DNA of 64,000 nucleotides from a virus (IMGVR_UViG_3300036670_000250:1-64000); one strand, 5' to 3'. Shown: positions 1-64,000, numbered from the stretch's first letter. A program made the numbers and translations. The notes: a model not told the origin generated them from the sequence alone.

Positions 1-83
1 CTTACTGAACCATTTACTGCATCCCTTACTGAATCCCTTACTGAATCCCTTACTGCATTTCTTACTATTTTACCTAATGTCAT
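1..83 (-). CDS. repeat-array small protein, copy cut by the window edge
   Basis: This is the N-terminal part of a sixth array ORF. It begins MTLGKIVRNAV and continues with RDSV, RDAV and NGSV units to the window edge. It has the same start context and 52-bp upstream element as the complete copies. Function is unknown. Confidence 0.5.
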   Translation of the reverse strand, partial: MTLGKIVRNAVRDSVRDSVRDAVNGSV

Positions 84-108
84 AATTTGTTGTTTATTTG
101 AATTAGTT

Positions 109-438
109 TTATATGTTTACAATTGCCCTTACTAACTTCCTTACTGAATCCCTTACTGAATCCCTTACTGAATGCCATACTGAATTACTTACTGAATTAC
201 TTACTGAATCATTTACTGAATCATTTACTGAATCACTTACTGAATCCCTTACTGAATTCCATACTGTATTCCTTACTGAATCATTTACTGAATCATTTAC
301 TGAATCATGTACTGAATCCAATACTGACTTCCTTACTGAATCCCTTACTGAATCCCTTACTGAATGCCATACTGAATTACTTACTGAATCATTTACTGCA
401 TCATTTACTGCATTTCTTACTATTTTACCTAATGTCAT
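109..438 (-). CDS. xxSV four-residue repeat protein, array copy (109 aa)
   Basis: This is the longest complete array ORF. It has a fixed N-terminus (MTLGKIVRNAV), then about 23 tetrapeptide units of the form (R/N/S/W/H)(D/N/H)SV, and a fixed C-terminus (LVRAIVNI). The C-terminal residues come from reading the duplicated SWIM 3' end in a different frame. There is no Cys pair, signal peptide or catalytic motif. Low complexity leaves several frames open on both strands. The minus frame is preferred because it matches the neighbouring genes, has an ATG in a conserved A-rich context and is open in every copy. Whether it is translated is unproven. Confidence 0.5.
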   Translation of the reverse strand: MTLGKIVRNAVNDAVNDSVSNSVWHSVRDSVRDSVRKSVLDSVHDSVNDSVNDSVRNTVWNSVRDSVSDSVNDSVNDSVSNSVSNSVWHSVRDSVRDSVRKLVRAIVNI

Positions 439-463
439 AATTTGTTGTTTATTTGAATTAGTT

Positions 464-685
464 TTATATGTTTACAATTGCCCTTACTGACTTCCTTACT
501 GAATCCCTTACTGAATCATATACTGAATTCCATACTGCATCCCTTACTGGATCGCATACTGAATTCCATACTGCATCATATATTGAATCCCTTACTGAAT
601 CACTTACTGCACCCCTTACTACACCCCTTACTGAATTATGTACTGCATCATTTACTGCATTTCTTACTATTTTACCTAATGCCAT
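464..685 (-). CDS. xxSV four-residue repeat protein, array copy (73 aa)
   Basis: This is the shortest array ORF. It begins MALGKIVRNAV (Ala instead of Thr at position 2) and ends VRAIVNI. Its units include unusual members such as RGVV, RGAV and CDPV, so this copy has drifted more than the others. It is separated by 25 bp from the next copy's start. Function is unknown. Confidence 0.5.
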   Translation of the reverse strand: MALGKIVRNAVNDAVHNSVRGVVRGAVSDSVRDSIYDAVWNSVCDPVRDAVWNSVYDSVRDSVRKSVRAIVNI

Positions 686-710
686 AATTTGTTGTTTATT
701 TGAATTAGTT

Positions 711-944
711 TTATATGTTTACAATTGCCCTTACTGAATCCCTTACTGAATCCCTTACTGCATCCCTTACTGAATCATTTACTGAATCCCTTACTGCATC
801 ATATACTGAATTCCATACTGCATCCCTTAATGAATACCTTACTGAATCATTTACTGAATTCCTTACTGAATCACTTACTGCACCCCTTACTGAATTATGT
901 ACTGCATCATTTACTGCATTTCTTACTATTTTACCTAATGTCAT
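711..944 (-). CDS. xxSV four-residue repeat protein, array copy (77 aa)
   Basis: The ORF begins MTLGKIVRNAV and ends VRAIVNI, with about 15 tetrapeptide units that include YSLR and WNSV variants. The flanks are the same 52-bp elements as elsewhere in the array. Function is unknown; coding status is inferred from the conserved ends and open frame. Confidence 0.5.
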   Translation of the reverse strand: MTLGKIVRNAVNDAVHNSVRGAVSDSVRNSVNDSVRYSLRDAVWNSVYDAVRDSVNDSVRDAVRDSVRDSVRAIVNI

Positions 945-969
945 AATTTGTTGTTTATTTGAATTAGTT

Positions 970-1263
970 TTATATGTTTACAATTGCCTTTACTGAATGC
1001 CATACTGAATCCCTTACTGAATCATTTACTGAATTCCATACTGCATCATTTACTGAATCATATACTGAATCACGTACTGAATCATTTACTGAATTATGTA
1101 CTGCACCCCTTACTGAATCATTTACTGAATCATATACTGAATCACGTACTGAATCCCTTACTGAATGCCATACTGTATTACTTACTGAATCATTTATTGT
1201 ATTCCTTACTGAATCCCTTAATGAATCATTTACTGCATTTCTTACTATTTTACCTAATGCCAT
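970..1263 (-). CDS. xxSV four-residue repeat protein, array copy (97 aa)
   Basis: The ORF begins MALGKIVRNAV and ends VKAIVNI; the Lys results from a single base change in the 52-bp element at 942-993. A block of units (YDSVNDSVRGAV and a near copy) recurs inside it, pointing to internal duplication of several 12-mers at once. Function is unknown. Confidence 0.5.
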   Translation of the reverse strand: MALGKIVRNAVNDSLRDSVRNTINDSVSNTVWHSVRDSVRDSVYDSVNDSVRGAVHNSVNDSVRDSVYDSVNDAVWNSVNDSVRDSVWHSVKAIVNI

Positions 1264-1288
1264 AATTTGTTGTTTATTTGAACTAGTT

Positions 1289-1546
1289 TTATATGTTTAC
1301 AATTGCCCTTACTGACTTCCTTACTGAATCCCTTACTGAATCCCTTACTGACTTCCTTACTGAATCATTTACTGCATCATATACTGAATTCCTTACTGAA
1401 TCATTTACTGAATCCCTTACTGAATTCCATACTGCATCCCTTACTGAATTACTTACTGAATCATTTACTGAATCATTTACTGAATCACTTACTGAATCAT
1501 ATATTGAATTACTTACTGCATTTCTTACTATTTTACCTAATGTCAT
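1289..1546 (-). CDS. xxSV four-residue repeat protein, first array copy after the SWIM gene (85 aa)
   Basis: The ORF begins MTLGKIVRNAV and ends VRAIVNI. Its ATG overlaps the TGA stop of the SWIM-protein gene (ATGA overlap), a typical translational-coupling arrangement and the best evidence that the minus-strand frame is a gene. This copy and the 52-bp 3' end of the SWIM gene are the likely parent of the other copies. Function is unknown. Confidence 0.55.
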   Translation of the reverse strand: MTLGKIVRNAVSNSIYDSVSDSVNDSVNDSVSNSVRDAVWNSVRDSVNDSVRNSVYDAVNDSVRKSVRDSVRDSVRKSVRAIVNI

Positions 1547-1890
1547 AATTTGTTGTTTATTTGAATTAGTTTTATATGTTTACAATTGCCCTTACGAAAT
1601 GTTGCTGCAGGACAATTGCAGCTCCAAGATCCATGTTGAAACTTAACATAATATTCAGTTTTACCATTAGATGACAGTACCTTGATTAATTGATCCTTTT
1701 TAGGAACATCTTGTCTAACAGATACTTCTTTTTTAGTGTAAGATAATACCTCATCTGAAAAAGAAACGTTTGCCCTAGTAGTATTAGGTTCAACTTTAAT
1801 CCAACCTGGTGATATGTAAGTACCATTTATTGTTTTAAATATTCCAAAATCTTTAAAGCACGGATGCTTAGGTATTTTATATGTTGTCAT
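1543..1890 (-). CDS. small SWIM-type zinc-finger protein
   Basis: This 115-aa protein ends with a SWIM zinc-finger signature, CxCx(n)CxH: the C-terminal part reads SWSCNCPAATFRKGNCKH followed by a short basic tail. SWIM domains bind DNA or proteins; they are known in recombination mediators and transposase-related proteins, but nothing here identifies a partner. Two paired Cys, a Cys and a His supply the metal ligands. The last 52 bp, covering the second half of the finger (GNCKH) and the tail, is the element copied throughout the downstream array. The stop codon overlaps the start of the first array ORF. Confidence 0.75.
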   Translation of the reverse strand: MTTYKIPKHPCFKDFGIFKTINGTYISPGWIKVEPNTTRANVSFSDEVLSYTKKEVSVRQDVPKKDQLIKVLSSNGKTEYYVKFQHGSWSCNCPAATFRKGNCKHIKLIQINNKL

Positions 1891-1949
1891 ATGTATGATT
1901 TAATTTATAATAAAACTATTCATTTTAATGATTTTAAAATTACCAGCAA

Positions 1950-2234
1950 TTAAGTTAGAAGCAATATATTTTTATCTGTAAAGCTTTTAATTTTTGCGCA
2001 TTTTTCGTATTCTTCTAAATTTATAAATATAGTGAGCATGTCATTAAGTGAATTAATTACAGGTTTAATATTTATATTGTTATTAATCATTAATTTAATA
2101 TCAATATTTTTTTCAATGATACTAGTATAGTTTTCATAAGCAATAATTTTTTTTAATTCTTCTATTTTATTTTGCAGTTCAATATCTTCTGAAAAATCAA
2201 TCGAATCATTAAATTCATTTTCAAACTCTTCCAT
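1950..2234 (-). CDS. hypothetical acidic helical protein with UVR-like C-terminus
   Basis: This is a 94-aa protein if started at the ATG at 2234 (MEEFENEF); an upstream in-frame ATG at 2273 would add 13 residues of Tyr/Ile/Asn-rich sequence and is less likely. It is helical and highly charged. The C-terminal segment NLEEYEKCAKIKSF loosely resembles the UVR motif of UvrB/UvrC-type proteins, which mediates protein-protein contacts. It lies between the SWIM gene and the exonuclease gene. I do not recognise a family with confidence. Confidence 0.6.
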   Translation of the reverse strand: MEEFENEFNDSIDFSEDIELQNKIEELKKIIAYENYTSIIEKNIDIKLMINNNINIKPVINSLNDMLTIFINLEEYEKCAKIKSFTDKNILLLT

Positions 2235-2290
2235 CGTTTTGTTGTTTATATTGTGTATGTAAATATAATACAATATTTTAAAACAACAGA

Positions 2291-2327
2291 GCTCTATTTA
2301 AAAAGTTATTAACAATTTAAATAGAGC
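2291..2327. terminator. 12-bp stem hairpin downstream of the exonuclease gene
   Basis: GCTCTATTTAAA (2291-2302) pairs with TTTAAATAGAGC (2316-2327) around a 13-nt loop. On the minus strand it is followed by a mixed T-rich run (TCTGTTGTTTT). It sits just after the exonuclease stop and could be a weak terminator or an mRNA 3'-end stabiliser. Confidence 0.45.
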
Positions 2328-2355
2328 GCTAATATATTACTGGATTTAAATCCTA

Positions 2356-3123
2356 TTAATAAGATTTAAGTTTTTCTATAATAATTTTAGTTTCTTTTGA
2401 AAATTCACCTTTATTAATAATCCAATCAATATAATTAGAATCTTTTTTAAGAACATCTTTAAAAGGAACTCCTGAATATTTACCAAAATTAAAAACTATT
2501 TTTCTAATACCATCAATTTCAGTAAATCTAAGTTTTCCGCTTAAATCAACAACGTCTTTCCTAAATACATTTACTTCATTGTCAATATCAACAGCAGTAT
2601 CAGCTAACTTATATAAATGACGCTGAGCTTGAAATATTTCCATAGTTGCACGAATATCTATCTCAGCTCTATGCGCTCCCTCTAATGTCTTACCAGTATA
2701 CTTTGTATATGCTGTAGACAAATCTCTACTTTCATATTTAGAATATATAGCAAAAGGATCTAATACAGAAAATTTACGATGATTAAAAACTAACCCAGCT
2801 CTCATACACTCTTCAGCTAACATTGGAATATCAAATCTTAAAGCGTTGTACCCACCTAATGATGATTCATGAATAAATGTTATAATATTAGACGCGATAT
2901 CTTTAAAGTAAGGTTGATCTTTAACATCATTATATGTAATACCATGTTTTTCAATAGCATCTAAACTCCACTCAGTGTCTAATCCCGGATTAATTAGTGA
3001 ATAAAACGAATCAATCTCGTTACCATCAAAATCAGTTTTGATCATACAAATCTCGATGATCCTATCTGTTGTTGTGTTAACCCCTGTTGTCTCTAAATCA
3101 AACCAAACAATACTCTTTTCCAT
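2356..3123 (-). CDS. DnaQ-like 3'-5' exonuclease (DEDDh) with ExoX-type C-terminal domain
   Basis: This 255-aa protein has the DEDDh exonuclease signature: Exo I at residues 9-14 (DLETTG), an Exo II region with FDIPMLAEEC, and Exo III with HRAEIDIRAT. It would remove nucleotides from 3' ends, comparable in role to T4 DexA or host exonuclease X. The C-terminal 50 residues (FNFGKYSGVPFKDV and a YIDWI segment) match the small domain found at the C-terminus of ExoX/DnaQ proteins in Bacteroidetes. It lies between the tape-measure gene and small ORFs, so it probably does not belong to the tail operon. A TATATAAAA element about 40 bp upstream may be its promoter. Confidence 0.85.
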   Translation of the reverse strand: MEKSIVWFDLETTGVNTTTDRIIEICMIKTDFDGNEIDSFYSLINPGLDTEWSLDAIEKHGITYNDVKDQPYFKDIASNIITFIHESSLGGYNALRFDIPMLAEECMRAGLVFNHRKFSVLDPFAIYSKYESRDLSTAYTKYTGKTLEGAHRAEIDIRATMEIFQAQRHLYKLADTAVDIDNEVNVFRKDVVDLSGKLRFTEIDGIRKIVFNFGKYSGVPFKDVLKKDSNYIDWIINKGEFSKETKIIIEKLKSY

Positions 3124-3210
3124 AATAACTATACTTTTTCTAGATCTATTAGTTAATTTTATATAGCATAAAATTAACTTAGTTTTAAGTTATTAAAAAA
3201 TATTTAGTTA

Positions 3211-6200
3211 TTAGTCGTCTAGTACCGTTATTTTAATTGATTGAATTTGTGCAGGTAACTGTGTTAATGCAATTTGTACTGCATTCAGCGTAGTACTTAA
3301 TTGAGTTAATACTGGAGTCAATCCTGTATTACTTTGGGCGTTAGTATTTATTGGCATAGGATTTCCGCCCGGCTGCACTGATGGTCCTGCTGTGATTGGT
3401 GCAGACCCTCCTGCTAAAGAATCTCTAATTTCTTTAACTGCAGTTAATAATGAATTAAATGCTTGTTTATTATCTGTTAGTTCACCGGCACCTTTAAAGA
3501 GATTTGCAAAAGATTCTGCTTTAGATTTATCAATAGAATTAACTGCCTTTGCAATGCGGTCCATACCCTTGGCAGCTTTATCTAAATAACCCTTTTTAGC
3601 ATTATTAGAAATTTCGGTTATAAAACCTTGCATATGATTAACATTATTCTTAAACTTAGGATCCTTGTAATAATATGTAAAAGTATTTCCTACTGATGTA
3701 AATATTTCTTTAATACTAGTTGCAACTGCTTTAGGATCTTTAAGATCCGCAAATGCTTGTAATCCTTCTGCAATATTAAGTAATTCTGTTCCTGCACCTT
3801 TAACATTGGCAATACCTTTACTAACTGTACTTTCATCCCATTTGAGCATACCACCCCATGCATCATCCTTTACTTCTTTACCACCTATTATTGCAAATGC
3901 ATCACCAACTAAGGTTAGTGAGGTTTTAATACCTTGTCCTATTATATTAAAATCTACTTTATCAACAATCATTGACTGAAATTTAGAAAGAGCTTCTGCT
4001 ATATTGATTAGTTCTTTACCAGCTCCACTTACTGCATTAACACCTTTCTTAACTTCATTTTCATTCCATTGAAGCATTCCAAAAAACGCACTATCGGTTG
4101 ATTCCTTTCCACCTATTGTTGCAAACGCGCTACCAACAAAACCAAGTGACATTGAAATTGCATTACCTAAATTTGTCCAATTAATTTTTTTATCTATAAG
4201 AGTCTGAAATCCAGCAAGGCCATTAACGATGTTAGTTAATTCTTTGCCTGCTCCGCTTACTGCAGAAATACCCTCAGCTACTTTATTTTTTTTAATGTTA
4301 AATAAAGTGTTAAAAAATCCGCCTGCTTGTACATTACCAGTATCAGCAACAGCAGCAAACGCTTGATTTATAAAACCTACAGTATTAACAACAGCATAAC
4401 CTAGCGTGTCTTTTTCATAATTGCCAGCAGAATCAGGACTACCAAATTTAATATTACTATCGACAAGAGACTTAAATGATTTAAGACCTTCTGCAATTTT
4501 ACTTAATGCTCGTCCTGCACTCATAACTGACATAATACCCTCTTCAACCGCAGTTCTTTTAAAGCTAAATATTTGACCAAAGAATGATGAGCTTGGTACT
4601 TGTTCGCTACCACCAGCTGCTGCAAATGCGGTAGTAATTCCAGTTAATGCTGTTGTTAATTCTAATGATAGCGTGTTATTCCAGCCAATTTTTTTAAATG
4701 CAGTTAAACCGTATGCTAATAATTTAAGGGCAACACCAGCAGCAGCAAATGATCCGGCAGCGGCAATCATTGCAACAGAATCAACAGTACCTGTAATAGC
4801 TCCACCTAATTTAGAAAAGAATCCTTTTTCTGCATTGTCACCTCCTAAAAAAGCAGATTTAACACCGCTTAGCATTGTTACCAATTTAATAGAATCTTTT
4901 TCCGTAAAATCAACTTTTTTAATAGCTTTAAGACCAATTGATAGTAAAGCCAATCCTATACCAACAGCTGCGTATGCCGCCGCACCTGGCATTATTAAAA
5001 TAGCAGCCAAACCAGCGGCGGCAAACTCTAAACCTAACGCTAATAACAATCCAGCCTGTTGCGCAACGTCTTCTGCAGTAGTTCCTTTTACTATTGCAGC
5101 AAATGGCAGATAGCCTAAACCAAATATTAACAAACCTATACCCATTAATGCGATTGCGATTGTGCCTTTAACTACACTAGCTAAACCCATTCCAATAAGA
5201 CCAATTGCTAAACCTAAACCTAATAAAATGCTTGATTGTATTCCAATTTGTTCTAACGTTACATTTTTTGTTACTAATGAAAATATAAAATAACCTATTG
5301 AAAATGCAATTAATGATATACCCATTAAAAATAATGCAGACGCACCTTTTCTGATAGGTGCGCTAACTATTCCCAATATTGCAAAAGCTCCTCCTAAAAG
5401 TATAAGAGTTCCTACCATTGCTAACAAAATAATAGGATTTGATAAAACAAACATAGATGCAAGAGCAAATGTAACTAAACCTATAGAAAAAGAAATTAGA
5501 GACCTTCCCATTACTCTTAATGATTTTGCACCTGGTCTAATAAGTTTATCAGCACTTCCTAATATTGCAAAAGCACCACCAATTAAAAGCATTGATAAAA
5601 CAATAACAGGTGTAAATAAAACTCCAATTGCCGCCCCAATTGCTGCTAATACTAAACCTTTTGTGAACTGTAGAAGAGAACGACCCATAAGATCTAATAT
5701 TTCTGCGCCTCGCTCAACATTCTGTTCCGCATCACCTAGCCTTTCAAATGTAGGTAAAATCATATTTAGACCAAGCATTAATAGTTTAGCCCCGATTATA
5801 CCAGGTATTAACAAAATAGAAGCTAAAGCTAAACCACGAGCAAATCTACCAATCGAATTTGCAATCAATTGAAATGATTCAGCACCTTCCTTAACTTTAT
5901 TTTCATCTATTTCATTAAAAGTGTCCATAAGTTGCCTTATAGTTTCGGTAAATTTAGTTATGGCACTTTTAGGAATTAACATAAACGTTAATAACCCAAA
6001 TGAAAGAGAAGCAGCACCACCACCTAACAATTTTATTGCTTCAGCACCTTGTTTAAGTTTGTCTGTATTTCCACCATCGCTGCCACCCATTATACTGTTA
6101 CCAGTGTTACCTGCTATCGTTCTTAATAACGTAGTTTGTATTTGCAGTTCTTTAAAAAGTTCTTGATTTAATGATGCACCAGCACCACCAATTACAGCAG

Positions 6201-6294
6201 AAATAACATCATCAAGTTTTTTTGTATTATTTTCAGTAGCTGCTGCAATTTTTGCAAGAGGGTCCATTAAATCTTTGAGTGTTATAACTGCCAT
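3211..6294 (-). CDS. tail tape measure-like protein (1027 aa)
   Basis: This is a long, repetitive, Ala/Gly-rich protein. Residues of roughly 75-480 are dominated by about a dozen alternating hydrophobic segments of the GLALASILLIPG type separated by short charged linkers. The C-terminal half contains four to five internal repeats with the signature EKGxxxVxGAGKEL(T/I)NIAxGLxxF. Length, hydrophobicity and position directly after the gp26-like chaperone and a small ORF fit a contractile-tail tape measure protein, which sets tail length and passes into the cell envelope. T4 gp29 is about 590 aa, so this protein is much longer. There is no lytic domain visible. The function call is from context and composition. 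Confidence 0.7.
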   Translation of the reverse strand: MAVITLKDLMDPLAKIAAATENNTKKLDDVISAVIGGAGASLNQELFKELQIQTTLLRTIAGNTGNSIMGGSDGGNTDKLKQGAEAIKLLGGGAASLSFGLLTFMLIPKSAITKFTETIRQLMDTFNEIDENKVKEGAESFQLIANSIGRFARGLALASILLIPGIIGAKLLMLGLNMILPTFERLGDAEQNVERGAEILDLMGRSLLQFTKGLVLAAIGAAIGVLFTPVIVLSMLLIGGAFAILGSADKLIRPGAKSLRVMGRSLISFSIGLVTFALASMFVLSNPIILLAMVGTLILLGGAFAILGIVSAPIRKGASALFLMGISLIAFSIGYFIFSLVTKNVTLEQIGIQSSILLGLGLAIGLIGMGLASVVKGTIAIALMGIGLLIFGLGYLPFAAIVKGTTAEDVAQQAGLLLALGLEFAAAGLAAILIMPGAAAYAAVGIGLALLSIGLKAIKKVDFTEKDSIKLVTMLSGVKSAFLGGDNAEKGFFSKLGGAITGTVDSVAMIAAAGSFAAAGVALKLLAYGLTAFKKIGWNNTLSLELTTALTGITTAFAAAGGSEQVPSSSFFGQIFSFKRTAVEEGIMSVMSAGRALSKIAEGLKSFKSLVDSNIKFGSPDSAGNYEKDTLGYAVVNTVGFINQAFAAVADTGNVQAGGFFNTLFNIKKNKVAEGISAVSGAGKELTNIVNGLAGFQTLIDKKINWTNLGNAISMSLGFVGSAFATIGGKESTDSAFFGMLQWNENEVKKGVNAVSGAGKELINIAEALSKFQSMIVDKVDFNIIGQGIKTSLTLVGDAFAIIGGKEVKDDAWGGMLKWDESTVSKGIANVKGAGTELLNIAEGLQAFADLKDPKAVATSIKEIFTSVGNTFTYYYKDPKFKNNVNHMQGFITEISNNAKKGYLDKAAKGMDRIAKAVNSIDKSKAESFANLFKGAGELTDNKQAFNSLLTAVKEIRDSLAGGSAPITAGPSVQPGGNPMPINTNAQSNTGLTPVLTQLSTTLNAVQIALTQLPAQIQSIKITVLDD

Positions 6295-6313
6295 AGTTTT
6301 ATATATCTATAAA

Positions 6314-6535
6314 TTAAAATTTAGGCATATTAAATTTAGGCATAGAAGGTGCTTTATAAGATGACATATTCTTTTGTATGTTGTTTACATTGTATTTGTC
6401 CTCAATGTCTGTGTTTTGCTTTGAATCTTTATCATTACGTTCTTTGACAATATCATTATAGATTTCAAGAGTATACTCATACTCATAATAAGGAAGCATG
6501 TCCAACTCTGATGGTTGAACATGCAATTTTTCCAT
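6314..6535 (-). CDS. small tail-assembly protein between gp26-like gene and tape measure
   Basis: This 73-aa protein starts at the ATG at 6535 (MEKLHVQPSELDM). Upstream sequence in the same frame overlaps the end of the gp26-like gene but has only a TTG start. It contains a PYYEYEYTLEIYNDI stretch resembling the small second tail-assembly chaperone encoded before tape measure genes in many contractile phages, and ends in a Pro/Phe/Met-rich tail. In some phages this position is expressed by frameshift from the upstream gene; here a good ATG 14 bases after the stop makes separate initiation simpler. Confidence 0.55.
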   Translation of the reverse strand: MEKLHVQPSELDMLPYYEYEYTLEIYNDIVKERNDKDSKQNTDIEDKYNVNNIQKNMSSYKAPSMPKFNMPKF

Positions 6536-6551
6536 TAATAGTACTCTAATC

Positions 6552-7541
6552 TTATAATAACTCAGAAGAGATATCTTGAACAATGAACAGAGACTTGATT
6601 CCTCCGGGAAAGGAAAGCGGGACTGCTACCTCCCCGCCACATGATTGACACGGATATACAAACTCCGGTTTAATACCAATCTTCATTTTTTCAATTAGTC
6701 TATAAATTAAAGAATACTTTCCGGTATCCCAGCCCTGAAATGCAGTCATTGCAGAAAATATTTCTTTATCATTAAAACCTCGCCATTCTCTTTGAATATA
6801 TGGTAATATTGCTAATGAAGATTTATCCCATGATTTATTGTCTTCTTCGCGTTTTCTTACATAATCAGTAATAGCTCGCATTACGCCAATAGTAGGAGGT
6901 GCTAATATAAGTTCCCCGTAATTTTTTGTGGTGATGCTATAGCATCGATTAGAATGATCATAATATTTATCAACTAATTCTTCAACATTATTGAATTGTA
7001 AAGTTTCAGTTCTCAACTCAACACTTTCTTGTGATTTACATGACGGTGTTGAACATTTATTTTTACCAACTGGCATCATTATTTTAGCTTCCCCGTTTTT
7101 AAAAGTAAGTTCTCGAATTGCTAGAATAATATAAATACGATCTTCTTCAAGTATATCTCTATATGAACCCTTTTGAGAACCGTACATAATTTTAATACAT
7201 GAAACTAAAATTGAATTTAGCTTATCGTCAACGTCTTTAAGATTTTCTTCATCAACTGTTGAAAAATCTCTAATTTCGTTTACACGGCTCGCTCTTATAT
7301 GAATTTGAAAATCTTCTCTATAAAATCGACCGCCTGATGGTAGGAGATTTAAGTTTAACGGAATATGACCAGCCAGGTCTTGTATTCTTCTAATTTCAGG
7401 ATCGTCTGGTGATGTTATGCCACTTGACCTAGTCATATCAACTTTACCTAAATCTTTTATTGTGTTAACTGTTTCAGTATAATCTGTAACAGTTTCAGAT
7501 TCTTCAAATTCTTTTTTAATGTCGTCTTCGTAATTACTCAT
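6552..7541 (-). CDS. 26: T4 gp26-like baseplate hub assembly protein/chaperone
   Basis: This 329-aa protein resembles the T4_baseplate family (gp26-like hub assembly factor). A central region LPSGGRFYREDFQIHIRAS is followed by a metal-ribbon-like arrangement: CSTPSC around residue 165 and CQSC near the C-terminus, with VPLSFPGG. In this family the paired Cys form a small zinc ribbon. It lies directly upstream of the small ORF and the tape measure gene, the standard tail-chaperone position. It would act in baseplate hub assembly rather than remain in the virion. The assignment rests on motif layout and synteny. Confidence 0.6.
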   Translation of the reverse strand: MSNYEDDIKKEFEESETVTDYTETVNTIKDLGKVDMTRSSGITSPDDPEIRRIQDLAGHIPLNLNLLPSGGRFYREDFQIHIRASRVNEIRDFSTVDEENLKDVDDKLNSILVSCIKIMYGSQKGSYRDILEEDRIYIILAIRELTFKNGEAKIMMPVGKNKCSTPSCKSQESVELRTETLQFNNVEELVDKYYDHSNRCYSITTKNYGELILAPPTIGVMRAITDYVRKREEDNKSWDKSSLAILPYIQREWRGFNDKEIFSAMTAFQGWDTGKYSLIYRLIEKMKIGIKPEFVYPCQSCGGEVAVPLSFPGGIKSLFIVQDISSELL

Positions 7542-7542
7542 A

Positions 7543-8013
7543 TTATCTTTTTTTTGTTAATTGTTTTTCTGGTGAAATTTCATGAACTATATGTTCAACT
7601 ATAATACTTCTGATATATTTTGATATTGACATTGGTTTTACTTGAAGTTCCATAGACTTCTGTATTATAATAGAATTAAGATTATCTTCATCTTCTTGTG
7701 TCAGTAAAACTTGTAATTTTTTAGTTAATTTTTTTTTTTGCGGAATCATTTCTAATACACTTTCATTATATCCATAATTAGGATTGTCTGCTTTGTTTAT
7801 CTTAATCCAATACTCAAATCTTTCCATTATTATACTTAATGATTCGTCAGATTGAAAATGCTCAAGTATTTCACGATTAAACGAAATAGCACCAAAGTCT
7901 TTTATTGCGCGTTTAATATATTTACCTGAACCTAAGTTATTTGGGTTGTTATTAATTGCATGACCTACATAAACTTTGTTGTTTATAGTATTTGTTATTT
8001 TAAAAATAATCAT
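7543..8013 (-). CDS. GIY-YIG-type endonuclease with C-terminal ribbon-helix-helix-like tail
   Basis: Residues 1-85 follow the GIY-YIG plan: IIFKITNTINNKVYVGH (the usual GIY is degraded to FKI, YIG kept as YVG), then a KDFGAISFNREIL segment, a Glu-containing helix (RFEYWIKI) and the closing NPNYGYN motif. Residues 100-150 look like a ribbon-helix-helix DNA-binding segment (KLQVLLTQEDEDNL ... SISKYIRSIIVEHI). The overall layout is that of a free-standing homing endonuclease inserted between the tail tube and gp26-like genes. The divergent first motif leaves activity uncertain. Confidence 0.7.
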   Translation of the reverse strand: MIIFKITNTINNKVYVGHAINNNPNNLGSGKYIKRAIKDFGAISFNREILEHFQSDESLSIIMERFEYWIKINKADNPNYGYNESVLEMIPQKKKLTKKLQVLLTQEDEDNLNSIIIQKSMELQVKPMSISKYIRSIIVEHIVHEISPEKQLTKKR

Positions 8014-8060
8014 ATGTTTATATTATGTATTCTATATTATATATTAAAGCAGCGCAAAAA

Positions 8061-8087
8061 AAACTGGCATATACTATATGCCAGTTT
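8061..8087 (-). terminator. strong Rho-independent terminator after the tail tube gene
   Basis: AAACTGGCATAT (8061-8072) and ATATGCCAGTTT (8076-8087) form a perfect 12-bp stem with a 3-nt loop. On the minus strand the stem runs into a T-tract (8 T), so it should end transcription of gp19, separating it from the GIY-YIG/gp26 unit. Confidence 0.85.
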
Positions 8088-8116
8088 CTATTATTATATT
8101 TTTTACTATTTAGTTA

Positions 8117-8671
8117 TTAACCACCAACGTTTTCTTCAACCCAATTATCACATCTATAAGTCATTGCTAATTCAGCAGCGTCCTGTGTTTCATAATTTAA
8201 TTCATCTAAAAATACAGGTTGACCTGTTGGAAATACGTCTTTAAGAGTGATTTTTCTGAAAATATCACCTGCTCGATTATACTGAACAATTATCATACTA
8301 CCGACATAGTTTTTCTTTAATCCCATTTCTCCAGTTAGTGGATCATAAATTAACTTATACCAGTTTCTAAAAGTGTTATAAATATAGTTTTCGTTTGCTT
8401 CATTTAAGTTAAGAGTAAAATTAACCGTAATATCAGCAAATGTTGATGCCGGCATTCCTGCAAAAGAACGATCTGCAAATTTATATTTTTGACCAATTGC
8501 ATCTATTACTGGGTTAATATTATTTAAACCAGAAATTGTTTTAACATGCTCTAGAACTAACCCAGTATCATCACCATTCGGTGAAAATATAGTAACCTCA
8601 AACAAGTTAGGATAAATTGGTTCAAATTTTTGAGTGCTAGCCCTAGACTGTGTGTAATGTGGTAGTGCCAT
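8117..8671 (-). CDS. 19: tail tube protein (gp19-like)
   Basis: This 184-aa protein matches T4 gp19 in length and layout. It has an early PIYPNLFEVTIF segment, a SGLNNINPVIDAIGQKY stretch and a C-terminal TYRCDNW region. It polymerises into the inner tube through which DNA passes. It lies immediately downstream of the sheath gene, as in T4, and is followed by a strong terminator, consistent with a highly expressed two-gene sheath-tube unit. Confidence 0.9.
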   Translation of the reverse strand: MALPHYTQSRASTQKFEPIYPNLFEVTIFSPNGDDTGLVLEHVKTISGLNNINPVIDAIGQKYKFADRSFAGMPASTFADITVNFTLNLNEANENYIYNTFRNWYKLIYDPLTGEMGLKKNYVGSMIIVQYNRAGDIFRKITLKDVFPTGQPVFLDELNYETQDAAELAMTYRCDNWVEENVGG

Positions 8672-8702
8672 AATTTATTTTATTTTTATTTATTCTTTTT
8701 TA

Positions 8703-11700
8703 TTATTGAAAATTACCAGTGCTTATTGCACCAGTTTTAAGAATTGTAGTTCTTTGAACCAAAACTTCCATACCCCTAACTGGTTCTATGAAGGTATCAA
8801 GAATTCCAATGTTATTATCAATAACATCAGGGGTGTTATTTGTCTCGTCCATAATGTTACGGTAGTCAAAGACACCATCATCATTTTGTACAGTTGCTAA
8901 AAAGTTATCAGCTAGAGTTTTAATTTCCAATCTTGTTTGTGGTGTATTAAATTCAAACAAATAGTTTTTCAAAATTGCATCAATTCCATCTTGTACATAA
9001 ATAACAACTTCTCTAACGTTAATTGAGCTTAATGCAGATTTAGGTGATTGTTGTCCAGTTTTATTTGCAAAAATTGTTGGACCTGTTCCACTTTGGAAAA
9101 CTATTGGATTCAATCCAAATGGTTCTAATAAATCTCTGTCGTCAGAATCTAAATTAATTTCTAATCCTACTACACCAGTACCACCTACTACACCTCTACG
9201 TACCCCTGCTACCAATGACCATGGTAACGCGTTTTCATACTTAGCAATAAAATTGTTAGATACGTAAGCGGCCGGTGGAACAATAATATTTTTTCCTAAA
9301 TCCCTTACTGTTAAATATGGATAGAAAAACGCACCATAACTAGCACCTTGCGTTACTGACGGTAAAGAATATCTTACATTTGGATTTCTACTTAAATCAC
9401 CACCAGTTGAAATGAAATTAGAAGATAGCGCTCCTGTTATATCAGTAAACACTGGGTTTACGTTAGATTTAAAATCTCTTGCAGAAGGTGCATTTATAAT
9501 AGCAAATGCATTTTTTCTAGTCTGACACAACTGAGTATAAATTGATTTAGAACCTGCTTCTACGCCATTACCAAAAGTATCAACTAAATAACGGAAATTA
9601 ATAGTTTCTCTATCTGTTAAACTTTTAAATAAGTTAGTTCCACTTAGAGTATCATTAAGAATTTTATTTTGTCTATCATTTGTTCCATCTGGTATATGCT
9701 TAGTTGCATTTAATTTAAAACCGTCAAGGGTAAAAATATTTAAGTTATCAACCCAAGTATCAATTGGGTAATATAATTCAACCTTTTTAATTGATTCTAC
9801 TGTTGTTATAGCTATCTCTGATTGACATGTTACTAATATTGCGTTTGAACCAAGCGGTATTGTTGGAAATTGTGTGGTTGTTTGTCCACCCTGTACAATA
9901 TTAATCCTAGTAAGTCTTGACTGTGGTGTTTGTATAGAACCTTCAAAATTTAAAAGGTAATTACCTACAACAAGATCTGCTGCTTCTGCAGAAGAACTTA
10001 AAACAAGCACTTGGTTAGATTTAAGAAGTGGTTCAGTTGTATAATCTGCTAAGATATCTATTGTTAAATTAATAGAACCCTTAAGAGTTTGTACACCTAA
10101 TATATTTGCAGCGTAAGGTGCTGCATTTGAATTTAAAAATAAACCAGTACCATCAATATTAAATTCTGCCTTTAGAGTAGCATTTACAAATTGATCTTCT
10201 TGATATGCATTAATTCTAACTGCTGGTAAATAATAAGCAGGGTCAGATATCGCAATTTTAGATAACCCAGCAGTTGGTACTGCGGTATGAATAAAACCAT
10301 AGTCAATATTATTAAATATTAAATAAGAATTATACTCTTGTCCTCCAACTACATAAACTGCTTCATCACCATCTGTTAAAGTACCATTACCTACCTGTGT
10401 ATATAAAGCACTACCGTAAGAACTAATTATTTGAGAATTTGTTATTGAAGATTCAAATTCTTGTACTGTGAAATTTAAATTTTCTTCATTTATGTAAATA
10501 AACTCAGTTCCAGTCGTTGTTGGAAAATCACCAGCAACCACACCACCTACTGATGATGCCAATACAGTCACTGCATTACTTGTTACATTTACTGATAAAA
10601 TCGGTATAAATTTGTCTATTAAAGAACCTTTAATAAATGATCCTAATGATGATGCAGTATTTGGTGACATGTTTGCAAAAGCATCATACACATCATCGCC
10701 AGCTGTACCAGTTATTGTAATCTGTATGTTACCGTCTGTTATTGTATTAACAATCACAGATTCAGTTGTTACCGTTGCTGTGTTGGTTAACTGCGGTAAT
10801 CTTGCATATGAAATATCAGAAACAATTGGTGAATGATATGATAAAAAGTTAACATCATCCTGAATACCTGAAGTTTGTGAATATTCAATATTATGACCAA
10901 TTAAATCAATACCACCTGGTACGCCATCAATTAGAAAATCCCCGCTAAATAAATTTTCATTTACAGCGCAAAATAAACCAGTTGTTGTAGAGTCAACGTT
11001 AATCACATTTTCAATAAAAAGATTTCTTCCGATAAGATCAACAAAATCTGGTATTAAACATGCAGTATAAGATGCTATTAAATTAACTTCAGTTTCGTTA
11101 AAGAATTCCTGTAATAATGTATCTGTTTTATCAGACTTAAATTTCTTTCTTTTAATTCCTAATGTAGAATCAAAATAAGTTTGGAATGTTGGATCAGCTG
11201 CGAATCTTTCATAAGGTTCAGCTGAAACAAAATCTCCACCAAAATTGCCTTCCAATATAAAAACATCTACCATGAAATCAGAGATTAAACTATTTCTATT
11301 TAAAAAGCCTGGAACATTTGCAGAACCATACCATTCTTCAACAGTAATATTAAACGATGAAACGTTTGCGTTTGCTGACTTCTTAACAATAATAGATACT
11401 GGATTTTGTCCTAAATTAACAAAGTCTAATAAATCATTTGTTGAAGTAGAACTTAACGTTGATTTATTTGCTCCGACATTATCTAAAAATGAGTTTGTAT
11501 CAGGGAAAAAGAATTTATCTGTATTGTAAAACTTTCTAAATTCAGCAGAAGCCCCTGCATTAGATTGTGATTCTGGTGTTGCAGATGTTCCTAATTTAAT
11601 GTAGTCTACATTATCATCAGAGTCTAGTGCCAACAGATTAAGAGCTAAAATTGGCCCTCTTTCTAAAGCAGCTAAACAGCTCCTATGAAAATATGAATTT

Positions 11701-11912
11701 TTTCTTTCAAGATTTCTATCGATATCTCCGAATACTTGTTTAAAGAAAGCAGTATCAGATACAAAAACAGGTGTATTGAATGGTCCTTTTTTAGAAAAAC
11801 CGACAAGCATTCTTGTTTGATTTGCTGGTATTGAAACAACTTGACTTTTATCGAAAGTAAATCTGTATGTCCCTGCCGCTCTTAGTGAAGCAATTTGTGG
11901 ATCTAGTGCCAT
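8703..11912 (-). CDS. 18: tail sheath protein (gp18-like), enlarged
   Basis: This 1069-aa protein has conserved N-terminal sheath features (MLVGFSKKGPFNTPV, then an FGDIDRN region) and the conserved C-terminal sheath domain (INVREVVIYVQDGID, LFEFNTPQTRLEI, and FIEPVRGMEVLVQR). T4 gp18 is 659 aa; the extra roughly 400 residues are central (about 230-640), where sheath proteins carry surface-exposed insert domains. It forms the contractile outer tail. A late-type promoter element lies about 30 bp upstream of its ATG. Confidence 0.9.
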   Translation of the reverse strand: MALDPQIASLRAAGTYRFTFDKSQVVSIPANQTRMLVGFSKKGPFNTPVFVSDTAFFKQVFGDIDRNLERKNSYFHRSCLAALERGPILALNLLALDSDDNVDYIKLGTSATPESQSNAGASAEFRKFYNTDKFFFPDTNSFLDNVGANKSTLSSTSTNDLLDFVNLGQNPVSIIVKKSANANVSSFNITVEEWYGSANVPGFLNRNSLISDFMVDVFILEGNFGGDFVSAEPYERFAADPTFQTYFDSTLGIKRKKFKSDKTDTLLQEFFNETEVNLIASYTACLIPDFVDLIGRNLFIENVINVDSTTTGLFCAVNENLFSGDFLIDGVPGGIDLIGHNIEYSQTSGIQDDVNFLSYHSPIVSDISYARLPQLTNTATVTTESVIVNTITDGNIQITITGTAGDDVYDAFANMSPNTASSLGSFIKGSLIDKFIPILSVNVTSNAVTVLASSVGGVVAGDFPTTTGTEFIYINEENLNFTVQEFESSITNSQIISSYGSALYTQVGNGTLTDGDEAVYVVGGQEYNSYLIFNNIDYGFIHTAVPTAGLSKIAISDPAYYLPAVRINAYQEDQFVNATLKAEFNIDGTGLFLNSNAAPYAANILGVQTLKGSINLTIDILADYTTEPLLKSNQVLVLSSSAEAADLVVGNYLLNFEGSIQTPQSRLTRINIVQGGQTTTQFPTIPLGSNAILVTCQSEIAITTVESIKKVELYYPIDTWVDNLNIFTLDGFKLNATKHIPDGTNDRQNKILNDTLSGTNLFKSLTDRETINFRYLVDTFGNGVEAGSKSIYTQLCQTRKNAFAIINAPSARDFKSNVNPVFTDITGALSSNFISTGGDLSRNPNVRYSLPSVTQGASYGAFFYPYLTVRDLGKNIIVPPAAYVSNNFIAKYENALPWSLVAGVRRGVVGGTGVVGLEINLDSDDRDLLEPFGLNPIVFQSGTGPTIFANKTGQQSPKSALSSINVREVVIYVQDGIDAILKNYLFEFNTPQTRLEIKTLADNFLATVQNDDGVFDYRNIMDETNNTPDVIDNNIGILDTFIEPVRGMEVLVQRTTILKTGAISTGNFQ

Positions 11913-11942
11913 TTTATATTATATTTTTTGTTTATTACTTTT

Positions 11943-11952
11943 TTTATATATC
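11943..11952 (-). promoter_or_regulatory. late-promoter-like element for sheath gene
   Basis: The minus strand reads GATATATAAA 31-40 bp upstream of the gp18 ATG. It resembles the T4 late -10 element TATAAATA and recurs upstream of many structural genes here. Confidence 0.6.
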
Positions 11953-12000
11953 TACTATGCCAAGAGTTTCTATTTAATTATATTTAAACTAAACACATTT

Positions 12001-13806
12001 TTATACTAAATCATATATATCGTAATTAAGTTTATCTCCTCTTGTGTCTTTATCTAAAATAAATTCTATTTTTTCTTGAATTATTATGTCAGTTTGATCA
12101 AAAATATCTTCAGCAAAATCAGAAAAATCTAGAGTTTGGAAAAACTCTGAGCCATTTATGCTTGACATAATAAGGTCATCGGTACCAAGTTGGCCCGCAT
12201 ATGATCCATTTGGCAATTTACCAAAGGTTGATGCTTCGCGAATGGTTTCTTTATCTGTTATTACAATTTTATTTTGTGTAATATACTTTTTAAAATTTTG
12301 ACAAAAAATAGGTTTGTTATCTTTTTTAATTTTAAGTCCAAATTGTTTTATTTTTGCATCAACCCTATGTTTAAATTTTACAATTAACTCTTCATCAAAA
12401 TCATTTCGCTGTGGAAATATAGTTTGCAGCCTATTCACTAGCTCGCCTCCAAACATATTCCATTCAATTATAAGTTTTACGTTTTCCGGATTAAACATAT
12501 CAAATGCTGTAATGTAAACTGCCTTTGCAAATTCTTCTAAACTATGTTCGTTACTCCTAAATCTACCAACCTGTTTTAATCTAAAAAAATCAATAAAAGA
12601 ACCTGGTGATACTATTTTTTTCCAAGTGTCTTCTTCCATCAATTCTACTTTAAATATATTTATGATAGAATTATCACCGCCATTTCCTTCTGCTATATCT
12701 ATAGAAAATAACCAATAGTTAGCATCGTCCTCAATTTCATCAAAATTAAAATCAGGGTGCCACTTAAAATCATCATAATTAATATCTTCATCATCAAATT
12801 CTGGAAGTTCTTTGTTAATAAATTTAAGTTGATTGCTCTGAAGTTTTTTAAGACTGTCTGCGCCTAATAACAAAGATGACCCTGCTATAAATTGGTTTCC
12901 ATATTGACGATTAAACGCTTCATCGGATCCTAAATTAGCAACTTCACGTTTCATCCAAACATCATCTCTACCCGGTACATCCCACCAATCAACTCTAAAT
13001 GGAGTATATTCGTTACTTCCATTATCTGCAGCTGAATAAATGTCATAAAATTTATTAAAGCCATTAGGTGTACTTGTTATGATTACTTTAGAGTTTGTAG
13101 ATGCTGACACTGTAGGATAAACATTTTCATAAAAAGTATCTACAAAGTTTTGAGGAATGTGAGCAAACTCATCCATAAATAATAAATGAATAGTAAAACC
13201 AATAGCTGCTTTTTTAGTTGTGGTTTGCCCAATGATTCGACACCCATTATCAAATTTTGAATTAAATACATCCCACTTTAAAATCCCAGGTTTTAAAAAA
13301 AACGGTAAGTGTTCTAATATTGTTTTACCCTTATCAATAATTTCTCTAGTTGTTGCACCTTTATTTGAAAGTACTAACGAATTTTTGTCAAAATTAAATA
13401 AAGAATAATGTGCTATAAAAATACTGCTGCAAATTGTATTATGAGAAAGAATACCATTAGACCAATACCTGTGATTATTGCTAGCTACAGTTACATCAAA
13501 CATTGACACGGTAGAGTTATGTTTAATTATATTGGTAACCATAATAGGCCCATCTAGTGTAATTACATGATCTCCTAGATTAAGATTCTTTAAAAACACT
13601 TCTTCATACTCTCTATTAAAAAGTATATGATTATCAGCCCCTTCTAAATATAATCCATTAGACAATTCAATTCGATATACATCATACGGTTGTGTTATAT
13701 GAATATTTGAAATAGACTCCCAGCCAGTGTCAGTATCAATATAAGTATCAGTTAAATCTAGAGTAGATATGATTTTTTTGTTAATATCGTCTTGATCTAA
13801 GGTCAT
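12001..13806 (-). CDS. 17: large terminase, C-terminal half: split-intein C part (123 aa) plus TerL C-extein
   Basis: Residues 1-123 (13438-13806) are an intein C part covering most of a Hint fold, with ADNHILF and the terminal HRYWSNGILSHN; splicing would occur after that Asn, before Thr. The extein continues TICSSIF, completing the Walker A motif begun by the N-terminal gene (SRQIGK|T). Then follow Walker B (LLFMDEFAHI) and the RNase H-fold nuclease motifs FSIDIAEG, LIIEWN and a late DDLIMS. Joined exteins total about 605 aa, close to T4 gp17 (610 aa). The start at 13806 (MTLDQDD) is chosen over an in-frame ATG at 13875 because the extra 23 residues are hydrophobic and unlike the sister C parts. 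Confidence 0.9.
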   Translation of the reverse strand: MTLDQDDINKKIISTLDLTDTYIDTDTGWESISNIHITQPYDVYRIELSNGLYLEGADNHILFNREYEEVFLKNLNLGDHVITLDGPIMVTNIIKHNSTVSMFDVTVASNNHRYWSNGILSHNTICSSIFIAHYSLFNFDKNSLVLSNKGATTREIIDKGKTILEHLPFFLKPGILKWDVFNSKFDNGCRIIGQTTTKKAAIGFTIHLLFMDEFAHIPQNFVDTFYENVYPTVSASTNSKVIITSTPNGFNKFYDIYSAADNGSNEYTPFRVDWWDVPGRDDVWMKREVANLGSDEAFNRQYGNQFIAGSSLLLGADSLKKLQSNQLKFINKELPEFDDEDINYDDFKWHPDFNFDEIEDDANYWLFSIDIAEGNGGDNSIINIFKVELMEEDTWKKIVSPGSFIDFFRLKQVGRFRSNEHSLEEFAKAVYITAFDMFNPENVKLIIEWNMFGGELVNRLQTIFPQRNDFDEELIVKFKHRVDAKIKQFGLKIKKDNKPIFCQNFKKYITQNKIVITDKETIREASTFGKLPNGSYAGQLGTDDLIMSSINGSEFFQTLDFSDFAEDIFDQTDIIIQEKIEFILDKDTRGDKLNYDIYDLV

Positions 13807-13884
13807 GTGCTTATATTCAATATGTTCTATAAATTGAATTAAAAAAAGTATTATTAGTTTTAGTATATTAATCATGCATTAATT

Positions 13885-14964
13885 TTAGTTATTTAGAAAA
13901 TGAATACATTTTTCTATAGTTTGTTTACGATTATCATTAAATTCTTTCTCCCATACAACAAGGACTTCGTAGTCATACTTTACAGGCAAAGTTATTTTTA
14001 TGTTATCATATTCCCAAATTTCTTTTGCACTTAATCCTTTGTTTTTATGAAAGTACCCCGATTCATAACATAATGGGTTACAATGCCAATAATCACCATT
14101 GAATTCAATGATCTTCTTTTCGTATGTAAAGTCATAACTATATGCTCTATCTTTTTCAACATCATGTATCCATTTTTCTTTCTTTGGAACTTCGATCTTT
14201 AAATGTTTACACAGTTCAGTTATAATAGAGCTTGCAAATTTACTTGATGGGCTTCTACTGTCGCCATAGTTCGCAAAGTTCTCCTGCAGTGATATCTTCC
14301 ACTTAGTTTGTCTATCATTGAATTTTTCAGTGCCTTCAACTTCACCGTACTTCTTGATACATTTTTTTAAGGTGAATGTAGACTGTCTTTCTTTGAGCTT
14401 TATTTTAGCTTCTTCTTTAGAAAACCCTTTATTTAACCACCACTCAACCTGAGTAGATGTAATTCTTGCAGCCCAATCAATATTGTTTATAAAGTTGTCA
14501 CGGTCTTCTTTTGATTTGTAATTTTTGAACTTTAGCGAAAATGGGCTACGTGAACTGCGTACTTCATCAGTTGTACATGATTTGTGATTTGGGTTTTTTG
14601 CACCCTTAATTGCATCACTAGCCATCTTACGGTATTTCGGTTTTTTCATGTGGTTTTCCTGTCCACATTTAGTCGTACTGTTTTTGTCTTTTTCACAACA
14701 TAGACATGAGTTTGGGAAATCTTTTAAATATTCTTTTGTAGTTCTCCCTGGGTGCATTGCCCTCATCCATGCACCATATAATCTTGGGGTCACATAACCA
14801 TTCCATTTATCAATAATATAATCTATACCTTCTTCACCTTCTCTGATTATTCTTTCTTGATTCTTATCAAACCATGCGTTCTTTTTGCACTCTGCACTAC
14901 AGAAGGATGATCTATTACTCGGGGCTTTATATTTTATTTTACAAACTGTACAATTCTTTTCCAT
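13885..14964 (-). CDS. Vsr-like (EDxHD-type) homing endonuclease between the terminase halves
   Basis: This 359-aa protein starts with a zinc-finger-like CTVC...CSAEC pair and a second Cys-rich part (CLCCEKDKN). The middle carries a helix-turn-helix-like repeat EWWLNKGFSKEEAKIKLKER followed by a QSTFTLKKCIKKYG segment. The C-terminus is a Vsr-like nuclease: YSYDFTYEKKIIEFNGDYWH, then an EIWEYDNIK helix and VLVVWEKEF. This matches the family described with fractured split-intein phage genes and with I-Bth0305I. It presumably cuts an uninterrupted or differently interrupted terL and drives spread of the split locus. It has its own late-type promoter element and looks intact. Confidence 0.85.
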   Translation of the reverse strand: MEKNCTVCKIKYKAPSNRSSFCSAECKKNAWFDKNQERIIREGEEGIDYIIDKWNGYVTPRLYGAWMRAMHPGRTTKEYLKDFPNSCLCCEKDKNSTTKCGQENHMKKPKYRKMASDAIKGAKNPNHKSCTTDEVRSSRSPFSLKFKNYKSKEDRDNFINNIDWAARITSTQVEWWLNKGFSKEEAKIKLKERQSTFTLKKCIKKYGEVEGTEKFNDRQTKWKISLQENFANYGDSRSPSSKFASSIITELCKHLKIEVPKKEKWIHDVEKDRAYSYDFTYEKKIIEFNGDYWHCNPLCYESGYFHKNKGLSAKEIWEYDNIKITLPVKYDYEVLVVWEKEFNDNRKQTIEKCIHFLNN

Positions 14965-14975
14965 ATAACCTTTAT

Positions 14976-14985
14976 TTTATATATC
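14976..14985 (-). promoter_or_regulatory. late-promoter-like element for the homing endonuclease
   Basis: The minus strand reads GATATATAAA 12-21 bp upstream of the endonuclease ATG. The element suggests that the endonuclease, and possibly the TerL C half, can be transcribed separately from the N half. Confidence 0.5.
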
Positions 14986-14990
14986 TAAGT

Positions 14991-15554
14991 TTAGTCTTGC
15001 TTTTTGTCAAATGAATCTAAAGTTTCGTAAACTCGCCACAAAAAAAATTTAGCTTTTTCTATAAGTGTAAGGTTTCTTTGTAATTTCAAAGTTTCAAAAT
15101 ATAGGCGGCCTAATGTAGTTTTAATACATATGTTGTCCCTATATACGATGATTTCAGTTGAATGAAAAAGACACTTACCAATTTGTCTGCTAGCTAAACA
15201 AATATTAAATCTTTCTTTTTGAAATTGCCTTAGCATGTTTTCTTGGTATGGCCTTAACTTAATTGTCTTCAAACCAAAATCAGTCATAACTGTACAATAG
15301 TTGTTTGCAAAATAAACAATATCAGTTGCACATTTTCTAATTTCCTTTATTTCATGTGTTGTGTAATTAAAAACTAGATTTCCTTTTTTTAAATTAGGAT
15401 TACCCTCGTAAAATGGTGTTGTCTTTGGTTTATAGCCATCTTCTATAGCCAACAAAAGCTTTTCAGCTTTTTCGCTTGACCATGAAAATTGTTCTTCCGT
15501 TTTACTTATTTCTAATTCAAAACCGGAGCTTTCTGTTTTTTGTCTTTGTGCCAT
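14991..15554 (-). CDS. 17: large terminase, N-terminal half: TerL N-extein plus split-intein N part
   Basis: Residues 1-127 are the start of a T4-type large terminase: the RPYQENMLRQFQ adenine-binding region and the start of Walker A, ASRQIGK. At Cys128 (codon 15171-15173) an intein N part begins (CLFHSTEIIVYRDN) and runs 60 residues to the stop. The N part is far shorter than the 90-120 aa of usual split inteins, like the AceL-TerL type known from an Antarctic lake metagenome. TerL is the ATPase/nuclease motor of DNA packaging, so a functional enzyme requires trans-splicing with the 12001-13806 product. Confidence 0.9.
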   Translation of the reverse strand: MAQRQKTESSGFELEISKTEEQFSWSSEKAEKLLLAIEDGYKPKTTPFYEGNPNLKKGNLVFNYTTHEIKEIRKCATDIVYFANNYCTVMTDFGLKTIKLRPYQENMLRQFQKERFNICLASRQIGKCLFHSTEIIVYRDNICIKTTLGRLYFETLKLQRNLTLIEKAKFFLWRVYETLDSFDKKQD

Positions 15555-15802
15555 TATTGAATTGCTAGGATGTTTGATTCATGCAGTATTTCATAATCTT
15601 CTCCATCTATAGAAAACAAAGTACCTGTACCTATATTTTTAATAACAATATCACCTTCCTTTATATCATGAGAAAGTGATTTAATTACAACTGCATTTCG
15701 ATTGTATTTTTCGATAGTAAGTATAATTCCGCTATTGCTTTTCAGTTCTTCTTGCTTTATATCTTTAATAAGAATAAAGTTATTCTTCATCTTGATCTCC
15801 AT
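15554..15802 (-). CDS. GroES-like co-chaperonin (gp31 analogue)
   Basis: This 82-aa (or 78-aa, from the ATG at 15790) protein has the GroES pattern: SGIIL mobile-loop edge, AVVIKS, DIKEGDIVI, then GTGTLFSIDGEDYEIL and a final ILAIQ. T4 uses its own co-chaperonin gp31 with host GroEL to fold gp23; this protein probably has that role. It is unusual that it sits between small and large terminase genes, overlapping both by a few bases. Confidence 0.8.
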   Translation of the reverse strand: MEIKMKNNFILIKDIKQEELKSNSGIILTIEKYNRNAVVIKSLSHDIKEGDIVIKNIGTGTLFSIDGEDYEILHESNILAIQ

Positions 15803-16403
15803 CTACGTCTTGTATATCCTCTTCGTTAATGCTTTCTTGTAATGCTTTCATTAAATCTTTAGTTCCCCTAGTTTTTACACCAGTTGAATTCGATCCGTTT
15901 TTGCGTGGCGCATTATCATTGCTACCATGATAAATATCAATATCCCTTGCTATTTTTTTTGCGTTTTCTTCTATCGCTATAAGATACATTGTTTGGCTTT
16001 TTATAATGTCCAATAAAGTTCGCTGTAGGTCAGATAATACTTCGAACATTCTAGGTGAAACATCGCCTTCATGAATGGTTGTCATTAATAAGGTAATAGC
16101 AATTTCGCTATTTTCCATTTGTCTTATTAGCATTGATAGCGCGTACTGATCTAATTGAGCCTTTGCTCTAATATATTCGTGTTCTGCTATTATTTCTTCA
16201 CTTAAATAAAAAGAAAGCAAACTATTTAGTGTTTTCTCAGCCTTATTTTTAGCTTTATTTAGTTGTGCTGCTTGATTATTTGAACTTTTTACAGGTTGCA
16301 GTTTTATGTTACTATTTTCTAAGTAACCAGCAACTTCATTAGGTAAATCATTTAAAAGATCTCCTAAACTATCTCGAAATTTGTCTTTTGATGATTCTTT
16401 CAT
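15780..16403 (-). CDS. 16: small terminase subunit candidate (gp16-like)
   Basis: This 207-aa protein is mostly helical, with a long central coiled-coil-like region (residues about 65-150, e.g. LRRT-free helices around EEIIAEHEYIRAKAQLDQYA) and an acidic C-terminal tail. Position just upstream of the GroES-like and large terminase genes, and the helical oligomerisation layout, fit T4 gp16 (164 aa), which regulates gp17 ATPase and recognises DNA. There is no diagnostic motif, so the call is contextual. Confidence 0.55.
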   Translation of the reverse strand: MKESSKDKFRDSLGDLLNDLPNEVAGYLENSNIKLQPVKSSNNQAAQLNKAKNKAEKTLNSLLSFYLSEEIIAEHEYIRAKAQLDQYALSMLIRQMENSEIAITLLMTTIHEGDVSPRMFEVLSDLQRTLLDIIKSQTMYLIAIEENAKKIARDIDIYHGSNDNAPRKNGSNSTGVKTRGTKDLMKALQESINEEDIQDVDGDQDEE

Positions 16404-16409
16404 ATACTA

Positions 16410-16417
16410 TATTTATA
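16410..16417 (-). promoter_or_regulatory. TATAAATA late-promoter match upstream of gp16-like gene
   Basis: The minus strand reads TATAAATA, an exact match to the T4 late promoter core, 7-14 bp before the ATG, preceded by a further GAATATATAT. Such close spacing would give a very short leader, so the more distal ATATAT may be the active element. Confidence 0.5.
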
Positions 16418-16430
16418 ATATATATTCTAC

Positions 16431-18386
16431 TTATCTACTATTAGATTCTTTTGAAAGAAGTAATTGCGGAGAACTGTTATCTAACAATAGAGTTAAATGA
16501 GTATCTTTTACAACATATTGAGATAGTATTAGCGATTGCAATTCTTGTTCAATTGGCTTTTTCCATATACGTATGTTTGTAATATCCAACTTACATCCTA
16601 GTAATTTCCATGCATTAGAATCATTTACTTTAACTGCGTTATATTCTTTTGTTTCCATAAAAGATAACATTAATGATGAACTGATATCAGGGTTAATCGA
16701 TCCGGTATTTTCAACAGTTTCATAAACAAATAAGCTTAATTGTTTAGCTAAGCTATTTAAGTTTACTACAATTGCATACCATGAATCATTATAAAAAGTA
16801 ATATTTTGTGATTTAATATTGTATTTAAAATATAAATCATTAATCTTGATAATAAACCAATTCGGGGTTTGTGTAAATGCTATTATGTTTGATTGCGGTA
16901 TTAAAGAATTTTCGTATACCATAAACGTATTGCTATCTTCCTTATTAAATCTTGAGTTGCCTTGTAATGTATTAGTCGTATATTCAGTATCAATATTAAT
17001 GCTAGTAGATCCAACTGAAATGATTTTATGAATTCCATTATACGAAGCAGTACCTACTATATTTATCCAATCTCCAGTTTTTAGTGAGTCGGCGCCATCT
17101 GGTAATTGTGAAGAATTAAGTTTAACTTTTCCGCTGCTATTACTAATGCTTACAATTACTATGTTAATTCCAATAGGTTTAATATATTTAGGTCTTATCC
17201 AAAACGTGAAAGCTCTATCTTCTATATCAGACCAACCACTATTGTACCTATATTCAACTGCATCTGTTTGTTCAGTTATTGTGTTTAGTTGATAATTATA
17301 TTTAGAAATAATTGTCCAATTGTTATAAATATTTTCTTCTTTAATTAAAAGTTTTTTATCTAAAATCCGTCTGATATAATCATTTGATAACGTACCTATT
17401 GTATTATATTGATTAGGCTTTCTTGCGTTATCAAGTTCTTCATTACGTTCTTTACTAAAAATATCTTCACTATTAACTAAAGAATCCTTTATTGCTTCAA
17501 TATTTTTATCTGGATAAAGCACAGCGGTTCTTTGTTGATATGAAACTAAACTTACTCTCCAATAAGAGCCTGCGTATAAAAAATCATCTGATTCTGCAAC
17601 TGCGTCAATTTCATACATCTTATTAGTATACTGTTCTAGATATAAATAATCTCTCATTTGAGGCTTTGTACCAACTCCAAATACCTGTTCAAATGCAGAC
17701 TTAACAATATGAACTTCAAATTGTAATGGAAAATCCATCATAAGAGGAGTAAATTGAATTTCTCTAGAAGGCAATTGATTATCAGGAAACATAATCTTTA
17801 CTTCTGCGTTTGCTATTACGTTAAACAATGAATATTCTTTAAGTATTACATCTCTGCTTCTTTGGTCTGCCGATGTTTTAAAGTATTTAACGCAAAATCC
17901 AAATAAGTTAGATGCAACAGCGGATAGCTGATTATACATTTGAGATGCTCTAGATAAATCATAAGGATTCCATGAACCGGCGCAACAATCTACAACTAAG
18001 TTTTGTGAACCTGATAACGAATTACTATCTGTGCAGTTAATTTGAGGTATTTTACAAATAACTCCGTTATCCGTAACTATTTCCAGTGAAATAGATTTAA
18101 ATATTAATAAACCATCACCCACCTGCTCATATTTGTATTGTACCCATAATGGATTGTGTGGATTTAAGAGCAGCCCTATTAAACTTGCATCTGTTAAAGT
18201 GATCCAATCAGAATATGTAACGCCATCAATACCCCATCTAAAATACTTATTAAAATAAACTGATGTACTTTCATTTTCAACTTCATCACTATAACTTAGT
18301 ACTTCTACTACGTTTTTGTAAGGCTCTTGAAGACTAACTAAAAGTGCGTCGCCATTTTCAGATGTTTGTGATCCAGTAACAGCCAT
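16431..18386 (-). CDS. virion-associated protein with C-terminal LamG-like fold
   Basis: This 651-aa protein is not recognised as a T4 homologue. The N-terminal 100 residues look like a beta-sandwich (alternating strands with YFRWGIDGVTYSDWITL). The middle contains a Cys-rich spot (NLVVDCCAGSW). The C-terminal third has features of concanavalin/LamG-type domains, including the closing TNIRIWKKPIEQELQSL motif. It sits next to terminase genes and is probably a neck, head-decoration or fibre-like protein that may bind glycans; that is inference from fold-like features and position. Confidence 0.55.
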   Translation of the reverse strand: MAVTGSQTSENGDALLVSLQEPYKNVVEVLSYSDEVENESTSVYFNKYFRWGIDGVTYSDWITLTDASLIGLLLNPHNPLWVQYKYEQVGDGLLIFKSISLEIVTDNGVICKIPQINCTDSNSLSGSQNLVVDCCAGSWNPYDLSRASQMYNQLSAVASNLFGFCVKYFKTSADQRSRDVILKEYSLFNVIANAEVKIMFPDNQLPSREIQFTPLMMDFPLQFEVHIVKSAFEQVFGVGTKPQMRDYLYLEQYTNKMYEIDAVAESDDFLYAGSYWRVSLVSYQQRTAVLYPDKNIEAIKDSLVNSEDIFSKERNEELDNARKPNQYNTIGTLSNDYIRRILDKKLLIKEENIYNNWTIISKYNYQLNTITEQTDAVEYRYNSGWSDIEDRAFTFWIRPKYIKPIGINIVIVSISNSSGKVKLNSSQLPDGADSLKTGDWINIVGTASYNGIHKIISVGSTSINIDTEYTTNTLQGNSRFNKEDSNTFMVYENSLIPQSNIIAFTQTPNWFIIKINDLYFKYNIKSQNITFYNDSWYAIVVNLNSLAKQLSLFVYETVENTGSINPDISSSLMLSFMETKEYNAVKVNDSNAWKLLGCKLDITNIRIWKKPIEQELQSLILSQYVVKDTHLTLLLDNSSPQLLLSKESNSR

Positions 18387-18390
18387 TAAA

Positions 18391-18825
18391 TTAAGAGTTT
18401 ATTTGTGAAGATTCATGAAAATTTTCACTGCTGTTTTTCTCCCCTTTATATGTTTCTCCAATTATGTAAGATCCAACAAATGGGGTAAGAGCTGCAAAGT
18501 ATGCAGACATTCCTAGTAAGTCACTGTTTTTAACAATAACAAAAATACCTACAATTAGCCATAAAGCAATAGTGATATACATTACTATTTCACGTCTACT
18601 TGTAGTGCCTTTTGAAAATATTGATGTTTTTTCACTCTGTCTAACACTCTCACCAAGAATGTATGCGGTAATAAAACCAATAAGTGAAACAAAATATGCC
18701 GCTAAATCAGTAAAGCTAGTGTCAAAGAATGTTGCAACAATACCAACGTTGACCCAAAGAAAAATAACAAGATAAGTAACACATTCCCTTTTAGATTTAC
18801 AACATTTTCTAAAAAATTTAATCAT
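18391..18825 (-). CDS. four-TM membrane protein with internal duplication
   Basis: This 144-aa protein has four hydrophobic helices arranged as two homologous hairpins. The first (YLVIFLWVNVGIV ... YILGESVRQSEK) and second (YITIALWLIVGIF ... YIIGETYKGEK) copies share length and sequence, so the gene arose by tandem duplication of a two-helix unit. The N-terminus is basic with Cys. It may act in the inner membrane during infection (holin-like or envelope-associated), but nothing specific shows function. A TATAAATA element precedes it. Confidence 0.65.
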   Translation of the reverse strand: MIKFFRKCCKSKRECVTYLVIFLWVNVGIVATFFDTSFTDLAAYFVSLIGFITAYILGESVRQSEKTSIFSKGTTSRREIVMYITIALWLIVGIFVIVKNSDLLGMSAYFAALTPFVGSYIIGETYKGEKNSSENFHESSQINS

Positions 18826-18838
18826 AAAGAAATATTTT

Positions 18839-18852
18839 TATTTATATATTCC
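18839..18852 (-). promoter_or_regulatory. late-promoter-like element for membrane protein
   Basis: The minus strand reads GGAATATATAAATA ending 14 bp before the ATG; it contains both ATATATAA and TATAAATA. Confidence 0.55.
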
Positions 18853-19521
18853 TTAGTATGGTGTATAATCTGTTATAACTAAGAGGATAGGATTGTCTTC
18901 TTCTAATTTATGGTCAATTCCATCTAATAATTCAAAGGTATTTAATAAGCCTTCTGATTCTAACTCTTCTAATAATAAAAAAAGATCGGTGGTTTTCATA
19001 TAAAAATAAGACAACCTGTCTAAATATTCATTTGACAACACGCCAGACTTAATTATTTTTTTGTTAATTATATCTAAAGACTTTCTATCAAATACTTCAG
19101 TTAAATTAAAAACACCTTCATTTATTTTAAAATAAAAGCTTAAATATTCACGCTTTTCTGTTTTTATTAATCTAGTAAAATCTTTATCATATGATATATT
19201 AAAAGTTAAAAGTTCAATTTGCTCCAATTTACTAAAAATTGACCATAAAAAAAATATTGAATTTGGTTTGTTTGTATTTGCAGATTGAGATTCTAACGTA
19301 TAAAACTTTATAATTTCAGTAGTTAATCTTTTACTTTTTTGCAATGCAAATTTAAATGAAGTAGCATCGACTGTATATAACTCAGCATCAACCCCGTTTA
19401 GGTTTTTGCATTCTGCTAAAACTTTAGAAATTATAATGCTATCAATATAATCAAATTTATAAAGAGTAAAACTAATATGAGTAGGTATGTTTAATTCAAA
19501 ATGATTCTTAATTGACGTCAT
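18853..19521 (-). CDS. hypothetical protein (222 aa)
   Basis: No family is recognised. The sequence is a mixed alpha/beta soluble protein with a Phe/Tyr/Lys-rich composition and an acidic C-terminal third (LFLLLEELESEGLL). Its start overlaps the end of the gp62-like gene by 14 bp, which suggests co-translation with it. It may be a replication-associated protein, by position only. Confidence 0.6.
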   Translation of the reverse strand: MTSIKNHFELNIPTHISFTLYKFDYIDSIIISKVLAECKNLNGVDAELYTVDATSFKFALQKSKRLTTEIIKFYTLESQSANTNKPNSIFFLWSIFSKLEQIELLTFNISYDKDFTRLIKTEKREYLSFYFKINEGVFNLTEVFDRKSLDIINKKIIKSGVLSNEYLDRLSYFYMKTTDLFLLLEELESEGLLNTFELLDGIDHKLEEDNPILLVITDYTPY

Positions 19522-19918
19522 TGCTTATTTGTTTTTCTAGAATGTCTATTGCACGCTTTACTTCATAGGTGTCATATTTTAACGCCTCTAAAAATTCTCT
19601 ATTACCAATTTCATTAAATTTCATATAAATTTCAACAGCCTTAGTATTTGGTACCCAAACTTTTTCTTTAGGTTTTGCTTTAACTTTCGTATAGATAAAA
19701 CCTGGAACTCTAGAAAATTTTGATGAAACCATTCGCCACGCTTCAGCTTGACCAACTACATCTATTTTTAATGTATTAAATAAATTAGCTTGGACTGGAA
19801 ATTTAATGCCCATAAATCTATTAACCATAAAAGCATTTTTAGATTTATCATAGTTAGAAACTTTATCCCATTGTTCATCTTTCCCAAACAATACTTTAAT
19901 ATAATCAAATAGTTGCAT
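19508..19918 (-). CDS. candidate clamp-loader small subunit (gp62-like)
   Basis: This 136-aa protein carries an FMVNRFMGIKFPVQANLFN segment that resembles the conserved 'F.VNR.L......A..MN' stretch of gp62-like proteins in T4-like phages, followed by a basic patch (KFSRVPGFIYTKVKAKPKEK). gp62 pairs with gp44 to load the gp45 clamp. Location close to RNase H and gp44 supports this. T4 gp62 is 187 aa, so this is shorter, and the assignment is tentative. Confidence 0.45.
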   Translation of the reverse strand: MQLFDYIKVLFGKDEQWDKVSNYDKSKNAFMVNRFMGIKFPVQANLFNTLKIDVVGQAEAWRMVSSKFSRVPGFIYTKVKAKPKEKVWVPNTKAVEIYMKFNEIGNREFLEALKYDTYEVKRAIDILEKQISNDVN

Positions 19919-19923
19919 TTTTA

Positions 19924-19931
19924 TATTTATA
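19924..19931 (-). promoter_or_regulatory. TATAAATA element upstream of gp62-like gene
   Basis: TATAAATA on the minus strand, 6-13 bp before the ATG. It matches the late core, but its closeness to the start and the replication context leave the role unclear. Confidence 0.35.
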
Positions 19932-19960
19932 AGAAATTAAATAATATAGTTTAAGAAATA

Positions 19961-21181
19961 TTAAAAGATTTTAGTTGTCGAGTTACGGTCTTTAATAAAG
20001 GAAAAATCAGTAGAATCATCTTCATTATTTTTAAAAATTTTAGATGGAATTCCTTTTAAGTTTTCTTTTATTTTATATGAGCTATTTTCTAAAAGAAGTT
20101 TCATTGAAGAAATTTCTGTTAAATTTGGAACAATTTTATCTAAGACAGATTCAATGTGATTAAACATTTCATCAAGTATTCCACTTGGTATTGATTCAGA
20201 TGATAGCACCATTAAATTTACATTTGACCTAATGTTTGTTATAATTTGATCAATGCTCATATGTTTTACTTTCATAACTTTAAAAATTATATTGGCAAGG
20301 TCAATTACTAATTCATTATTGTACAAGTATTTATATGAAAGATTACCATGGCTTTTTTTAAACTCTGCTATAATCTCTGATGATTTTTTATCGCTAATAC
20401 CATATCTTCTATTGTTTTGGATATACCAGTATGCTGGTAATACGTTATCTCCACCATCGCCGGTTAATACTTTTGCAAATCTAAATTCCTCAGGATCAAC
20501 TTCTAAAATATTAACTTTCTTTTTTGTAATTAAAGTTTGTAGTAATTTTTTTATTTGGTTTTCAGGCGATGTTGAAAGTTTTATCATATCAAAAATGTTA
20601 TCTGTCTCTGCTTCATTAGAAGCATTCATCCATTCTGAAAAACCATTGTACGCATATATTTTTTTATGAGCTGGGGAAAACACTATAGTATGAGCGCCAT
20701 TATCTGATTTATTAACAAGCTGAACAATGTCTTTATCGCCAGTAAACATAATAACAGATTTACCGCTAGCAATAGATTCAGCATTCCATGCAAACATTAA
20801 GTCATCACCTTCTGCCCCATTGATTTTAGATATTTGTACTCCTTTACTTTCAAGTATATCTATAAAGTCATTAGATACTGTTGAAAAATTTGACCAATTA
20901 ATATTGCTATCTTGTTTACGGTTGCCTTTATAATCTGCCTCAGGATAAAAATCTTTACGCCAAGATCTTGAATCAACAGTCCATACTACTTTATCAATTA
21001 AACCTTCAAATAATCTAACTTGATATGATAAATCAGTTGCTAATTTTGATATAAATGATTGCATATCATCTTTATCATCTAACAGAGGCTTTGATTTGCT
21101 GCGCTGTGGTGCAACGTATAAAGTTCTAAATAAGAAGTAATTTCCATCAATAACTAATGTATGTCTTTTATTTTTTGTCAT
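19961..21181 (-). CDS. rnh: RNase H / 5'-3' flap exonuclease (T4 Rnh-like)
   Basis: This 406-aa FEN/PIN-type nuclease removes RNA primers and flaps during lagging-strand synthesis. Metal-binding acidic motifs are visible: VIDGNYFLFRTL near residue 10, WTVDSRSWR, GAEGDDLMFAW, TGDKDIVQLV and LTGDGGDNVLPAY. T4 RNase H is 305 aa; the additional C-terminal part is acidic and ends SFIKDRNSTTKIF. It is located beside gp44 and the gp62 candidate, giving a lagging-strand processing cluster. Confidence 0.9.
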   Translation of the reverse strand: MTKNKRHTLVIDGNYFLFRTLYVAPQRSKSKPLLDDKDDMQSFISKLATDLSYQVRLFEGLIDKVVWTVDSRSWRKDFYPEADYKGNRKQDSNINWSNFSTVSNDFIDILESKGVQISKINGAEGDDLMFAWNAESIASGKSVIMFTGDKDIVQLVNKSDNGAHTIVFSPAHKKIYAYNGFSEWMNASNEAETDNIFDMIKLSTSPENQIKKLLQTLITKKKVNILEVDPEEFRFAKVLTGDGGDNVLPAYWYIQNNRRYGISDKKSSEIIAEFKKSHGNLSYKYLYNNELVIDLANIIFKVMKVKHMSIDQIITNIRSNVNLMVLSSESIPSGILDEMFNHIESVLDKIVPNLTEISSMKLLLENSSYKIKENLKGIPSKIFKNNEDDSTDFSFIKDRNSTTKIF

Positions 21182-21263
21182 TGTATTCTGTTTTTATAAA
21201 TAGTAACAAATTATACTATAAATTGAAAGTTTTTGCTATTATAAAGATTAATAAATTATTATT

Positions 21264-22226
21264 TTAAACACCATTCAGTATACTCTGGACTTCATAAATG
21301 CATGCTAACATACATACCGCTGGGTCAATTACAAGCTGGCGTTGTGATTGATATTTAGATACTGTTACAATAACCTGTGGTATGAATGAAATGTATGAAG
21401 GTCTTTCATGTTGTATGTACTGTATGAATTCTGCACCTAACGAAGAAAGTACATCATCAACACGGTTTGCATAATTTGATAGCATATATTGATAATTTTT
21501 AACAGGATCTGTTTCATCAATAACTAAGTCAAAAATATCTTTATAAACAGAACTAAACTTTTTAATATCATTTACTGTTATTAGCTCCAGACCTTGTGAT
21601 TTAAATCCCTGTAATTGATTTAACATATTTCTTAAATCTGGAAATTTTCTTTTCACTAATTCAACTGCTGCATGTTTCTCAATACCAATTTCCTCTTCTT
21701 TACATATTTCTAATATCCTAAGGATATAACTCTTCATAATTTCAGATTCCTCTTCTTTTGTAAAATCAAAATCAATCATTTCAAATCTAGATTGTATTGG
21801 ATCTGGTACTTTGTTAATATAATTACATGTTGCAACAAATCTTGCGTTAGATGCAAATTGATCCATAGTTGCGCGCAAAGCTTTAAAAAACTGGTCTGAC
21901 ACACCATCTATTTCATCTAAAATTATTACTTTAAGTTTTCCAGGTTCATCCATAATAGAACGATTTGCGCAAAAATCAGTAATACGGTTTCTAACAACAT
22001 CAACCGAGGTATCTGTTGACGCGTTGATGTATAAATATGGATGATTAAAATGCTTTACTAAAGCCTTGGCTGCACTCGTTTTACCAGTACCAGGTGAACC
22101 AAATAATAATAAATGTTGATAAACACCTTTTGATAATTTATCACCTACTCTTTTTGGTGTAATAAGATCATCTAAATTTTTAGGACGATACTTTTCAGTT
22201 AAAAGTATGTTTTGTATGTTGCGCAT
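21264..22226 (-). CDS. 44: clamp loader ATPase subunit (gp44-like)
   Basis: This 320-aa AAA+ protein begins LLTEKYRPKNLDDLI, has Walker A GSPGTGKTSAAK, Walker B VIILDEIDG, sensor 1 region FVATCNYI and an arginine-finger segment PIQSRFEMIDF. It forms the pentameric loader that opens the sliding clamp and places it at primer ends. Length matches T4 gp44 (319 aa). It is transcribed divergently from the single plus-strand gene at 22300. Confidence 0.92.
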   Translation of the reverse strand: MRNIQNILLTEKYRPKNLDDLITPKRVGDKLSKGVYQHLLLFGSPGTGKTSAAKALVKHFNHPYLYINASTDTSVDVVRNRITDFCANRSIMDEPGKLKVIILDEIDGVSDQFFKALRATMDQFASNARFVATCNYINKVPDPIQSRFEMIDFDFTKEEESEIMKSYILRILEICKEEEIGIEKHAAVELVKRKFPDLRNMLNQLQGFKSQGLELITVNDIKKFSSVYKDIFDLVIDETDPVKNYQYMLSNYANRVDDVLSSLGAEFIQYIQHERPSYISFIPQVIVTVSKYQSQRQLVIDPAVCMLACIYEVQSILNGV

Positions 22227-22274
22227 AATAAAGTTGTTTATTTTTATATGTTAAACTCTTTAGTAGTTTACTCT

Positions 22275-22284
22275 AATATATAAA
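22275..22284 (+). promoter_or_regulatory. late-promoter-like element on the plus strand
   Basis: AATATATAAA on the plus strand, 16-25 bp upstream of the only plus-strand gene. Its orientation follows the gene, which supports the element being a promoter rather than random AT-rich sequence. Confidence 0.6.
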
Positions 22285-22299
22285 AAAACCAGTTAGCTA

Positions 22300-23100
22300 A
22301 TGAGAAAAATTAGAAAAATTATACAACCTGCCAAACCTGTACATATAATTAAAGAAACTAACAGTGCTATTGTTGAAAAAAATTATCAAAAAAATACAAT
22401 TAGCAAAATTAGTATTAAAACAGAGCGCACCCCTAATATACAAACAACAAAAGACAGAAGATTTAGTAGAGTAAATACAGCTAAACCACATTTATATAAT
22501 GTTGAGCCTATATGGAAAGGTGAAACTGTTTATGTAATTGGTGGTGGCCCATCATTGATAGATTTTAATTGGAATTCATTAATAGGCAAAAGAACAATTG
22601 TAATTAATAAATCTATTTTATCATATCCAGGTGCGGATGTTGTGTATTGGACGGATTCTAGGGTTTACGGCTGGTATAAGAATGAAATTAACGAGTTTAA
22701 AGGATTAAAAATTACAATAAGAAATCATGCATCATATTCAGCTGATATTAAAGTTTTAAAGAAAGGCTGTAAATTTGGTTTAGAAGAATCAAAAGATTCG
22801 CTGTGTCATGGTAATAATAGCGGTTACGCTGCAATTAATCTTGCATATTTACTTGGAGCAAAGCAAATAATATTATTAGGTTATGATATGAAAAACGATG
22901 GAAAACAAAGTCACTATCATGACGGTTATCCAGTACCTGCAACTGGTAATAATGTTTACAAAGATCAGTTTATACCAGGCTTTGAAATTTTAGCAGGACT
23001 ATTAAAAGACAAAAATGTTAAAGTATATAATGCATCAATTAATAGTGATTTGTTAGTGTGGCCAAAGATTAGTTTTGAAAAAGCATTATCTCTTAGATGA
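22300..23100 (+). CDS. DUF115/MptE-like Rossmann-fold protein, possible glycosyltransferase
   Basis: This 266-aa protein is the only confident plus-strand gene. After a basic N-terminal 75 residues it reads VYVIGGGPSLIDFNW, the glycine-rich start of the DUF115/MptE-like fold, then VVYWTDSRVYGWY, GNNSGYAAINLAYLLGAKQIILLGYDM and a His-rich spot (SHYHDGYP). This fold occurs in glycan-modifying enzymes and in phage proteins of unknown substrate. It may modify surface glycans or virion glycans together with the 45-60 kb cluster. Its 3' end overlaps the convergent gene by 15 bp. Confidence 0.7.
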   Translation: MRKIRKIIQPAKPVHIIKETNSAIVEKNYQKNTISKISIKTERTPNIQTTKDRRFSRVNTAKPHLYNVEPIWKGETVYVIGGGPSLIDFNWNSLIGKRTIVINKSILSYPGADVVYWTDSRVYGWYKNEINEFKGLKITIRNHASYSADIKVLKKGCKFGLEESKDSLCHGNNSGYAAINLAYLLGAKQIILLGYDMKNDGKQSHYHDGYPVPATGNNVYKDQFIPGFEILAGLLKDKNVKVYNASINSDLLVWPKISFEKALSLR

Positions 23101-23577
23101 TTTGCGCACGTGAGTTAAAAACTCTCTTAGTTCTCCTTTCAAGAGAGATTTACAGTGTTTAGTAAACGCAATAGACGATTCTATTATTCTTTGATCAACT
23201 CTTTTATTTTGTGTATTATGAGTTTCACTACATAATTTGCAAACAAAATTTTCAACTTTTTTTGAGTCCATTCTGGTTTTAATTACAGACGAACATATTG
23301 CACATTTCCATTTTATGAGATTTGAATCAAATTCAACATCTTTAATTGTTGTAAACGTTTCACGAAATGGGTTCCATAAAATTTTGTTTGGATTTTTTTC
23401 ATGGTCATGCATGTCTTCTATTTTAAAAATAACCTCAAACGCTTGAACATCAGAGTTTAACCATTTCATAAAATGATTTTCCATTAATAAGAGCTGTTTT
23501 GAAGGCGGCAGGTTTTCTAATAAAATACCGTGACGCCTCCTAAACCAACCAAAATTAATTTTTCTAACTTTATACAT
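23086..23577 (-). CDS. zinc-ribbon hypothetical protein
   Basis: This 163-aa protein has a C-terminal four-Cys ribbon (KCAIC ... CKLC, about residues 98-120) preceded by a beta-rich region and followed by a basic helix. It is probably a nucleic-acid or protein-binding adaptor. Its start overlaps the end of the 23570-24547 gene by 8 bp, so it belongs to the head operon. No T4 equivalent is recognised. Confidence 0.6.
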   Translation of the reverse strand: MYKVRKINFGWFRRRHGILLENLPPSKQLLLMENHFMKWLNSDVQAFEVIFKIEDMHDHEKNPNKILWNPFRETFTTIKDVEFDSNLIKWKCAICSSVIKTRMDSKKVENFVCKLCSETHNTQNKRVDQRIIESSIAFTKHCKSLLKGELREFLTHVRKSSKR

Positions 23578-24547
23578 TCATATTGTTATATAACAAATTG
23601 AACTTAGTTGCAATAGATTCATTAACGTGAGATACTGACTCTTTTTGTAATACTAAAAGGTCTTTTTTTAGTTCAGCCTTTCTTTTAGTAAGTTCTGCTA
23701 AATCTTCAGTTGAATCGTTAAGACGTTTTTGATTTTTTAATATATCAGCGTCAGAACCTCTACCAGCAGAAACATCTATTTTAGATTGTTTTAAATCTGA
23801 CTTAAGTTTGCTGATTGCAGTCATTTCATCGGTAATATTAGCGTCAATTTCTTTAATGTCGTTTTCTAATTTACTAGTTTTATCCACCATCATTTCCTGT
23901 GCTGCTTCTTTTTTCTTTGCTGCTTCTTTTTTCTCTGCTGCATCATTATTTAATGAAGCTAGTTGATCTGTTGATGTATTATCCGGTGAAGACTGTGTGT
24001 CTGTTTTAGCATCATCCTTTGCTTTAGTTGTTTTTACATAATCTTTAAGCTCGGCTGAATCATTTGCTATTTTTTTATTTAAATCCTGTATTTTTAACTT
24101 AAGCGCTTTTGCTTCTTCACCATCTGCTACTCTAGCAGTAATTGTAGCTGCAGCGATTTTTGATTTATTTTTTGCAATACTTGCAATAGTTTTTAAACCA
24201 GGTGTTGTCGCGTATGTGTCAATATTAGCAGCAATAGCTGATGCTTTGTCGGTAAGTGCTAGATTTTTTTGTTTATTAGCAGCAGCTAAAACTTCTTTTT
24301 GTTTTGCGTCTAATGTACCTGCTGCCTTTTTCTTTTCAAAATCTAAATCATTAATTGATTTTTGTACTATTGCTGTTTGATATTTTTTTGAAGCACTTTT
24401 AATTTGGAGAAATTTAACTGGACTACCTAAGGCTGCTCCAATATTTTCATTTAAGCTAATTTCAAAAAGATGATCTAAAAAAGAATCCAGGTGTTCATTT
24501 GCTTCTACTATAATTTTAAAATTGTCAAAGTTATTTAAGGTTTTCAT
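23570..24547 (-). CDS. Ala/Lys-rich coiled-coil protein, possible internal head protein
   Basis: This 325-aa protein is dominated by Ala, Lys, Asp and coiled-coil heptads (residues about 60-310, e.g. LENDIKEIDANITDEMTAIS). Its N-terminus, MKTLNNFDNFKIIVEANE, resembles the capsid-targeting peptides of T4 internal proteins and contains IVE, a fit to the (L/I)xE cleavage consensus of gp21-type protease. Position directly downstream of gp23 supports a head-core or internal protein. The call is inferential. Confidence 0.55.
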   Translation of the reverse strand: MKTLNNFDNFKIIVEANEHLDSFLDHLFEISLNENIGAALGSPVKFLQIKSASKKYQTAIVQKSINDLDFEKKKAAGTLDAKQKEVLAAANKQKNLALTDKASAIAANIDTYATTPGLKTIASIAKNKSKIAAATITARVADGEEAKALKLKIQDLNKKIANDSAELKDYVKTTKAKDDAKTDTQSSPDNTSTDQLASLNNDAAEKKEAAKKKEAAQEMMVDKTSKLENDIKEIDANITDEMTAISKLKSDLKQSKIDVSAGRGSDADILKNQKRLNDSTEDLAELTKRKAELKKDLLVLQKESVSHVNESIATKFNLLYNNMNV

Positions 24548-24553
24548 AATGTT

Positions 24554-25135
24554 TTATTTTTTGTTTATTTCTTTATTTAAAGTTTTAATTGTTTTAATAT
24601 CTTCATTCTTTATACTTTTTAAAATTTTTGCAATTTCAGAATCTGCTAATTTTATAGTTGCATCGTTAGCTTTAATTCTAATTTCAAATTTAATAGAATC
24701 TACATATTTTTGTAATTTAACAGAATCTTTACCAACTTCATCCATTTGATTTATTAATATCGATTCACGATCTTGTAGCGTTTTTATTTTTATAGATTTT
24801 GCTTTATCTGCATTATTTACTTTTGATGAAGTTATTTCATAGTTGTTGTCATCGTTATTCTTTACTTGATTAAGTTGCATTTTAAACAATTCAATGTCAT
24901 CTTCTTCAATTTCAAGTTTCATTAACTCTATTTTTGTTTTAAGTAGATCTTTGCCAAACTTATCTAATTTTCTTTTTTGTATTGGATTAGTAAAAATACC
25001 TTTAATAAAATCAAAAAAACCTTCGCTAACTATTTCAGTAAATTCATCATACGACATATGAGTCATTACTAATTCATAAGCTTCACTAATAAATAGATCA
25101 TGATTAAATTTTTTAAAGTTTGGAATACTACTCAT
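24554..25135 (-). CDS. helical head-associated protein, possible core/internal protein
   Basis: This 193-aa protein is largely helical, charged and coiled-coil-like from residue 60 on. Like its downstream neighbour it starts with an aromatic-rich segment (FKKFNHDLFISEAYEL) containing ISE before a small residue, consistent with a prohead-protease site. It has a clear TATAAATA element 13-20 bp upstream and follows the strong terminator after gp23. Confidence 0.5.
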   Translation of the reverse strand: MSSIPNFKKFNHDLFISEAYELVMTHMSYDEFTEIVSEGFFDFIKGIFTNPIQKRKLDKFGKDLLKTKIELMKLEIEEDDIELFKMQLNQVKNNDDNNYEITSSKVNNADKAKSIKIKTLQDRESILINQMDEVGKDSVKLQKYVDSIKFEIRIKANDATIKLADSEIAKILKSIKNEDIKTIKTLNKEINKK

Positions 25136-25147
25136 ATTTATTTGTTT

Positions 25148-25159
25148 TATTTATATATC
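25148..25159 (-). promoter_or_regulatory. late-promoter-like element
   Basis: The minus strand reads AGATATATAAATA, containing TATAAATA, just upstream of the 24554-25135 gene and just after the terminator that ends the gp23 transcript. Confidence 0.6.
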
Positions 25160-25177
25160 TGTTAAATCATAAGATAA

Positions 25178-25205
25178 AAAAAGGTTCACCGCGGTGAACC
25201 TTTTT
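25178..25205. terminator. perfect bidirectional terminator after the major capsid gene
   Basis: A 28-bp perfect palindrome centred on CCGCGG (core GGTTCACC/GGTGAACC) flanked by A and T runs on both sides. It ends the gp23 transcript and isolates it from the downstream head genes. Confidence 0.92.
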
Positions 25206-25229
25206 GTTTAATAAAACGTTAGTTAAACA

Positions 25230-26948
25230 TTATATAATATCAACTCCATTGAAGCTAAAGTTTAATGTGTAATACATAGTTTGTGGGTGGAATCCTGCAT
25301 CAACTAAGTCAAATCTAGATTTAACCGCGATTTTTGGAGCCATTGTTCCTTCAGCTATAGTTTCAACTGATTCAGCCATTAAGTATGGCATAAATACTAA
25401 TCCTGGAGAATTACCATCACCTTTACGGCCTACTGCAATTCTTAAGTCATTAAAGTCTCTATTAGGATCAACATAAATAGTAACACCTGCAACAGAACCA
25501 ATTGGGAATAAAGATCCGCCATTTTGGTTTACTGTGTTAGATAGTGGGTAAGGAACGAATCCTGACACATCTTGAAGTGCAGTACCCATTTTACCACTTG
25601 TAACTGCAAACGTTGCAGGACCTCTACGACCACGTACAGCGATTAAGTTAGTAGCAGCAAGTACTTTAGTTAAGATTCTACGTTGTAGTGTTCCTTGTGT
25701 TTCACCACCTGTTGAAACTGTAACAGAGTTAACAACAACAGAACGAGCTACACCAGTATTATCAGTACCTAATGGAATGTTAACTGCAGTAGATGCACCA
25801 GTTGTAAACGCAGCAGATAAAATAGTTCCATCTACTTGAGCAACTTGTGCAGCATTAGTTACACCATTTTTAAAGATTCTATCTAGGATGTACTTGTTTA
25901 TAGATTGTGTTAATTCATTGATTAATACAGATTCTACTTGAGCAACGGCATCAATACCGAATTGCTTAAGATCTTGTATTTGCTCACGAGTAACGGCGGC
26001 TGCAACTTGATAAGTTTTAGCAGCTACAGATTTATTAAACAAAGATAATCCCATAACGTTATCTGGTGTAGATTCTCCTACTCCTCTTTCGTATGGATTT
26101 GCTGAGTCAATTGCTTCAACACCAAAGGCAGGAGTACCTGCACCAGGGTTGTTTGCAGAAAAAGCATTACCTGAAAAACCAGGAATGTGGTCTTCTAATG
26201 CCTTAACTAATTCAGCTCCACTATCAAAGTTAACTCTTACTGTGTCTAATGTGTCGTCAGCAAAACCATCAGTTGCAGCAGTTACTGCTGTATAGATTGG
26301 TTGATAACCTTCTTCACCTTGTCCAAAAGGATCAGTTCCCTGAGCAACGTCAGTTCTTTTTCCTCTTACTCTAAATATTGAATACCCATCAATACGAGAT
26401 TTACCAACATAAGTTAATTCGTATGCTCCAAAATTACCTGTACCAACGTAAAGTATTTCATTCACTGCTAAGGCGTCACCTGTTGCAATTGCAACATTAA
26501 CTTTAATAAGTAATGGTGCGCTGTTTCCATTTACACCACCTGCCTGAGAAGCTCTACCACCACCATAAACAAAGTCTAGGTAAGTAAGAACGCCCATAGG
26601 ACCTTGCATTGGAACAACTGGAACTAAATCAAGACCTACTGTCTGAGCAGCAACTTGCATAGCAAGAGGTAGCAAAGAAAATGGTCTATCACCAGAACCT
26701 GGTGCTTGTGAATAGAATGCATTCATTGTTGATGGATCTCCAGGAAATGATGGAGTACCCATTGACTGAACGTTCATGTTCGGGTTAAGGTGTACTGTGT
26801 TGTAAACACTTTCATTTAAGTTATGATAATGACAATACTTAGACATCCAAGCAATCTTAGATTTTTCAGTAATACCAGTAGCTTCTTCAATGATAGGTGC
26901 CCAAGTCATTTGTACTTCAGACTCGTTAATTAATTGATTTGCGTACAT
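25230..26948 (-). CDS. 23: major capsid protein (gp23-like)
   Basis: This 572-aa protein matches T4 gp23 in length and in landmarks: an N-terminal propeptide-like region with PIIEEATGI, then GDRPFSLLPLAMQVAAQTVGLDLV, PMQGPMGVLTYLDFVYGGG, and a C-terminal VAGVTIYVDPNRDFNDLRIAVGRKG. It forms the head hexamers and is probably processed by the gp21-like protease. An A-rich (ACAAAA)n leader immediately precedes the ATG, a promoter element lies about 70 bp upstream, and a strong terminator follows. Confidence 0.95.
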   Translation of the reverse strand: MYANQLINESEVQMTWAPIIEEATGITEKSKIAWMSKYCHYHNLNESVYNTVHLNPNMNVQSMGTPSFPGDPSTMNAFYSQAPGSGDRPFSLLPLAMQVAAQTVGLDLVPVVPMQGPMGVLTYLDFVYGGGRASQAGGVNGNSAPLLIKVNVAIATGDALAVNEILYVGTGNFGAYELTYVGKSRIDGYSIFRVRGKRTDVAQGTDPFGQGEEGYQPIYTAVTAATDGFADDTLDTVRVNFDSGAELVKALEDHIPGFSGNAFSANNPGAGTPAFGVEAIDSANPYERGVGESTPDNVMGLSLFNKSVAAKTYQVAAAVTREQIQDLKQFGIDAVAQVESVLINELTQSINKYILDRIFKNGVTNAAQVAQVDGTILSAAFTTGASTAVNIPLGTDNTGVARSVVVNSVTVSTGGETQGTLQRRILTKVLAATNLIAVRGRRGPATFAVTSGKMGTALQDVSGFVPYPLSNTVNQNGGSLFPIGSVAGVTIYVDPNRDFNDLRIAVGRKGDGNSPGLVFMPYLMAESVETIAEGTMAPKIAVKSRFDLVDAGFHPQTMYYTLNFSFNGVDII

Positions 26949-26973
26949 TTTTTTGTTTTTGTTTTTGTTTTTG
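26949..26973 (-). promoter_or_regulatory. CAAAAA-repeat leader before gp23 ATG
   Basis: On the minus strand four tandem CAAAAA-type hexamers run directly into the ATG. There is no Shine-Dalgarno. Bacteroidetes ribosomes initiate on A-rich leaders, so this is probably a translation enhancer for the most abundant virion protein. Confidence 0.55.
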
Positions 26974-27018
26974 TAATTAATCTATAGTTCTTTGCTTCTT
27001 AACTTTTTTAGATTATAA

Positions 27019-27028
27019 TTTATATATC
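27019..27028 (-). promoter_or_regulatory. late-promoter-like element for gp23
   Basis: The minus strand reads GATATATAAA about 71-80 bp upstream of the gp23 ATG, farther than in other genes, leaving room for the long A-rich leader. Confidence 0.55.
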
Positions 27029-27063
27029 AATGTTGTATTAATAAAATTGTTAATATATGTTTT

Positions 27064-28830
27064 TTATCTTCCTAAATTAAATTTAACTTTTCTAATAATG
27101 TCAGCCGCAAATGATTCATTAATAGTTTGTTCATTTGTAACGGTAGCTACTTGCTCAGCTGCTGTTTTGTTTTCGTTAATTGTTACTAATTCAAATTGAG
27201 ATGGTCTTAAATCTCTGGTTGCCCAAAAATTATTAATTGTATACGGTGTGTTTACTGTATGAAATTTAGACTCAGCAATAATTTGAGATTGACGATCAGC
27301 AGATAAAGAACCCCATTTAGTTAAATACTTCTCTGGCATGTCTTGTATAAAATTTATTTCACGTTTCTTTTCAATAAAACAACTGTCCCATACATTTTCT
27401 GCTTGATTCGTTGACATTATATGGTTTAACGTCATAGACTCTTTAATCATATCTTGCTTTTCAATAGATAAAGACTTAAACTCATTTTTCTTAGATTCAG
27501 TAAGAAAGTTCATAAAATGTAAATCAGTAACAATTTTAAATTTTGACTTTTCAATTAAAGTATTTAATTTTTCTTCAATTGATTCTTTATATGATTTTGT
27601 TTCTACATAGGCAACACTAGCTACTCCAACGGATGCTTCATCATTTATGTTTTCTGCAAGATATTCAGAGTACTTAATACTCTTATCTAAATCAACTTCA
27701 ATTTTTTTTGTATGTACAATACTTTGATCTAATTGTTCTGCAATATAATCAGCATATTTAATGCCGTTTTCTACATTTTCACTAAGATATGTTGCATATG
27801 CAATACTTTGGTTTACTTTTGTTGTCGCATTAGATGCACCTTCTGCAACATGCTCTACATACTGAATTCCCTGATCTAATCTTTCTGCTAAGTATTTTGA
27901 GTACTGAATTCCATTATCTGCAGCTTCGGCAACATGTTCTGAATAATGAATATTAGAATCTAATTCCTCAGCTAAATAACCTGTATATTGTTTAATTTGA
28001 TTTACATTCTCAGATAGGTAATCTGAAAATGAAATAGATTTATCTAAATTTTCAGATAAATATTCAGAATAGTCTGAAAGCTGATTAACTTTTGCTACAA
28101 CACTTTCTGTGTATTTTATTAGTTGTTCAACTCTTTCAGTTGTATCTGTGTTTGCTGATTCTGTAACTGATTCAGTAACTTTTGATAATACGCCCTTTAC
28201 GTATTCAGTGTATTTTTGAAAATCTTCAACCTTTACAAAATTTGTATTTTCTTCCATTATATTGTTTTTTGTGTTTTTTGTTTCTTGTATTTCATAGATA
28301 AATAAATCATCTTCATTACTAAATCCGTAAGATTCATTTACTCGTGTTAATTCTGCATTTTCAAAACCAGGATCAGCAACGAGATCGTATGTAAAAAATT
28401 TCTTAATTTTAACCTTACCATTTTCACCTACAGAACCGGCAGCTCTACTTGAAATATGAAGAGGTATACCATCTTTAACTAAAGCTTGAGCTTCCTTTCC
28501 CTTTGTTGTATTAAGTAAACGAATTCTACCCATAACACGTTTTTTAACTGGATCATATTCTAATGATTCAATAACATGAGAAACGTTTGATAAACTAATA
28601 TCAAAATCCTTAGGATGATCTAGTTCACCTAGTAATTTACCAACTTTAGCCTTTTCCTTTAGCTCATTAATATGAGGTAAAGTTTCAGTTTCTTCATATA
28701 TTCTGTTATTCTTGTTTCGGATCCCGAATTCAGTAAAAACACCTTCAAGTATAATTGAACCATCTTCTGTAACGTTTTGAACTAAATTTGTTTGAGATCT
28801 TTCGAGAATTAAAAGTTTCTTTCCTGACAT
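27064..28830 (-). CDS. 21: prohead protease fused to scaffold-like region (gp21-gp22)
   Basis: Residues 1-190 are a gp21-type prohead protease: GKLLGELDHPKDFDI carries the catalytic His region and LHISSRAAGSV the catalytic Ser region. Residues about 195-588 form an acidic, helical scaffold-like region with repeats of about 22 residues of the type YSEYLAExLDxxIxY. In T4 protease and scaffold are separate genes (212 and 269 aa). Here one ORF of 588 aa holds both. An internal in-frame ATG at 28257 with an A-rich leader could give the 397-aa scaffold alone. Confidence 0.8.
   Translation of the reverse strand: MSGKKLLILERSQTNLVQNVTEDGSIILEGVFTEFGIRNKNNRIYEETETLPHINELKEKAKVGKLLGELDHPKDFDISLSNVSHVIESLEYDPVKKRVMGRIRLLNTTKGKEAQALVKDGIPLHISSRAAGSVGENGKVKIKKFFTYDLVADPGFENAELTRVNESYGFSNEDDLFIYEIQETKNTKNNIMEENTNFVKVEDFQKYTEYVKGVLSKVTESVTESANTDTTERVEQLIKYTESVVAKVNQLSDYSEYLSENLDKSISFSDYLSENVNQIKQYTGYLAEELDSNIHYSEHVAEAADNGIQYSKYLAERLDQGIQYVEHVAEGASNATTKVNQSIAYATYLSENVENGIKYADYIAEQLDQSIVHTKKIEVDLDKSIKYSEYLAENINDEASVGVASVAYVETKSYKESIEEKLNTLIEKSKFKIVTDLHFMNFLTESKKNEFKSLSIEKQDMIKESMTLNHIMSTNQAENVWDSCFIEKKREINFIQDMPEKYLTKWGSLSADRQSQIIAESKFHTVNTPYTINNFWATRDLRPSQFELVTINENKTAAEQVATVTNEQTINESFAADIIRKVKFNLGR
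28255..28257 (-). promoter_or_regulatory. 22: likely internal translation start for scaffold product
   Basis: In-frame ATG (MEENTNFVKVEDF) between the protease and scaffold regions, preceded on the minus strand by an A-rich stretch of AAAAAACACAAAAAACAATA type like the leaders of separate genes here. It would allow excess scaffold over protease, as Nu3 does in lambda. Confidence 0.5.
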
Positions 28831-28847
28831 TTTTTAAATATTATTTG

Positions 28848-28858
28848 ATTTATATATT
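28848..28858 (-). promoter_or_regulatory. late-promoter-like element for protease/scaffold gene
   Basis: The minus strand reads AATATATAAATC 18-28 bp before the ATG. Confidence 0.55.
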
Positions 28859-28876
28859 AGAACTATTGCAAACTTT

Positions 28877-30526
28877 TTATTCAAAGTCAGCTAATGGATC
28901 GTCTTCGGCTTTATTTTGTGATTCAGGCTTAAAATCATTTTTATTACCTCCTAGCAGTATTTTATCAATATCACCTTCACTAAAGCCCTCTTCTTCTAAT
29001 TCATTTCTTTTAATTGCTCTTTTATTAGAGTTAATGTCATCTCTGGTGAAGCCACCGTATCTTTTAATTAACCATCCGATATCAAAGTATGGAATTTCAT
29101 TCATTTCGCTATCCATAACACTCAATTGGGTTTTCATGTTTCCGATAAAATCAATGCGTTTGTTTTGTAATTCCATTTCTTTCATTTCTTCAAATACATT
29201 ATCTTTAACAAACTTTAAACCTAACCCTGATTTAAATGCAATATCATTTTTAAGCTCAGGGTGATTTACACACATTTGAAGATACACTGGCTTAATGAGT
29301 ATTTCTTGAAATATCGATCTTAAACGATTAACAAATTTTGAAAACTTAATTTCTTCTCTTAACATACCGCTAGCTTCAATATCAAAAGAACCACCACCTT
29401 CTTTATCAAATCTAGAAAATGGTATTTTTGAAGCAACCTTTAGTCTATCAGAAAAGTATCTTAATGATTCAGTATCACCTAAATCTGGCCCGTCACCACC
29501 TACAGTACTAATAGTAGGCTGTTCACCATCCTTCGATGGTAACCAATATTCTTTATTGAATGGCATCATTGGCTTACCATTTGTTTTGATTTCACCACTT
29601 TCATAGTTAAAATCAACAACCTCACGGTATGAATTCATTAATTGCGCTAAAGATTGTTTAGCTCTAGTTTTTGATTTACCACCTACTGGTATAATAAATT
29701 GAGTTTTAAATGATGAATTAGAAACTGCCCAAATAATTCTAGTAGTTTCCATAACTCTAACTAAATTAAATGAACGAATAAGACGCTCAACGTAAGAAAT
29801 TCGTTGTGGCGAGTTAACTTGCGAATACGACAAATAAATTACCTGAGCATCCCAAAGCTTTCTTTCTTTTGCACCACCGCCTTTATATTGAACCCAAATT
29901 TTCTTACCAGTTTCAGTATCTATTCCAGGTAATAAAGAAATTGGGTCTAATTCTTTAAAACCAATAATTTCAGTTTGTTTATCATTATATACTATCTCAA
30001 ACGAAAGGAAGCCATCAACTAACCATTTTCTAAAATAATTCCAAGGTTGAATTGCATCATTAAAACCAAAATAGTTATAAATGTTATTGAAAACATCTCC
30101 GATTTCTTCTTCTATAGTATTACTAATTTCTCCATTAAACTCGCCGTATGCAAAATAATTAGTTTCATCAAATACAATAGCTTCATCTGTGATAATATCT
30201 AAAATATCTTCTATTTCATCTTGTACGGCAAACGTCCTAAGCTCGTCTCTTTTCTTTTTGTAATCTTTATCAAAATATGATATATTTTTCTTAAGACTTG
30301 TGTCGGTTAAAGAAAGTGCTGCAAACGCTGCATACATATCATCAGAATCAGATCCGGTTGGATTTACAAATCCATAACCAACTTGGTTTTCAGTAAATCC
30401 GACCGCACGAGAATTACGAATAACCATATCGTCATAAGCCATTCCTAGATTAGAAAGATCTTTTAGAATTTTTCTAACTGGGTTTCCATCAGTTAAAGGT
30501 CCTCTTCTATCAGTAAATCCTGCCAT
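28877..30526 (-). CDS. 20: portal protein (gp20-like)
   Basis: This 549-aa protein matches T4 gp20 (524 aa). Landmarks are YFDKDYKKKRDELR, IEDILDIITDEAIVFD, the WNYFRKWLVDGFLSFEIVYN crown/stem region, FKELDPISLLPGI and the RFDKEGGG...ASGMLREEIKFSKFVNRLR segment. It forms the dodecameric DNA gate at the head vertex and docks the terminase. Gene order portal-protease/scaffold-capsid is as in T4. Confidence 0.93.
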   Translation of the reverse strand: MAGFTDRRGPLTDGNPVRKILKDLSNLGMAYDDMVIRNSRAVGFTENQVGYGFVNPTGSDSDDMYAAFAALSLTDTSLKKNISYFDKDYKKKRDELRTFAVQDEIEDILDIITDEAIVFDETNYFAYGEFNGEISNTIEEEIGDVFNNIYNYFGFNDAIQPWNYFRKWLVDGFLSFEIVYNDKQTEIIGFKELDPISLLPGIDTETGKKIWVQYKGGGAKERKLWDAQVIYLSYSQVNSPQRISYVERLIRSFNLVRVMETTRIIWAVSNSSFKTQFIIPVGGKSKTRAKQSLAQLMNSYREVVDFNYESGEIKTNGKPMMPFNKEYWLPSKDGEQPTISTVGGDGPDLGDTESLRYFSDRLKVASKIPFSRFDKEGGGSFDIEASGMLREEIKFSKFVNRLRSIFQEILIKPVYLQMCVNHPELKNDIAFKSGLGLKFVKDNVFEEMKEMELQNKRIDFIGNMKTQLSVMDSEMNEIPYFDIGWLIKRYGGFTRDDINSNKRAIKRNELEEEGFSEGDIDKILLGGNKNDFKPESQNKAEDDPLADFE

Positions 30527-30542
30527 AGTTTTTTTATTATTA

Positions 30543-30554
30543 GTTTATATATTC
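30543..30554 (-). promoter_or_regulatory. late-promoter-like element for portal gene
   Basis: The minus strand reads GAATATATAAAC 17-28 bp upstream of the portal ATG, overlapping the stop of the preceding gene. Confidence 0.55.
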
Positions 30555-31114
30555 TTATTATATAATGCTTGTGCTTCATTTATATTTCCGCCAAAGAAAA
30601 AATTACTATCATTAACAGCACCAACATACCAATCTTCATATCCTAGTACCCTAGGGTCTTTCATATTTTTCATATTATACTGTCTTATTGCGTACTTTAA
30701 ATTGTATTTTTTACCTAAACTTTGGTTAACTGCATCATATGTAAACTCTTTCATATACATTTGCATTTTAGCATTCCCCGCATATTTTAACTGAGATTCA
30801 AAAATGGAAGGAAATGATTTTACAATATCTTTTATCAATGAAATCCTAGAGTCGTATGGTATATAGTGTAAATTTATACCTAATTGGTTAATACCAAAAC
30901 TTGAACCTAAACCAATAACAATTGGATAAGTGTCGTAAAAAGTTTCTTTATTAGTAAAATATCTAAAGGCATACATTCTTCCTTGTTCTAGTGTACCCTT
31001 TGATGGCGACCCAATAGTATTTAAGGATACTGTAGAGTATTTAGAAGCACCAGACCTGCCTTTATTTTCTTCTAAGAATATATTTAAATCATCTGTAAAA
31101 TTACCTATTATCAT
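30545..31114 (-). CDS. virion-associated protein of unknown function (189 aa)
   Basis: This protein contains the segments GRMYAFRYFTNKETFYDTYPIV and FGINQLGINLHYIPYDSR, a signature I associate with conserved T4-like morphogenesis proteins near the head-completion gene, although I cannot name it. Start overlaps nearly abut the gp4-like gene (2 bp), implying joint expression and a head or connector role. Confidence 0.55.
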   Translation of the reverse strand: MIIGNFTDDLNIFLEENKGRSGASKYSTVSLNTIGSPSKGTLEQGRMYAFRYFTNKETFYDTYPIVIGLGSSFGINQLGINLHYIPYDSRISLIKDIVKSFPSIFESQLKYAGNAKMQMYMKEFTYDAVNQSLGKKYNLKYAIRQYNMKNMKDPRVLGYEDWYVGAVNDSNFFFGGNINEAQALYNKNI

Positions 31115-31116
31115 TC

Positions 31117-31593
31117 TTAAAATAAGTTTGAATCTTCAGTTAATAACATAACTTTAAAGTTTCTTTCTTTTGCCAATTTATTTAATGCATCTGTCTTACA
31201 TAAATTTCTAACATAGTTTTCATAACCATGCTTGAAATTTTTCATTGATTTTGCTGTTTTTCTTTTAGGTGGTTTTGGTTTTTGTAGTTGAGCTTTTGGT
31301 TTTATTTCAACTAAATATTCTTCAACAATATTATCCCTATTTAATTTAACATAAAAATCTGGAAAATAATTATGAACTTTATTATCAAGTATATTGTAGT
31401 ACTTAATGGCAAAGGGTTCAGAAACCCAATAAATAACATCATCATTATAATCACACCAATGACAAAACTTTCTTTCCCATGAGCTTCTATAAATAATAGG
31501 ACCATCTCCTATATATTTAGTAGGATTATTTGGATTGTAGTACCCTTGTTTAAACCCTGATTTTAATGTTGGTTTTAAGTTTTTAATGTTCAT
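31117..31593 (-). CDS. 4: head completion protein (gp4-like nuclease fold)
   Basis: This 158-aa protein matches the T4 gp4 layout (150 aa). It has IIYRSSWERKFCHWCDYN, then VHNYFPDFYVKLN and EYLVEIKPKAQLQ, which form a PD-(D/E)xK-like active site (PDF, then ExK). gp4 is required to finish heads before tail joining. It is followed by the gp55-like sigma gene with a single-base overlap. Confidence 0.88.
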   Translation of the reverse strand: MNIKNLKPTLKSGFKQGYYNPNNPTKYIGDGPIIYRSSWERKFCHWCDYNDDVIYWVSEPFAIKYYNILDNKVHNYFPDFYVKLNRDNIVEEYLVEIKPKAQLQKPKPPKRKTAKSMKNFKHGYENYVRNLCKTDALNKLAKERNFKVMLLTEDSNLF

Positions 31594-31958
31594 TAAATTG
31601 TGTAAATTCCATCACTGTCATAACCGCCATCCATTGAAACAGTACCCGCGTATTTTTTAGGGTGTAGTTTATTCCATCCTTTTGCAAAACCTCTTTTTGA
31701 AATTTCAGTAAAATATGAAAATGCGTTTTCACTTTTTGCAGGATTAAAATTTCTCCAATATTTAAAAAGATCCATATATGCAAATGCAATACAATCTTCC
31801 CTATCTGCAGGTTCCCTATATGACAGTTTCATTGAACACTTATTAGCAAGTAACATTAAATATTCTAAAGCTTTTGGTGTTAATTCGTCAAGCTCTTTTG
31901 ATTTTTTGATTTCATCTAAAAGATCTCTATTATTAAGATAATTACGTTTTCTAGCCAT
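31593..31958 (-). CDS. 55: late transcription sigma factor (gp55-like)
   Basis: This 121-aa protein, started at the ATG at 31958 (MARKRNYLNNRDLL), resembles T4 gp55: an N-terminal YLNNRDLLDEIKKS, a region-2-like helix set DREDCIAFAYMDLFKYWRNFNP and AFSYFTEISKRGFAKGWNKL. gp55 directs RNA polymerase to TATAAATA late promoters together with the gp45 clamp. Many structural genes here have such elements, which fits. It is shorter than T4 gp55 (185 aa), with the clamp-contacting tail reduced. Confidence 0.8.
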   Translation of the reverse strand: MARKRNYLNNRDLLDEIKKSKELDELTPKALEYLMLLANKCSMKLSYREPADREDCIAFAYMDLFKYWRNFNPAKSENAFSYFTEISKRGFAKGWNKLHPKKYAGTVSMDGGYDSDGIYTI

Positions 31959-31990
31959 GGTGTTTCTATTTTTATTATTATATACAAAAA

Positions 31991-32028
31991 AAAGCCGGTA
32001 GTTTATATTAATATAAACCACCGGCTTT
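31991..32028. terminator. long bidirectional terminator hairpin
   Basis: AAAGCCGGT (31991-31999) pairs with ACCGGCTTT (32020-32028), and the 18 bp between (32001-32018) are themselves palindromic; one A/C mismatch. A and T runs flank it. It separates the 32044-33918 gene from gp55. Confidence 0.88.
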
Positions 32029-32043
32029 TATGAAATAATTTAG

Positions 32044-33918
32044 TTAAATTTCAACTTTAATATCGTTTTTAATAATGAAACTTTCTTTATTTGTCATAGG
32101 ATCAATAATTGTTACCAAATCATCGTTACCTAGAGAAGAGTACTCTTCAGCGTTTACCATGATTTGTTGTCCTTTTGAAAAACCAGCAGAAGGCTTAATT
32201 ATATTAGCATCTACAAAACCGTCATCTAAATATTGTTTTTTATTTTTTTTTTCAGATACTAAATAACTTTCCTGTAATTCTTTTTCAAATTTAATTAGTT
32301 CTGCATTAATTAAAGTTAATGCCTCATCTAATTCTTCAGATTTTCCATTTTTAGAAATAGCACTATTAATTTCAGTTTTCTTTTCAATTAAAAATGAAAT
32401 TGTTTCAGATAGTTCATTTCTTTTTTTAGAAAGAGTTAATGATGCATCCCCTTCAGCTATTAATTGTTCTGATAAAATTAAACTAACGTCATAATTAATA
32501 AATTCTTTAATAAGCTTAACAGCTTCAGTTGCTGTTGGTATAAAAGACATTTCATTTATTTGCATACCTGAATTAACTTTGTTAACCCAAACACCTTCAC
32601 CGATTGCAATAAGAGTTAAATGTAATGCTGCAAACTCACGTGATGTAATGTGTGTAAACATATCCATATCACGAAGATAATCTATACTTTCAAAAAACTT
32701 TGCAACCGTATCAGTACTCATTGTGTTTTTATAACCAAAAAAGTTCACAGCAAGCAAAGACTCTTTAATCTGAGTTGGCGTTAGCTCAGTAAGATTTGTT
32801 TTATTTAACATTAAAGTACCTTCAGTTAAATTATATTCCAAAGACTTGTTGTTTTGACCAAATATAACTAATGAATTATTAATATTCTTAAATAATTGTA
32901 AACCTTCTAATACATTAAAAAATCTATGATCTCTGACAACTGATTCTGTTATTTGATTGTCTTTAATTGCATAAGTTTTACCATGTAAAACAAAGTTTAA
33001 ACCATTTTCATTTTCAACAACTGGTGAAAGTATTTGTGATACAATACCATCATTGTTTGTCGCGGCTTTATTATCGTCAATTGTCATTTCATTTAAAATA
33101 GAATAAACTGAACTAGCCCATGGATGCTTTGTTGCTATTTTAGCAAGATTAGACTTAATATCAGCAGGTTCTTTTAATGATTCAGTAAGATCATTTATAA
33201 GAGTTTCATATAATTTACCCTTTTGTAGTTTATTTGTATCAATAGCTTCACTAATTTTAAATGACCATTTAACATTAGTATAAACTGTATCAATATAATC
33301 TCTAAGATTTTTTACTGGCGATAACCACTCATAAATTGATAAACTTCTATGTAAAGTTTTTGCAATTTTAAATTTAAGATTAGGATTAATATTTAGTTCA
33401 ATACTTTCTTTTAATCCAGTTTCATCATTAAGCTCGTTATTGTGTATTGCCACATATGACTTCCATAGATTAAGCTCACGTGGAAACATACCAAGAGATT
33501 CTTCTAAAACTTTAAGAGCGTTTTTAGATGAGTACGAAATTCTAGAAGAGTCAGAATCCATTGTCTTAAGAATATCAATACTATTCATGATATTTTCATA
33601 TAGTTGCGTAAGTGTAAAATTCATTTCGTTATTGTTTTTTTGTTTATTATTTTCGTTGTATGTTTCTAGTTTTGATTTATAAAAAGAAACACCAGATAAC
33701 GCTAGCTGCTGAGGAATTCCCATACCTACTAAAATAGCTAAAACCTGACTATCAGTTTTTCCGCTTTTGTAAAATTGAGCAGCAATGTCTAACAGTTGTT
33801 GCGGTGGATTGTTTAAATGAGGTGTTGTAGTGTCTACACCATGCTGAGCGTCGATTCTACCGTCAGAATAAACTTGAGTTTGCCCTTCATTTATATCTGT
33901 ATTAGTTTTATGATTCAT
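32044..33918 (-). CDS. large hypothetical protein, possible internal virion protein (624 aa)
   Basis: No family is recognised. It has a Gln/Asn-rich N-terminus with LLDIAAQFYKSGKTDSQVLAILVGMGIP (a UBA-like helical segment), a long helical middle and a coiled-coil region at residues 490-570. An internal ATG (MNFTLTQLYENI) around residue 98 follows an Asn/Lys-rich linker. A late-type promoter lies upstream and a strong terminator downstream, so it is a single-gene late transcript, consistent with a virion component. Confidence 0.6.
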   Translation of the reverse strand: MNHKTNTDINEGQTQVYSDGRIDAQHGVDTTTPHLNNPPQQLLDIAAQFYKSGKTDSQVLAILVGMGIPQQLALSGVSFYKSKLETYNENNKQKNNNEMNFTLTQLYENIMNSIDILKTMDSDSSRISYSSKNALKVLEESLGMFPRELNLWKSYVAIHNNELNDETGLKESIELNINPNLKFKIAKTLHRSLSIYEWLSPVKNLRDYIDTVYTNVKWSFKISEAIDTNKLQKGKLYETLINDLTESLKEPADIKSNLAKIATKHPWASSVYSILNEMTIDDNKAATNNDGIVSQILSPVVENENGLNFVLHGKTYAIKDNQITESVVRDHRFFNVLEGLQLFKNINNSLVIFGQNNKSLEYNLTEGTLMLNKTNLTELTPTQIKESLLAVNFFGYKNTMSTDTVAKFFESIDYLRDMDMFTHITSREFAALHLTLIAIGEGVWVNKVNSGMQINEMSFIPTATEAVKLIKEFINYDVSLILSEQLIAEGDASLTLSKKRNELSETISFLIEKKTEINSAISKNGKSEELDEALTLINAELIKFEKELQESYLVSEKKNKKQYLDDGFVDANIIKPSAGFSKGQQIMVNAEEYSSLGNDDLVTIIDPMTNKESFIIKNDIKVEI

Positions 33919-33937
33919 ATTAAGATACTTTTATTTG

Positions 33938-33949
33938 TTTTATATATTC
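33938..33949 (-). promoter_or_regulatory. late-promoter-like element
   Basis: The minus strand reads GAATATATAAAA 20-31 bp before the 33918 ATG. Confidence 0.55.
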
Positions 33950-33971
33950 TATGATCTTAGAGTTATTATCA

Positions 33972-34919
33972 TTAGGTATTTTCTGAATTTCTATATTCTT
34001 TACTTTCTTTGCTTTCAGGTTGAATTTTAGATGAGTCTATTGTAGTAGACGAATATTCACCACCAGTTTGAATGCTATCCGGGTTAACGTAGCCTTTATT
34101 TGAAACTGCTGCTTCAATTTGTGATTTTCTAATATCGTCTATCGTATGTTCAAACTTTTGAAATACACCACCAAACTGAATACCTAACTCACCTGCACTA
34201 TTGCTTCTAATCATACCAACACCAGCATTCTCTTCGCCAAAAGTAGATTTACTAACTAATTCATCAATTTCTGATAAAAGAACACCATTTTCAAAAACAG
34301 GAATAAATGATTGAACATCAATATTAAAAGTAACATTGAATTCTTTTTTATCGTTCAAGCCAAAATCAAATATTTTTTCTTGTGAAAAATCTTCAGGTAC
34401 ACTCATAATAGCTTGAACCCTAAACATACCTAAATCTACACTAAATGTAATAGCTTTGTATAATTTACTAAGGATAGATTCCGTAACCTTTAGCATTTCC
34501 ATATTACTAGAACACACTACAGTTACTTCAAATGTTAAATCTATTGGAAGAAAACTAGTGTTTACTATAAAAGTTTTTAAAACACCATGAGATTCTCTAA
34601 CAAATTCTCCTCTAACAAATTTATTAGTTTGGAGACTTGCATTAACTGCTAGAGAATTAAGTTTAAGTACACCTCTTGGAACAGTTTCATAGTTACCAAC
34701 AGCTTTATCTTCTAAGATAGAATCATATACAAAACTATCCATTAAAAATCTTTCATTTCCAGTTACAGAATAATAAAAAGGTACGCTAACTTTTTGCAAC
34801 GTATCTTCATCAATTTTATTGTAGTAAAAGATTTTATTTTTTAGTTCTGCTAGTGTTGAAACTATAACATATCGCAAGATAGTATTATCAGTATTATTTT
34901 CTTGATTATATGCACTCAT
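33972..34919 (-). CDS. candidate proximal tail sheath stabiliser / tail terminator (gp15-like)
   Basis: This 315-aa protein parallels T4 gp15 (272 aa) in layout: an early FYYN...KVSVPFYYSVTGNERF segment (gp15 has VPITYASKEHF), a central LPIDLTFEVTVVCSSNMEML KVTE-type strand-helix (gp15: PIKMIYELSIF...) and a late EFNVTFNIDVQSFIPV strand. The C-terminal tail is Ser/Glu-rich. gp15 caps the tail for head joining. The match is by eye over several blocks and should be checked by profile search. Confidence 0.55.
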   Translation of the reverse strand: MSAYNQENNTDNTILRYVIVSTLAELKNKIFYYNKIDEDTLQKVSVPFYYSVTGNERFLMDSFVYDSILEDKAVGNYETVPRGVLKLNSLAVNASLQTNKFVRGEFVRESHGVLKTFIVNTSFLPIDLTFEVTVVCSSNMEMLKVTESILSKLYKAITFSVDLGMFRVQAIMSVPEDFSQEKIFDFGLNDKKEFNVTFNIDVQSFIPVFENGVLLSEIDELVSKSTFGEENAGVGMIRSNSAGELGIQFGGVFQKFEHTIDDIRKSQIEAAVSNKGYVNPDSIQTGGEYSSTTIDSSKIQPESKESKEYRNSENT

Positions 34920-34934
34920 ACTATTTAGTAATTT

Positions 34935-34946
34935 GTTTATATATTA
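34935..34946 (-). promoter_or_regulatory. late-promoter-like element for gp15-like gene
   Basis: The minus strand reads TAATATATAAAC 16-27 bp before the ATG, inside the end of the gp46 C gene. Confidence 0.5.
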
Positions 34947-36860
34947 GACTACATCACTAATAGTAAATTCGCTAAAGCCTGCATCTTTTGTAAGCTCTAG
35001 TTTTTTATCAAACATTTCACTTGGCAATACTGTGTGGTTTATTACAAATGTGTTTAAACCGATATCGCTGATAGTTTCATGAAGTATTTTAATTATATGG
35101 TAAACACCTGATGAATCAACTGAACTAAAAATTTCATCTAAAAATAAAATGTTTAAGCTAGGAAATCTAAGTTTTATCATTTTAATTAAAGCCATGATAA
35201 TAACAAAATCAACCTTTTTCTTTTCTCCAGTGCTTAATGTTTTTGGGTTAATTTCTTGACCTAAATGATGTATAGCACAATTAAATTTATCATCAAATTT
35301 AATACTAAACGGTATACCTATTTCTTTAACCATTATAAGTATGTTATTATTAAATGTTGGTAAAATAGATCTTACTGCTAAATGCTTAATACCGTCTTCA
35401 CCCATTAAAGACTCTAATAGTGATAAATAGTAATCTTCACCTTCAACGTTAAGTTTTCCTGTTCCTTTATTTTCTCGCTTTTTATTAAACTCATCAATTA
35501 ATTCTTTAAAGTGAGATGATGATTCATTATCATTTTCTGATATTTTAATTAGCTCACTCTTTAATGAAGTCATCTGAGATTCAAGTTGTCCTACTTTTAC
35601 ATAAATTTGTTTTCCTTGTTCTCTTAACTCACTTAATGTTGTATCAATATTAATAACTTCAGCCTTAACTTTATTAAAATCAGTAGTAAACGTATTTAAA
35701 GTATTTTCTTTTTCTTTTTTAATATGCTTATGAAAATCAGAATCAAGAGGAGCTGTACACGTTGGGCATGTATTATTGTTATAAAGATCTAAATCATTTT
35801 TTACATTATTGATTTGTGCTGATATTTCTGATTCTTGTTTTGCTTTAATTCTATATGTTTGATCATTATCATCAATTCTTTTCTTTGTTTTATCATTTGC
35901 ATCTTGTAACTTTTTTCTAGCGTCATTTAATTTTACTAATTTAGTTTTCAACTCAATGATTTGAGTTACACCCTTTTGTTTTGACGCTTCTTCATATTCT
36001 GCTATTTTAGATAACACTGATGAAATAGATTCATCTAAAGATCGTATTTCATCATCAAGAGTACGAATTTCATCAATAACAATTCTTCTTTTATTTTTAA
36101 CTAAATCTCTCATTTGATTAATTACAGAAAAGCCAAAAATTCTATCTATAATTTGTTTTTTGTCAAAAGGAGACATTGTGACAAAAGACTTAAACTCATT
36201 AACTGATAATATGATTACATTTTTAAAAACATGATAAGGAATTTCGTAAATTTCAGTTTCTAAAAACTCTTGTAGATTAGATTTACCAGCAACATCATAT
36301 TCGGAACCATTAATTAAAACTTTAAAAACTGCAGGTCCAATACCTCTTTCAATTTCTATAATGTTACCTCTGCTTTCCAAGAGTATCTTACCCCAAAGAT
36401 TACTATTTACCCTATTCGGTAAATCTTTTAAGCTTACACCTTCAACTCTGCCATAACACATAAAAGTTATAACTTTTGCTAATGTGCTATTATGAGATAC
36501 TATTCCATTTGCATAAAATTCCTTTACTTCATTTACCTCAATGTCATATAAATCTGCTCTTTCATCTAATAAAGTATTAGATATAATGTATGTAATGCCA
36601 TCCTTTGTTTCAATTAAATCGCCTGGTTCAAAGTCTTTTGCCTTTTTCCATTCTTTATAAAAAAATAAGTGATCTGGCGATGCTGTTATGTTTACGCCAG
36701 ATTTTAATACTAGTTTATGCTGACTACTATCTTTAGCCGTTATATCTATACCATTAATAGTTCTTAAACCAAATCTAGTATCAGTTTTGAATTTTTTAGA
36801 ATTTATAGAATTATTAATTTTATTAAACTTGTATATGTCTTCTAATGTACACTTAATCAT
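34944..36860 (-). CDS. 46: recombination ATPase gp46, C-terminal piece: split-intein C part plus C-extein
   Basis: Residues 1-124 (36489-36860) are an intein C part with SPDHLFFY and ending EFYANGIVSHN; Ser follows. The extein starts STLAKVITFM, completing the P-loop of the N piece (GGNGAGK|S). It then carries long coiled coils around a zinc hook (CPTC at about residue 370), the LSTGEKKKVDF signature and Walker B LNILFLDEIFSS. Joined exteins total about 555 aa (T4 gp46 560 aa). With gp47 it resects DNA ends for recombination-dependent replication, so trans-splicing is needed. Confidence 0.9.
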   Translation of the reverse strand: MIKCTLEDIYKFNKINNSINSKKFKTDTRFGLRTINGIDITAKDSSQHKLVLKSGVNITASPDHLFFYKEWKKAKDFEPGDLIETKDGITYIISNTLLDERADLYDIEVNEVKEFYANGIVSHNSTLAKVITFMCYGRVEGVSLKDLPNRVNSNLWGKILLESRGNIIEIERGIGPAVFKVLINGSEYDVAGKSNLQEFLETEIYEIPYHVFKNVIILSVNEFKSFVTMSPFDKKQIIDRIFGFSVINQMRDLVKNKRRIVIDEIRTLDDEIRSLDESISSVLSKIAEYEEASKQKGVTQIIELKTKLVKLNDARKKLQDANDKTKKRIDDNDQTYRIKAKQESEISAQINNVKNDLDLYNNNTCPTCTAPLDSDFHKHIKKEKENTLNTFTTDFNKVKAEVINIDTTLSELREQGKQIYVKVGQLESQMTSLKSELIKISENDNESSSHFKELIDEFNKKRENKGTGKLNVEGEDYYLSLLESLMGEDGIKHLAVRSILPTFNNNILIMVKEIGIPFSIKFDDKFNCAIHHLGQEINPKTLSTGEKKKVDFVIIMALIKMIKLRFPSLNILFLDEIFSSVDSSGVYHIIKILHETISDIGLNTFVINHTVLPSEMFDKKLELTKDAGFSEFTISDVV

Positions 36861-36864
36861 ATTA

Positions 36865-36992
36865 TCATTTATTTATAAATTTTATACATTTGTCTAAAGA
36901 AAATGTAGTTTGGCTTTCTTTTAACATTTTTTAGATTCTTTTAAAGAATACTCCTCTAATTAAATAAAAATCTAATAAATATACCTTAAGTA
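36865..36992 (-). pseudogene. decayed fragment of the Vsr-like homing endonuclease family
   Basis: In one minus-strand frame the gap between gp46 halves reads LLDFYLIRGVFFKRI, a stop, then KMLKESQTTFSLDKCIKF. This aligns without gaps to the intact endonuclease in terL (EWWLNKGFSKEEAKIKLKER QSTFTLKKCIKK). The stop codon and missing nuclease domain mean it is a relic. It overlaps the last codons of the gp46 N piece in another frame. Confidence 0.75.
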
Positions 36993-36994
36993 CT

Positions 36995-37204
36995 TTATTT
37001 GTTTTTGATAAATTCGATAAAGTCATTTCTTAATTCTTCATCTTCTATTTCAACATATATTTCTGTTTCTTTTGCAAGACATTTGCCAGCGCCATTTCCA
37101 CCGAGAACTAAATATAAATCGCTATTTTCTTTATCAAATTCTATTACCTGCACCTTATTTCCGTAACTGGCAAAATTTTTAAATTCAAGTTTATTTATTC
37201 TCAT
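36995..37204 (-). CDS. 46: recombination ATPase gp46, N-terminal piece plus 28-aa split-intein N part
   Basis: This 69-aa protein has 41 extein residues ending in the P-loop YLVLGGNGAGK, typical of Rad50/SbcC/gp46 N-termini. From Cys42 (codon 37079-37081) 28 residues of intein N part follow (CLAKETEIYVEIEDEE...). It is the shortest N part in the window, similar in size to the 25-residue AceL-TerL N part. The stop codon of the gp47 gene lies 3 bp upstream of the ATG, so gp47 and gp46 N are probably co-translated. Confidence 0.9.
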   Translation of the reverse strand: MRINKLEFKNFASYGNKVQVIEFDKENSDLYLVLGGNGAGKCLAKETEIYVEIEDEELRNDFIEFIKNK

Positions 37205-37207
37205 TTG

Positions 37208-38293
37208 TTAATTTTCGTATGTTGTTATAGTTTGCTTATAAAGATCTGACACTGACTTAATGAGTCTTACTTTTAAATCTTCATCATATCCTAAACTATT
37301 TATGTGATCTGCCGCAATGCTCATTAAATTTATTTCTCCGGTAAAATCAGAAGATTGAATATCATCGTCAGTTTCAACTGGATTTTCTTCGTCATAAATT
37401 CTGGGCTCTAAACTTTTAGCATGGCCATCTAAAAAGTCCATGAATTTATTTATGTTATATTTTCCTAAAACATTTGATGGTATAAAAATATCAACAAAGT
37501 TACCCTTAATTTCTTCTAATATATCTGAAATTTGTCTTTCTAGTATATCGTTGATGTAATACCTAATAAAAGATGGTGAGCTATCATTTTGTATAAATTT
37601 ATAATCGCTTGTTGTTAAATCTAATAAATATACACCCTTTTGATTGCCGCGGTCAGATCTTGTCATTTGATATGGATTACCTACAAGTATAAAATTTCCC
37701 TTTTCCTGTCTATAGTGTATATGACCAGAAAAAACATTTTTAAATCTTTTAAATATAGCTAAGTCGTTACCACCTTCATGCAAGTGGCGAGTACTTGTGG
37801 TAGTTTGGACACCTTGTGTTTCAGTATGACAAAACATATAATCAATATCTTCTGTGATTGAATTTAAAGTTTCTTTTTCATGAGTACTATCTCGCCGCCA
37901 TGGCATAAGTAAACATTTAACACCAGCATATTCAATTATTTTAGGTTCTTTATGTACAGTTACGTTTGGTATGTATTTAATACAATCTACTGAAGATATG
38001 TCATTGGAGTTCTTTTTCATAATATCATGATTGCCAACAATAACATGAATTTCTGGAAATATTTTTGAAAGTTCTTCAAACACTCTAATGCCTAAATCTT
38101 GTGCTGCTAGATTTAAGCTCTGCCTGTTATCAAAAACATCACCTAAATGAAAAAGAACATCACCTTGTCTAAATTCTTTTTTTACTAACGGTATAAAAAA
38201 GTTATAAAAATAGTCTTCAATAATATTTAGCCATAACACCGAGTTTGCGCGACAGCCTAAATGTGTATCCGATAGTAACCAAATTCTATTCAT
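37208..38293 (-). CDS. 47: recombination nuclease gp47 (Mre11/SbcD-like)
   Basis: This 361-aa metallophosphoesterase nuclease shows all signature motifs in order: SDTHLG, GDVFDNR, VGNHD, CHTETQG and SGHIHYRQ. It forms the gp46/47 complex that processes double-strand ends. Length is close to T4 gp47 (339 aa). It is intact, in contrast to its partner gp46. Confidence 0.93.
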   Translation of the reverse strand: MNRIWLLSDTHLGCRANSVLWLNIIEDYFYNFFIPLVKKEFRQGDVLFHLGDVFDNRQSLNLAAQDLGIRVFEELSKIFPEIHVIVGNHDIMKKNSNDISSVDCIKYIPNVTVHKEPKIIEYAGVKCLLMPWRRDSTHEKETLNSITEDIDYMFCHTETQGVQTTTSTRHLHEGGNDLAIFKRFKNVFSGHIHYRQEKGNFILVGNPYQMTRSDRGNQKGVYLLDLTTSDYKFIQNDSSPSFIRYYINDILERQISDILEEIKGNFVDIFIPSNVLGKYNINKFMDFLDGHAKSLEPRIYDEENPVETDDDIQSSDFTGEINLMSIAADHINSLGYDEDLKVRLIKSVSDLYKQTITTYEN

Positions 38294-38294
38294 A

Positions 38295-38729
38295 TTAAAA
38301 TAATTTTCTGATTTTTCTTTTTTCTAAAATATTGTATTTGTCGTCAAGTTCTCTAATTAACTCATCTTTAAATTTATTAGATAAAGAATTATAAAATTTA
38401 TTAGGAAGCACGTCAAAGTAATCAGAAAGTACGCTAAATATATCAACTCTAGTATATGATGATCCTATGTTTTCAATAACATAAAAGAATACTTGGTTAA
38501 TTTGAATTTTGTTTAATTTTTTAATTATACCGCCATGTGTTACTTCGTTAAAATGTTCAAATTCGCTGCCTTTGATTAACTCATTGATACGACTAATTAA
38601 TAGTTCATAATGAATTCTATCATCAGGATCTATATTATCTAAGTATGAAGAGTGTACTGTAAAGCTTACAGTATGCTCAGTCGAATCTTGTTCACCGTAT
38701 GTGTTGTTAAATATTTTATCTTTTTCCAT
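38295..38729 (-). CDS. hypothetical protein between gp47 and gp41 C piece
   Basis: This 144-aa acidic-to-basic helical protein ends with a basic helix (ILEKRKIRKLF). There is no recognised domain. It sits between recombination and helicase genes with 1-5 bp gaps, so it is likely a replication/recombination accessory protein; that is position-based only. Confidence 0.6.
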   Translation of the reverse strand: MEKDKIFNNTYGEQDSTEHTVSFTVHSSYLDNIDPDDRIHYELLISRINELIKGSEFEHFNEVTHGGIIKKLNKIQINQVFFYVIENIGSSYTRVDIFSVLSDYFDVLPNKFYNSLSNKFKDELIRELDDKYNILEKRKIRKLF

Positions 38730-38734
38730 TGTTG

Positions 38735-39838
38735 TTAAGTTATATCGTCAGTCTCAGTTAATCTCATAAAGTTATAATCAATATTAAATCTACATCGATT
38801 ACCCTTACCTTCACCATCTCTAATTTTTAATACCTTTAGCCAATATTCTCGATTTGCATGCATCATACTATCTTGAATTAATGCATACATAACATCTGCT
38901 GTATGTGCTAATCCTGCAGATTCAGCTATGTTTTCCATTTTGATTTCAGTTGAGTCCCATGCACCACGATTAAGCTGAGTAGCAGAAATTACTAGAATAT
39001 CTTTCTTTACTGCTAGCGCCCTAAGATCTTCTGCTATTTGTTTAATTTTCATGTAAGTATTTTCTGTATTCGGATTTCTATAATTTGATAATATGTTAAT
39101 ATAATCTACAATTAAAACATTAACTTTATGATCTTGTGATTCCTCAAGTTCTTTTAAATATGATTCAATATCTAAAATAGTAGCTTGTGATGTTGGGAAT
39201 TCTTTAACAAAAAGCTTGCCGGGTGGTAATAATCCACGAGATATCCTTTCTAATTTTCTTTTAACAAAATCACGATTTACTGATTTTTCATCATATTCAG
39301 ACATGTTAATATTAAGTAAGTTAGCACCTATTCTTTTAACTACCTTTTGAGCAGACATTTCAGCAGTGATGAATACTACGTTATGACCCATGCGAACAAA
39401 ATTAGCTGCATCATTAGCTAACCAAATAGAGTTATGAGATAATATACTATTTGTAAAATATCTATGATTAGGGTGATCTACTTCTAAATCATACATATTT
39501 TCTAAAACATCATACTTAATTACAGACGACACTAATTCTGCTCCATCTGCTGTAATAATTCTATCAGGTCTAGAATCTTTATTAAGATCTTTTACAAAAA
39601 TTTGATCATATGTATCATCAAACAAAATATGATCATCTGCACATTTTAAAGATTTACCTGATGACGTAGTTACTTCCCAAACTTCGTATGGTATTGTTTT
39701 ACCAATATTTTTAATCGAAGAAAAACCAGTATCAGTTTCAATTTCCCAATCGGATACAATAAAGGTTTCTTCAAATTTACGATCAACCGAATTAGATAAA
39801 TCTGCTGCTAGTTTATATTCAAGAAAATCTACTTCCAT
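38735..39838 (-). CDS. 41: replicative helicase gp41, C-terminal piece: split-intein C part plus C-extein
   Basis: Started at the ATG at 39838 (MEVDFLEYKL), residues 1-136 (39431-39838) are an intein C part with ADDHILF and the end HRYFTNSILSHN. It is clearly paralogous to the TerL C part (SIxNI, PYxVW/Y, HRYxxN). The extein starts SIWLAND, completing Walker A (GEQNVGK|S), followed by Walker B VLIVDYINIL, a SATQLNRGAW segment and the DnaB-family C-terminus. An in-frame ATG at 39919 lies inside a terminator hairpin and is unlikely. Joined exteins total about 427 aa (T4 gp41 475 aa). Confidence 0.9.
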   Translation of the reverse strand: MEVDFLEYKLAADLSNSVDRKFEETFIVSDWEIETDTGFSSIKNIGKTIPYEVWEVTTSSGKSLKCADDHILFDDTYDQIFVKDLNKDSRPDRIITADGAELVSSVIKYDVLENMYDLEVDHPNHRYFTNSILSHNSIWLANDAANFVRMGHNVVFITAEMSAQKVVKRIGANLLNINMSEYDEKSVNRDFVKRKLERISRGLLPPGKLFVKEFPTSQATILDIESYLKELEESQDHKVNVLIVDYINILSNYRNPNTENTYMKIKQIAEDLRALAVKKDILVISATQLNRGAWDSTEIKMENIAESAGLAHTADVMYALIQDSMMHANREYWLKVLKIRDGEGKGNRCRFNIDYNFMRLTETDDIT

Positions 39839-39904
39839 AGTTTTACAATTTAGGTTGTTATAAAAATTATATAATAAATTATAGTGTTTGTTTATATTTT
39901 TACA

Positions 39905-39934
39905 ATAAAAAAGCAACACACTTAGTATGTTGCC
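39905..39934 (-). terminator. terminator hairpin between the two gp41 pieces
   Basis: On the minus strand GCAACATAC and GTGTGTTGC form a 9-bp stem (one G-T pair) with a 3-nt loop followed by six T. It would end the gp41 N transcript before the gp41 C gene, implying separate transcription of the two pieces. Confidence 0.75.
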
Positions 39935-39984
39935 TTTAAAGTAATTGTATTTAGATAGCTTTCAATTTTGCTAAAGCGGGTTGT

Positions 39985-40677
39985 TTAAAAAGAACTTTTG
40001 ATTAACTTAAAAAAATCACCAACTTTTACGTTTTGTATAAGACCAGTTTTCTTATTACGAATGTTGATTAGTGTATCATAAGAAGTGCATTTACCTACAT
40101 TCTGTTCTCCGGCGTAAATTATTAAAGATTTAGTGTCGTAGCCACCACCTGATACGTTATCAACAAAAGTCCATCCTGTTTCTATTTTTTTACTTTTTCT
40201 TTGGATATGATGTTCAGGATTAAAGAAATCTAAACCTACATCAGAGTCAAAGTTAATAGAACCTTCAGTTGAAATCATCCCAATTGCTCGAGTAACAATA
40301 TCTTCAACATTATCAGGAGATACTTCTTGTGTTTTTACATATTCAATTGTTTTAATTAACTGTTTATCAAAATGTTTCCACTTAATCCAAGATTCACCAG
40401 TTCTTTTTAACCAATCTTGATCATATTCATTTATGTTAATACTATAAACAGCAGAAACAATATCATTTGAAATTTCATTTGAATCATCTTTTACTAAAGC
40501 TTTCATTTGATCTTGTGAAGGTGAATCCCCAAACTTTAAATAAAAGTTTTTAGCTAATTTAGATACATGATCTAAATCACGGTTTACAAAAAAGCCAGGG
40601 CCTACACTTTTTAAATACTGTGGTTTTTTGAGAAAATAATTAAAAAATATTTTTTCGTGATCAATACCTGAATACAT
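39985..40677 (-). CDS. 41: replicative helicase gp41, N-terminal piece plus split-intein N part
   Basis: This 230-aa protein contains the gp41/DnaB N-terminal domain and linker, then the start of the RecA-like core (KKIETGWTFVDNVSGGGY, IIYAGEQNVGK). At Cys197 (codon 40087-40089) an intein N part of 34 residues begins (CTSYDTLINIRNKKTG). The hexameric helicase unwinds DNA at the replication fork; its P-loop is incomplete until splicing with the 38735-39838 product. gp41 is a known host of split inteins in environmental T4-like phages. Confidence 0.9.
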   Translation of the reverse strand: MYSGIDHEKIFFNYFLKKPQYLKSVGPGFFVNRDLDHVSKLAKNFYLKFGDSPSQDQMKALVKDDSNEISNDIVSAVYSININEYDQDWLKRTGESWIKWKHFDKQLIKTIEYVKTQEVSPDNVEDIVTRAIGMISTEGSINFDSDVGLDFFNPEHHIQRKSKKIETGWTFVDNVSGGGYDTKSLIIYAGEQNVGKCTSYDTLINIRNKKTGLIQNVKVGDFFKLIKSSF

Positions 40678-40715
40678 AAGTTGTTTATTTTTTTATGGTT
40701 AATATGAGAAATAGT

Positions 40716-41015
40716 TTACTCATACGGATTAATTATAACTTCATATGTAGTATAGGCAGACGTTGAGTTAATTTCAGAAAGAATTCCATCAGCCATTAAT
40801 TTTTGTATAATAGCTGATGTCTTTTCTTCAGTTAATTCGTATTTTCTTTGGAGTGAAACATTAGTAAATTTAATGTCTTTTGCTACTTTTACACAATAAT
40901 CTCTAATAAGTTCAAAAATAACATCTTGAAAATCAGGATAGCCTGGTAAAGAAGCATGATTACCTAATACGTATTTAACTTTAAGTTTTGATGTATTAAT
41001 CGTCTTCTTCAACAT
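40716..41015 (-). CDS. small winged-helix protein
   Basis: This 99-aa protein starts at the ATG at 41015 or 41027, overlapping the end of uvsX piece 3. The segment VSLQRKYELTEEKTSAIIQKLMADGI resembles an FtsK-gamma-like winged helix, with recognition and wing (TSAYTTYEVI). It is probably DNA-binding. Linkage to UvsX and gp41 suggests a role in replication or recombination. No precise family is assigned. The quoted segment is described at residues about 58-83. Confidence 0.55.
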   Translation of the reverse strand: MLKKTINTSKLKVKYVLGNHASLPGYPDFQDVIFELIRDYCVKVAKDIKFTNVSLQRKYELTEEKTSAIIQKLMADGILSEINSTSAYTTYEVIINPYE

Positions 41016-41658
41016 CACCAACTTCATTAAGAATTTCAGAAAGATTAGCTAAATCTAAATCATCAGTACCATACTTAAATTTAGAATTTACAATAGGCTC
41101 TATTTTATCAAGTATTTCTTGTGTAATTACTCTAGGTGTAAATAATTCATTAAGATCAACAGTATCATTAAGATGAGCTACACACATTTTACGGGCAGTT
41201 GGGGAAGGTTGAAAATAAACCGTGATTAATTTATTTTCTTTCAGATAATCATGTCTTTTGCATTCTAGTTTGGCTGCATCTGTTAATTTAGCATACATAC
41301 TTTCTGTGATAAATTTACCACGTTCAATACCGCATACGTCCCAGTTAATATATTCCTCCAACCCAATATATGCATTCATACCCTTATTAAAAGAAATATG
41401 GAACTTAATAGGTAAAGGCTGGGCAAATCTATTTTTATTAGGTTTTGCTGTTACAATAATTCCAGTTTGTTCAATACCATCTTTAAGTTTTGCTTTACCT
41501 AAAAAAAGAATGATTGATGCTGCATATTCAGGACCAGTATTATGATTTATAACACCATTGGATGTTATATAATGTTGCACATCAGCAACAGTTAAATCAT
41601 GTACTTTAGTAGATTTTAATTCTGTTACCTTCTTTATTTTTAATTTCTTTAATTGCAT
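40996..41658 (-). CDS. uvsX: UvsX recombinase piece 3: split-intein C part plus C-terminal extein
   Basis: Residues 1-40 (41539-41658) are the C part of the second UvsX split intein, ending HYITSNGVINHN. The extein (180 aa) begins TGPEYAASIILFLGK, which follows loop L2 in UvsX, and ends in an acidic tail (LNEVGDVEEDD) as in T4 UvsX. With pieces 1 and 2 it gives a 401-residue recombinase (T4 UvsX 391 aa). An ancient endonuclease relic lies just upstream. Confidence 0.9.
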   Translation of the reverse strand: MQLKKLKIKKVTELKSTKVHDLTVADVQHYITSNGVINHNTGPEYAASIILFLGKAKLKDGIEQTGIIVTAKPNKNRFAQPLPIKFHISFNKGMNAYIGLEEYINWDVCGIERGKFITESMYAKLTDAAKLECKRHDYLKENKLITVYFQPSPTARKMCVAHLNDTVDLNELFTPRVITQEILDKIEPIVNSKFKYGTDDLDLANLSEILNEVGDVEEDD

Positions 41659-41670
41659 TGTTTATTTTTT

Positions 41671-41847
41671 TTATGATTGTATTTTTTTAATAGTGTCAAT
41701 AGCTTCAGTTTTAGTAAAGCCTTTATTTGACCAATAATTTATAGTTAATCTTGATCGTCCAGCCTGTAGCAGCAATGCCTTTGATCTACATTCTTCATAC
41801 GACCATCCCATAGAATACCAATATTCTTTAGATAATTTAGAAGCACC
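41671..41847 (-). pseudogene. decayed fragment of the Vsr-like homing endonuclease DNA-binding region
   Basis: One minus frame reads SKEYWYSMGWSYEECRSKAL and then INYWSNKGFTKTEAIDTIKK IQS before a stop. Both parts match the EWWLNKGFSKEEAKIKLKER repeat of the intact terL endonuclease. It is bounded by stops, has no start codon and lacks the nuclease domain, so it is a relic in the gap of the second UvsX split intein. Confidence 0.75.
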
Positions 41848-41859
41848 TTACCACCACTC

Positions 41860-42312
41860 TTAATTTGTATAAACCGAAACTAAATCGTCTTCAATTAAAT
41901 CTTTAGCATACGCCCAGTTGGAATCATCCAATGGATCGTCATTAGCTTCACCTACAAAAAACCTATGATCTTCAGAGCATTCTAATATACTCCCATCTTC
42001 AAATTCTACTTTATATGTAGGTTTATTAAACACCCAAACTTGCTCAATTTCCTTTTCACCACTTAGTGTTTTAACATAGTCACCTTCTTTAATGCTTTCT
42101 ATTTGTTTATATGAACCATCTGCCATTAATACTAACGATCCTGGTACCAAACAGCCACCACCACCTACTTGCTTAGAAAAAAGATCCTGTGTATTATGAG
42201 ATATCGTACCATCTTCCAAAATATAATGATGACTATCTTTAATCGTCAAATCATAAGTAGATATACGCTCATCTAAAATCTCTGTCTTTCTTTTTATTTT
42301 TATTTCTTTCAT
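41860..42312 (-). CDS. uvsX: UvsX piece 2: intein-1 C part, 13-aa extein, intein-2 N part
   Basis: This 150-aa protein is almost entirely intein. Residues 1-40 (42193-42312) are a C part ending HHYILEDGTISHN. Residues 41-53 are the whole extein, TQDLFSKQVGGGG. Residue Cys54 to 150 (41863-42153) is an N part with DGSYKQIESIKEGDYV and CSEDHRFFV. It must splice at both ends, with piece 1 and piece 3. The extein aligns with T4 UvsX loop L2, between HTY(E) and TGP, which contacts single-stranded DNA. A protein of this make-up has no use unless both trans-splicing reactions occur. Confidence 0.92.
   Translation of the reverse strand: MKEIKIKRKTEILDERISTYDLTIKDSHHYILEDGTISHNTQDLFSKQVGGGGCLVPGSLVLMADGSYKQIESIKEGDYVKTLSGEKEIEQVWVFNKPTYKVEFEDGSILECSEDHRFFVGEANDDPLDDSNWAYAKDLIEDDLVSVYTN
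42154..42192 (-). other. uvsX: 39-bp mini-extein of uvsX
   Basis: Thirteen codons (TQDLFSKQVGGGG) lie between an intein terminus (HN) and an intein start (Cys). T4 UvsX has a closely similar stretch between NHTYE and TGP. It is the entire recombinase content of the middle gene. Confidence 0.92.
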
Positions 42313-42367
42313 ATTTCTTTAATTAATTTTTTGTGTTTATCAAAAATCAAGACCTTTATATTAAGAT

Positions 42368-42535
42368 TCATTGATTTGCTTTAAGTAGCAAAGAACCATC
42401 AGCAATTGCCTTATTATAAGTATAATTTGATGTTACTTCATACAGTGTATTAGTTTCACTTACATAAAAATATGGATAATATCTATTGGTTTTTGTTAAT
42501 ATCGGAAAACCAATAGATATTACAAGTAATATCAT
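42368..42535 (-). pseudogene. decayed nuclease fragment between uvsX pieces 1 and 2
   Basis: A 55-codon frame directly follows the uvsX piece-1 stop in the same frame. It contains RYYPYFYVSETNTLYEVTSN then YTYNKAIADGS. This resembles the RYYPDFYx...xEVKSxYTY core of a PD-(D/E)xK nuclease, with the catalytic Asp (PDF) now Tyr and the Lys (EVKS) now Thr. It is too short and lacks catalytic residues, so I read it as a relic of a homing-type nuclease distinct from the Vsr-like family. Confidence 0.5.
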
Positions 42536-42541
42536 AATTTT

Positions 42542-43447
42542 TTAGTATTGTAATATTATGTCTTCTTCATTTAAGTCTTCTGCAGTTTTCCAAGAAGACT
42601 CGGATGACCAATCAGGTTTAATTAAAAACCGATGTTCTGGCGTACATCTAAAAATTGTACCATTTTCAAGTTCAAATTCTAATACATAAGATTTTTTAAA
42701 TTCAGTTAATAATTCTACTTCTTTACTGCCATCTAACGTTTTAACATAATCACCTACTATAATATCTTTAATATTTTTTATAGAATCATCATGCATAATA
42801 ACATTAGCATCGCCCCAAACACATTGGTAAGTATGGTTTGTGAAAATAAAAGGAATTTTACAAATACCTAATTTTGTCATAAGAATCCTAAATGTAGATT
42901 TAAGCAATTTTGCACGAGTCATGTCTGCTTTATCAGAACCGCTTTTTGCATCATCTACTTCTTTTTGCGTGGCAAGATTACCAGCAGAATCTAAACATAA
43001 CATAATTCTAGGAAGCTTTGCTCCCTTTTTCTTTTGCTCAATAAGAGTATCAGTTAGAGCAGTAACGGAGCTTCTAAATTCTTGAACGGTATTACATGGC
43101 TCATATCTAAATTTAGTAGGGTCTATTCCAAATTTTTCAACTAAGTCTTTATCTACTGCATTTTCAGAATCGTAAAAAACAATACTATAACCTATATCTT
43201 GTGCCTGTTTAATTGCATTCATCAATAAAAACGTCTTGCCGGTACCACTCGGCCCAGCAAGTGCAACTGCCCTATTATTAGGGAAACCGCCAAATAAAGA
43301 TCCAGTTAAGCACGCATTAAGATTATAATTACCAGTTGGAATGTAATGATCTATTTCAGAAACTGTTGATTTGTCCATCGTATCACCATACGTTGAATGT
43401 TTGGCCATTTCTTTATTTAAGTCTGTAAACGAAAATTCTTTGTTCAT
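42542..43447 (-). CDS. uvsX: UvsX piece 1: N-terminal extein plus canonical split-intein N part
   Basis: Residues 1-208 are the RecA/UvsX core: Walker A GPSGTGKT (65-72), VFYDSENAVDK, Walker B-like LPRIMLCLDSAGNL and the final PFIFTNHTYQ. At Cys209 (42821-42823) a 93-residue intein N part begins, with GDYVKTLDGSKEVE and CTPEHRFLI (block B type). UvsX forms the presynaptic filament for strand exchange and replication restart; the break is just before loop L2. Pairs with the C part in piece 2. Confidence 0.92.
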   Translation of the reverse strand: MNKEFSFTDLNKEMAKHSTYGDTMDKSTVSEIDHYIPTGNYNLNACLTGSLFGGFPNNRAVALAGPSGTGKTFLLMNAIKQAQDIGYSIVFYDSENAVDKDLVEKFGIDPTKFRYEPCNTVQEFRSSVTALTDTLIEQKKKGAKLPRIMLCLDSAGNLATQKEVDDAKSGSDKADMTRAKLLKSTFRILMTKLGICKIPFIFTNHTYQCVWGDANVIMHDDSIKNIKDIIVGDYVKTLDGSKEVELLTEFKKSYVLEFELENGTIFRCTPEHRFLIKPDWSSESSWKTAEDLNEEDIILQY

Positions 43448-43543
43448 ATTTTTTTTATTTTATATGGTTTTTTTACGATTTGTTTTGTTGTTAATTCATT
43501 ATTCTTTTAGTTGGCTAAACATACATACTTTTTGAGATATAAC

Positions 43544-44101
43544 CTAATCTTTTAGATCACTATTGTTGTTAATAAAATTTTTGTATAATTTAAGGTGATG
43601 TAAGTTAGGTTGTTTGTTTTCCTTAATATTTAATACTGATTTAATAGCATTTATAAATGTTAAGGGTGGTACTCTGTGTCCTCCGTTGTATTTGATGTAA
43701 TGAAAACTACCTAAATTAATATCCTTAAAATATTTTATTACGCTTTCACCACTTATTATAGTATCGCTTTTACCAAGGTATACATTATGTTTAGTACCTT
43801 TTAATTTTGTGTCGTCTACTGTTGGGTTATATGATCTGTCAACAACTGCTGGATTGAATAAAACTGTTTCTATTCCAAGCTTACTTCCAATTAAAAACGC
43901 AATATATCCACCCATAGATGATCCTACAATTAAATCTGGTTTAAGTTGTTTAATCGACGAATATAATGTATCGAATGTTTTTTTATTTCTGTATGTAATT
44001 GATGGTGCAAATACCTCATCAAATGCTTCTCTTAAGAATATAATCTTAGGATCTTTTTCGTCTATACTAGAGTCTAGACCGTGTAAATATGCTATCTTCA
44101 T
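43544..44101 (-). CDS. alpha/beta-hydrolase, YqiA-like esterase
   Basis: This 185-aa protein started at 44101 (MKIAYLHGLDSS) has the YqiA/UPF0227 esterase plan: HGLDSS oxyanion region, nucleophile elbow VGSSMGGYIAF, an Asp-containing NPAVVDRSY/KSDTII region and the catalytic His in YNGGHRVPP. Substrate is unknown. Such esterases are occasionally carried by T4-like phages as accessory enzymes. Confidence 0.75.
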   Translation of the reverse strand: MKIAYLHGLDSSIDEKDPKIIFLREAFDEVFAPSITYRNKKTFDTLYSSIKQLKPDLIVGSSMGGYIAFLIGSKLGIETVLFNPAVVDRSYNPTVDDTKLKGTKHNVYLGKSDTIISGESVIKYFKDINLGSFHYIKYNGGHRVPPLTFINAIKSVLNIKENKQPNLHHLKLYKNFINNNSDLKD

Positions 44102-44166
44102 TTTTATATGTGTTACACTACAAATATACAACTAATAGTTGATATAAAAAAATATATGTATGGTTG

Positions 44167-44760
44167 TTAAACTTTAGGTTTTCCTATAAGTACTTTAGTA
44201 TGAGATGTACCTCCTAATTTTCTAGAATACCACCCATCACCCAGCTCGCCTTTTATATTTCCTAGCCATTCAATCTTTTTACCTAAAACTTTTTCTACAG
44301 TTTCTTGGTCTGATACGACTGGTACATTATATTTACCAATTAAGATGTCTGCAATTTTACCAGAAACTTCTATATAGTATCCTGGTTTATTAAGATCTTT
44401 ACCACGGGCTGATATATATGCTCTCTTTGCATCCTTTGATCCATCATGGCCTACGCCTGAATATTTAATACCAAATCTAGTTTTCTTGCCAAACATTACC
44501 ATATCAAAATCGTTATCGCCGTGTATATCTAAACCTTCCCAGTAATTCCAATCAGGATCTGAAAACACAGCAGATGGCGATGTAATTTTAGCGTGGCCAC
44601 CAATTTCTGCATAAGCGGTTGCGATTAAGTCATAGAATTCTCCGGATAATTCAGGAAATTTTGTATGATCAAATTTGGTAATCTTGCCTCTTTTCGGATT
44701 CAAAAGTTCGCCACTTGATTTCTCATTAGTGAATTCTTCAAATAATTTTATGTGTTTCAT
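44167..44760 (-). CDS. phage protein of unknown function with capsid-targeting-like N-terminus
   Basis: This 197-aa protein begins MKHIKLFEEFTNEKS, a start seen in many T4-like virion or internal proteins of Bacteroidetes phages and compatible with an (L/I)xE prohead-protease site (LFE). The body is alpha/beta with WNYWEGLDIHGDNDFDMVMF and RAYISARGKDLNKPGYYIEV. No enzyme motif is recognised. A GATATATAAT element lies directly upstream. Confidence 0.55.
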   Translation of the reverse strand: MKHIKLFEEFTNEKSSGELLNPKRGKITKFDHTKFPELSGEFYDLIATAYAEIGGHAKITSPSAVFSDPDWNYWEGLDIHGDNDFDMVMFGKKTRFGIKYSGVGHDGSKDAKRAYISARGKDLNKPGYYIEVSGKIADILIGKYNVPVVSDQETVEKVLGKKIEWLGNIKGELGDGWYSRKLGGTSHTKVLIGKPKV

Positions 44761-44778
44761 ATATTATATATCTAGTTG

Positions 44779-45000
44779 TTATGTGATATTATCTAAAACG
44801 AACTGTTGAAGATGAACTATTAAACATTGCATTTCATTAATTCTTCCCAATGTTATAGGTGTTTCTTTACTTTCTTCAAGTATCTTTAACCGTTCTTCTA
44901 AATTTGAAATTAAATATTTTAAAGTAACATCACATAACAGCGGTTTTGACTTATTGCCAGACTGGGCTGAATTTAAAGATGGTTTTCTGTCTGTATTCAT
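44779..45000 (-). CDS. small helical hypothetical protein (73 aa)
   Basis: This is a short protein with a Ser/Asn/Lys-rich N-terminus and an amphipathic helical half (YLISNLEERLKILEES ... LIVHLQQFVLDNIT). No family is recognised. It lies between the glycosyltransferase pair and the 44167-44760 gene. Confidence 0.5.
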   Translation of the reverse strand: MNTDRKPSLNSAQSGNKSKPLLCDVTLKYLISNLEERLKILEESKETPITLGRINEMQCLIVHLQQFVLDNIT

Positions 45001-45024
45001 TGTGTTTAATTTAAAGATTAGGTC

Positions 45025-45936
45025 TTATTTTATTGGCGACAAAGCCGCATTCCGTTGGTGTTTTTTAAAAATAGGAGTCCAATACTTTTTAGCTACATGT
45101 TCCCATGTTAAATACTGTGTTAATTCTTCATAAACATCATTTACATATAAGTCTAATAAATTTGGATTTTTATTAAAATTATTAATTATTTCTATTGCCT
45201 CATATACGGTATTAAACGTTTTTATACTTTTAAATTTAGCACCAAAGCCAGTATTTGTTGATAATACTGGAATTTTACAAAAAGCAGCCTCTGCAATTCC
45301 ATAAGGTCCTCTATCATTGACGCTAGTGCATATATACATATCAATATTGTTGTACATTTCAAATCCACTTGATATCGGATGACCATTAATAAATATAGGA
45401 TGACCATCAATGCCTTGTGCAATATCAACTAACATTTGTGGTCTTTTTATAACATCCCATTCCGGATTAATAAATGGAATTCCATTTATTGCAATATTTT
45501 TAATGTTTAAAATTGTCCGAGTAGGATAAAATTGAGAGGGATCTACACCAGCAATTACTTCGGATGATTCTAAATTATGGATATCTTTTAGATATTGCTG
45601 AACATCAAATCCTGCGCCACACCAAGTAATACCAGTAACATCATTTATAATTTCTTTAAAATGATTACTTAAATTAGGAATTGACCACAAAGCACATATC
45701 ATTTTTGAATATGCTTCTTTTGGTAAATTCGGAATTGAAGACAGCGTACCGTTTCCTAATATGATATCAAAATTAGACCAGTTACCATCATGCCAAAGTT
45801 CTTTAGTATGATTTGGATTATCCCAGTTATAATGAACAAATTCATACTGGCTTGATAATGCTTTATCTAAACCAGTATGAATTCTACCAATAGCCCATCC
45901 TAACTCGTTATAAGTGGCTACTCTAATTTTTTTTTT
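45025..45936 (-). CDS. second glycosyltransferase unit, likely made by -1 frameshift from the upstream gene
   Basis: The frame is open from the A10 run and reads IRVATYNELGWAIGRIHTG at its start, a natural GT-B N-terminus, then NFDIILGNGT, TWCGAGFDVQQYL, VIAGVDPSQFYP and a donor-binding SVNDRGPYGIAEAAF segment near the C-terminus. There is no ATG before residue 78 of this frame (45702). Starting there would remove the first Rossmann strand. A -1 shift on the A-run would fuse it to the GT4-type enzyme encoded by 45918-47108. A homopolymer assembly error is the main alternative. Confidence 0.65.
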   Translation of the reverse strand, partial: KKKIRVATYNELGWAIGRIHTGLDKALSSQYEFVHYNWDNPNHTKELWHDGNWSNFDIILGNGTLSSIPNLPKEAYSKMICALWSIPNLSNHFKEIINDVTGITWCGAGFDVQQYLKDIHNLESSEVIAGVDPSQFYPTRTILNIKNIAINGIPFINPEWDVIKRPQMLVDIAQGIDGHPIFINGHPISSGFEMYNNIDMYICTSVNDRGPYGIAEAAFCKIPVLSTNTGFGAKFKSIKTFNTVYEAIEIINNFNKNPNLLDLYVNDVYEELTQYLTWEHVAKKYWTPIFKKHQRNAALSPIK

Positions 45937-47108
45937 ACAATACTAGAAGTATTAGGAGTCTGATGTGCGTTTATCCATTCTTCTGTGTATAATAATGGGT
46001 CTTGGATAGTATACCATCCTTGCTTTTGACTAACGTGTAACGCCTCATTAAAATACTTTTCATATTTAGGAGCTATTGCAGATAAAGAAAAGTTTTCACC
46101 TTGTCTTCTACAATCAATAGATTTAATTTTACCTGCTTGGCAATCTCTAGCAGCTTTAACAAAATCTTCAAATGTTCTACACCTATACCCTGTTACGCCT
46201 TGTATATTATTTTCAGCAAAGGCTCCCCAATCTGTCGTAATTGTAGGTGTTCCACAAAGAAGATTTTCAATCTGAACACCACCAAATGGTTCAACATACA
46301 TAGATGGTAAGAATGAAGCAACTGCATTTTTCATAAGAGACTTTCTTTCATCAGAATCTACATATCCTATAAACTCAACATGACTTGGCCAAGGAGTCTT
46401 TGAATAGTATTCATCTCCGATTTGGCCAGCTATTTTTAACTTTGCACCGATTGCTTGTGTTGCTTGTATTGCAATATTAACACCTTTACCATCGTAAACC
46501 CTACCTACGTATAAGAAATAATCTTCCTTTTTTGAAGAGTACTCAAATTCATCTAAATCAAAATAATTAGGAATAACTTGATCATACCAACTTTGATTAC
46601 ATGTCCCAACATTATTTAGACCACAATACGCATGATATATAGCATAAGATTCAAATATTTTAAATAAAGACCACATACCACCTGCATAACCAATACCAGG
46701 TTCAATTACACATAAATCATTATGAGCATCACAAATTGGGCGAACACCTGATCCCCAAAATGGAAGTATAATATCACCAGGTTGTTTCCTGTTCTCTATT
46801 TCAATAATTGCATTTTTATAAAAAGTTTGATACGCATCATCTTGTGTATTGTAAGTAAATAAATTTGTCTTATAATCATGACCTCCATAAACTTTGTCCC
46901 ATACGTTATTTGTGATAACGGTAACATTTTCATTTGCTGCCGGATTTGAATCTTCATGACCATAATGCATAATATAATGACCTCTACCTTCCATCATTTT
47001 ACAGAATTTCCACACCTTTTGCGTATATGCACAAGCAGTAAAATCTTTCGTTGTTTTTGTATGAGGTAAGCCTAATACATGTATCCTAAAACTTTTGTTG
47101 TTATTCAT
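45918..47108 (-). CDS. GT4-family (GT-B) glycosyltransferase
   Basis: This 396-aa protein has a complete GT-B layout: N-terminal domain with KMMEGRGHYIMHYGHE, DYFLYVGRVYDGKGVNIAIQ at the start of the nucleotide-sugar domain, and the E(x7)E donor-binding motif region MYVEPFGGVQIENLLCGTP. It would transfer a sugar in glycan synthesis with cytoplasmic orientation. It opens the 45-60 kb accessory region and ends in the A10 run that may feed into the second glycosyltransferase frame. Confidence 0.85.
   Translation of the reverse strand: MNNNKSFRIHVLGLPHTKTTKDFTACAYTQKVWKFCKMMEGRGHYIMHYGHEDSNPAANENVTVITNNVWDKVYGGHDYKTNLFTYNTQDDAYQTFYKNAIIEIENRKQPGDIILPFWGSGVRPICDAHNDLCVIEPGIGYAGGMWSLFKIFESYAIYHAYCGLNNVGTCNQSWYDQVIPNYFDLDEFEYSSKKEDYFLYVGRVYDGKGVNIAIQATQAIGAKLKIAGQIGDEYYSKTPWPSHVEFIGYVDSDERKSLMKNAVASFLPSMYVEPFGGVQIENLLCGTPTITTDWGAFAENNIQGVTGYRCRTFEDFVKAARDCQAGKIKSIDCRRQGENFSLSAIAPKYEKYFNEALHVSQKQGWYTIQDPLLYTEEWINAHQTPNTSSIVKKKLE
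45927..45936 (-). promoter_or_regulatory. A10 slippery run linking two glycosyltransferase frames
   Basis: Ten consecutive A on the minus strand in the last codons of the upstream glycosyltransferase (GTA AAA AAA AAA TTA GAG TAG). A -1 slip enters the downstream frame (AAA AAA AAA ATT AGA GTA) two codons before the stop. Confidence 0.55.
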
Positions 47109-47122
47109 AATAAAATTTTATT

Positions 47123-48070
47123 TTAAAAAAGGCTTGTTGTATAAATAAGGTTTCGATTAAAACCTTTAAAACCCATTGCTGTAATTACTCGATTGATTGG
47201 ATCTAATATAGTTTTTTCAAATTGTGTATCGTAATCAACAGAGGGCGCAAATTCATACGGATAATCACCCGGGGTATATGCAAAAACATCACATGATTTA
47301 TCAACAGAAAAATACATTTTTAACTTTTCACCATTTCCTAATGGTTGATATTTACTCTTAAGACCTGAGTTATATAACATATAATTGTGATAGCCTGCTG
47401 CTCTTACCCCAATTGGGCATTTAGATCCAATTTCAAATTCAGTATAATCATTTATGATATACTTTTGATAATTATTAACTTTTTTTGAAAAACTAATATG
47501 GTCAGTATTTGCTAATTTAAACTGCCTTTTAATTTCTTTTAATTGACTAGCAAATTCCTTCATATTTAGTTCTTTTACTGAAAACAAATATGTTAGTAAT
47601 TCCTTAAGTTTTTCTCTTGCAAATATTGGTGTAGATGATTGAATAATTTCAAACCCCTTTGAGCTAATTTTAGTTAAATCATCATAATGTATATCAGGAT
47701 CTTTCCATACAATATTTTGCATATACTTTTTCTTAGCTAGCCATATTGCATTTTTAGCAATGCTTTCTAATTCAAAACTTAAAAAGTTTTCCGCATTATT
47801 ATCATTAGCATATTTTTGTAGAATTTTTTCTATATAAGAACCTAATCTGGTTTTGTATAAATTTAAAATAAAATCTTTTTCATTACCAGCCCAATCTGTT
47901 TTTTTAATAATTTCATCAAACTTTACATAGATTGAATTATGAACTAAGATATCGTTTGCTATAAATGTATGTGTTTCATCGCCTACTTCTAAATCATATA
48001 CATACTCATCATTAAAATCACCAATACATTCAATAGAGTCTATCTCTTCAAATTCAAAGTTTGAATTCAT
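47123..48070 (-). CDS. 43: DNA polymerase gp43, C-terminal piece: split-intein C part plus palm/thumb
   Basis: Residues 1-45 (47936-48070) are an intein C part ending THTFIANDILVHN. The extein begins SIYVKFDE, completing motif C (YIDTD|SIYV), then LAKKKYMQN (the KKRY-type motif) and thumb features through KGFNRNLIYTTSLF, whose end resembles the clamp-binding tail of T4 gp43 (SLFDMF). It must be joined to the 48180-48866 product to restore the catalytic Asp pair with its following Ser. Confidence 0.9.
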   Translation of the reverse strand: MNSNFEFEEIDSIECIGDFNDEYVYDLEVGDETHTFIANDILVHNSIYVKFDEIIKKTDWAGNEKDFILNLYKTRLGSYIEKILQKYANDNNAENFLSFELESIAKNAIWLAKKKYMQNIVWKDPDIHYDDLTKISSKGFEIIQSSTPIFAREKLKELLTYLFSVKELNMKEFASQLKEIKRQFKLANTDHISFSKKVNNYQKYIINDYTEFEIGSKCPIGVRAAGYHNYMLYNSGLKSKYQPLGNGEKLKMYFSVDKSCDVFAYTPGDYPYEFAPSVDYDTQFEKTILDPINRVITAMGFKGFNRNLIYTTSLF

Positions 48071-48180
48071 ATTAATATTTTTTTGTTTTTCATTATACTG
48101 TTAATGTGGTTAATTGTTTCAACTGGATTTTCTTTATATTCAGATTCCTATATTATAATTACGTAGACACAGGATTTTAT
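48067..48180 (-). pseudogene. decayed C-terminus of the Vsr-like homing endonuclease
   Basis: One minus frame in the gap reads YVIII, an amber stop, then ESEYKENPVETINHINSI. It aligns without gaps to the end of the intact terL endonuclease (VLVVWEKEFNDNRKQTIEK), with the conserved Trp replaced by TAG. Only the C-terminal tail survives, so it is a relic in the gap of the gp43 split intein. Confidence 0.75.
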
Positions 48181-48866
48181 CAATATACAGTTAAAACTTT
48201 ATCGGTTATAAGAATCTCAGAAGGTTTAACTTCTAATTTAGTGTTATTTCTAAATACAATTAAAGAGTGATCATTTGTTACAATGACTTCTTTACCAGAC
48301 TTAAGTTTTAATCTCCATTTCTTTTTAGAAACTTTATGACGTATTACTCTTTCAATGGGTGCATAATATAAACCATTATCTTCAGACCAATTCATAGTCT
48401 TTAATTCAGTACGTACGCTTTCATGGCCGGATAGAGTATCACCAGCATTACCTAACTTTAGGTCTACTGAACGTTGATATAACTCTTCTATTGTTAGTTT
48501 GCCGGCATTAGTGTTAATAATGGTGCTACCGACAACAGAGTCAGTATCTATATAGATGCCCACTGGCTTATCAATGCGACCAGTTACAGTAATTCCCATT
48601 TGTTGATGAGTGTCTAAATCTTTATGCCAATAATATTTAAAATATTTATTAATTAACTCTTCAGTGTAAAGAATTGCATCCTTGCCTTGAAGAGTTATAG
48701 TTTCTGCAATATCAACATTAAAAAAGTAAAAATAAGGATTGCCAAAAGCTCCATAAATACTGTTTAGCATTAACTTTACTGCTTGTTCTAAATTAAAATA
48801 ATCAGAAGCTTCTTCTTTAATTGTAATTAATTCTTCTTGTAATTTTTCTCGTTCAGCTACTGTCAT
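48180..48866 (-). CDS. 43: DNA polymerase gp43, middle piece plus split-intein N part
   Basis: Residues 1-109 are the fingers/palm region: motif B KLMLNSIYGAFGN (31-43), ITLQGKDAILYTEE and the first half of motif C, GIYIDTD. The intein starts at Ser110 (SVVGSTIINTNAG; codon 48537-48539), and its 119-residue N part contains KWRLKLKSGKEVIVTNDHSL. Ser rather than Cys at position 1 is usual for inteins in this polymerase motif. The piece starts with its own ATG (MTVAEREKLQEE) and is not linked by any intein to the N-terminal gene at 63647. Confidence 0.9.
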   Translation of the reverse strand: MTVAEREKLQEELITIKEEASDYFNLEQAVKLMLNSIYGAFGNPYFYFFNVDIAETITLQGKDAILYTEELINKYFKYYWHKDLDTHQQMGITVTGRIDKPVGIYIDTDSVVGSTIINTNAGKLTIEELYQRSVDLKLGNAGDTLSGHESVRTELKTMNWSEDNGLYYAPIERVIRHKVSKKKWRLKLKSGKEVIVTNDHSLIVFRNNTKLEVKPSEILITDKVLTVY

Positions 48867-48917
48867 TTATATAGTAAGTTAATGTATTGTTAATGCAAAA
48901 TTAAATAAGAAAGTTGT

Positions 48918-49667
48918 TTAATCCTCATCTGTGATTGCAACTGCAACTGTAAGTAACGTGTTTGTATCTAATGAGCGAAACACTACTTTATTATCACAAA
49001 CAATAACTCTGTAATTTTCTTTATCTAAAAGATTAATGTACTTTTTGTAAATAACAACTTTAGTACCTATATCAGAATCAGTATCATAAGTATGACATAA
49101 CGTAGCATCGTAAGAAGTTCCTTTAATACCAATGCCTTTTTCTCCAGTATAGATAGTAAAGATATCTTCATCTTTATCAAGATTAAATAGCGATTTCATT
49201 TTATCAATGTGTGTTGTTAAAAGATCAAATTGAAATAAATTTGAATCAGTACCAAACGCACGGTCAGTTTCCTCTTTACTCATTTCCATAAAAGATAATG
49301 AAGGATCTGTGCATGCTAAACTAATCTGAAGATCTTCATTTTCTAAAATAAAATCACTTGCCATTAATTCGCCATCATACTCGGTATATTTTATACGACC
49401 ACTAACATCACCATTAAAGTGAGATAACGCATCAATAACTTTATTACCATTATAAAAACTAACTTTAATTGCTTGATTAATTTCAGTATCAAAAATTTGA
49501 CTGGTATCAGCAGTAACTAATTTTACTGCATCTCTTTCAGGAAAGTATACAGATGACACTGTATTGTTTTTACTGATTTTCATAAAAATAAACTTGTCAA
49601 TTGGTAAAAGCTTTTTAACAAATGAACTGAGTTCGTAACTGTTGATTTTTTTAATTGTAGTTTCCAT
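48918..49667 (-). CDS. 45: sliding clamp (gp45-like)
   Basis: This 249-aa protein fits gp45 (228 aa) by length, by two-domain alternating alpha/beta composition without enzyme motifs and by position next to gp43. It includes YFPERDAVKLVTADTS and an interdomain SLACTDPSLSFMEMS segment. The trimeric ring tethers the polymerase and also activates late transcription with gp55. The gene is intact and immediately upstream of the gp43 middle piece. Confidence 0.7.
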   Translation of the reverse strand: METTIKKINSYELSSFVKKLLPIDKFIFMKISKNNTVSSVYFPERDAVKLVTADTSQIFDTEINQAIKVSFYNGNKVIDALSHFNGDVSGRIKYTEYDGELMASDFILENEDLQISLACTDPSLSFMEMSKEETDRAFGTDSNLFQFDLLTTHIDKMKSLFNLDKDEDIFTIYTGEKGIGIKGTSYDATLCHTYDTDSDIGTKVVIYKKYINLLDKENYRVIVCDNKVVFRSLDTNTLLTVAVAITDED

Positions 49668-49725
49668 TAATTTGTGTATTTGTTTTTTTATTATATTGGT
49701 TATATTTAAAAAGTTTAATGTAAGT

Positions 49726-50994
49726 TTATATTACATTACTTACTCTGTATTGTTTTTTTTCTTCTTTGTTAAGTTCTTCAGTTTCAACTATTTTTTGTGT
49801 AGTATTATCTTGTTTCATAAATTTATAAGGTGTCATTGTTAAAGCACCTTCACAGAATTTTTTAACTTCATCAGCCATATCTTGTGCCGTTTTAACTGGT
49901 ACATTTTGTGCAATATGATTAATTTGAGATGAATTTAAAATTTCAAAATCATGAGGCATGCCCATTAAATGTAACATTTCACGAACATTTAGATAGCGAT
50001 TTTCAGATGGATGGACACCATTAAACATGTTTTTACCAATAAGGGCTGAAAAAGAGTCTGTAAAAAACATAGGAGATGCATCCCAATAACCTTTACCGTC
50101 TAATCTTTTAGATTTTTGATGCTCTAATACATCTATAAATGTTTTTTTACCTTCTTTATTTGAAAATCCACTAGTTGGGTGGTGTTCATGTAGCCATTCG
50201 ATACATTCATCCAATAAAATATTTTTATCAAGATATTGCGATATTGATCCTTTTTTGTGTTTTTTAGAAAAATCAGCATGGCTTAAACCTTCTCTTTCTA
50301 ATACAAATGCGTAAGGTTTGTAGTAATCTGATATTTTGCCATCAACCATAAACATGTCTTGTAGTGATGCATCACTTGGAATTTCAGTGAGATATTCTGC
50401 TAGTGTTTTTTTAGTTCTATACTTCCAGTTTATCATAGGAACTGTTGGTGTATTCCAGAAAAAATAAAATGTACGAATTCTTTTTTGTGGAATGCCGTGA
50501 AGCTCTGTATTTGTTTTAACTAAAGAAAAACTATAATTATGTTTTTCTGCAATTTTTTTAAGTTGTAAAACTACACCCTCGCCCATTGTTGTAAAAAGAC
50601 CAGGGGCATTTTCTCCCCAAAGAACCTTAGGTTTTACATTTTCTAAAACATAATCAGATGATTCGTACATCCATTTATTTTGAGGAGCGCTGCTGCCTCT
50701 GCTTGAATCACTTCCCCTAGCCGCGTTCAAAAGACTTAAGCCTGCGCATGGACATGTTGAAGTTACATAATCAATATTATCAAAAGTTTTATTAGGTATT
50801 TGCAAATCATCCGAATCTAATCTATACATAGGTACAGTTGGATAGTATCGCTCTAAATGATTTTCATTATTAGAAAACGCGTTATAGCTTAAATGAAATT
50901 CGGGTAAGGTAGATGCTGAGTTAACACAACCAATAGTGCTTCCACCAATTAACGGTATGATTGTACCAAATTTAATTTTATTTGAGTTGTTCAT
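49726..50994 (-). CDS. C5-cytosine DNA methyltransferase
   Basis: This 422-aa protein has the ordered motifs of C5 methyltransferases: motif I-like FGTIIPLIGGSTIGCVNSA, motif IV TCPCAGLSLL with the catalytic Cys, motif VI GENAPGLF, motif VIII HGIPQKRIRTFYFF, and the C-terminal LNVREMLHLMGMP region. It transfers methyl groups to cytosine in a sequence context that cannot be read from the protein. In phages such enzymes commonly protect DNA from host restriction. It lies upstream of the sugar genes and abuts the epimerase gene. Confidence 0.9.
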   Translation of the reverse strand: MNNSNKIKFGTIIPLIGGSTIGCVNSASTLPEFHLSYNAFSNNENHLERYYPTVPMYRLDSDDLQIPNKTFDNIDYVTSTCPCAGLSLLNAARGSDSSRGSSAPQNKWMYESSDYVLENVKPKVLWGENAPGLFTTMGEGVVLQLKKIAEKHNYSFSLVKTNTELHGIPQKRIRTFYFFWNTPTVPMINWKYRTKKTLAEYLTEIPSDASLQDMFMVDGKISDYYKPYAFVLEREGLSHADFSKKHKKGSISQYLDKNILLDECIEWLHEHHPTSGFSNKEGKKTFIDVLEHQKSKRLDGKGYWDASPMFFTDSFSALIGKNMFNGVHPSENRYLNVREMLHLMGMPHDFEILNSSQINHIAQNVPVKTAQDMADEVKKFCEGALTMTPYKFMKQDNTTQKIVETEELNKEEKKQYRVSNVI

Positions 50995-52026
50995 TTATAA
51001 AAGAGTTTTAGGATTTTCACTAATTTTTAAATTATCCATGAATGTTGATGGATTAATATTACCATTATTGATTTCATTTGTAAGGTAATCAAAAGTTTCT
51101 TTAATAGTAAGATTCATGCTCTTTTTAGGAGCCCACCCAACAGACTTTGCTTTTGATATGTCAGCCTGTATATTAAGAGCCTCACCAACAATTGGTTCAT
51201 AGTGATCATAACTAACATCGTTAATACCCATCACATTTCCAATAATATCTTTAAGATCTAATAATGATACTATTTTACCTGTACCTAAATTAAAAGTTTG
51301 GTTTGCAGTATTTTCATTTTCCATACATAACATATGAAATGAGTTTATATCATCTACATCAATATAATCTCTTGCCTTTAGTGGATCACCAAAAATGATA
51401 GGATTTTTACCAGCAATTAAACGAATAATAAAACCAGCAAATACAGGAGGCACTGTTCTATTATAATCTTGTAATGGACCTGCTACATTAAAATAACGTA
51501 AAGCAGTATAATTAACGCCCTTTGTACGCGAATATGATTCAGCAAGTAAAGCCAAACATGCTTTTGTTGTAGAGTATATTGTAGTAGGATCTGACTGTGT
51601 TTCATTAAAGCCAGTATGAGGCATATTGCAGTTTTCATAAACAGCAGAAGTTTCACTAAAAATTATTCTTTTTACATTATTGTCAGCGGCCGCATCTAAA
51701 ATATTAATACTGCCTAAAATGTTATTATCAACTGCCTCGTATGGATTTTTATGACAATCATAAATAGAAACAAGACCTGCAAAATGATAAATATAGTCAG
51801 GTTTAAAATTAGATATTATTGTTTTTACATATTCATTACGGATATCTTCTTTAAAAAAGTTTATAATCTTATCATGTATATTTGGTAAATATGTACCATG
51901 TGCAAGGTTATCAATAACTGCAATACAGTTAGGGTTATGCCCCCTGATAAGAAGATCATTAATAAAATTTGTTCCAATAAAACCAGCACCACCAGTAATT
52001 AAAATTTTTGTGTTTTTACTGTACAT
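50995..52026 (-). CDS. NAD-dependent nucleotide-sugar epimerase (GalE-like)
   Basis: This 343-aa extended short-chain dehydrogenase has the NAD-binding ILITGGAGFIGTNF motif, YHFAGLVSIYDCHKNP, the catalytic Ser in IFSETSAVYEN and YxxxK as YSTTK. It resembles UDP-glucose/UDP-GlcNAc 4-epimerases or related NDP-sugar modifying enzymes. The stop overlaps the neighbouring methyltransferase start by a base, indicating an operon. Substrate is not determinable by reading. Confidence 0.88.
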   Translation of the reverse strand: MYSKNTKILITGGAGFIGTNFINDLLIRGHNPNCIAVIDNLAHGTYLPNIHDKIINFFKEDIRNEYVKTIISNFKPDYIYHFAGLVSIYDCHKNPYEAVDNNILGSINILDAAADNNVKRIIFSETSAVYENCNMPHTGFNETQSDPTTIYSTTKACLALLAESYSRTKGVNYTALRYFNVAGPLQDYNRTVPPVFAGFIIRLIAGKNPIIFGDPLKARDYIDVDDINSFHMLCMENENTANQTFNLGTGKIVSLLDLKDIIGNVMGINDVSYDHYEPIVGEALNIQADISKAKSVGWAPKKSMNLTIKETFDYLTNEINNGNINPSTFMDNLKISENPKTLL

Positions 52027-52033
52027 AATATAA

Positions 52034-53281
52034 TTATTTTTGTGTTACTTTTTTATAAGCATCCCATATTTTATTATCAAGATATTCGCCAGTATAATAT
52101 GAATCCTTAAGATAGTTTTTCTGTAGTGAATAAAATAACTTTTTATATTGATCAGGATTTTCATTTAAAAAATTAATCTTTTTCTTTAAGTTAGCTGGTG
52201 AACTACACCTAATAAAATGATCCTTTGGAAAAACATTAAATTGAGTGTCATATGATGGATGTAAGAATGGAATTAAACCATAGTGGAGCATTTCAGCATA
52301 TTTTGAAGTAACCATACCTTCTTTAATAGGGACACAAAATGTATACTTAGTTTTAAGTAATTCATCATTTAAAGATTCAATTCTCATTTCACCTTTAAAA
52401 AATTCAGGATTATTCTTAATCAAATCATCATCCCATTTTCCGTAAATATCAGTTTTAATATCGTTATCTATAATATAGGATTTGACAGGTGGCCAACGAT
52501 CCATACCACCTGTTCCTTTACCTTGATTTTGAAGCATCATAAATGAATCTGTTTTTTTCATATTAAACAAATCATCAATATCATATCTAATTTTATCTAA
52601 AAGAAAAACAGTTTCAATACCTGAATACTCAAAAGTAGATTTAAACTTTGCAACCTCACGAGAAGGAGGATTACAGTAATATGATTCTTCTAACTCAAAA
52701 TTGTTTTGAGCTAAATAATAAGTAGGCCTGTTTTGTAATTGGTAATCTTTAGCAGCAATAATATATCTATTATCAACAAGAAGTCCTACTATTGGTAGCT
52801 TCGGCATTTCATTTAAAGCTTTAATAATAGGAGCTGCGTAATATTTAAAAAAATCAAGTGATTTAACAGTACCAGAACCATCAACTTTGTTAATAAAGTT
52901 TTCAATATTAACAGTACTAGTTGGACCTGTATAAAAGAAAATAAAATCTAAATTAAGTGATTTAATTATAGACAGTGATTCTTCAGTTGATTTTCTATCT
53001 TTCATTGTTGAATGAAACTCTTTTATATTAAAAGGAATCATATAGTCTGCGCATGTAGAAGGACCAAATAGCGGCTTTGCTTTAGGCTTTTCTTTTAACC
53101 TAGCTTTGCCTATATCATTAGGACTTAAAATCCAATATTCTATATTAGGGTTTCTTTTAGCAATTGCAGAAATTAATTGTTTAGGTTCACAATCTCCGCC
53201 GATTGCGTTCCAACTATTTTCATTAAATTTTATAGATTTTCCAAGTTTAAAAAAACCTATTTTTTTTACATTATTTTTCAT
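52034..53281 (-). CDS. putative GT-B-like glycosyltransferase
   Basis: This 415-aa protein begins with KKIGFFKLGKSI and contains WNAIGGDCEPKQLI, PIVGLLVDNRYII and a C-terminal MVTSKYAEMLHYGLIPFLHP segment resembling the donor-binding end of GT-B enzymes. Position beside the epimerase supports glycan synthesis. A role in DNA-base glycosylation is possible in principle but nothing here (no hydroxymethylase) supports it. Confidence 0.55.
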   Translation of the reverse strand: MKNNVKKIGFFKLGKSIKFNENSWNAIGGDCEPKQLISAIAKRNPNIEYWILSPNDIGKARLKEKPKAKPLFGPSTCADYMIPFNIKEFHSTMKDRKSTEESLSIIKSLNLDFIFFYTGPTSTVNIENFINKVDGSGTVKSLDFFKYYAAPIIKALNEMPKLPIVGLLVDNRYIIAAKDYQLQNRPTYYLAQNNFELEESYYCNPPSREVAKFKSTFEYSGIETVFLLDKIRYDIDDLFNMKKTDSFMMLQNQGKGTGGMDRWPPVKSYIIDNDIKTDIYGKWDDDLIKNNPEFFKGEMRIESLNDELLKTKYTFCVPIKEGMVTSKYAEMLHYGLIPFLHPSYDTQFNVFPKDHFIRCSSPANLKKKINFLNENPDQYKKLFYSLQKNYLKDSYYTGEYLDNKIWDAYKKVTQK

Positions 53282-53358
53282 TACTTATATTTTAAAAACT
53301 GTACACTATATGATAAATAGTATTTTTATATTATACATAATATTTATAAAATGTTTAA

Positions 53359-55080
53359 CTATTTTAGAGTTTTTATCCTTTCCTGTATATCATTTGGTAA
53401 AGTTTTAATTAGACTGCCAAAGCATGCATCTAATACATACGTAATTGCCCAGTCATTTTTGTTTCTAACAGAACGACCAACACCCTGTGCAAAACTGATT
53501 GAAGTTTTCCATGAATACCAGTCAGGTGAGTAATTCATTTTTGCTTTAATATGAGGTGAGCCTAATGATGGATACGGTACTTTAAAAAATATTTGAAATC
53601 TACTAATGTCATCACTTAAATCTAAACCTTCCAAAATAGATGGGCCTATTAAAATACCATTATTTGAACTTTTAAATTCAGATAATGCTTCTGCTTTGGT
53701 TTTTGAATCAGTGTAACTAATAAATCTACTATGCTCGGAACTACCGTCAAGTATTTTTTGTGTAAAATCATAAGAACCTGTGTGAATAATTCCTCTATGA
53801 TTATTATGTTTAATTAAAATTTTATCCATCATTGATAGTACATGAGGAAATGATTTTTCCTTATGTGCCATTGATAGTTTAAATTTATTAACAAATACGA
53901 TTGGAGACTTTTCATAATTAAAATCATTGTTAATTCTAATAAATTTTGCATCAGTAATACCCATAATTTTCATATAACTTTTAGGATCACCTATTGTAGC
54001 TGACATAAATACTTTAAATCCTGCCTGTTCATGCAAATGTTTTCGTATCATCCACTGTTCATCAACACATGTAAATTTAACGATATCTTTGCTTTGATCT
54101 ACTATCATTTTGTTAATACCAACCTCAGTTATAATATTAACGTAATCTTCAAATTTGCAATGTATATCTTTAAGGTTGTCAAAAATTGAAAAAGCAGTTC
54201 TCCACTCCTTTGGTACTATGGCGTTATTATATTTTTTTTTTGAAATTGCTTTTACATGGTCTTGTAATATAAGATACTCACTTAAAGTAGAAATAAAATG
54301 TTTCATTATAACAATCAACTCATCATTCTTTTTACGTGAAAGTAGTAAGTTAACTAATAGCTCTATTGAATTTTGTTTGACGTGTGGTAGTCTAAAACTC
54401 CACTTTCTAAAAAACACGTTGAGCGTATCTACTTTTGATATTAGTGTAAAATCTAATTTAGGGCTGAAATGATTTTGAACAATATCATCTACTTTATGAG
54501 CTTCATCAAAGAAAATAAAATCACGCTCAGTAAAAGCAGAAGAGGTGTCATCATTTTTTTTAGAGTCAACATAATTTCTCTGTATTAACCAAAAGCTATA
54601 ATTAAGTAAAGCAACTCGAGATTCTATTGAAGTTTGCCTAGCTTGTAAATACTCACAAGTACTCCAACAACTTAATTCTTTTGCTCTTTCATAACCCATA
54701 CCTTTTAATCTACAATCCCCTAAACTAAAGGGTAAACCATTAACATGGCATGTATAATTATCTACACCCTTAATAGACCCCCATGGTAATTTAAAGTCTA
54801 AAATAGCATTCTCGTATTGATCTTGTAAACTTAAATCGCTTGCAATTAAGTACCCGTGCTTTCCTAGCTCTGATAATACCAACGATGAAGCAATAGCGAT
54901 AATAGATTTTCCAGTTCCGGTTGGGGCCGATATGACTACTGTAGATTTAGGATTTTCAAAATAAGCATGACATATAGCCTCAACAGTTTCTCGTTGATTT
55001 AGTCTAAATGAAAAATTTAAACCTAATTTATTTTCTTCTAAAATTTTATCTAATGTACTTGTTATAGTTTCGTTCAACAT
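53359..55080 (-). CDS. DinG/XPD-like Fe-S superfamily 2 helicase
   Basis: This 573-aa helicase has Walker A SAPTGTGKSIIA (about 50-61), an Fe-S-type four-Cys region (YTCHVNG, GDCRLKG, LSCWSTCEYLQ), DEAH box FFDEAHKVDD, the motif VI region SFAQGVGRSVRNKNDW and a GPSILEGLDLSDD motif V area. These features define the XPD/DinG group, which unwinds DNA 5'-3' and resolves R-loops. It may help replication or repair. It is uncommon in T4-like genomes, which use Dda and UvsW. Confidence 0.85.
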   Translation of the reverse strand: MLNETITSTLDKILEENKLGLNFSFRLNQRETVEAICHAYFENPKSTVVISAPTGTGKSIIAIASSLVLSELGKHGYLIASDLSLQDQYENAILDFKLPWGSIKGVDNYTCHVNGLPFSLGDCRLKGMGYERAKELSCWSTCEYLQARQTSIESRVALLNYSFWLIQRNYVDSKKNDDTSSAFTERDFIFFDEAHKVDDIVQNHFSPKLDFTLISKVDTLNVFFRKWSFRLPHVKQNSIELLVNLLLSRKKNDELIVIMKHFISTLSEYLILQDHVKAISKKKYNNAIVPKEWRTAFSIFDNLKDIHCKFEDYVNIITEVGINKMIVDQSKDIVKFTCVDEQWMIRKHLHEQAGFKVFMSATIGDPKSYMKIMGITDAKFIRINNDFNYEKSPIVFVNKFKLSMAHKEKSFPHVLSMMDKILIKHNNHRGIIHTGSYDFTQKILDGSSEHSRFISYTDSKTKAEALSEFKSSNNGILIGPSILEGLDLSDDISRFQIFFKVPYPSLGSPHIKAKMNYSPDWYSWKTSISFAQGVGRSVRNKNDWAITYVLDACFGSLIKTLPNDIQERIKTLK

Positions 55081-55103
55081 GTTTCTTTAATTAGATATAA
55101 CAA

Positions 55104-55823
55104 TTATTTGCGGTCTTTTATATTTTTTATAATTTCTTCAATCACAAATTTATCCTGCTCATATGTTAAATCATACCAATCAATATTTAATTGTTGCATT
55201 TCTAAATTACTCATTGAATTTATAAGATGGGTAATTTCATATTCATTTCGATTTGATAACTTTATGCTATTTAAATTATCAAATGCTTCTTTTGCAAAAA
55301 TCATATATCCACAAAAATACTTCCCACTAACCACGCCATGTGGCTTTTCAACAACTACATTATTAAGAATAGTTGCAAGTTGAAGATTCCTTGCACGAGT
55401 TTCATAATTCATATATGTAATAATACTCTTTTTTGGATCATGATATTCCAAACCAATATTACCGTTATAGAAATTATCACCGAATAAGCATAAAAAAGGT
55501 TCATGAAATATACCTTCCCATGCCTTTATTGCAGCACCTGGTCCATATTCATCGTCTTTTTGAAACTCGTAAAATATATTAATTTTATTTTTATATTGAG
55601 ATAGACTTTCAATAATAGGATGTGATAATTTAGTGTTATTATGTTTAAAAAAGAAATCTGATTTGCTGATAGTTACATAAGCATTTTCAATACCATTTTC
55701 AATACAAAATTCAACGCAATACTGAATTGTTGATTTTCCTAATATAGGATCTATTAATTTGTTTGAACCGTATCTAGTTGATTTGCCTGCAGCTAAAATA
55801 ATTGACTTTGTTACTCTATTCAT
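55104..55823 (-). CDS. nucleotidyltransferase (sugar-phosphate or choline-phosphate type)
   Basis: This 239-aa Rossmann-type nucleotidyltransferase starts SIILAAGKSTRYGSNKL, the nucleotide-binding loop, with LCLFGDNFYNGNIG providing the metal Asp. It couples an NTP to a phosphorylated small molecule to produce an activated precursor. It overlaps the kinase gene by 4 bp. The set NTase-kinase-HAD resembles small-molecule activation modules such as lic-type phosphocholine loci, but the substrate is open. Confidence 0.82.
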   Translation of the reverse strand: MNRVTKSIILAAGKSTRYGSNKLIDPILGKSTIQYCVEFCIENGIENAYVTISKSDFFFKHNNTKLSHPIIESLSQYKNKINIFYEFQKDDEYGPGAAIKAWEGIFHEPFLCLFGDNFYNGNIGLEYHDPKKSIITYMNYETRARNLQLATILNNVVVEKPHGVVSGKYFCGYMIFAKEAFDNLNSIKLSNRNEYEITHLINSMSNLEMQQLNIDWYDLTYEQDKFVIEEIIKNIKDRK

Positions 55824-56569
55824 TTTTCGTATTTGATTTCTAATTCATTAAATATCATATGACCTTTATTTAAAAACAGTTGAGCTAATTCATATCTTTC
55901 ATTTAATTCAAAAAAAGGAACAGCACCCAGTAGGTGAATAGCTAAATAAAATTTTAAAAGATAAGGATCATACCATTCATACATTAATTTTTCTGCTTCG
56001 CTACAAAATTTAAAGTATTGTTTATTGTGTTCATTATATATATGCGATTCATAGTTCATTACAAACGATTGCATTAGTTTGCCGTAGTCGTAATAATCTT
56101 GTTCATCAGTGCCCCTAGGATCAATAAAAATAAAATCATTGTCGTATAATATATTGCTTATAGTTAAATCGCCGTGAACAAAACCCCAATTAGAGGAAGC
56201 ATTAAAAGTCCCTTCATATTTATAACCTGTTCTTAATTCTAATTTATCTAAATATGATCTTGTGTTAATATCAGTACCGTAACCATCAAAATTATTAATG
56301 ATAGAGATTAAATTATTTAATTGATCTAATGATTTAGATGTATTTTGTGATTTAATAACGTCGTACCATGTTGGGTGCTTTTTCATTGTATATGAATTAA
56401 AACCAACTGATTCAATTTTAATAAAGTTAGGGTGATTACATTGTTGAAGCCACTCTAATTGCTGTTTAAATTTAACAGGAGCAAATGAGCCTGCTTCTTT
56501 TATTACAAAATTTTTATGTAAATATACTTTATCCCCACTGTTACCAATTAAGAGTTTATTATTATGCAT
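55820..56569 (-). CDS. aminoglycoside/choline-kinase-like phosphotransferase
   Basis: This 249-aa protein has the APH/choline-kinase core: Brenner motif GFVHGDLTISNILYDN (catalytic Asp and Asn) and the metal-binding FIFIDPRGTDEQDYYDYGK. It would phosphorylate a small hydroxylated substrate. Its gene overlaps both the nucleotidyltransferase (4 bp) and the HAD phosphatase (about 22 bp), so the three products are expected to work in one pathway. Confidence 0.82.
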   Translation of the reverse strand: MHNNKLLIGNSGDKVYLHKNFVIKEAGSFAPVKFKQQLEWLQQCNHPNFIKIESVGFNSYTMKKHPTWYDVIKSQNTSKSLDQLNNLISIINNFDGYGTDINTRSYLDKLELRTGYKYEGTFNASSNWGFVHGDLTISNILYDNDFIFIDPRGTDEQDYYDYGKLMQSFVMNYESHIYNEHNKQYFKFCSEAEKLMYEWYDPYLLKFYLAIHLLGAVPFFELNERYELAQLFLNKGHMIFNELEIKYEK

Positions 56570-57102
56570 TTGATGTTAAGTTTATTAGCAAAAGTTAAAT
56601 CTACTTCAGAATCTCCTATCATAATGAAGTCTGATTTATTATACTTGTTTAAATAGTGTTTAAGTATAATATTACCCATAGATGGGTGGGGTTTTTTTTC
56701 AGTAACGTCTTCTCTTGTTAAAATTAAATCAAATTGATTTTGATTAATATTGTGATAAGACATAATTTTATTAATATTTTCTCTAGATGAATTTGATGCT
56801 ATAACATAATGATCAAAAATACGGTTTTCTATAATATACAACAACAGTTTGTTTACTTTTGTTTTATAAATGCTTTTAGTAAACATTTCTTTTTTATATT
56901 GTTTAGCTAATAATGATTCATTATCTGTTAATTGATATTTTTTTAATAAAACATCAATTCCGTAATTTATATCTGATAAAATATGTTCAATTGGAATTTC
57001 TCTGTTTAAAACTCTATCCAGGGCATGTTTCCATGAAGACGCGTGAACATTTATTGTTTTGACTAAAGTATCATCAAAATCAATAATTAAGCATTTTTCC
57101 AT
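56548..57102 (-). CDS. HAD-family phosphatase
   Basis: This 184-aa protein starts at 57102 (MEKCLIIDFDDTL). It has HAD motif I DFDDTL, motif II IASNSS, a Lys in EKKPHPSMG and motif IV IMIGDSEVDLTFA. It resembles beta-phosphoglucomutase/phosphoglycolate-type phosphatases and probably acts on a sugar or polyol phosphate in the same pathway as the kinase and nucleotidyltransferase. Confidence 0.85.
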   Translation of the reverse strand: MEKCLIIDFDDTLVKTINVHASSWKHALDRVLNREIPIEHILSDINYGIDVLLKKYQLTDNESLLAKQYKKEMFTKSIYKTKVNKLLLYIIENRIFDHYVIASNSSRENINKIMSYHNINQNQFDLILTREDVTEKKPHPSMGNIILKHYLNKYNKSDFIMIGDSEVDLTFANKLNIKCIIINS

Positions 57103-57170
57103 ATTTGACAATTTAATATTATACAATAAAATTAAAAAAAGTTTTATGAAATGGTTATGCAGTTAATCAA

Positions 57171-57202
57171 AAAGGACTATTTAGATATCTAAATAGTCCT
57201 TT
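57171..57202. terminator. bidirectional terminator hairpin
   Basis: A 32-bp perfect palindrome, AAAGGACTATTTAGAT and its complement, centred at 57186/57187. It separates the histone-like gene from the HAD/kinase/NTase operon. Confidence 0.88.
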
Positions 57203-57246
57203 GATCCACGAGTTGTAACTAGTGGAAAAACTGTAATTGTTAAAGT

Positions 57247-57423
57247 TTACAAGTTGTTCTTGGTCTCTTGTACATGTAATCGTAAGTCTTGCGCTAAGAC
57301 CTTTATGTCTTGCATAGTTTTACGAATTCTAACGGCTGCTGCTTTATTTCCCTTAACATAAAATTTGTCTATGTCATCCGCACATATAGTTACTAATTCT
57401 TTAATCTTTTCAAAGTGTTCCAT
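57247..57423 (-). CDS. Hc1/histone H1-like small basic protein
   Basis: This 58-aa protein, missed by a 60-codon cutoff, reads MEHFEKIKELVTICADDIDK then FYVKGNKAAAVRIRKTMQDI and a final LAQDLRLHVQETKNN region. It closely resembles the small histone-H1-like (Hc1 family) proteins that are common in Bacteroidetes chromosomes, with the diagnostic FYxKGNKAAAxRxRK. It probably binds DNA as a nucleoid protein and is the strongest single hint of a Bacteroidetes host. It has its own promoter-like element and a terminator. Confidence 0.8.
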   Translation of the reverse strand: MEHFEKIKELVTICADDIDKFYVKGNKAAAVRIRKTMQDIKVLAQDLRLHVQETKNNL

Positions 57424-57440
57424 AATTGTTTGTTTTAGTT

Positions 57441-57453
57441 ATTATATATATTC
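57441..57453 (-). promoter_or_regulatory. late-promoter-like element for histone-like gene
   Basis: The minus strand reads GAATATATATAAT 18-30 bp before the ATG of the histone-like gene. Confidence 0.5.
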
Positions 57454-57514
57454 ATCTAATAAAAGTTTACTTCGCGAGCAGTATTTTAATTATATACGTT
57501 GTTTATAGTATCTA

Positions 57515-58621
57515 TTATTTTTTAAAAAACTTTTTTATTACAGATACAACTCTATTAATATCAGCAGTTGTCATAGCAGTACCTGATGGTAAACATATAC
57601 AGTGTTGAAATAAAGCTTCAGATGTTCCGTTTATATATTTTCTTGCTGGATTATATGCTGGTTGTAAATGCATAGGACACCATATTCTACGTGACTCAAT
57701 GTTAAATTTTTCTAAATGATCAATAAGATCTTGTGGATTATGTTCAGGCTTTAAAAAAGCGCAAGTTAGCCATCTATTTGATCTATCAGTTGATCGTTCT
57801 GATTGAAAGCTTAAAAATAAATTTCCTAATTTATTTTGATATATTTTATTAATGTTTCTTGTTGATTTAATACGGTCCTCAATAACTTCAATTTGACTAA
57901 TACCAATCGCAGCAAGTATATTACTTAACCTATAATTATAACCGATATCAGTGTGCCAATAGTATGGATAATCATCTTTAGCTTGTGTTGATAGAAATTT
58001 CATATAATCTGCCATTTCTTTATCATCAGTTACAATTACACCACCGGCTGATGTAGTTAGTAATTTATTACCGTTAAATGAATAAATTCCAATTTTACCA
58101 AAAGTACCTGTGTGTTTATTATTGTATAGAGAACCAAGACTTTCAGCAGCATCCTCAATTATTGGAATATTATAAGCATTTGCTATTTTACATATTTGAG
58201 TCATGTCACAAGATACTCCAAATATATGAACAACTATTATTGCTTTTGGTTTTTTTGGTAAATTAATTATTGCAGTTTCCAGTAAAGATGTATCCATATT
58301 CCAAAATATAGGTTCAGAATCAATATAAACTGGATTAGCATTAAGATATGTAATTGGGTTTACGGTTCCTGCAAACGTTAATGAAGAACATATTACGTAA
58401 TCGTCTTTACTCACGTTGAGGGCTCTTAGCGCTAAATGAATACCAGCGGTTCCAGAGTTAACTCCAATTGCATATTTGCTACCAACATAATTTGCAACTA
58501 AACTTTCAAATTTGTCTAAAGAAGGACCAGTTGGAGCAACCCAATTACTGTCAAGAGCTTCTTTTATATGAGAAAGCTCAGTTCCTGACATGTGCGGTGG
58601 TGATAAGTAAATTCTTTTCAT
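57515..58621 (-). CDS. DegT/DnrJ/EryC1-type sugar aminotransferase (PglE-like)
   Basis: This 368-aa PLP enzyme has YAIGVNSGTAGIHLALRAL, the PLP-contacting IIEDAAESLGS and the PLP-lysine segment YSFNGNKLLTTSAGG. It transfers an amino group to a 4-keto sugar nucleotide. Located with a hexapeptide acetyltransferase and a 4,6-dehydratase in overlapping genes, it is best read as the PglE step of UDP-diNAcBac synthesis: UDP-4-keto sugar to UDP-4-amino sugar. Confidence 0.88.
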   Translation of the reverse strand: MKRIYLSPPHMSGTELSHIKEALDSNWVAPTGPSLDKFESLVANYVGSKYAIGVNSGTAGIHLALRALNVSKDDYVICSSLTFAGTVNPITYLNANPVYIDSEPIFWNMDTSLLETAIINLPKKPKAIIVVHIFGVSCDMTQICKIANAYNIPIIEDAAESLGSLYNNKHTGTFGKIGIYSFNGNKLLTTSAGGVIVTDDKEMADYMKFLSTQAKDDYPYYWHTDIGYNYRLSNILAAIGISQIEVIEDRIKSTRNINKIYQNKLGNLFLSFQSERSTDRSNRWLTCAFLKPEHNPQDLIDHLEKFNIESRRIWCPMHLQPAYNPARKYINGTSEALFQHCICLPSGTAMTTADINRVVSVIKKFFKK

Positions 58622-59157
58622 AATTTTTGTATTAATGCAGGATTTCCGTACGCTATTGTATTTGAGGGTATATTTTTAGTAACTATACTACCTGCCCCAA
58701 TGATACAGTTACTACCTATTGTAATATTTGGTAATATAACCGAGCCTGCTCCAATTAAAGTGCAGTTACCAATACTAACATTCCCACAAAGAGTTGCATT
58801 TGGAGCAATATGACAAAACTCGCCAATCATACAATCATGATCGACAGAAGAGCTAGTATTAATTATAGAATGATTTCCAATACTAACGTTATTTTGAATA
58901 ATAGCTCCAGGTGCTATTAAAATGCCAACGCCGAGTTTCACATCATTACATACATAAATACCTGAATTTATATTAATAAAGTTTTTACCATTTAAATTTA
59001 TTGAAATGTTTTTACGACTAACGTTGTCACCAACGCCGATAAACCATGTAATGCTTTTAGCTTTAATATAATCATTATCGTTATAAAAAGATGTTGATGT
59101 TTTAAGTAATGATGCAATCATTTTTGCATGCCCGCCTTTACCATAAATATTTATCAT
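58618..59157 (-). CDS. hexapeptide-repeat sugar acetyltransferase (PglD/NeuD-like)
   Basis: This 179-aa protein has an N-terminal Rossmann-like part (INIYGKGGHAKMIASLL) and a C-terminal left-handed beta-helix with repeated (I/V)GxxxxI hexapeptides, including the catalytic His region NTSSSVDHDCMIG. The PglD/NeuD family N-acetylates UDP-4-amino sugars. It overlaps its neighbours by 4 bp at both ends, consistent with the PglF-PglD-PglE pathway. Confidence 0.88.
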   Translation of the reverse strand: MINIYGKGGHAKMIASLLKTSTSFYNDNDYIKAKSITWFIGVGDNVSRKNISINLNGKNFININSGIYVCNDVKLGVGILIAPGAIIQNNVSIGNHSIINTSSSVDHDCMIGEFCHIAPNATLCGNVSIGNCTLIGAGSVILPNITIGSNCIIGAGSIVTKNIPSNTIAYGNPALIQKL

Positions 59158-60218
59158 ATTTTATTTTTAAATTCAGGTACAATTTTTTTAATTAATGATG
59201 TTATTCTATGTAAATCATTATTTTTAATTTTAAGCAGTTGTTCAATATCAAAAATAACAGTTTTAAAATCCAAATTTGCATGATTGAGTTTCATTATAAA
59301 GGGTTCATTAGTAGGTATGCTGTTTTCACCATTACATAATAATTCTTCAAATAATTTTTCTCCTGGTCTTAATCCAATAAACTCTATTTTAGTACTAGGT
59401 TTATTTAAAATTCTAATTAATTTTTGAGCAAGACTAGTTATTTTTACAGGATTTCCCATATCAAATAAAAATATTTCACCACCTGTACCTAAAAAAGATG
59501 AATGTAACACTAATTGTGCAGCTTCAGGAATAGTCATAAAATATCTAATAATGTCCGGATGTGTTATTTTAACAGGACCGCCTGACAAAATTTGATCAAT
59601 AAATATTGGCACAACAGAACCATGAGAACCTAACACGTTACCAAATCTTGTTGTTATAAAAGATGTTTGCGAACTGTTGTTAATATGTTGTACATAAAGT
59701 TCTGAAATTCTTTTAGTTGCTCCCATTATATTTGTTGGGTTTACTGCTTTATCAGTTGAAATCATTACAAAAATTTCAACATTATACTGATTTGCAAGTT
59801 CAGCAACATTTTTAGTACCAAGAATGTTTGTTTTTATTGACTCTATTGGATTGGATTCCATCATCGAGACATGCTTATATGCAGCAGCATGGTATACAAT
59901 ATTAGGTCTAAACTGTTCAAAAACTTCATTTAATCTATCGCAATCTCTAATATCGCCAATTATGTATGTTATATCAGTTTCATGGTTTAATTTTAAAATT
60001 TCTTGTTGAAGATAAAAAAGAGGACTTTCTGCGTTATCGTATACAATAATAGAATTAACATTAAGTTGTATAAGTTGTCTTACAATTTCGCTGCCGATTG
60101 ATCCGCAGCCGCCTGTTACTAGAACGCAGTTATCCTTGATGAAATTTTTAATTAATCCGCTATTAATTTCTATAGGTTCTCTATCTAAAAGATTATTATA
60201 GTTTATTAAATTGTTCAT
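59154..60218 (-). CDS. UDP-GlcNAc 4,6-dehydratase (PglF/CapD-like, soluble)
   Basis: This 354-aa extended SDR has VLVTGGCGSIGSEIVRQL for NAD binding, YHAAAYKHVSMMESNP, and the family-typical ISTDKAVNPTNIMGATKR. CapD/PglF enzymes remove water from UDP-GlcNAc to give the 4-keto-6-deoxy sugar. There are no membrane helices at the N-terminus, unlike full-length PglF, so it is the soluble type. It opens the three-gene diNAcBac-type operon. Confidence 0.9.
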   Translation of the reverse strand: MNNLINYNNLLDREPIEINSGLIKNFIKDNCVLVTGGCGSIGSEIVRQLIQLNVNSIIVYDNAESPLFYLQQEILKLNHETDITYIIGDIRDCDRLNEVFEQFRPNIVYHAAAYKHVSMMESNPIESIKTNILGTKNVAELANQYNVEIFVMISTDKAVNPTNIMGATKRISELYVQHINNSSQTSFITTRFGNVLGSHGSVVPIFIDQILSGGPVKITHPDIIRYFMTIPEAAQLVLHSSFLGTGGEIFLFDMGNPVKITSLAQKLIRILNKPSTKIEFIGLRPGEKLFEELLCNGENSIPTNEPFIMKLNHANLDFKTVIFDIEQLLKIKNNDLHRITSLIKKIVPEFKNKI

Positions 60219-60666
60219 AATTTAAAATAGTTGATTCAAGCAAGCCTTTACTAACTAATATATTAAGTAAAGGTTTTTGCGATTGCATTATACGTGGTGA
60301 TGCTTCTTGATATGATAAAAAACCGGCCCAATCGATTTCTTTAACTTGTAATTGTGATTTTGGTATTACTAAAGAAGATAAACCAATGTCTTTTAAATCG
60401 TTGATCTTAACAATATAGTAATAAACTATTTTTTTATTTTTGTTAAAAGATACATTAAATGAATATTCAAGTAAATCAATCATTTTTTTTGTAACTTTAA
60501 TACCGACTTCTTCAAAGGTTTCTCTTATTGCTGCATCAATATTAGATTCACCATCTTCAAGACCGCCTTTCGGAATACCATATGATGCATACCAACTTCG
60601 ACCAGTTGTATGACCTAATAGTACTTTATTATCGTAAATTATTGCTAAGCCTGCTGATTGTTTCAT
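60196..60666 (-). CDS. Nudix hydrolase
   Basis: This 156-aa protein carries the Nudix box GGLEDGESNIDAAIRETFEE plus VGI, giving GX5EX7REXXEEXG. It would hydrolyse a nucleoside diphosphate linked to another group, such as NDP-sugar, oxidised dNTP or RNA cap. Its end overlaps the PglF-like gene by 23 bp, so it may serve the sugar-nucleotide pathway, though nucleotide-pool cleaning near RNR is equally possible. Confidence 0.85.
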   Translation of the reverse strand: MKQSAGLAIIYDNKVLLGHTTGRSWYASYGIPKGGLEDGESNIDAAIRETFEEVGIKVTKKMIDLLEYSFNVSFNKNKKIVYYYIVKINDLKDIGLSSLVIPKSQLQVKEIDWAGFLSYQEASPRIMQSQKPLLNILVSKGLLESTILNYEQFNKL

Positions 60667-60761
60667 TGCATTTAATTATTTATACATTAAAGAAAAATAT
60701 AGTTTAAGTAATAATCTATGAAATTTTCTTTATTTATATATCTTGAAAATATACTAAACAA

Positions 60762-60790
60762 AAAACAGGGAGTAGCGAATTCCCTGTTTT
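60762..60790. terminator. terminator between nrdA and the Nudix/sugar operon
   Basis: AAAACAGGGA (60762-60771) pairs with TCCCTGTTTT (60781-60790) around a 9-nt loop; A and T runs flank it on both sides. Confidence 0.85.
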
Positions 60791-60819
60791 ACTTTCCGTG
60801 AACTAACCCGGTCCTAAAA

Positions 60820-60841
60820 TGCAACTATATCTCAAGTTGCA
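60820..60841. terminator. small hairpin immediately after nrdA
   Basis: TGCAACT pairs with AGTTGCA around an 8-nt loop; on the minus strand it is followed by TTTTA. With the 60762 hairpin it forms a tandem terminator region. The rest of 60667-60847 shows nothing else I can support. Confidence 0.5.
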
Positions 60842-60847
60842 GTTTCT

Positions 60848-62560
60848 TTATGATTCACAACTTGCGCAATCCAAAATGTCTCTAGCAAATGATTGAGCTG
60901 AACCTTGACTAAATTGATAGTAAAGTGTTTTAATACCTTCCTCGTGTGCATATAAATATAATGTATTGATGTCCTTTGCTGGAACACTAGGATGAATCAT
61001 TAGATTTAGTGATTGTGACTGGTCTATAAATTTTTGCCTTTGTGCTGCCTGTAATATTATTTCTTTTGGTGAAATTTCAATAAATGATTTAAAAACTTCC
61101 TTTGTTGGAAAGTTTAAGTGCTGAACACTACCATCTCTTTTAAGAATACCTTCCCATGTTTGTGGGTCATTTAAATCATATTTAATTAATTCTTCTATAA
61201 GAAATGGATTTTTATAAATTGTTTTTGACTTTGCTAAATCTTTAATAAAATAATTAGATTTAATAGGTTCAATACCCATAGAAACCTGCCCTAAAATAAA
61301 AGAACTTGATTTGGTAGGTGCAACTGCAATTAATGTTGTGTTTGCATAGCCTACTCTTAAAGATTTATAACGCCTTTCATCATGTAGCCACATAGAAGCA
61401 GATTCACTTCTTTCTTTTAATGTTGAAAAAATATTATGATTTAATGCCTTTGATTGTAAAGAATCAAATGGAATTAATTTTGATTGAAGTAATGAATGAT
61501 AGCCAAGTACTCCTAAACCTAATGCCCTATGCTGCTCTGCAAACCGATGTGCTCTTGCCATACCTGGCATGTTTGTAGATTTTTTAATAAATTCATCCAT
61601 AACTGCGTTTAAAAACAATACATATGTTTCAATTGCATCTGTGTTTTTAATCTCATCCCAATGTAAAAGATTAATAGAACCTAAGCAACATACAAACGAA
61701 TTAAAAGAATCAGTTGGGAGCTGAATCTCGCTGCATAAATTGCTCGCCGTAATGTCAAGGCCTAATTCCTTATAAGGAGAATTATTATTGCTATTATCCT
61801 TAAACATAATGTAAGGGAAACCGAATTCATTTCTTTTCTGAATGATTTTAGCCCATATTTTACGTTTGTCTACATCGCCTGCTTTCATGTCTGTTATCCA
61901 TGTATCGCCAACAGTAACACCAAATTGCAAGTTTTGTATAGGATTACCATCACTTCCAATATCTAAGAATTCTAAAATATCGCTATGTTCTACCGGTAAC
62001 CATGCGGCGCAGGCACCTCTTCTTGCTTCTGATTGTTTACATACATCAACTGTAGTATCATACATTCTAGCATAGTGTACAGGCCCGTCTGCAGTTCCAC
62101 CAGTTGAAATTGAAGTTCCTCTTGCTCTAATGTTTCCTAAATACACAGAAGTACCACCTCCATATTTTGACATCATTCCAATTTCTCTAGATCCATTTAA
62201 GATACTATCTAAAGTATCGTCTACATTTGATCCATAGCAACTAATAGGAAGTCCTTTATCTTTACCGAAGTTAATCCAAACTGGCGTTGATAAAGAATAG
62301 TATCCTCTATTCATATAATTTTCAAACTTTTTTGCAAAACCGTCAATTTTTAAATATTTTTCTGCCGTATTTGAAATGTTTTTAATTCTTTGTTCAGGTG
62401 ATTCTTCAATATATCCTCTAGATAAGAATTGTCTGCTATCAGTGTTAAGCCAATAATTTTTTTCGTATGGTCCATTATATAAGTCACTTAATGGAGTATT
62501 ATTTAATATTGATTGGGACTCAATCTTGGTAGCTTCATTGTTAGAATAGCCGTTATTCAT
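60848..62560 (-). CDS. nrdA: class I ribonucleotide reductase large subunit (short NrdA)
   Basis: This 570-aa protein contains the RNR core: STPVWINFGKDKGLPISCYGS with a conserved active-site Cys, YGGGTSVYLGNIR, NLCSEIQLP with the radical-site Cys, and a C-terminal CASC redox pair. It lacks the ATP cone seen in the roughly 760-aa enterobacterial type and matches the short form used by Bacteroidetes. It reduces ribonucleotides for phage DNA synthesis together with NrdB. Confidence 0.92.
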   Translation of the reverse strand: MNNGYSNNEATKIESQSILNNTPLSDLYNGPYEKNYWLNTDSRQFLSRGYIEESPEQRIKNISNTAEKYLKIDGFAKKFENYMNRGYYSLSTPVWINFGKDKGLPISCYGSNVDDTLDSILNGSREIGMMSKYGGGTSVYLGNIRARGTSISTGGTADGPVHYARMYDTTVDVCKQSEARRGACAAWLPVEHSDILEFLDIGSDGNPIQNLQFGVTVGDTWITDMKAGDVDKRKIWAKIIQKRNEFGFPYIMFKDNSNNNSPYKELGLDITASNLCSEIQLPTDSFNSFVCCLGSINLLHWDEIKNTDAIETYVLFLNAVMDEFIKKSTNMPGMARAHRFAEQHRALGLGVLGYHSLLQSKLIPFDSLQSKALNHNIFSTLKERSESASMWLHDERRYKSLRVGYANTTLIAVAPTKSSSFILGQVSMGIEPIKSNYFIKDLAKSKTIYKNPFLIEELIKYDLNDPQTWEGILKRDGSVQHLNFPTKEVFKSFIEISPKEIILQAAQRQKFIDQSQSLNLMIHPSVPAKDINTLYLYAHEEGIKTLYYQFSQGSAQSFARDILDCASCES

Positions 62561-62599
62561 ATTTGTATAGTTTAAGTTGTAGTTTAAGTTTTAGTGAGT

Positions 62600-63580
62600 T
62601 TAAAATAAATCGTCGGCTGTAATAGACTTAGATTTTTTATTGTAATCGGTACTCTTCTTGTAAAAAAAGTCACCTTCTTTTGTTGATAATATTTCTACAT
62701 CAAACCATAATGATTTTTCAATTTCAATAAGGTCTACATCAAATATAGATGCCATGCCTATTCTGTTTAATGAATTATTAAATCTATTTTTTATAAAGTT
62801 TTTTATGTTTTCTTTAGATAAAAAATCAAGTTCGCCTCTTTCAAATATCCAATCAAGTATTTTAACTTCTGCTTCATATGCTTTTTTACATGCTGAGTCA
62901 ATTAAGTGTTCAAATTCTGCATCAAACCATTCAGGATTTTCTTGTTTGATAATATTAATTAGTTCAGAACCAAAGTTACCATGTATTTCTTCTTCTTTAC
63001 TTGTTGCCTCAACAACGTTTGAAATACCTTTAAATAAATTTTTGTCTTTGTTGAAAGACATCATAATATAAAATTGGCTAAATAGACTAACATGTTCTAT
63101 AAACAAAGAAAATAATAGCACAGATTTAGTATACATTTTATTGTCTTTACTACGAGTACCATCTAAATATTTTGTTAAGTATGCAATCCTATCCTTAATT
63201 GCTGGAATTTCTACAACATGCTGAAATTCTTCTTCTAATCCAAGGATTCTTAATAGCTGCGCATATGCATCTTTATGTCTTACCTCAGATTCAGCAAAGG
63301 TCATACCAACATCTCCAATTTCAGTAATAGGCATTCGTTTGTAAAGATCTGCCCAAAACGTTTTTACATTTACTTCAATTTGAGCAATTGCTAACATTGA
63401 TCTTTTAATTACTTCTCTCTCTTGTTCTGTTATTTTAGTTTTAAAGTCATCAATGTCTGTTGTGAAGTTAAATTCAGTATGAATCCAATAAGAATGTCTA
63501 ATTGCATCTTTATATGATAATAACTGAGGGTATTCATAAGGTAAAATATTGACTCTACGTTTAAAAATATTGTTATTCAT
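62600..63580 (-). CDS. nrdB: class I ribonucleotide reductase small subunit
   Basis: This 326-aa ferritin-like protein has iron ligands in MTFAESEVRHKDAYAQLL, with Tyr four residues after the His at the radical-tyrosine position, and a second Glu/His set in SKEEEIHGNFG. The C-terminal tail (KSITADDLF) would bind NrdA. Genes nrdB and nrdA are adjacent and co-oriented. Confidence 0.93.
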   Translation of the reverse strand: MNNNIFKRRVNILPYEYPQLLSYKDAIRHSYWIHTEFNFTTDIDDFKTKITEQEREVIKRSMLAIAQIEVNVKTFWADLYKRMPITEIGDVGMTFAESEVRHKDAYAQLLRILGLEEEFQHVVEIPAIKDRIAYLTKYLDGTRSKDNKMYTKSVLLFSLFIEHVSLFSQFYIMMSFNKDKNLFKGISNVVEATSKEEEIHGNFGSELINIIKQENPEWFDAEFEHLIDSACKKAYEAEVKILDWIFERGELDFLSKENIKNFIKNRFNNSLNRIGMASIFDVDLIEIEKSLWFDVEILSTKEGDFFYKKSTDYNKKSKSITADDLF

Positions 63581-63646
63581 GTATTAATGTTATTTTTTAA
63601 CTGTATCGTATGAACAGTTTTGTTTTATATTTATTTGTTAAACTAT

Positions 63647-64000
63647 TTAAAAAATTTTTAATTGTTGTTCTATTTGATATGCGCGCTGCTGAAATTCAAA
63701 AGATTTACCTTTATATTCTTTACGTTGATTATATAAGCGCTCTAATACGTCCTTTAAGATTGACCTTTCGGTGTTATAAACCGCCCCAGTAACGGAAACA
63801 ATAGTGTTTTTTGCTTTTTCTTTTTCTCTTTTATCTGGATGAACTTTCTTAATAAAGCTTTCAGGAGATACATTCATTTGACGCATTACTGATGGATATA
63901 GAGATGCAAAGTCAAAGCAGGCAACAGCATTATGCATTCCTGTGATTGGTTCTTTAACAAAAGCTCCTTCATACTGTTCTCTTTTAACGGGTGGTGCTTT
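63647..64000 (-). CDS. 43: DNA polymerase gp43, N-terminal piece (continues past the window)
   Basis: The frame enters from beyond 64000 (GAFVKEPITGMHNAVACFDF) and includes motif A, DFASLYPSVMRQMNVSPES. It ends at 63647 shortly after NQRKEYKGKSFEFQQRAYQ, inside the fingers region. No intein residues follow; the product simply stops. The remainder of the polymerase is at 48180-48866 and 47123-48070, about 15 kb away. An N-terminal exonuclease domain is expected upstream, outside the window. Such a break must be bridged by non-covalent assembly or by an unseen mechanism. Confidence 0.9.
   Translation of the reverse strand, partial: KAPPVKREQYEGAFVKEPITGMHNAVACFDFASLYPSVMRQMNVSPESFIKKVHPDKREKEKAKNTIVSVTGAVYNTERSILKDVLERLYNQRKEYKGKSFEFQQRAYQIEQQLKIF

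What the first reader, a model, noticed from the sequence alone, without database searches (positions are those of the whole stretch)
40996..43447. UvsX recombinase split into three genes by two split inteins, with a 13-residue middle extein equal to DNA-binding loop L2
Piece 1 ends NHTYQ then intein Cys; piece 2 is C-intein (40 aa) + TQDLFSKQVGGGG + N-intein (97 aa); piece 3 is C-intein (40 aa) + TGPEYAAS. Joined exteins give a 401-aa UvsX. Single split inteins in fractured phage genes are known; a natural three-polypeptide, two-reaction assembly whose middle partner contributes only loop L2 is, to my knowledge, unusual. UvsX pieces can form stable but DNA-binding-defective intermediates, so splicing could control recombinase activation.
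Basis: partly seen in the sequence, partly recalled or inferred. Interest (0 to 1): 0.93.

Follow-up and report, generated by a model that had tools for sequence, protein, structure and literature searches.

The report
Phage recombinase assembled from three pieces
This phage encodes its DNA-recombination enzyme UvsX in three separate genes that two self-splicing protein elements (split inteins) should stitch back together, the middle gene supplying only 13 amino acids of the DNA-binding loop; broken genes with one such split are known, but double breaks in one gene, and a middle piece this small, appear not to have been described.

Summary
Three minus-strand ORFs (42542-43447, 41860-42312, 40996-41658) encode UvsX pieces plus intact halves of two canonical class-1-type split inteins. 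The joined exteins give a 401-aa UvsX that aligns end to end, at up to 85% identity, with unbroken uvsX genes. The 13-residue middle extein aligns with RecA K198-G212 (loop L2). Site-a and site-b inteins belong to separate clades. Site b is a known kind of break: one split, with a homing endonuclease gene between the halves. Site a is rare. In the window both endonucleases survive only as remnants, while the intein halves stay open. Three-polypeptide UvsX is not unique: L098, L124/L137 and L147 are broken at the P-loop and site a, with a middle extein of about 140-150 aa. Only the window joins sites a and b. Its middle protein therefore has the order C-intein/13-mer/N-intein, as in engineered SICLOPPS peptide-cyclising constructs, and its AlphaFold model matches SICLOPPS crystal structures best. 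Cyclisation would need cross-pairing of the two inteins, untested. Most likely mechanism: two orthogonal trans-splicing reactions restore UvsX; regulation by splicing is unproven. New variant of a known kind (doubly fractured gene).

The parts
42824..43447 (-). UvsX N-extein E1 (208 aa, Walker A GPSGTGKT, ends NHTYQ)
   Evidence: translation; RecA/UvsX families; intact relatives
42545..42823 (-). N-intein of site a (93 aa, starts C, block-B TPEH); stop 42542-42544
   Evidence: clade with L098/L124/L147 site-a inteins
42368..42535 (-). 55-aa ORF in gap a: remnant of a DUF7487-type PD-(D/E)XK nuclease C-terminus, putative catalytic D and K lost (YYPD->YYPY, EVK->EVT)
   Evidence: DUF7487 weak hit; 45% over 42 aa to L117, a 401-aa DUF7487 protein
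42477..42522 (.). perfect 17-bp inverted repeat, 12-nt loop, just behind the piece-1 stop
   Evidence: RNA fold z = -3.9
42193..42312 (-). C-intein of site a (40 aa, ends SHN)
   Evidence: 88% over 24 aa to L082, 62% to L098
42154..42192 (-). middle extein E2 TQDLFSKQVGGGG (13 aa, loop L2)
   Evidence: alignment to RecA
41863..42153 (-). N-intein of site b (97 aa, starts C, SEDH at block B); stop 41860-41862
   Evidence: 72% to L086 and L094
41674..41847 (-). gap b: 58-residue remnant of the N-terminal YW-repeat region of the site-b homing endonuclease
   Evidence: phmmer 9.8e-19 to L087, 1.6e-13 to L094
41609..41686 (-). gap b: remnant of the endonuclease C-terminal tail (NAIKEIKNKEGNRIKIY) in another frame, overlapping the start of piece 3
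   Evidence: against L094/L086
41539..41658 (-). C-intein of site b (40 aa, ends NHN)
   Evidence: 90% to L086 and L094
40999..41538 (-). UvsX C-extein E3 (180 aa, starts TGPEYAAS); stop 40996-40998

Best explanation
The uvsX gene was fractured twice by split inteins at two sites that flank loop L2. Three polypeptides are translated separately. Cognate halves associate (N-a with C-a, N-b with C-b), and each pair carries out ordinary protein trans-splicing: Cys1 acyl shift, transfer to the +1 Thr, Asn cyclisation. This joins E1-E2 and E2-E3 into a 401-residue UvsX. Each break once carried its own homing endonuclease gene, of a different family; both are now decayed, and the intein halves are kept because UvsX can be made no other way. 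Shown: the sequence parts, the exact junctions, the site-specific intein lineages, the relatives with single splits and with other double splits, the endonuclease remnants. Inferred: expression, cognate pairing, splicing, function of the product.
For: Exact in-frame junctions against intact uvsX at up to 85% identity. Intein halves with their splicing motifs present and open frames. Both fused inteins match the gp41-1 split intein, PDB 6QAZ, an active split intein in PMC7090010. Site a and site b inteins form separate clades, 98% of bootstrap trees. Site b: single splits with a full endonuclease ORF between the halves (L086, L092-L095), a cis form (L091), and T4-like phages such as Yersinia TG1 with a GIY-YIG gene between. 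Site a: L082, L098, L124, L147. Other three-polypeptide UvsX: L098, L124/L137, L147. Site-b halves under purifying selection: pN/pS 0.23-0.33 for N-b, 0.12 for C-b. Both endonucleases decayed while the intein frames stay open. No other RecA-family gene in the record.
Against: No expression, proteomic or splicing data. Selection on the site-a N-intein cannot be told from neutrality (pN/pS 0.77, bootstrap 0.51-1.19, one pair). The record is a 69.9-kb fragment, so an intact recombinase elsewhere is possible. Non-cognate pairing of the two canonically split inteins is not excluded.
Confidence: 0.85

Rival explanations
1. Piece 2 (C-intein a, 13-mer, N-intein b) folds on itself like an engineered SICLOPPS construct and releases a head-to-tail cyclic 13-residue L2 peptide, or sits in that closed form as a brake on assembly; cross-pairing of piece 1 with piece 3 could also give an L2-less UvsX.
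For: Domain order is that of SICLOPPS. AlphaFold model of piece 2 alone: pLDDT 83, pTM 0.78, extein residues 43-51 the only stretch below 50. Its four best PDB matches are the SICLOPPS inteins 5ol7, 5ol5, 5ol1, 5ol6. Both inteins are split at the canonical site, so halves are physically complementary.
Against: The two halves come from different intein lineages (44% N, 45% C identity), and phage-type split inteins are often orthogonal (PMC7090010). AlphaFold would pair homologous halves whether or not they react. UvsX still has to be made from piece 2.
Confidence: 0.12
2. The three polypeptides assemble non-covalently into a working UvsX without splicing, as split NrdA of phage Aeh1 does.
For: Genes split by homing endonucleases can give working multi-chain enzymes (PMC2988022).
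Against: Here all intein splicing motifs are kept, and a 13-residue L2 flanked by two intein halves is unlikely to dock functionally (inference).
Confidence: 0.05
3. Assembly chimera: a strain split only at site a and a strain split only at site b were joined in the contig through the shared 39-nt extein.
For: Each single-split form exists elsewhere (L082; L086, L094); no second contig with the same a+b piece was found.
Against: Read length normally exceeds 39 nt plus flanks (general knowledge); both endonucleases have decayed remnants in the same contig; three-piece genes exist in other contigs.
Confidence: 0.05
4. uvsX is dead here and the phage relies on the host RecA or another recombinase.
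For: Both endonucleases are decayed; site-a N-intein selection is weak; incomplete record.
Against: All three ORFs are open; exteins and site-b inteins are conserved (E1 dN/dS 0.06-0.12).
Confidence: 0.04

Closest known systems
Fractured genes with split inteins (Dassa et al. 2009, NAR 37:2560; not held in the library, abstract known from memory)
   Same: Essential phage replication gene broken by a split intein, with a free-standing endonuclease gene or its remnant between the halves.
   Different: One gene broken twice; both endonucleases decayed; middle extein of 13 aa.
UvsX split once at site b in T4-like phages (Yersinia TG1, Vibrio VmeM-32; PHROG 8337/18112)
   Same: Same insertion site GGG|TG, same intein type, endonuclease between the halves.
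   Different: Two polypeptides, one splicing reaction.
L098, L124/L137, L147 (IMG/VR): UvsX in three polypeptides
   Same: Two split inteins, three genes, site a shared.
   Different: The other break is at the P-loop with an atypically split intein (N half about 25-30 aa); middle extein of about 140-150 aa; endonucleases partly intact.
Engineered tandem trans-splicing (Shi and Muir 2005, cited in PMC11766414; multi-part assembly in PMC7090010)
   Same: Three or more parts joined by orthogonal split inteins.
   Different: Laboratory designs, not natural genes.
SICLOPPS (PDB 5OL1, 5OL5-5OL7)
   Same: C-intein - short extein - N-intein in one chain; predicted fold matches.
   Different: SICLOPPS uses the two halves of one intein; here they belong to two inteins, and cyclisation is not shown.

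Membership tests
UvsX / RecA recombinase | RecA core with Walker A and full-length alignment to UvsX | tested here: met
UvsX / RecA recombinase | DNA-strand exchange activity | not testable with these tools
   needs protein
Class 1 split inteins | N-terminal Cys, block-B [TS]xxH, His-Asn at the C-terminus, +1 Cys/Ser/Thr, at both sites | tested here: met
   site a: C, TPEH, HN, +1 T; site b: C, SEDH, HN, +1 T; homology to gp41-1 intein
Class 1 split inteins | Halves on separate polypeptides, canonical split position | tested here: met
   93/40 and 97/40 aa
Class 1 split inteins | Trans-splicing activity and cognate specificity | not testable with these tools
   needs co-expression
Fractured gene organisation | Enzyme gene broken in two by a split intein | tested here: met
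   met twice
Fractured gene organisation | Endonuclease gene between the halves | tested here: inconclusive
   only decayed remnants in the window; full-length ORFs at site b in L086, L092-L095 and between all pieces in L124
SICLOPPS-like cyclising intein | C-intein, short extein starting with C/S/T, N-intein in one chain | tested here: met
   fold match
SICLOPPS-like cyclising intein | The two halves are of the same intein | tested here: not met
   site-a and site-b clades are separate
SICLOPPS-like cyclising intein | Cyclic product formed | not testable with these tools
   mass spectrometry needed

The most novel reading that the evidence does not exclude
Piece 2 is a natural SICLOPPS: because both inteins are split at the canonical site, its C-intein (site a) and N-intein (site b) pair within the chain, so that a fraction of it is latched or releases a cyclic 13-residue L2 peptide, and the balance between self-pairing and cognate pairing sets how much active UvsX is made.
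Probability: 0.1. Interest if true: 0.92.

Novelty: new variant of a known kind. Interest (0 to 1): 0.73.

Why it matters
Broken genes mended by one split intein are known; an enzyme that nature builds from three chains by two splicing reactions is, as far as could be checked, undescribed (no match in the held library; the founding 2009 paper is not held). This case and the P-loop/site-a cases show that double fracturing recurs in phage UvsX. The window form supplies a natural pair of inteins that must work side by side around a 13-residue loop: a test of intein orthogonality under natural selection, a possible source of tools for inserting short peptides into proteins, and a recombinase whose DNA-binding loop arrives as a separate gene. 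Whether splicing gates recombinase activity, as ssDNA does for the RadA intein, becomes directly testable.

Tried and rejected
First junction pattern was mis-specified at the last codon and found nothing; a corrected one found only L082 and L098 in viral contigs and three hits in GTDB genomes in contigs of unrelated bacteria, not inspected and taken as chance. N-junction pattern TNHTYQ|C: only L098; the other three hits are unrelated. AlphaFold of an intact UvsX (L002) was poor, pLDDT 60, L2 region below 50, so no structural claim rests on it. No Rfam match near threshold; promoter-like sites not above shuffles and no terminator-like site. The tblastn hits of piece 2 to T4-like phages over the C-intein part are extein aligned to intein, not site-a inteins. 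Tree of UvsX exteins: the window's place is unresolved, but split and intact alleles are intermixed (L094_b with L019 intact, L092_b with L057 intact), as expected for mobile inserts.

Full report
OBSERVATION. The window is bases 1-64000 of a 69,897-base IMG/VR virus record. On the minus strand three ORFs follow one another: 42542-43447 (301 aa), 41860-42312 (150 aa), 40996-41658 (220 aa). Cut at the intein borders they give E1 208 aa, N-a 93, C-a 40, E2 TQDLFSKQVGGGG, N-b 97, C-b 40, E3 180; E1+E2+E3 = 401 aa.

COMPARISON WITH INTACT GENES. The joined 401-aa protein was used to scan IMG/VR: the best relatives are uninterrupted uvsX genes, up to 85% identical over residues 1-400. In 26 aligned intact proteins the junction residues are among the most conserved (NHTYQTQD and GGGTGP). 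Against RecA structures E2 aligns with K198-G212 (numbering recalled); the published span of loop L2, 195-209, is from general knowledge. The same stretch of RecA (residues 193-212) was reported in 1996 as a peptide that pairs DNA by itself; this is recalled, not checked.

THE INTEINS. Both pairs have Cys1, a block-B [TS]xxH, and His-Asn before a +1 Thr. Fused N-a/C-a and N-b/C-b both match the gp41-1 intein, PDB 6QAZ. C-b is 90% and N-b 72% identical to L086 and L094; C-a is 88% identical to L082 (24 aa) and 62% to L098, N-a 52% to L098. A tree of N+C sequences separates site-a from site-b inteins, in 98% of bootstrap trees (L083_b, from a distant UvsX, lies on the far side of the drawing root from the other b inteins). 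The two inteins in the window are therefore separate lineages, not a duplication in place.

RELATIVES BY STATE. Site b only, split, with a 330-355-aa endonuclease-like ORF between the halves: L086, L092, L093, L094, L095; L087 with an internally deleted one; L091 with the same intein unbroken in one 550-aa ORF. Yersinia phage TG1 and Vibrio phage VmeM-32 have the same site with GIY-YIG/SegG-like genes between, and PHROG families 8337 and 18112 look like such half genes. Site a only: L082, at a contig edge, N half not seen. A neighbouring site (NHVYDVVG|SYVP): L084, L085. P-loop in cis plus b split: L083. Three polypeptides, P-loop + a: L098, with a 95-aa first piece ending AGPSG + about 27-aa N-intein; L124 and L137 (same type; L137 ends inside the middle piece), with full endonuclease ORFs (379 aa, and 345 aa in L124); L147, second endonuclease cut to 97 aa. 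So UvsX has at least four intein sites, two of them hugging L2, and double fracturing has happened in more than one combination. The a+b combination was seen only in the window (pattern scan; protein scan; records very close to the window may have been left out by the tool).

THE GAPS. Gap b holds two out-of-frame remnants of the site-b endonuclease: 41674-41847 (phmmer 1.6e-13 to L094, 9.8e-19 to L087) and the C-terminal tail 41609-41686; the middle, with the conserved EYDGLYWH core, is gone. That this ORF family is an endonuclease is inferred from its place and from that motif, which recalls the Vsr-like family of Dassa et al.; no library profile named it. Gap a holds a 55-aa ORF whose end matches a 401-aa DUF7487 protein (DUF7487 9e-60) of an uncultured phage, 45% over 42 aa; the PD-(D/E)XK-like residues read Y instead of D and T instead of K. 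Just behind the piece-1 stop lies a perfect 17-bp inverted repeat (RNA z -3.9), function unknown. Two endonucleases of different families thus came and decayed. The intein halves did not: site-b halves show pN/pS 0.12-0.33, comparable with the exteins; for site a only one distant pair is available and N-a (0.77, 0.51-1.19) cannot be distinguished from neutral. The record has no other RecA-family gene. The simplest reading is that both inteins are kept because UvsX depends on them.

MECHANISM. Most likely the three chains are translated from A-rich starts, cognate halves capture each other, and two trans-splicing reactions give UvsX; the order is free. Expression, pairing and splicing are inferred. 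The anatomy raises one specific problem that the other three-piece genes do not have. In L098, L124 and L147 the P-loop intein is split atypically and site a canonically, and the middle extein is about 140-150 aa. In the window both inteins are split at the canonical place, so piece 2 is C half - 13 residues - N half, the order of the engineered SICLOPPS cyclising constructs. AlphaFold folds piece 2 alone with confidence (pLDDT 83, pTM 0.78; low only in the extein), and Foldseek's four best PDB hits are the SICLOPPS inteins 5OL7, 5OL5, 5OL1, 5OL6. This shows that the topology is feasible, not that it reacts: AlphaFold pairs homologous halves regardless of cognate specificity, and phage split inteins are commonly orthogonal (PMC7090010). 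Either selection keeps the two orthogonal, or self-pairing is a side reaction or a control.

WHAT IS KNOWN. The kind (fractured gene with split intein and endonuclease) is known from Dassa et al. 2009 (recalled; not held) and from later work such as AceL NrdHF (PMC7891396). The held library gave no paper with both 'split intein' and 'UvsX', and no natural three-part case turned up in searches; most subscription papers are not held. Tandem trans-splicing is an engineered method (Shi and Muir 2005, cited in PMC11766414). Substrate-controlled splicing has a precedent in the RadA recombinase intein (PMC5790916, PMC10663303).

VERDICT. Real; a doubly fractured uvsX, new variant of a known kind, with an extreme middle piece. 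Interest 0.73: a specialist would be surprised by the recurrence of three-chain UvsX and by the natural SICLOPPS order, but splicing itself is expected to be ordinary.

Noticed in passing
window 39985-40677 and 38735-39919: gp41/DnaB helicase is split in its P-loop (GEQNVGK|SIWLAND) by an atypically split intein with a very short N half; same N-half arrangement in L094 and L091.
   Followed up: partly
window 36995-37204 and 34944-36860: gp46/SbcC is split in its P-loop (GGNGAGK|STLAK): a 69-aa first piece (41-aa extein + 28-aa N-intein) and a large C-intein, with only about 130 bases between.
   Followed up: partly
window 48180-48866 and 47123-48070: DNA polymerase B is split at YIDTD|SIYVKFDE by a split intein that seems to begin with Ser.
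   Followed up: partly
window 14991-15554, 13885-14964, 12001-13875: Terminase large subunit is fractured after RQIGK, with a putative endonuclease (phrog_22677-like, as in L098) between the halves; with uvsX, gp41, polB and gp46 this makes six split inteins in five genes.
   Followed up: partly
L091 5017-6666: The site-b intein occurs here unbroken in one 550-aa UvsX ORF, 78% identical in its N part to the split intein of L092: a possible missing link between cis and split forms.
   Followed up: partly
window 42477-42522: Perfect 17-bp inverted repeat behind the piece-1 stop; no close second copy in the window.
   Followed up: partly
L083 557-1921 and 1940-2554: UvsX with an unbroken intein in the P-loop and a split intein at site b in the same gene.
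   Followed up: no
window 40716-41027: A roughly 100-aa winged-helix-like gene follows uvsX and overlaps its end; it is kept next to uvsX and gp41 in most relatives read.
   Followed up: no
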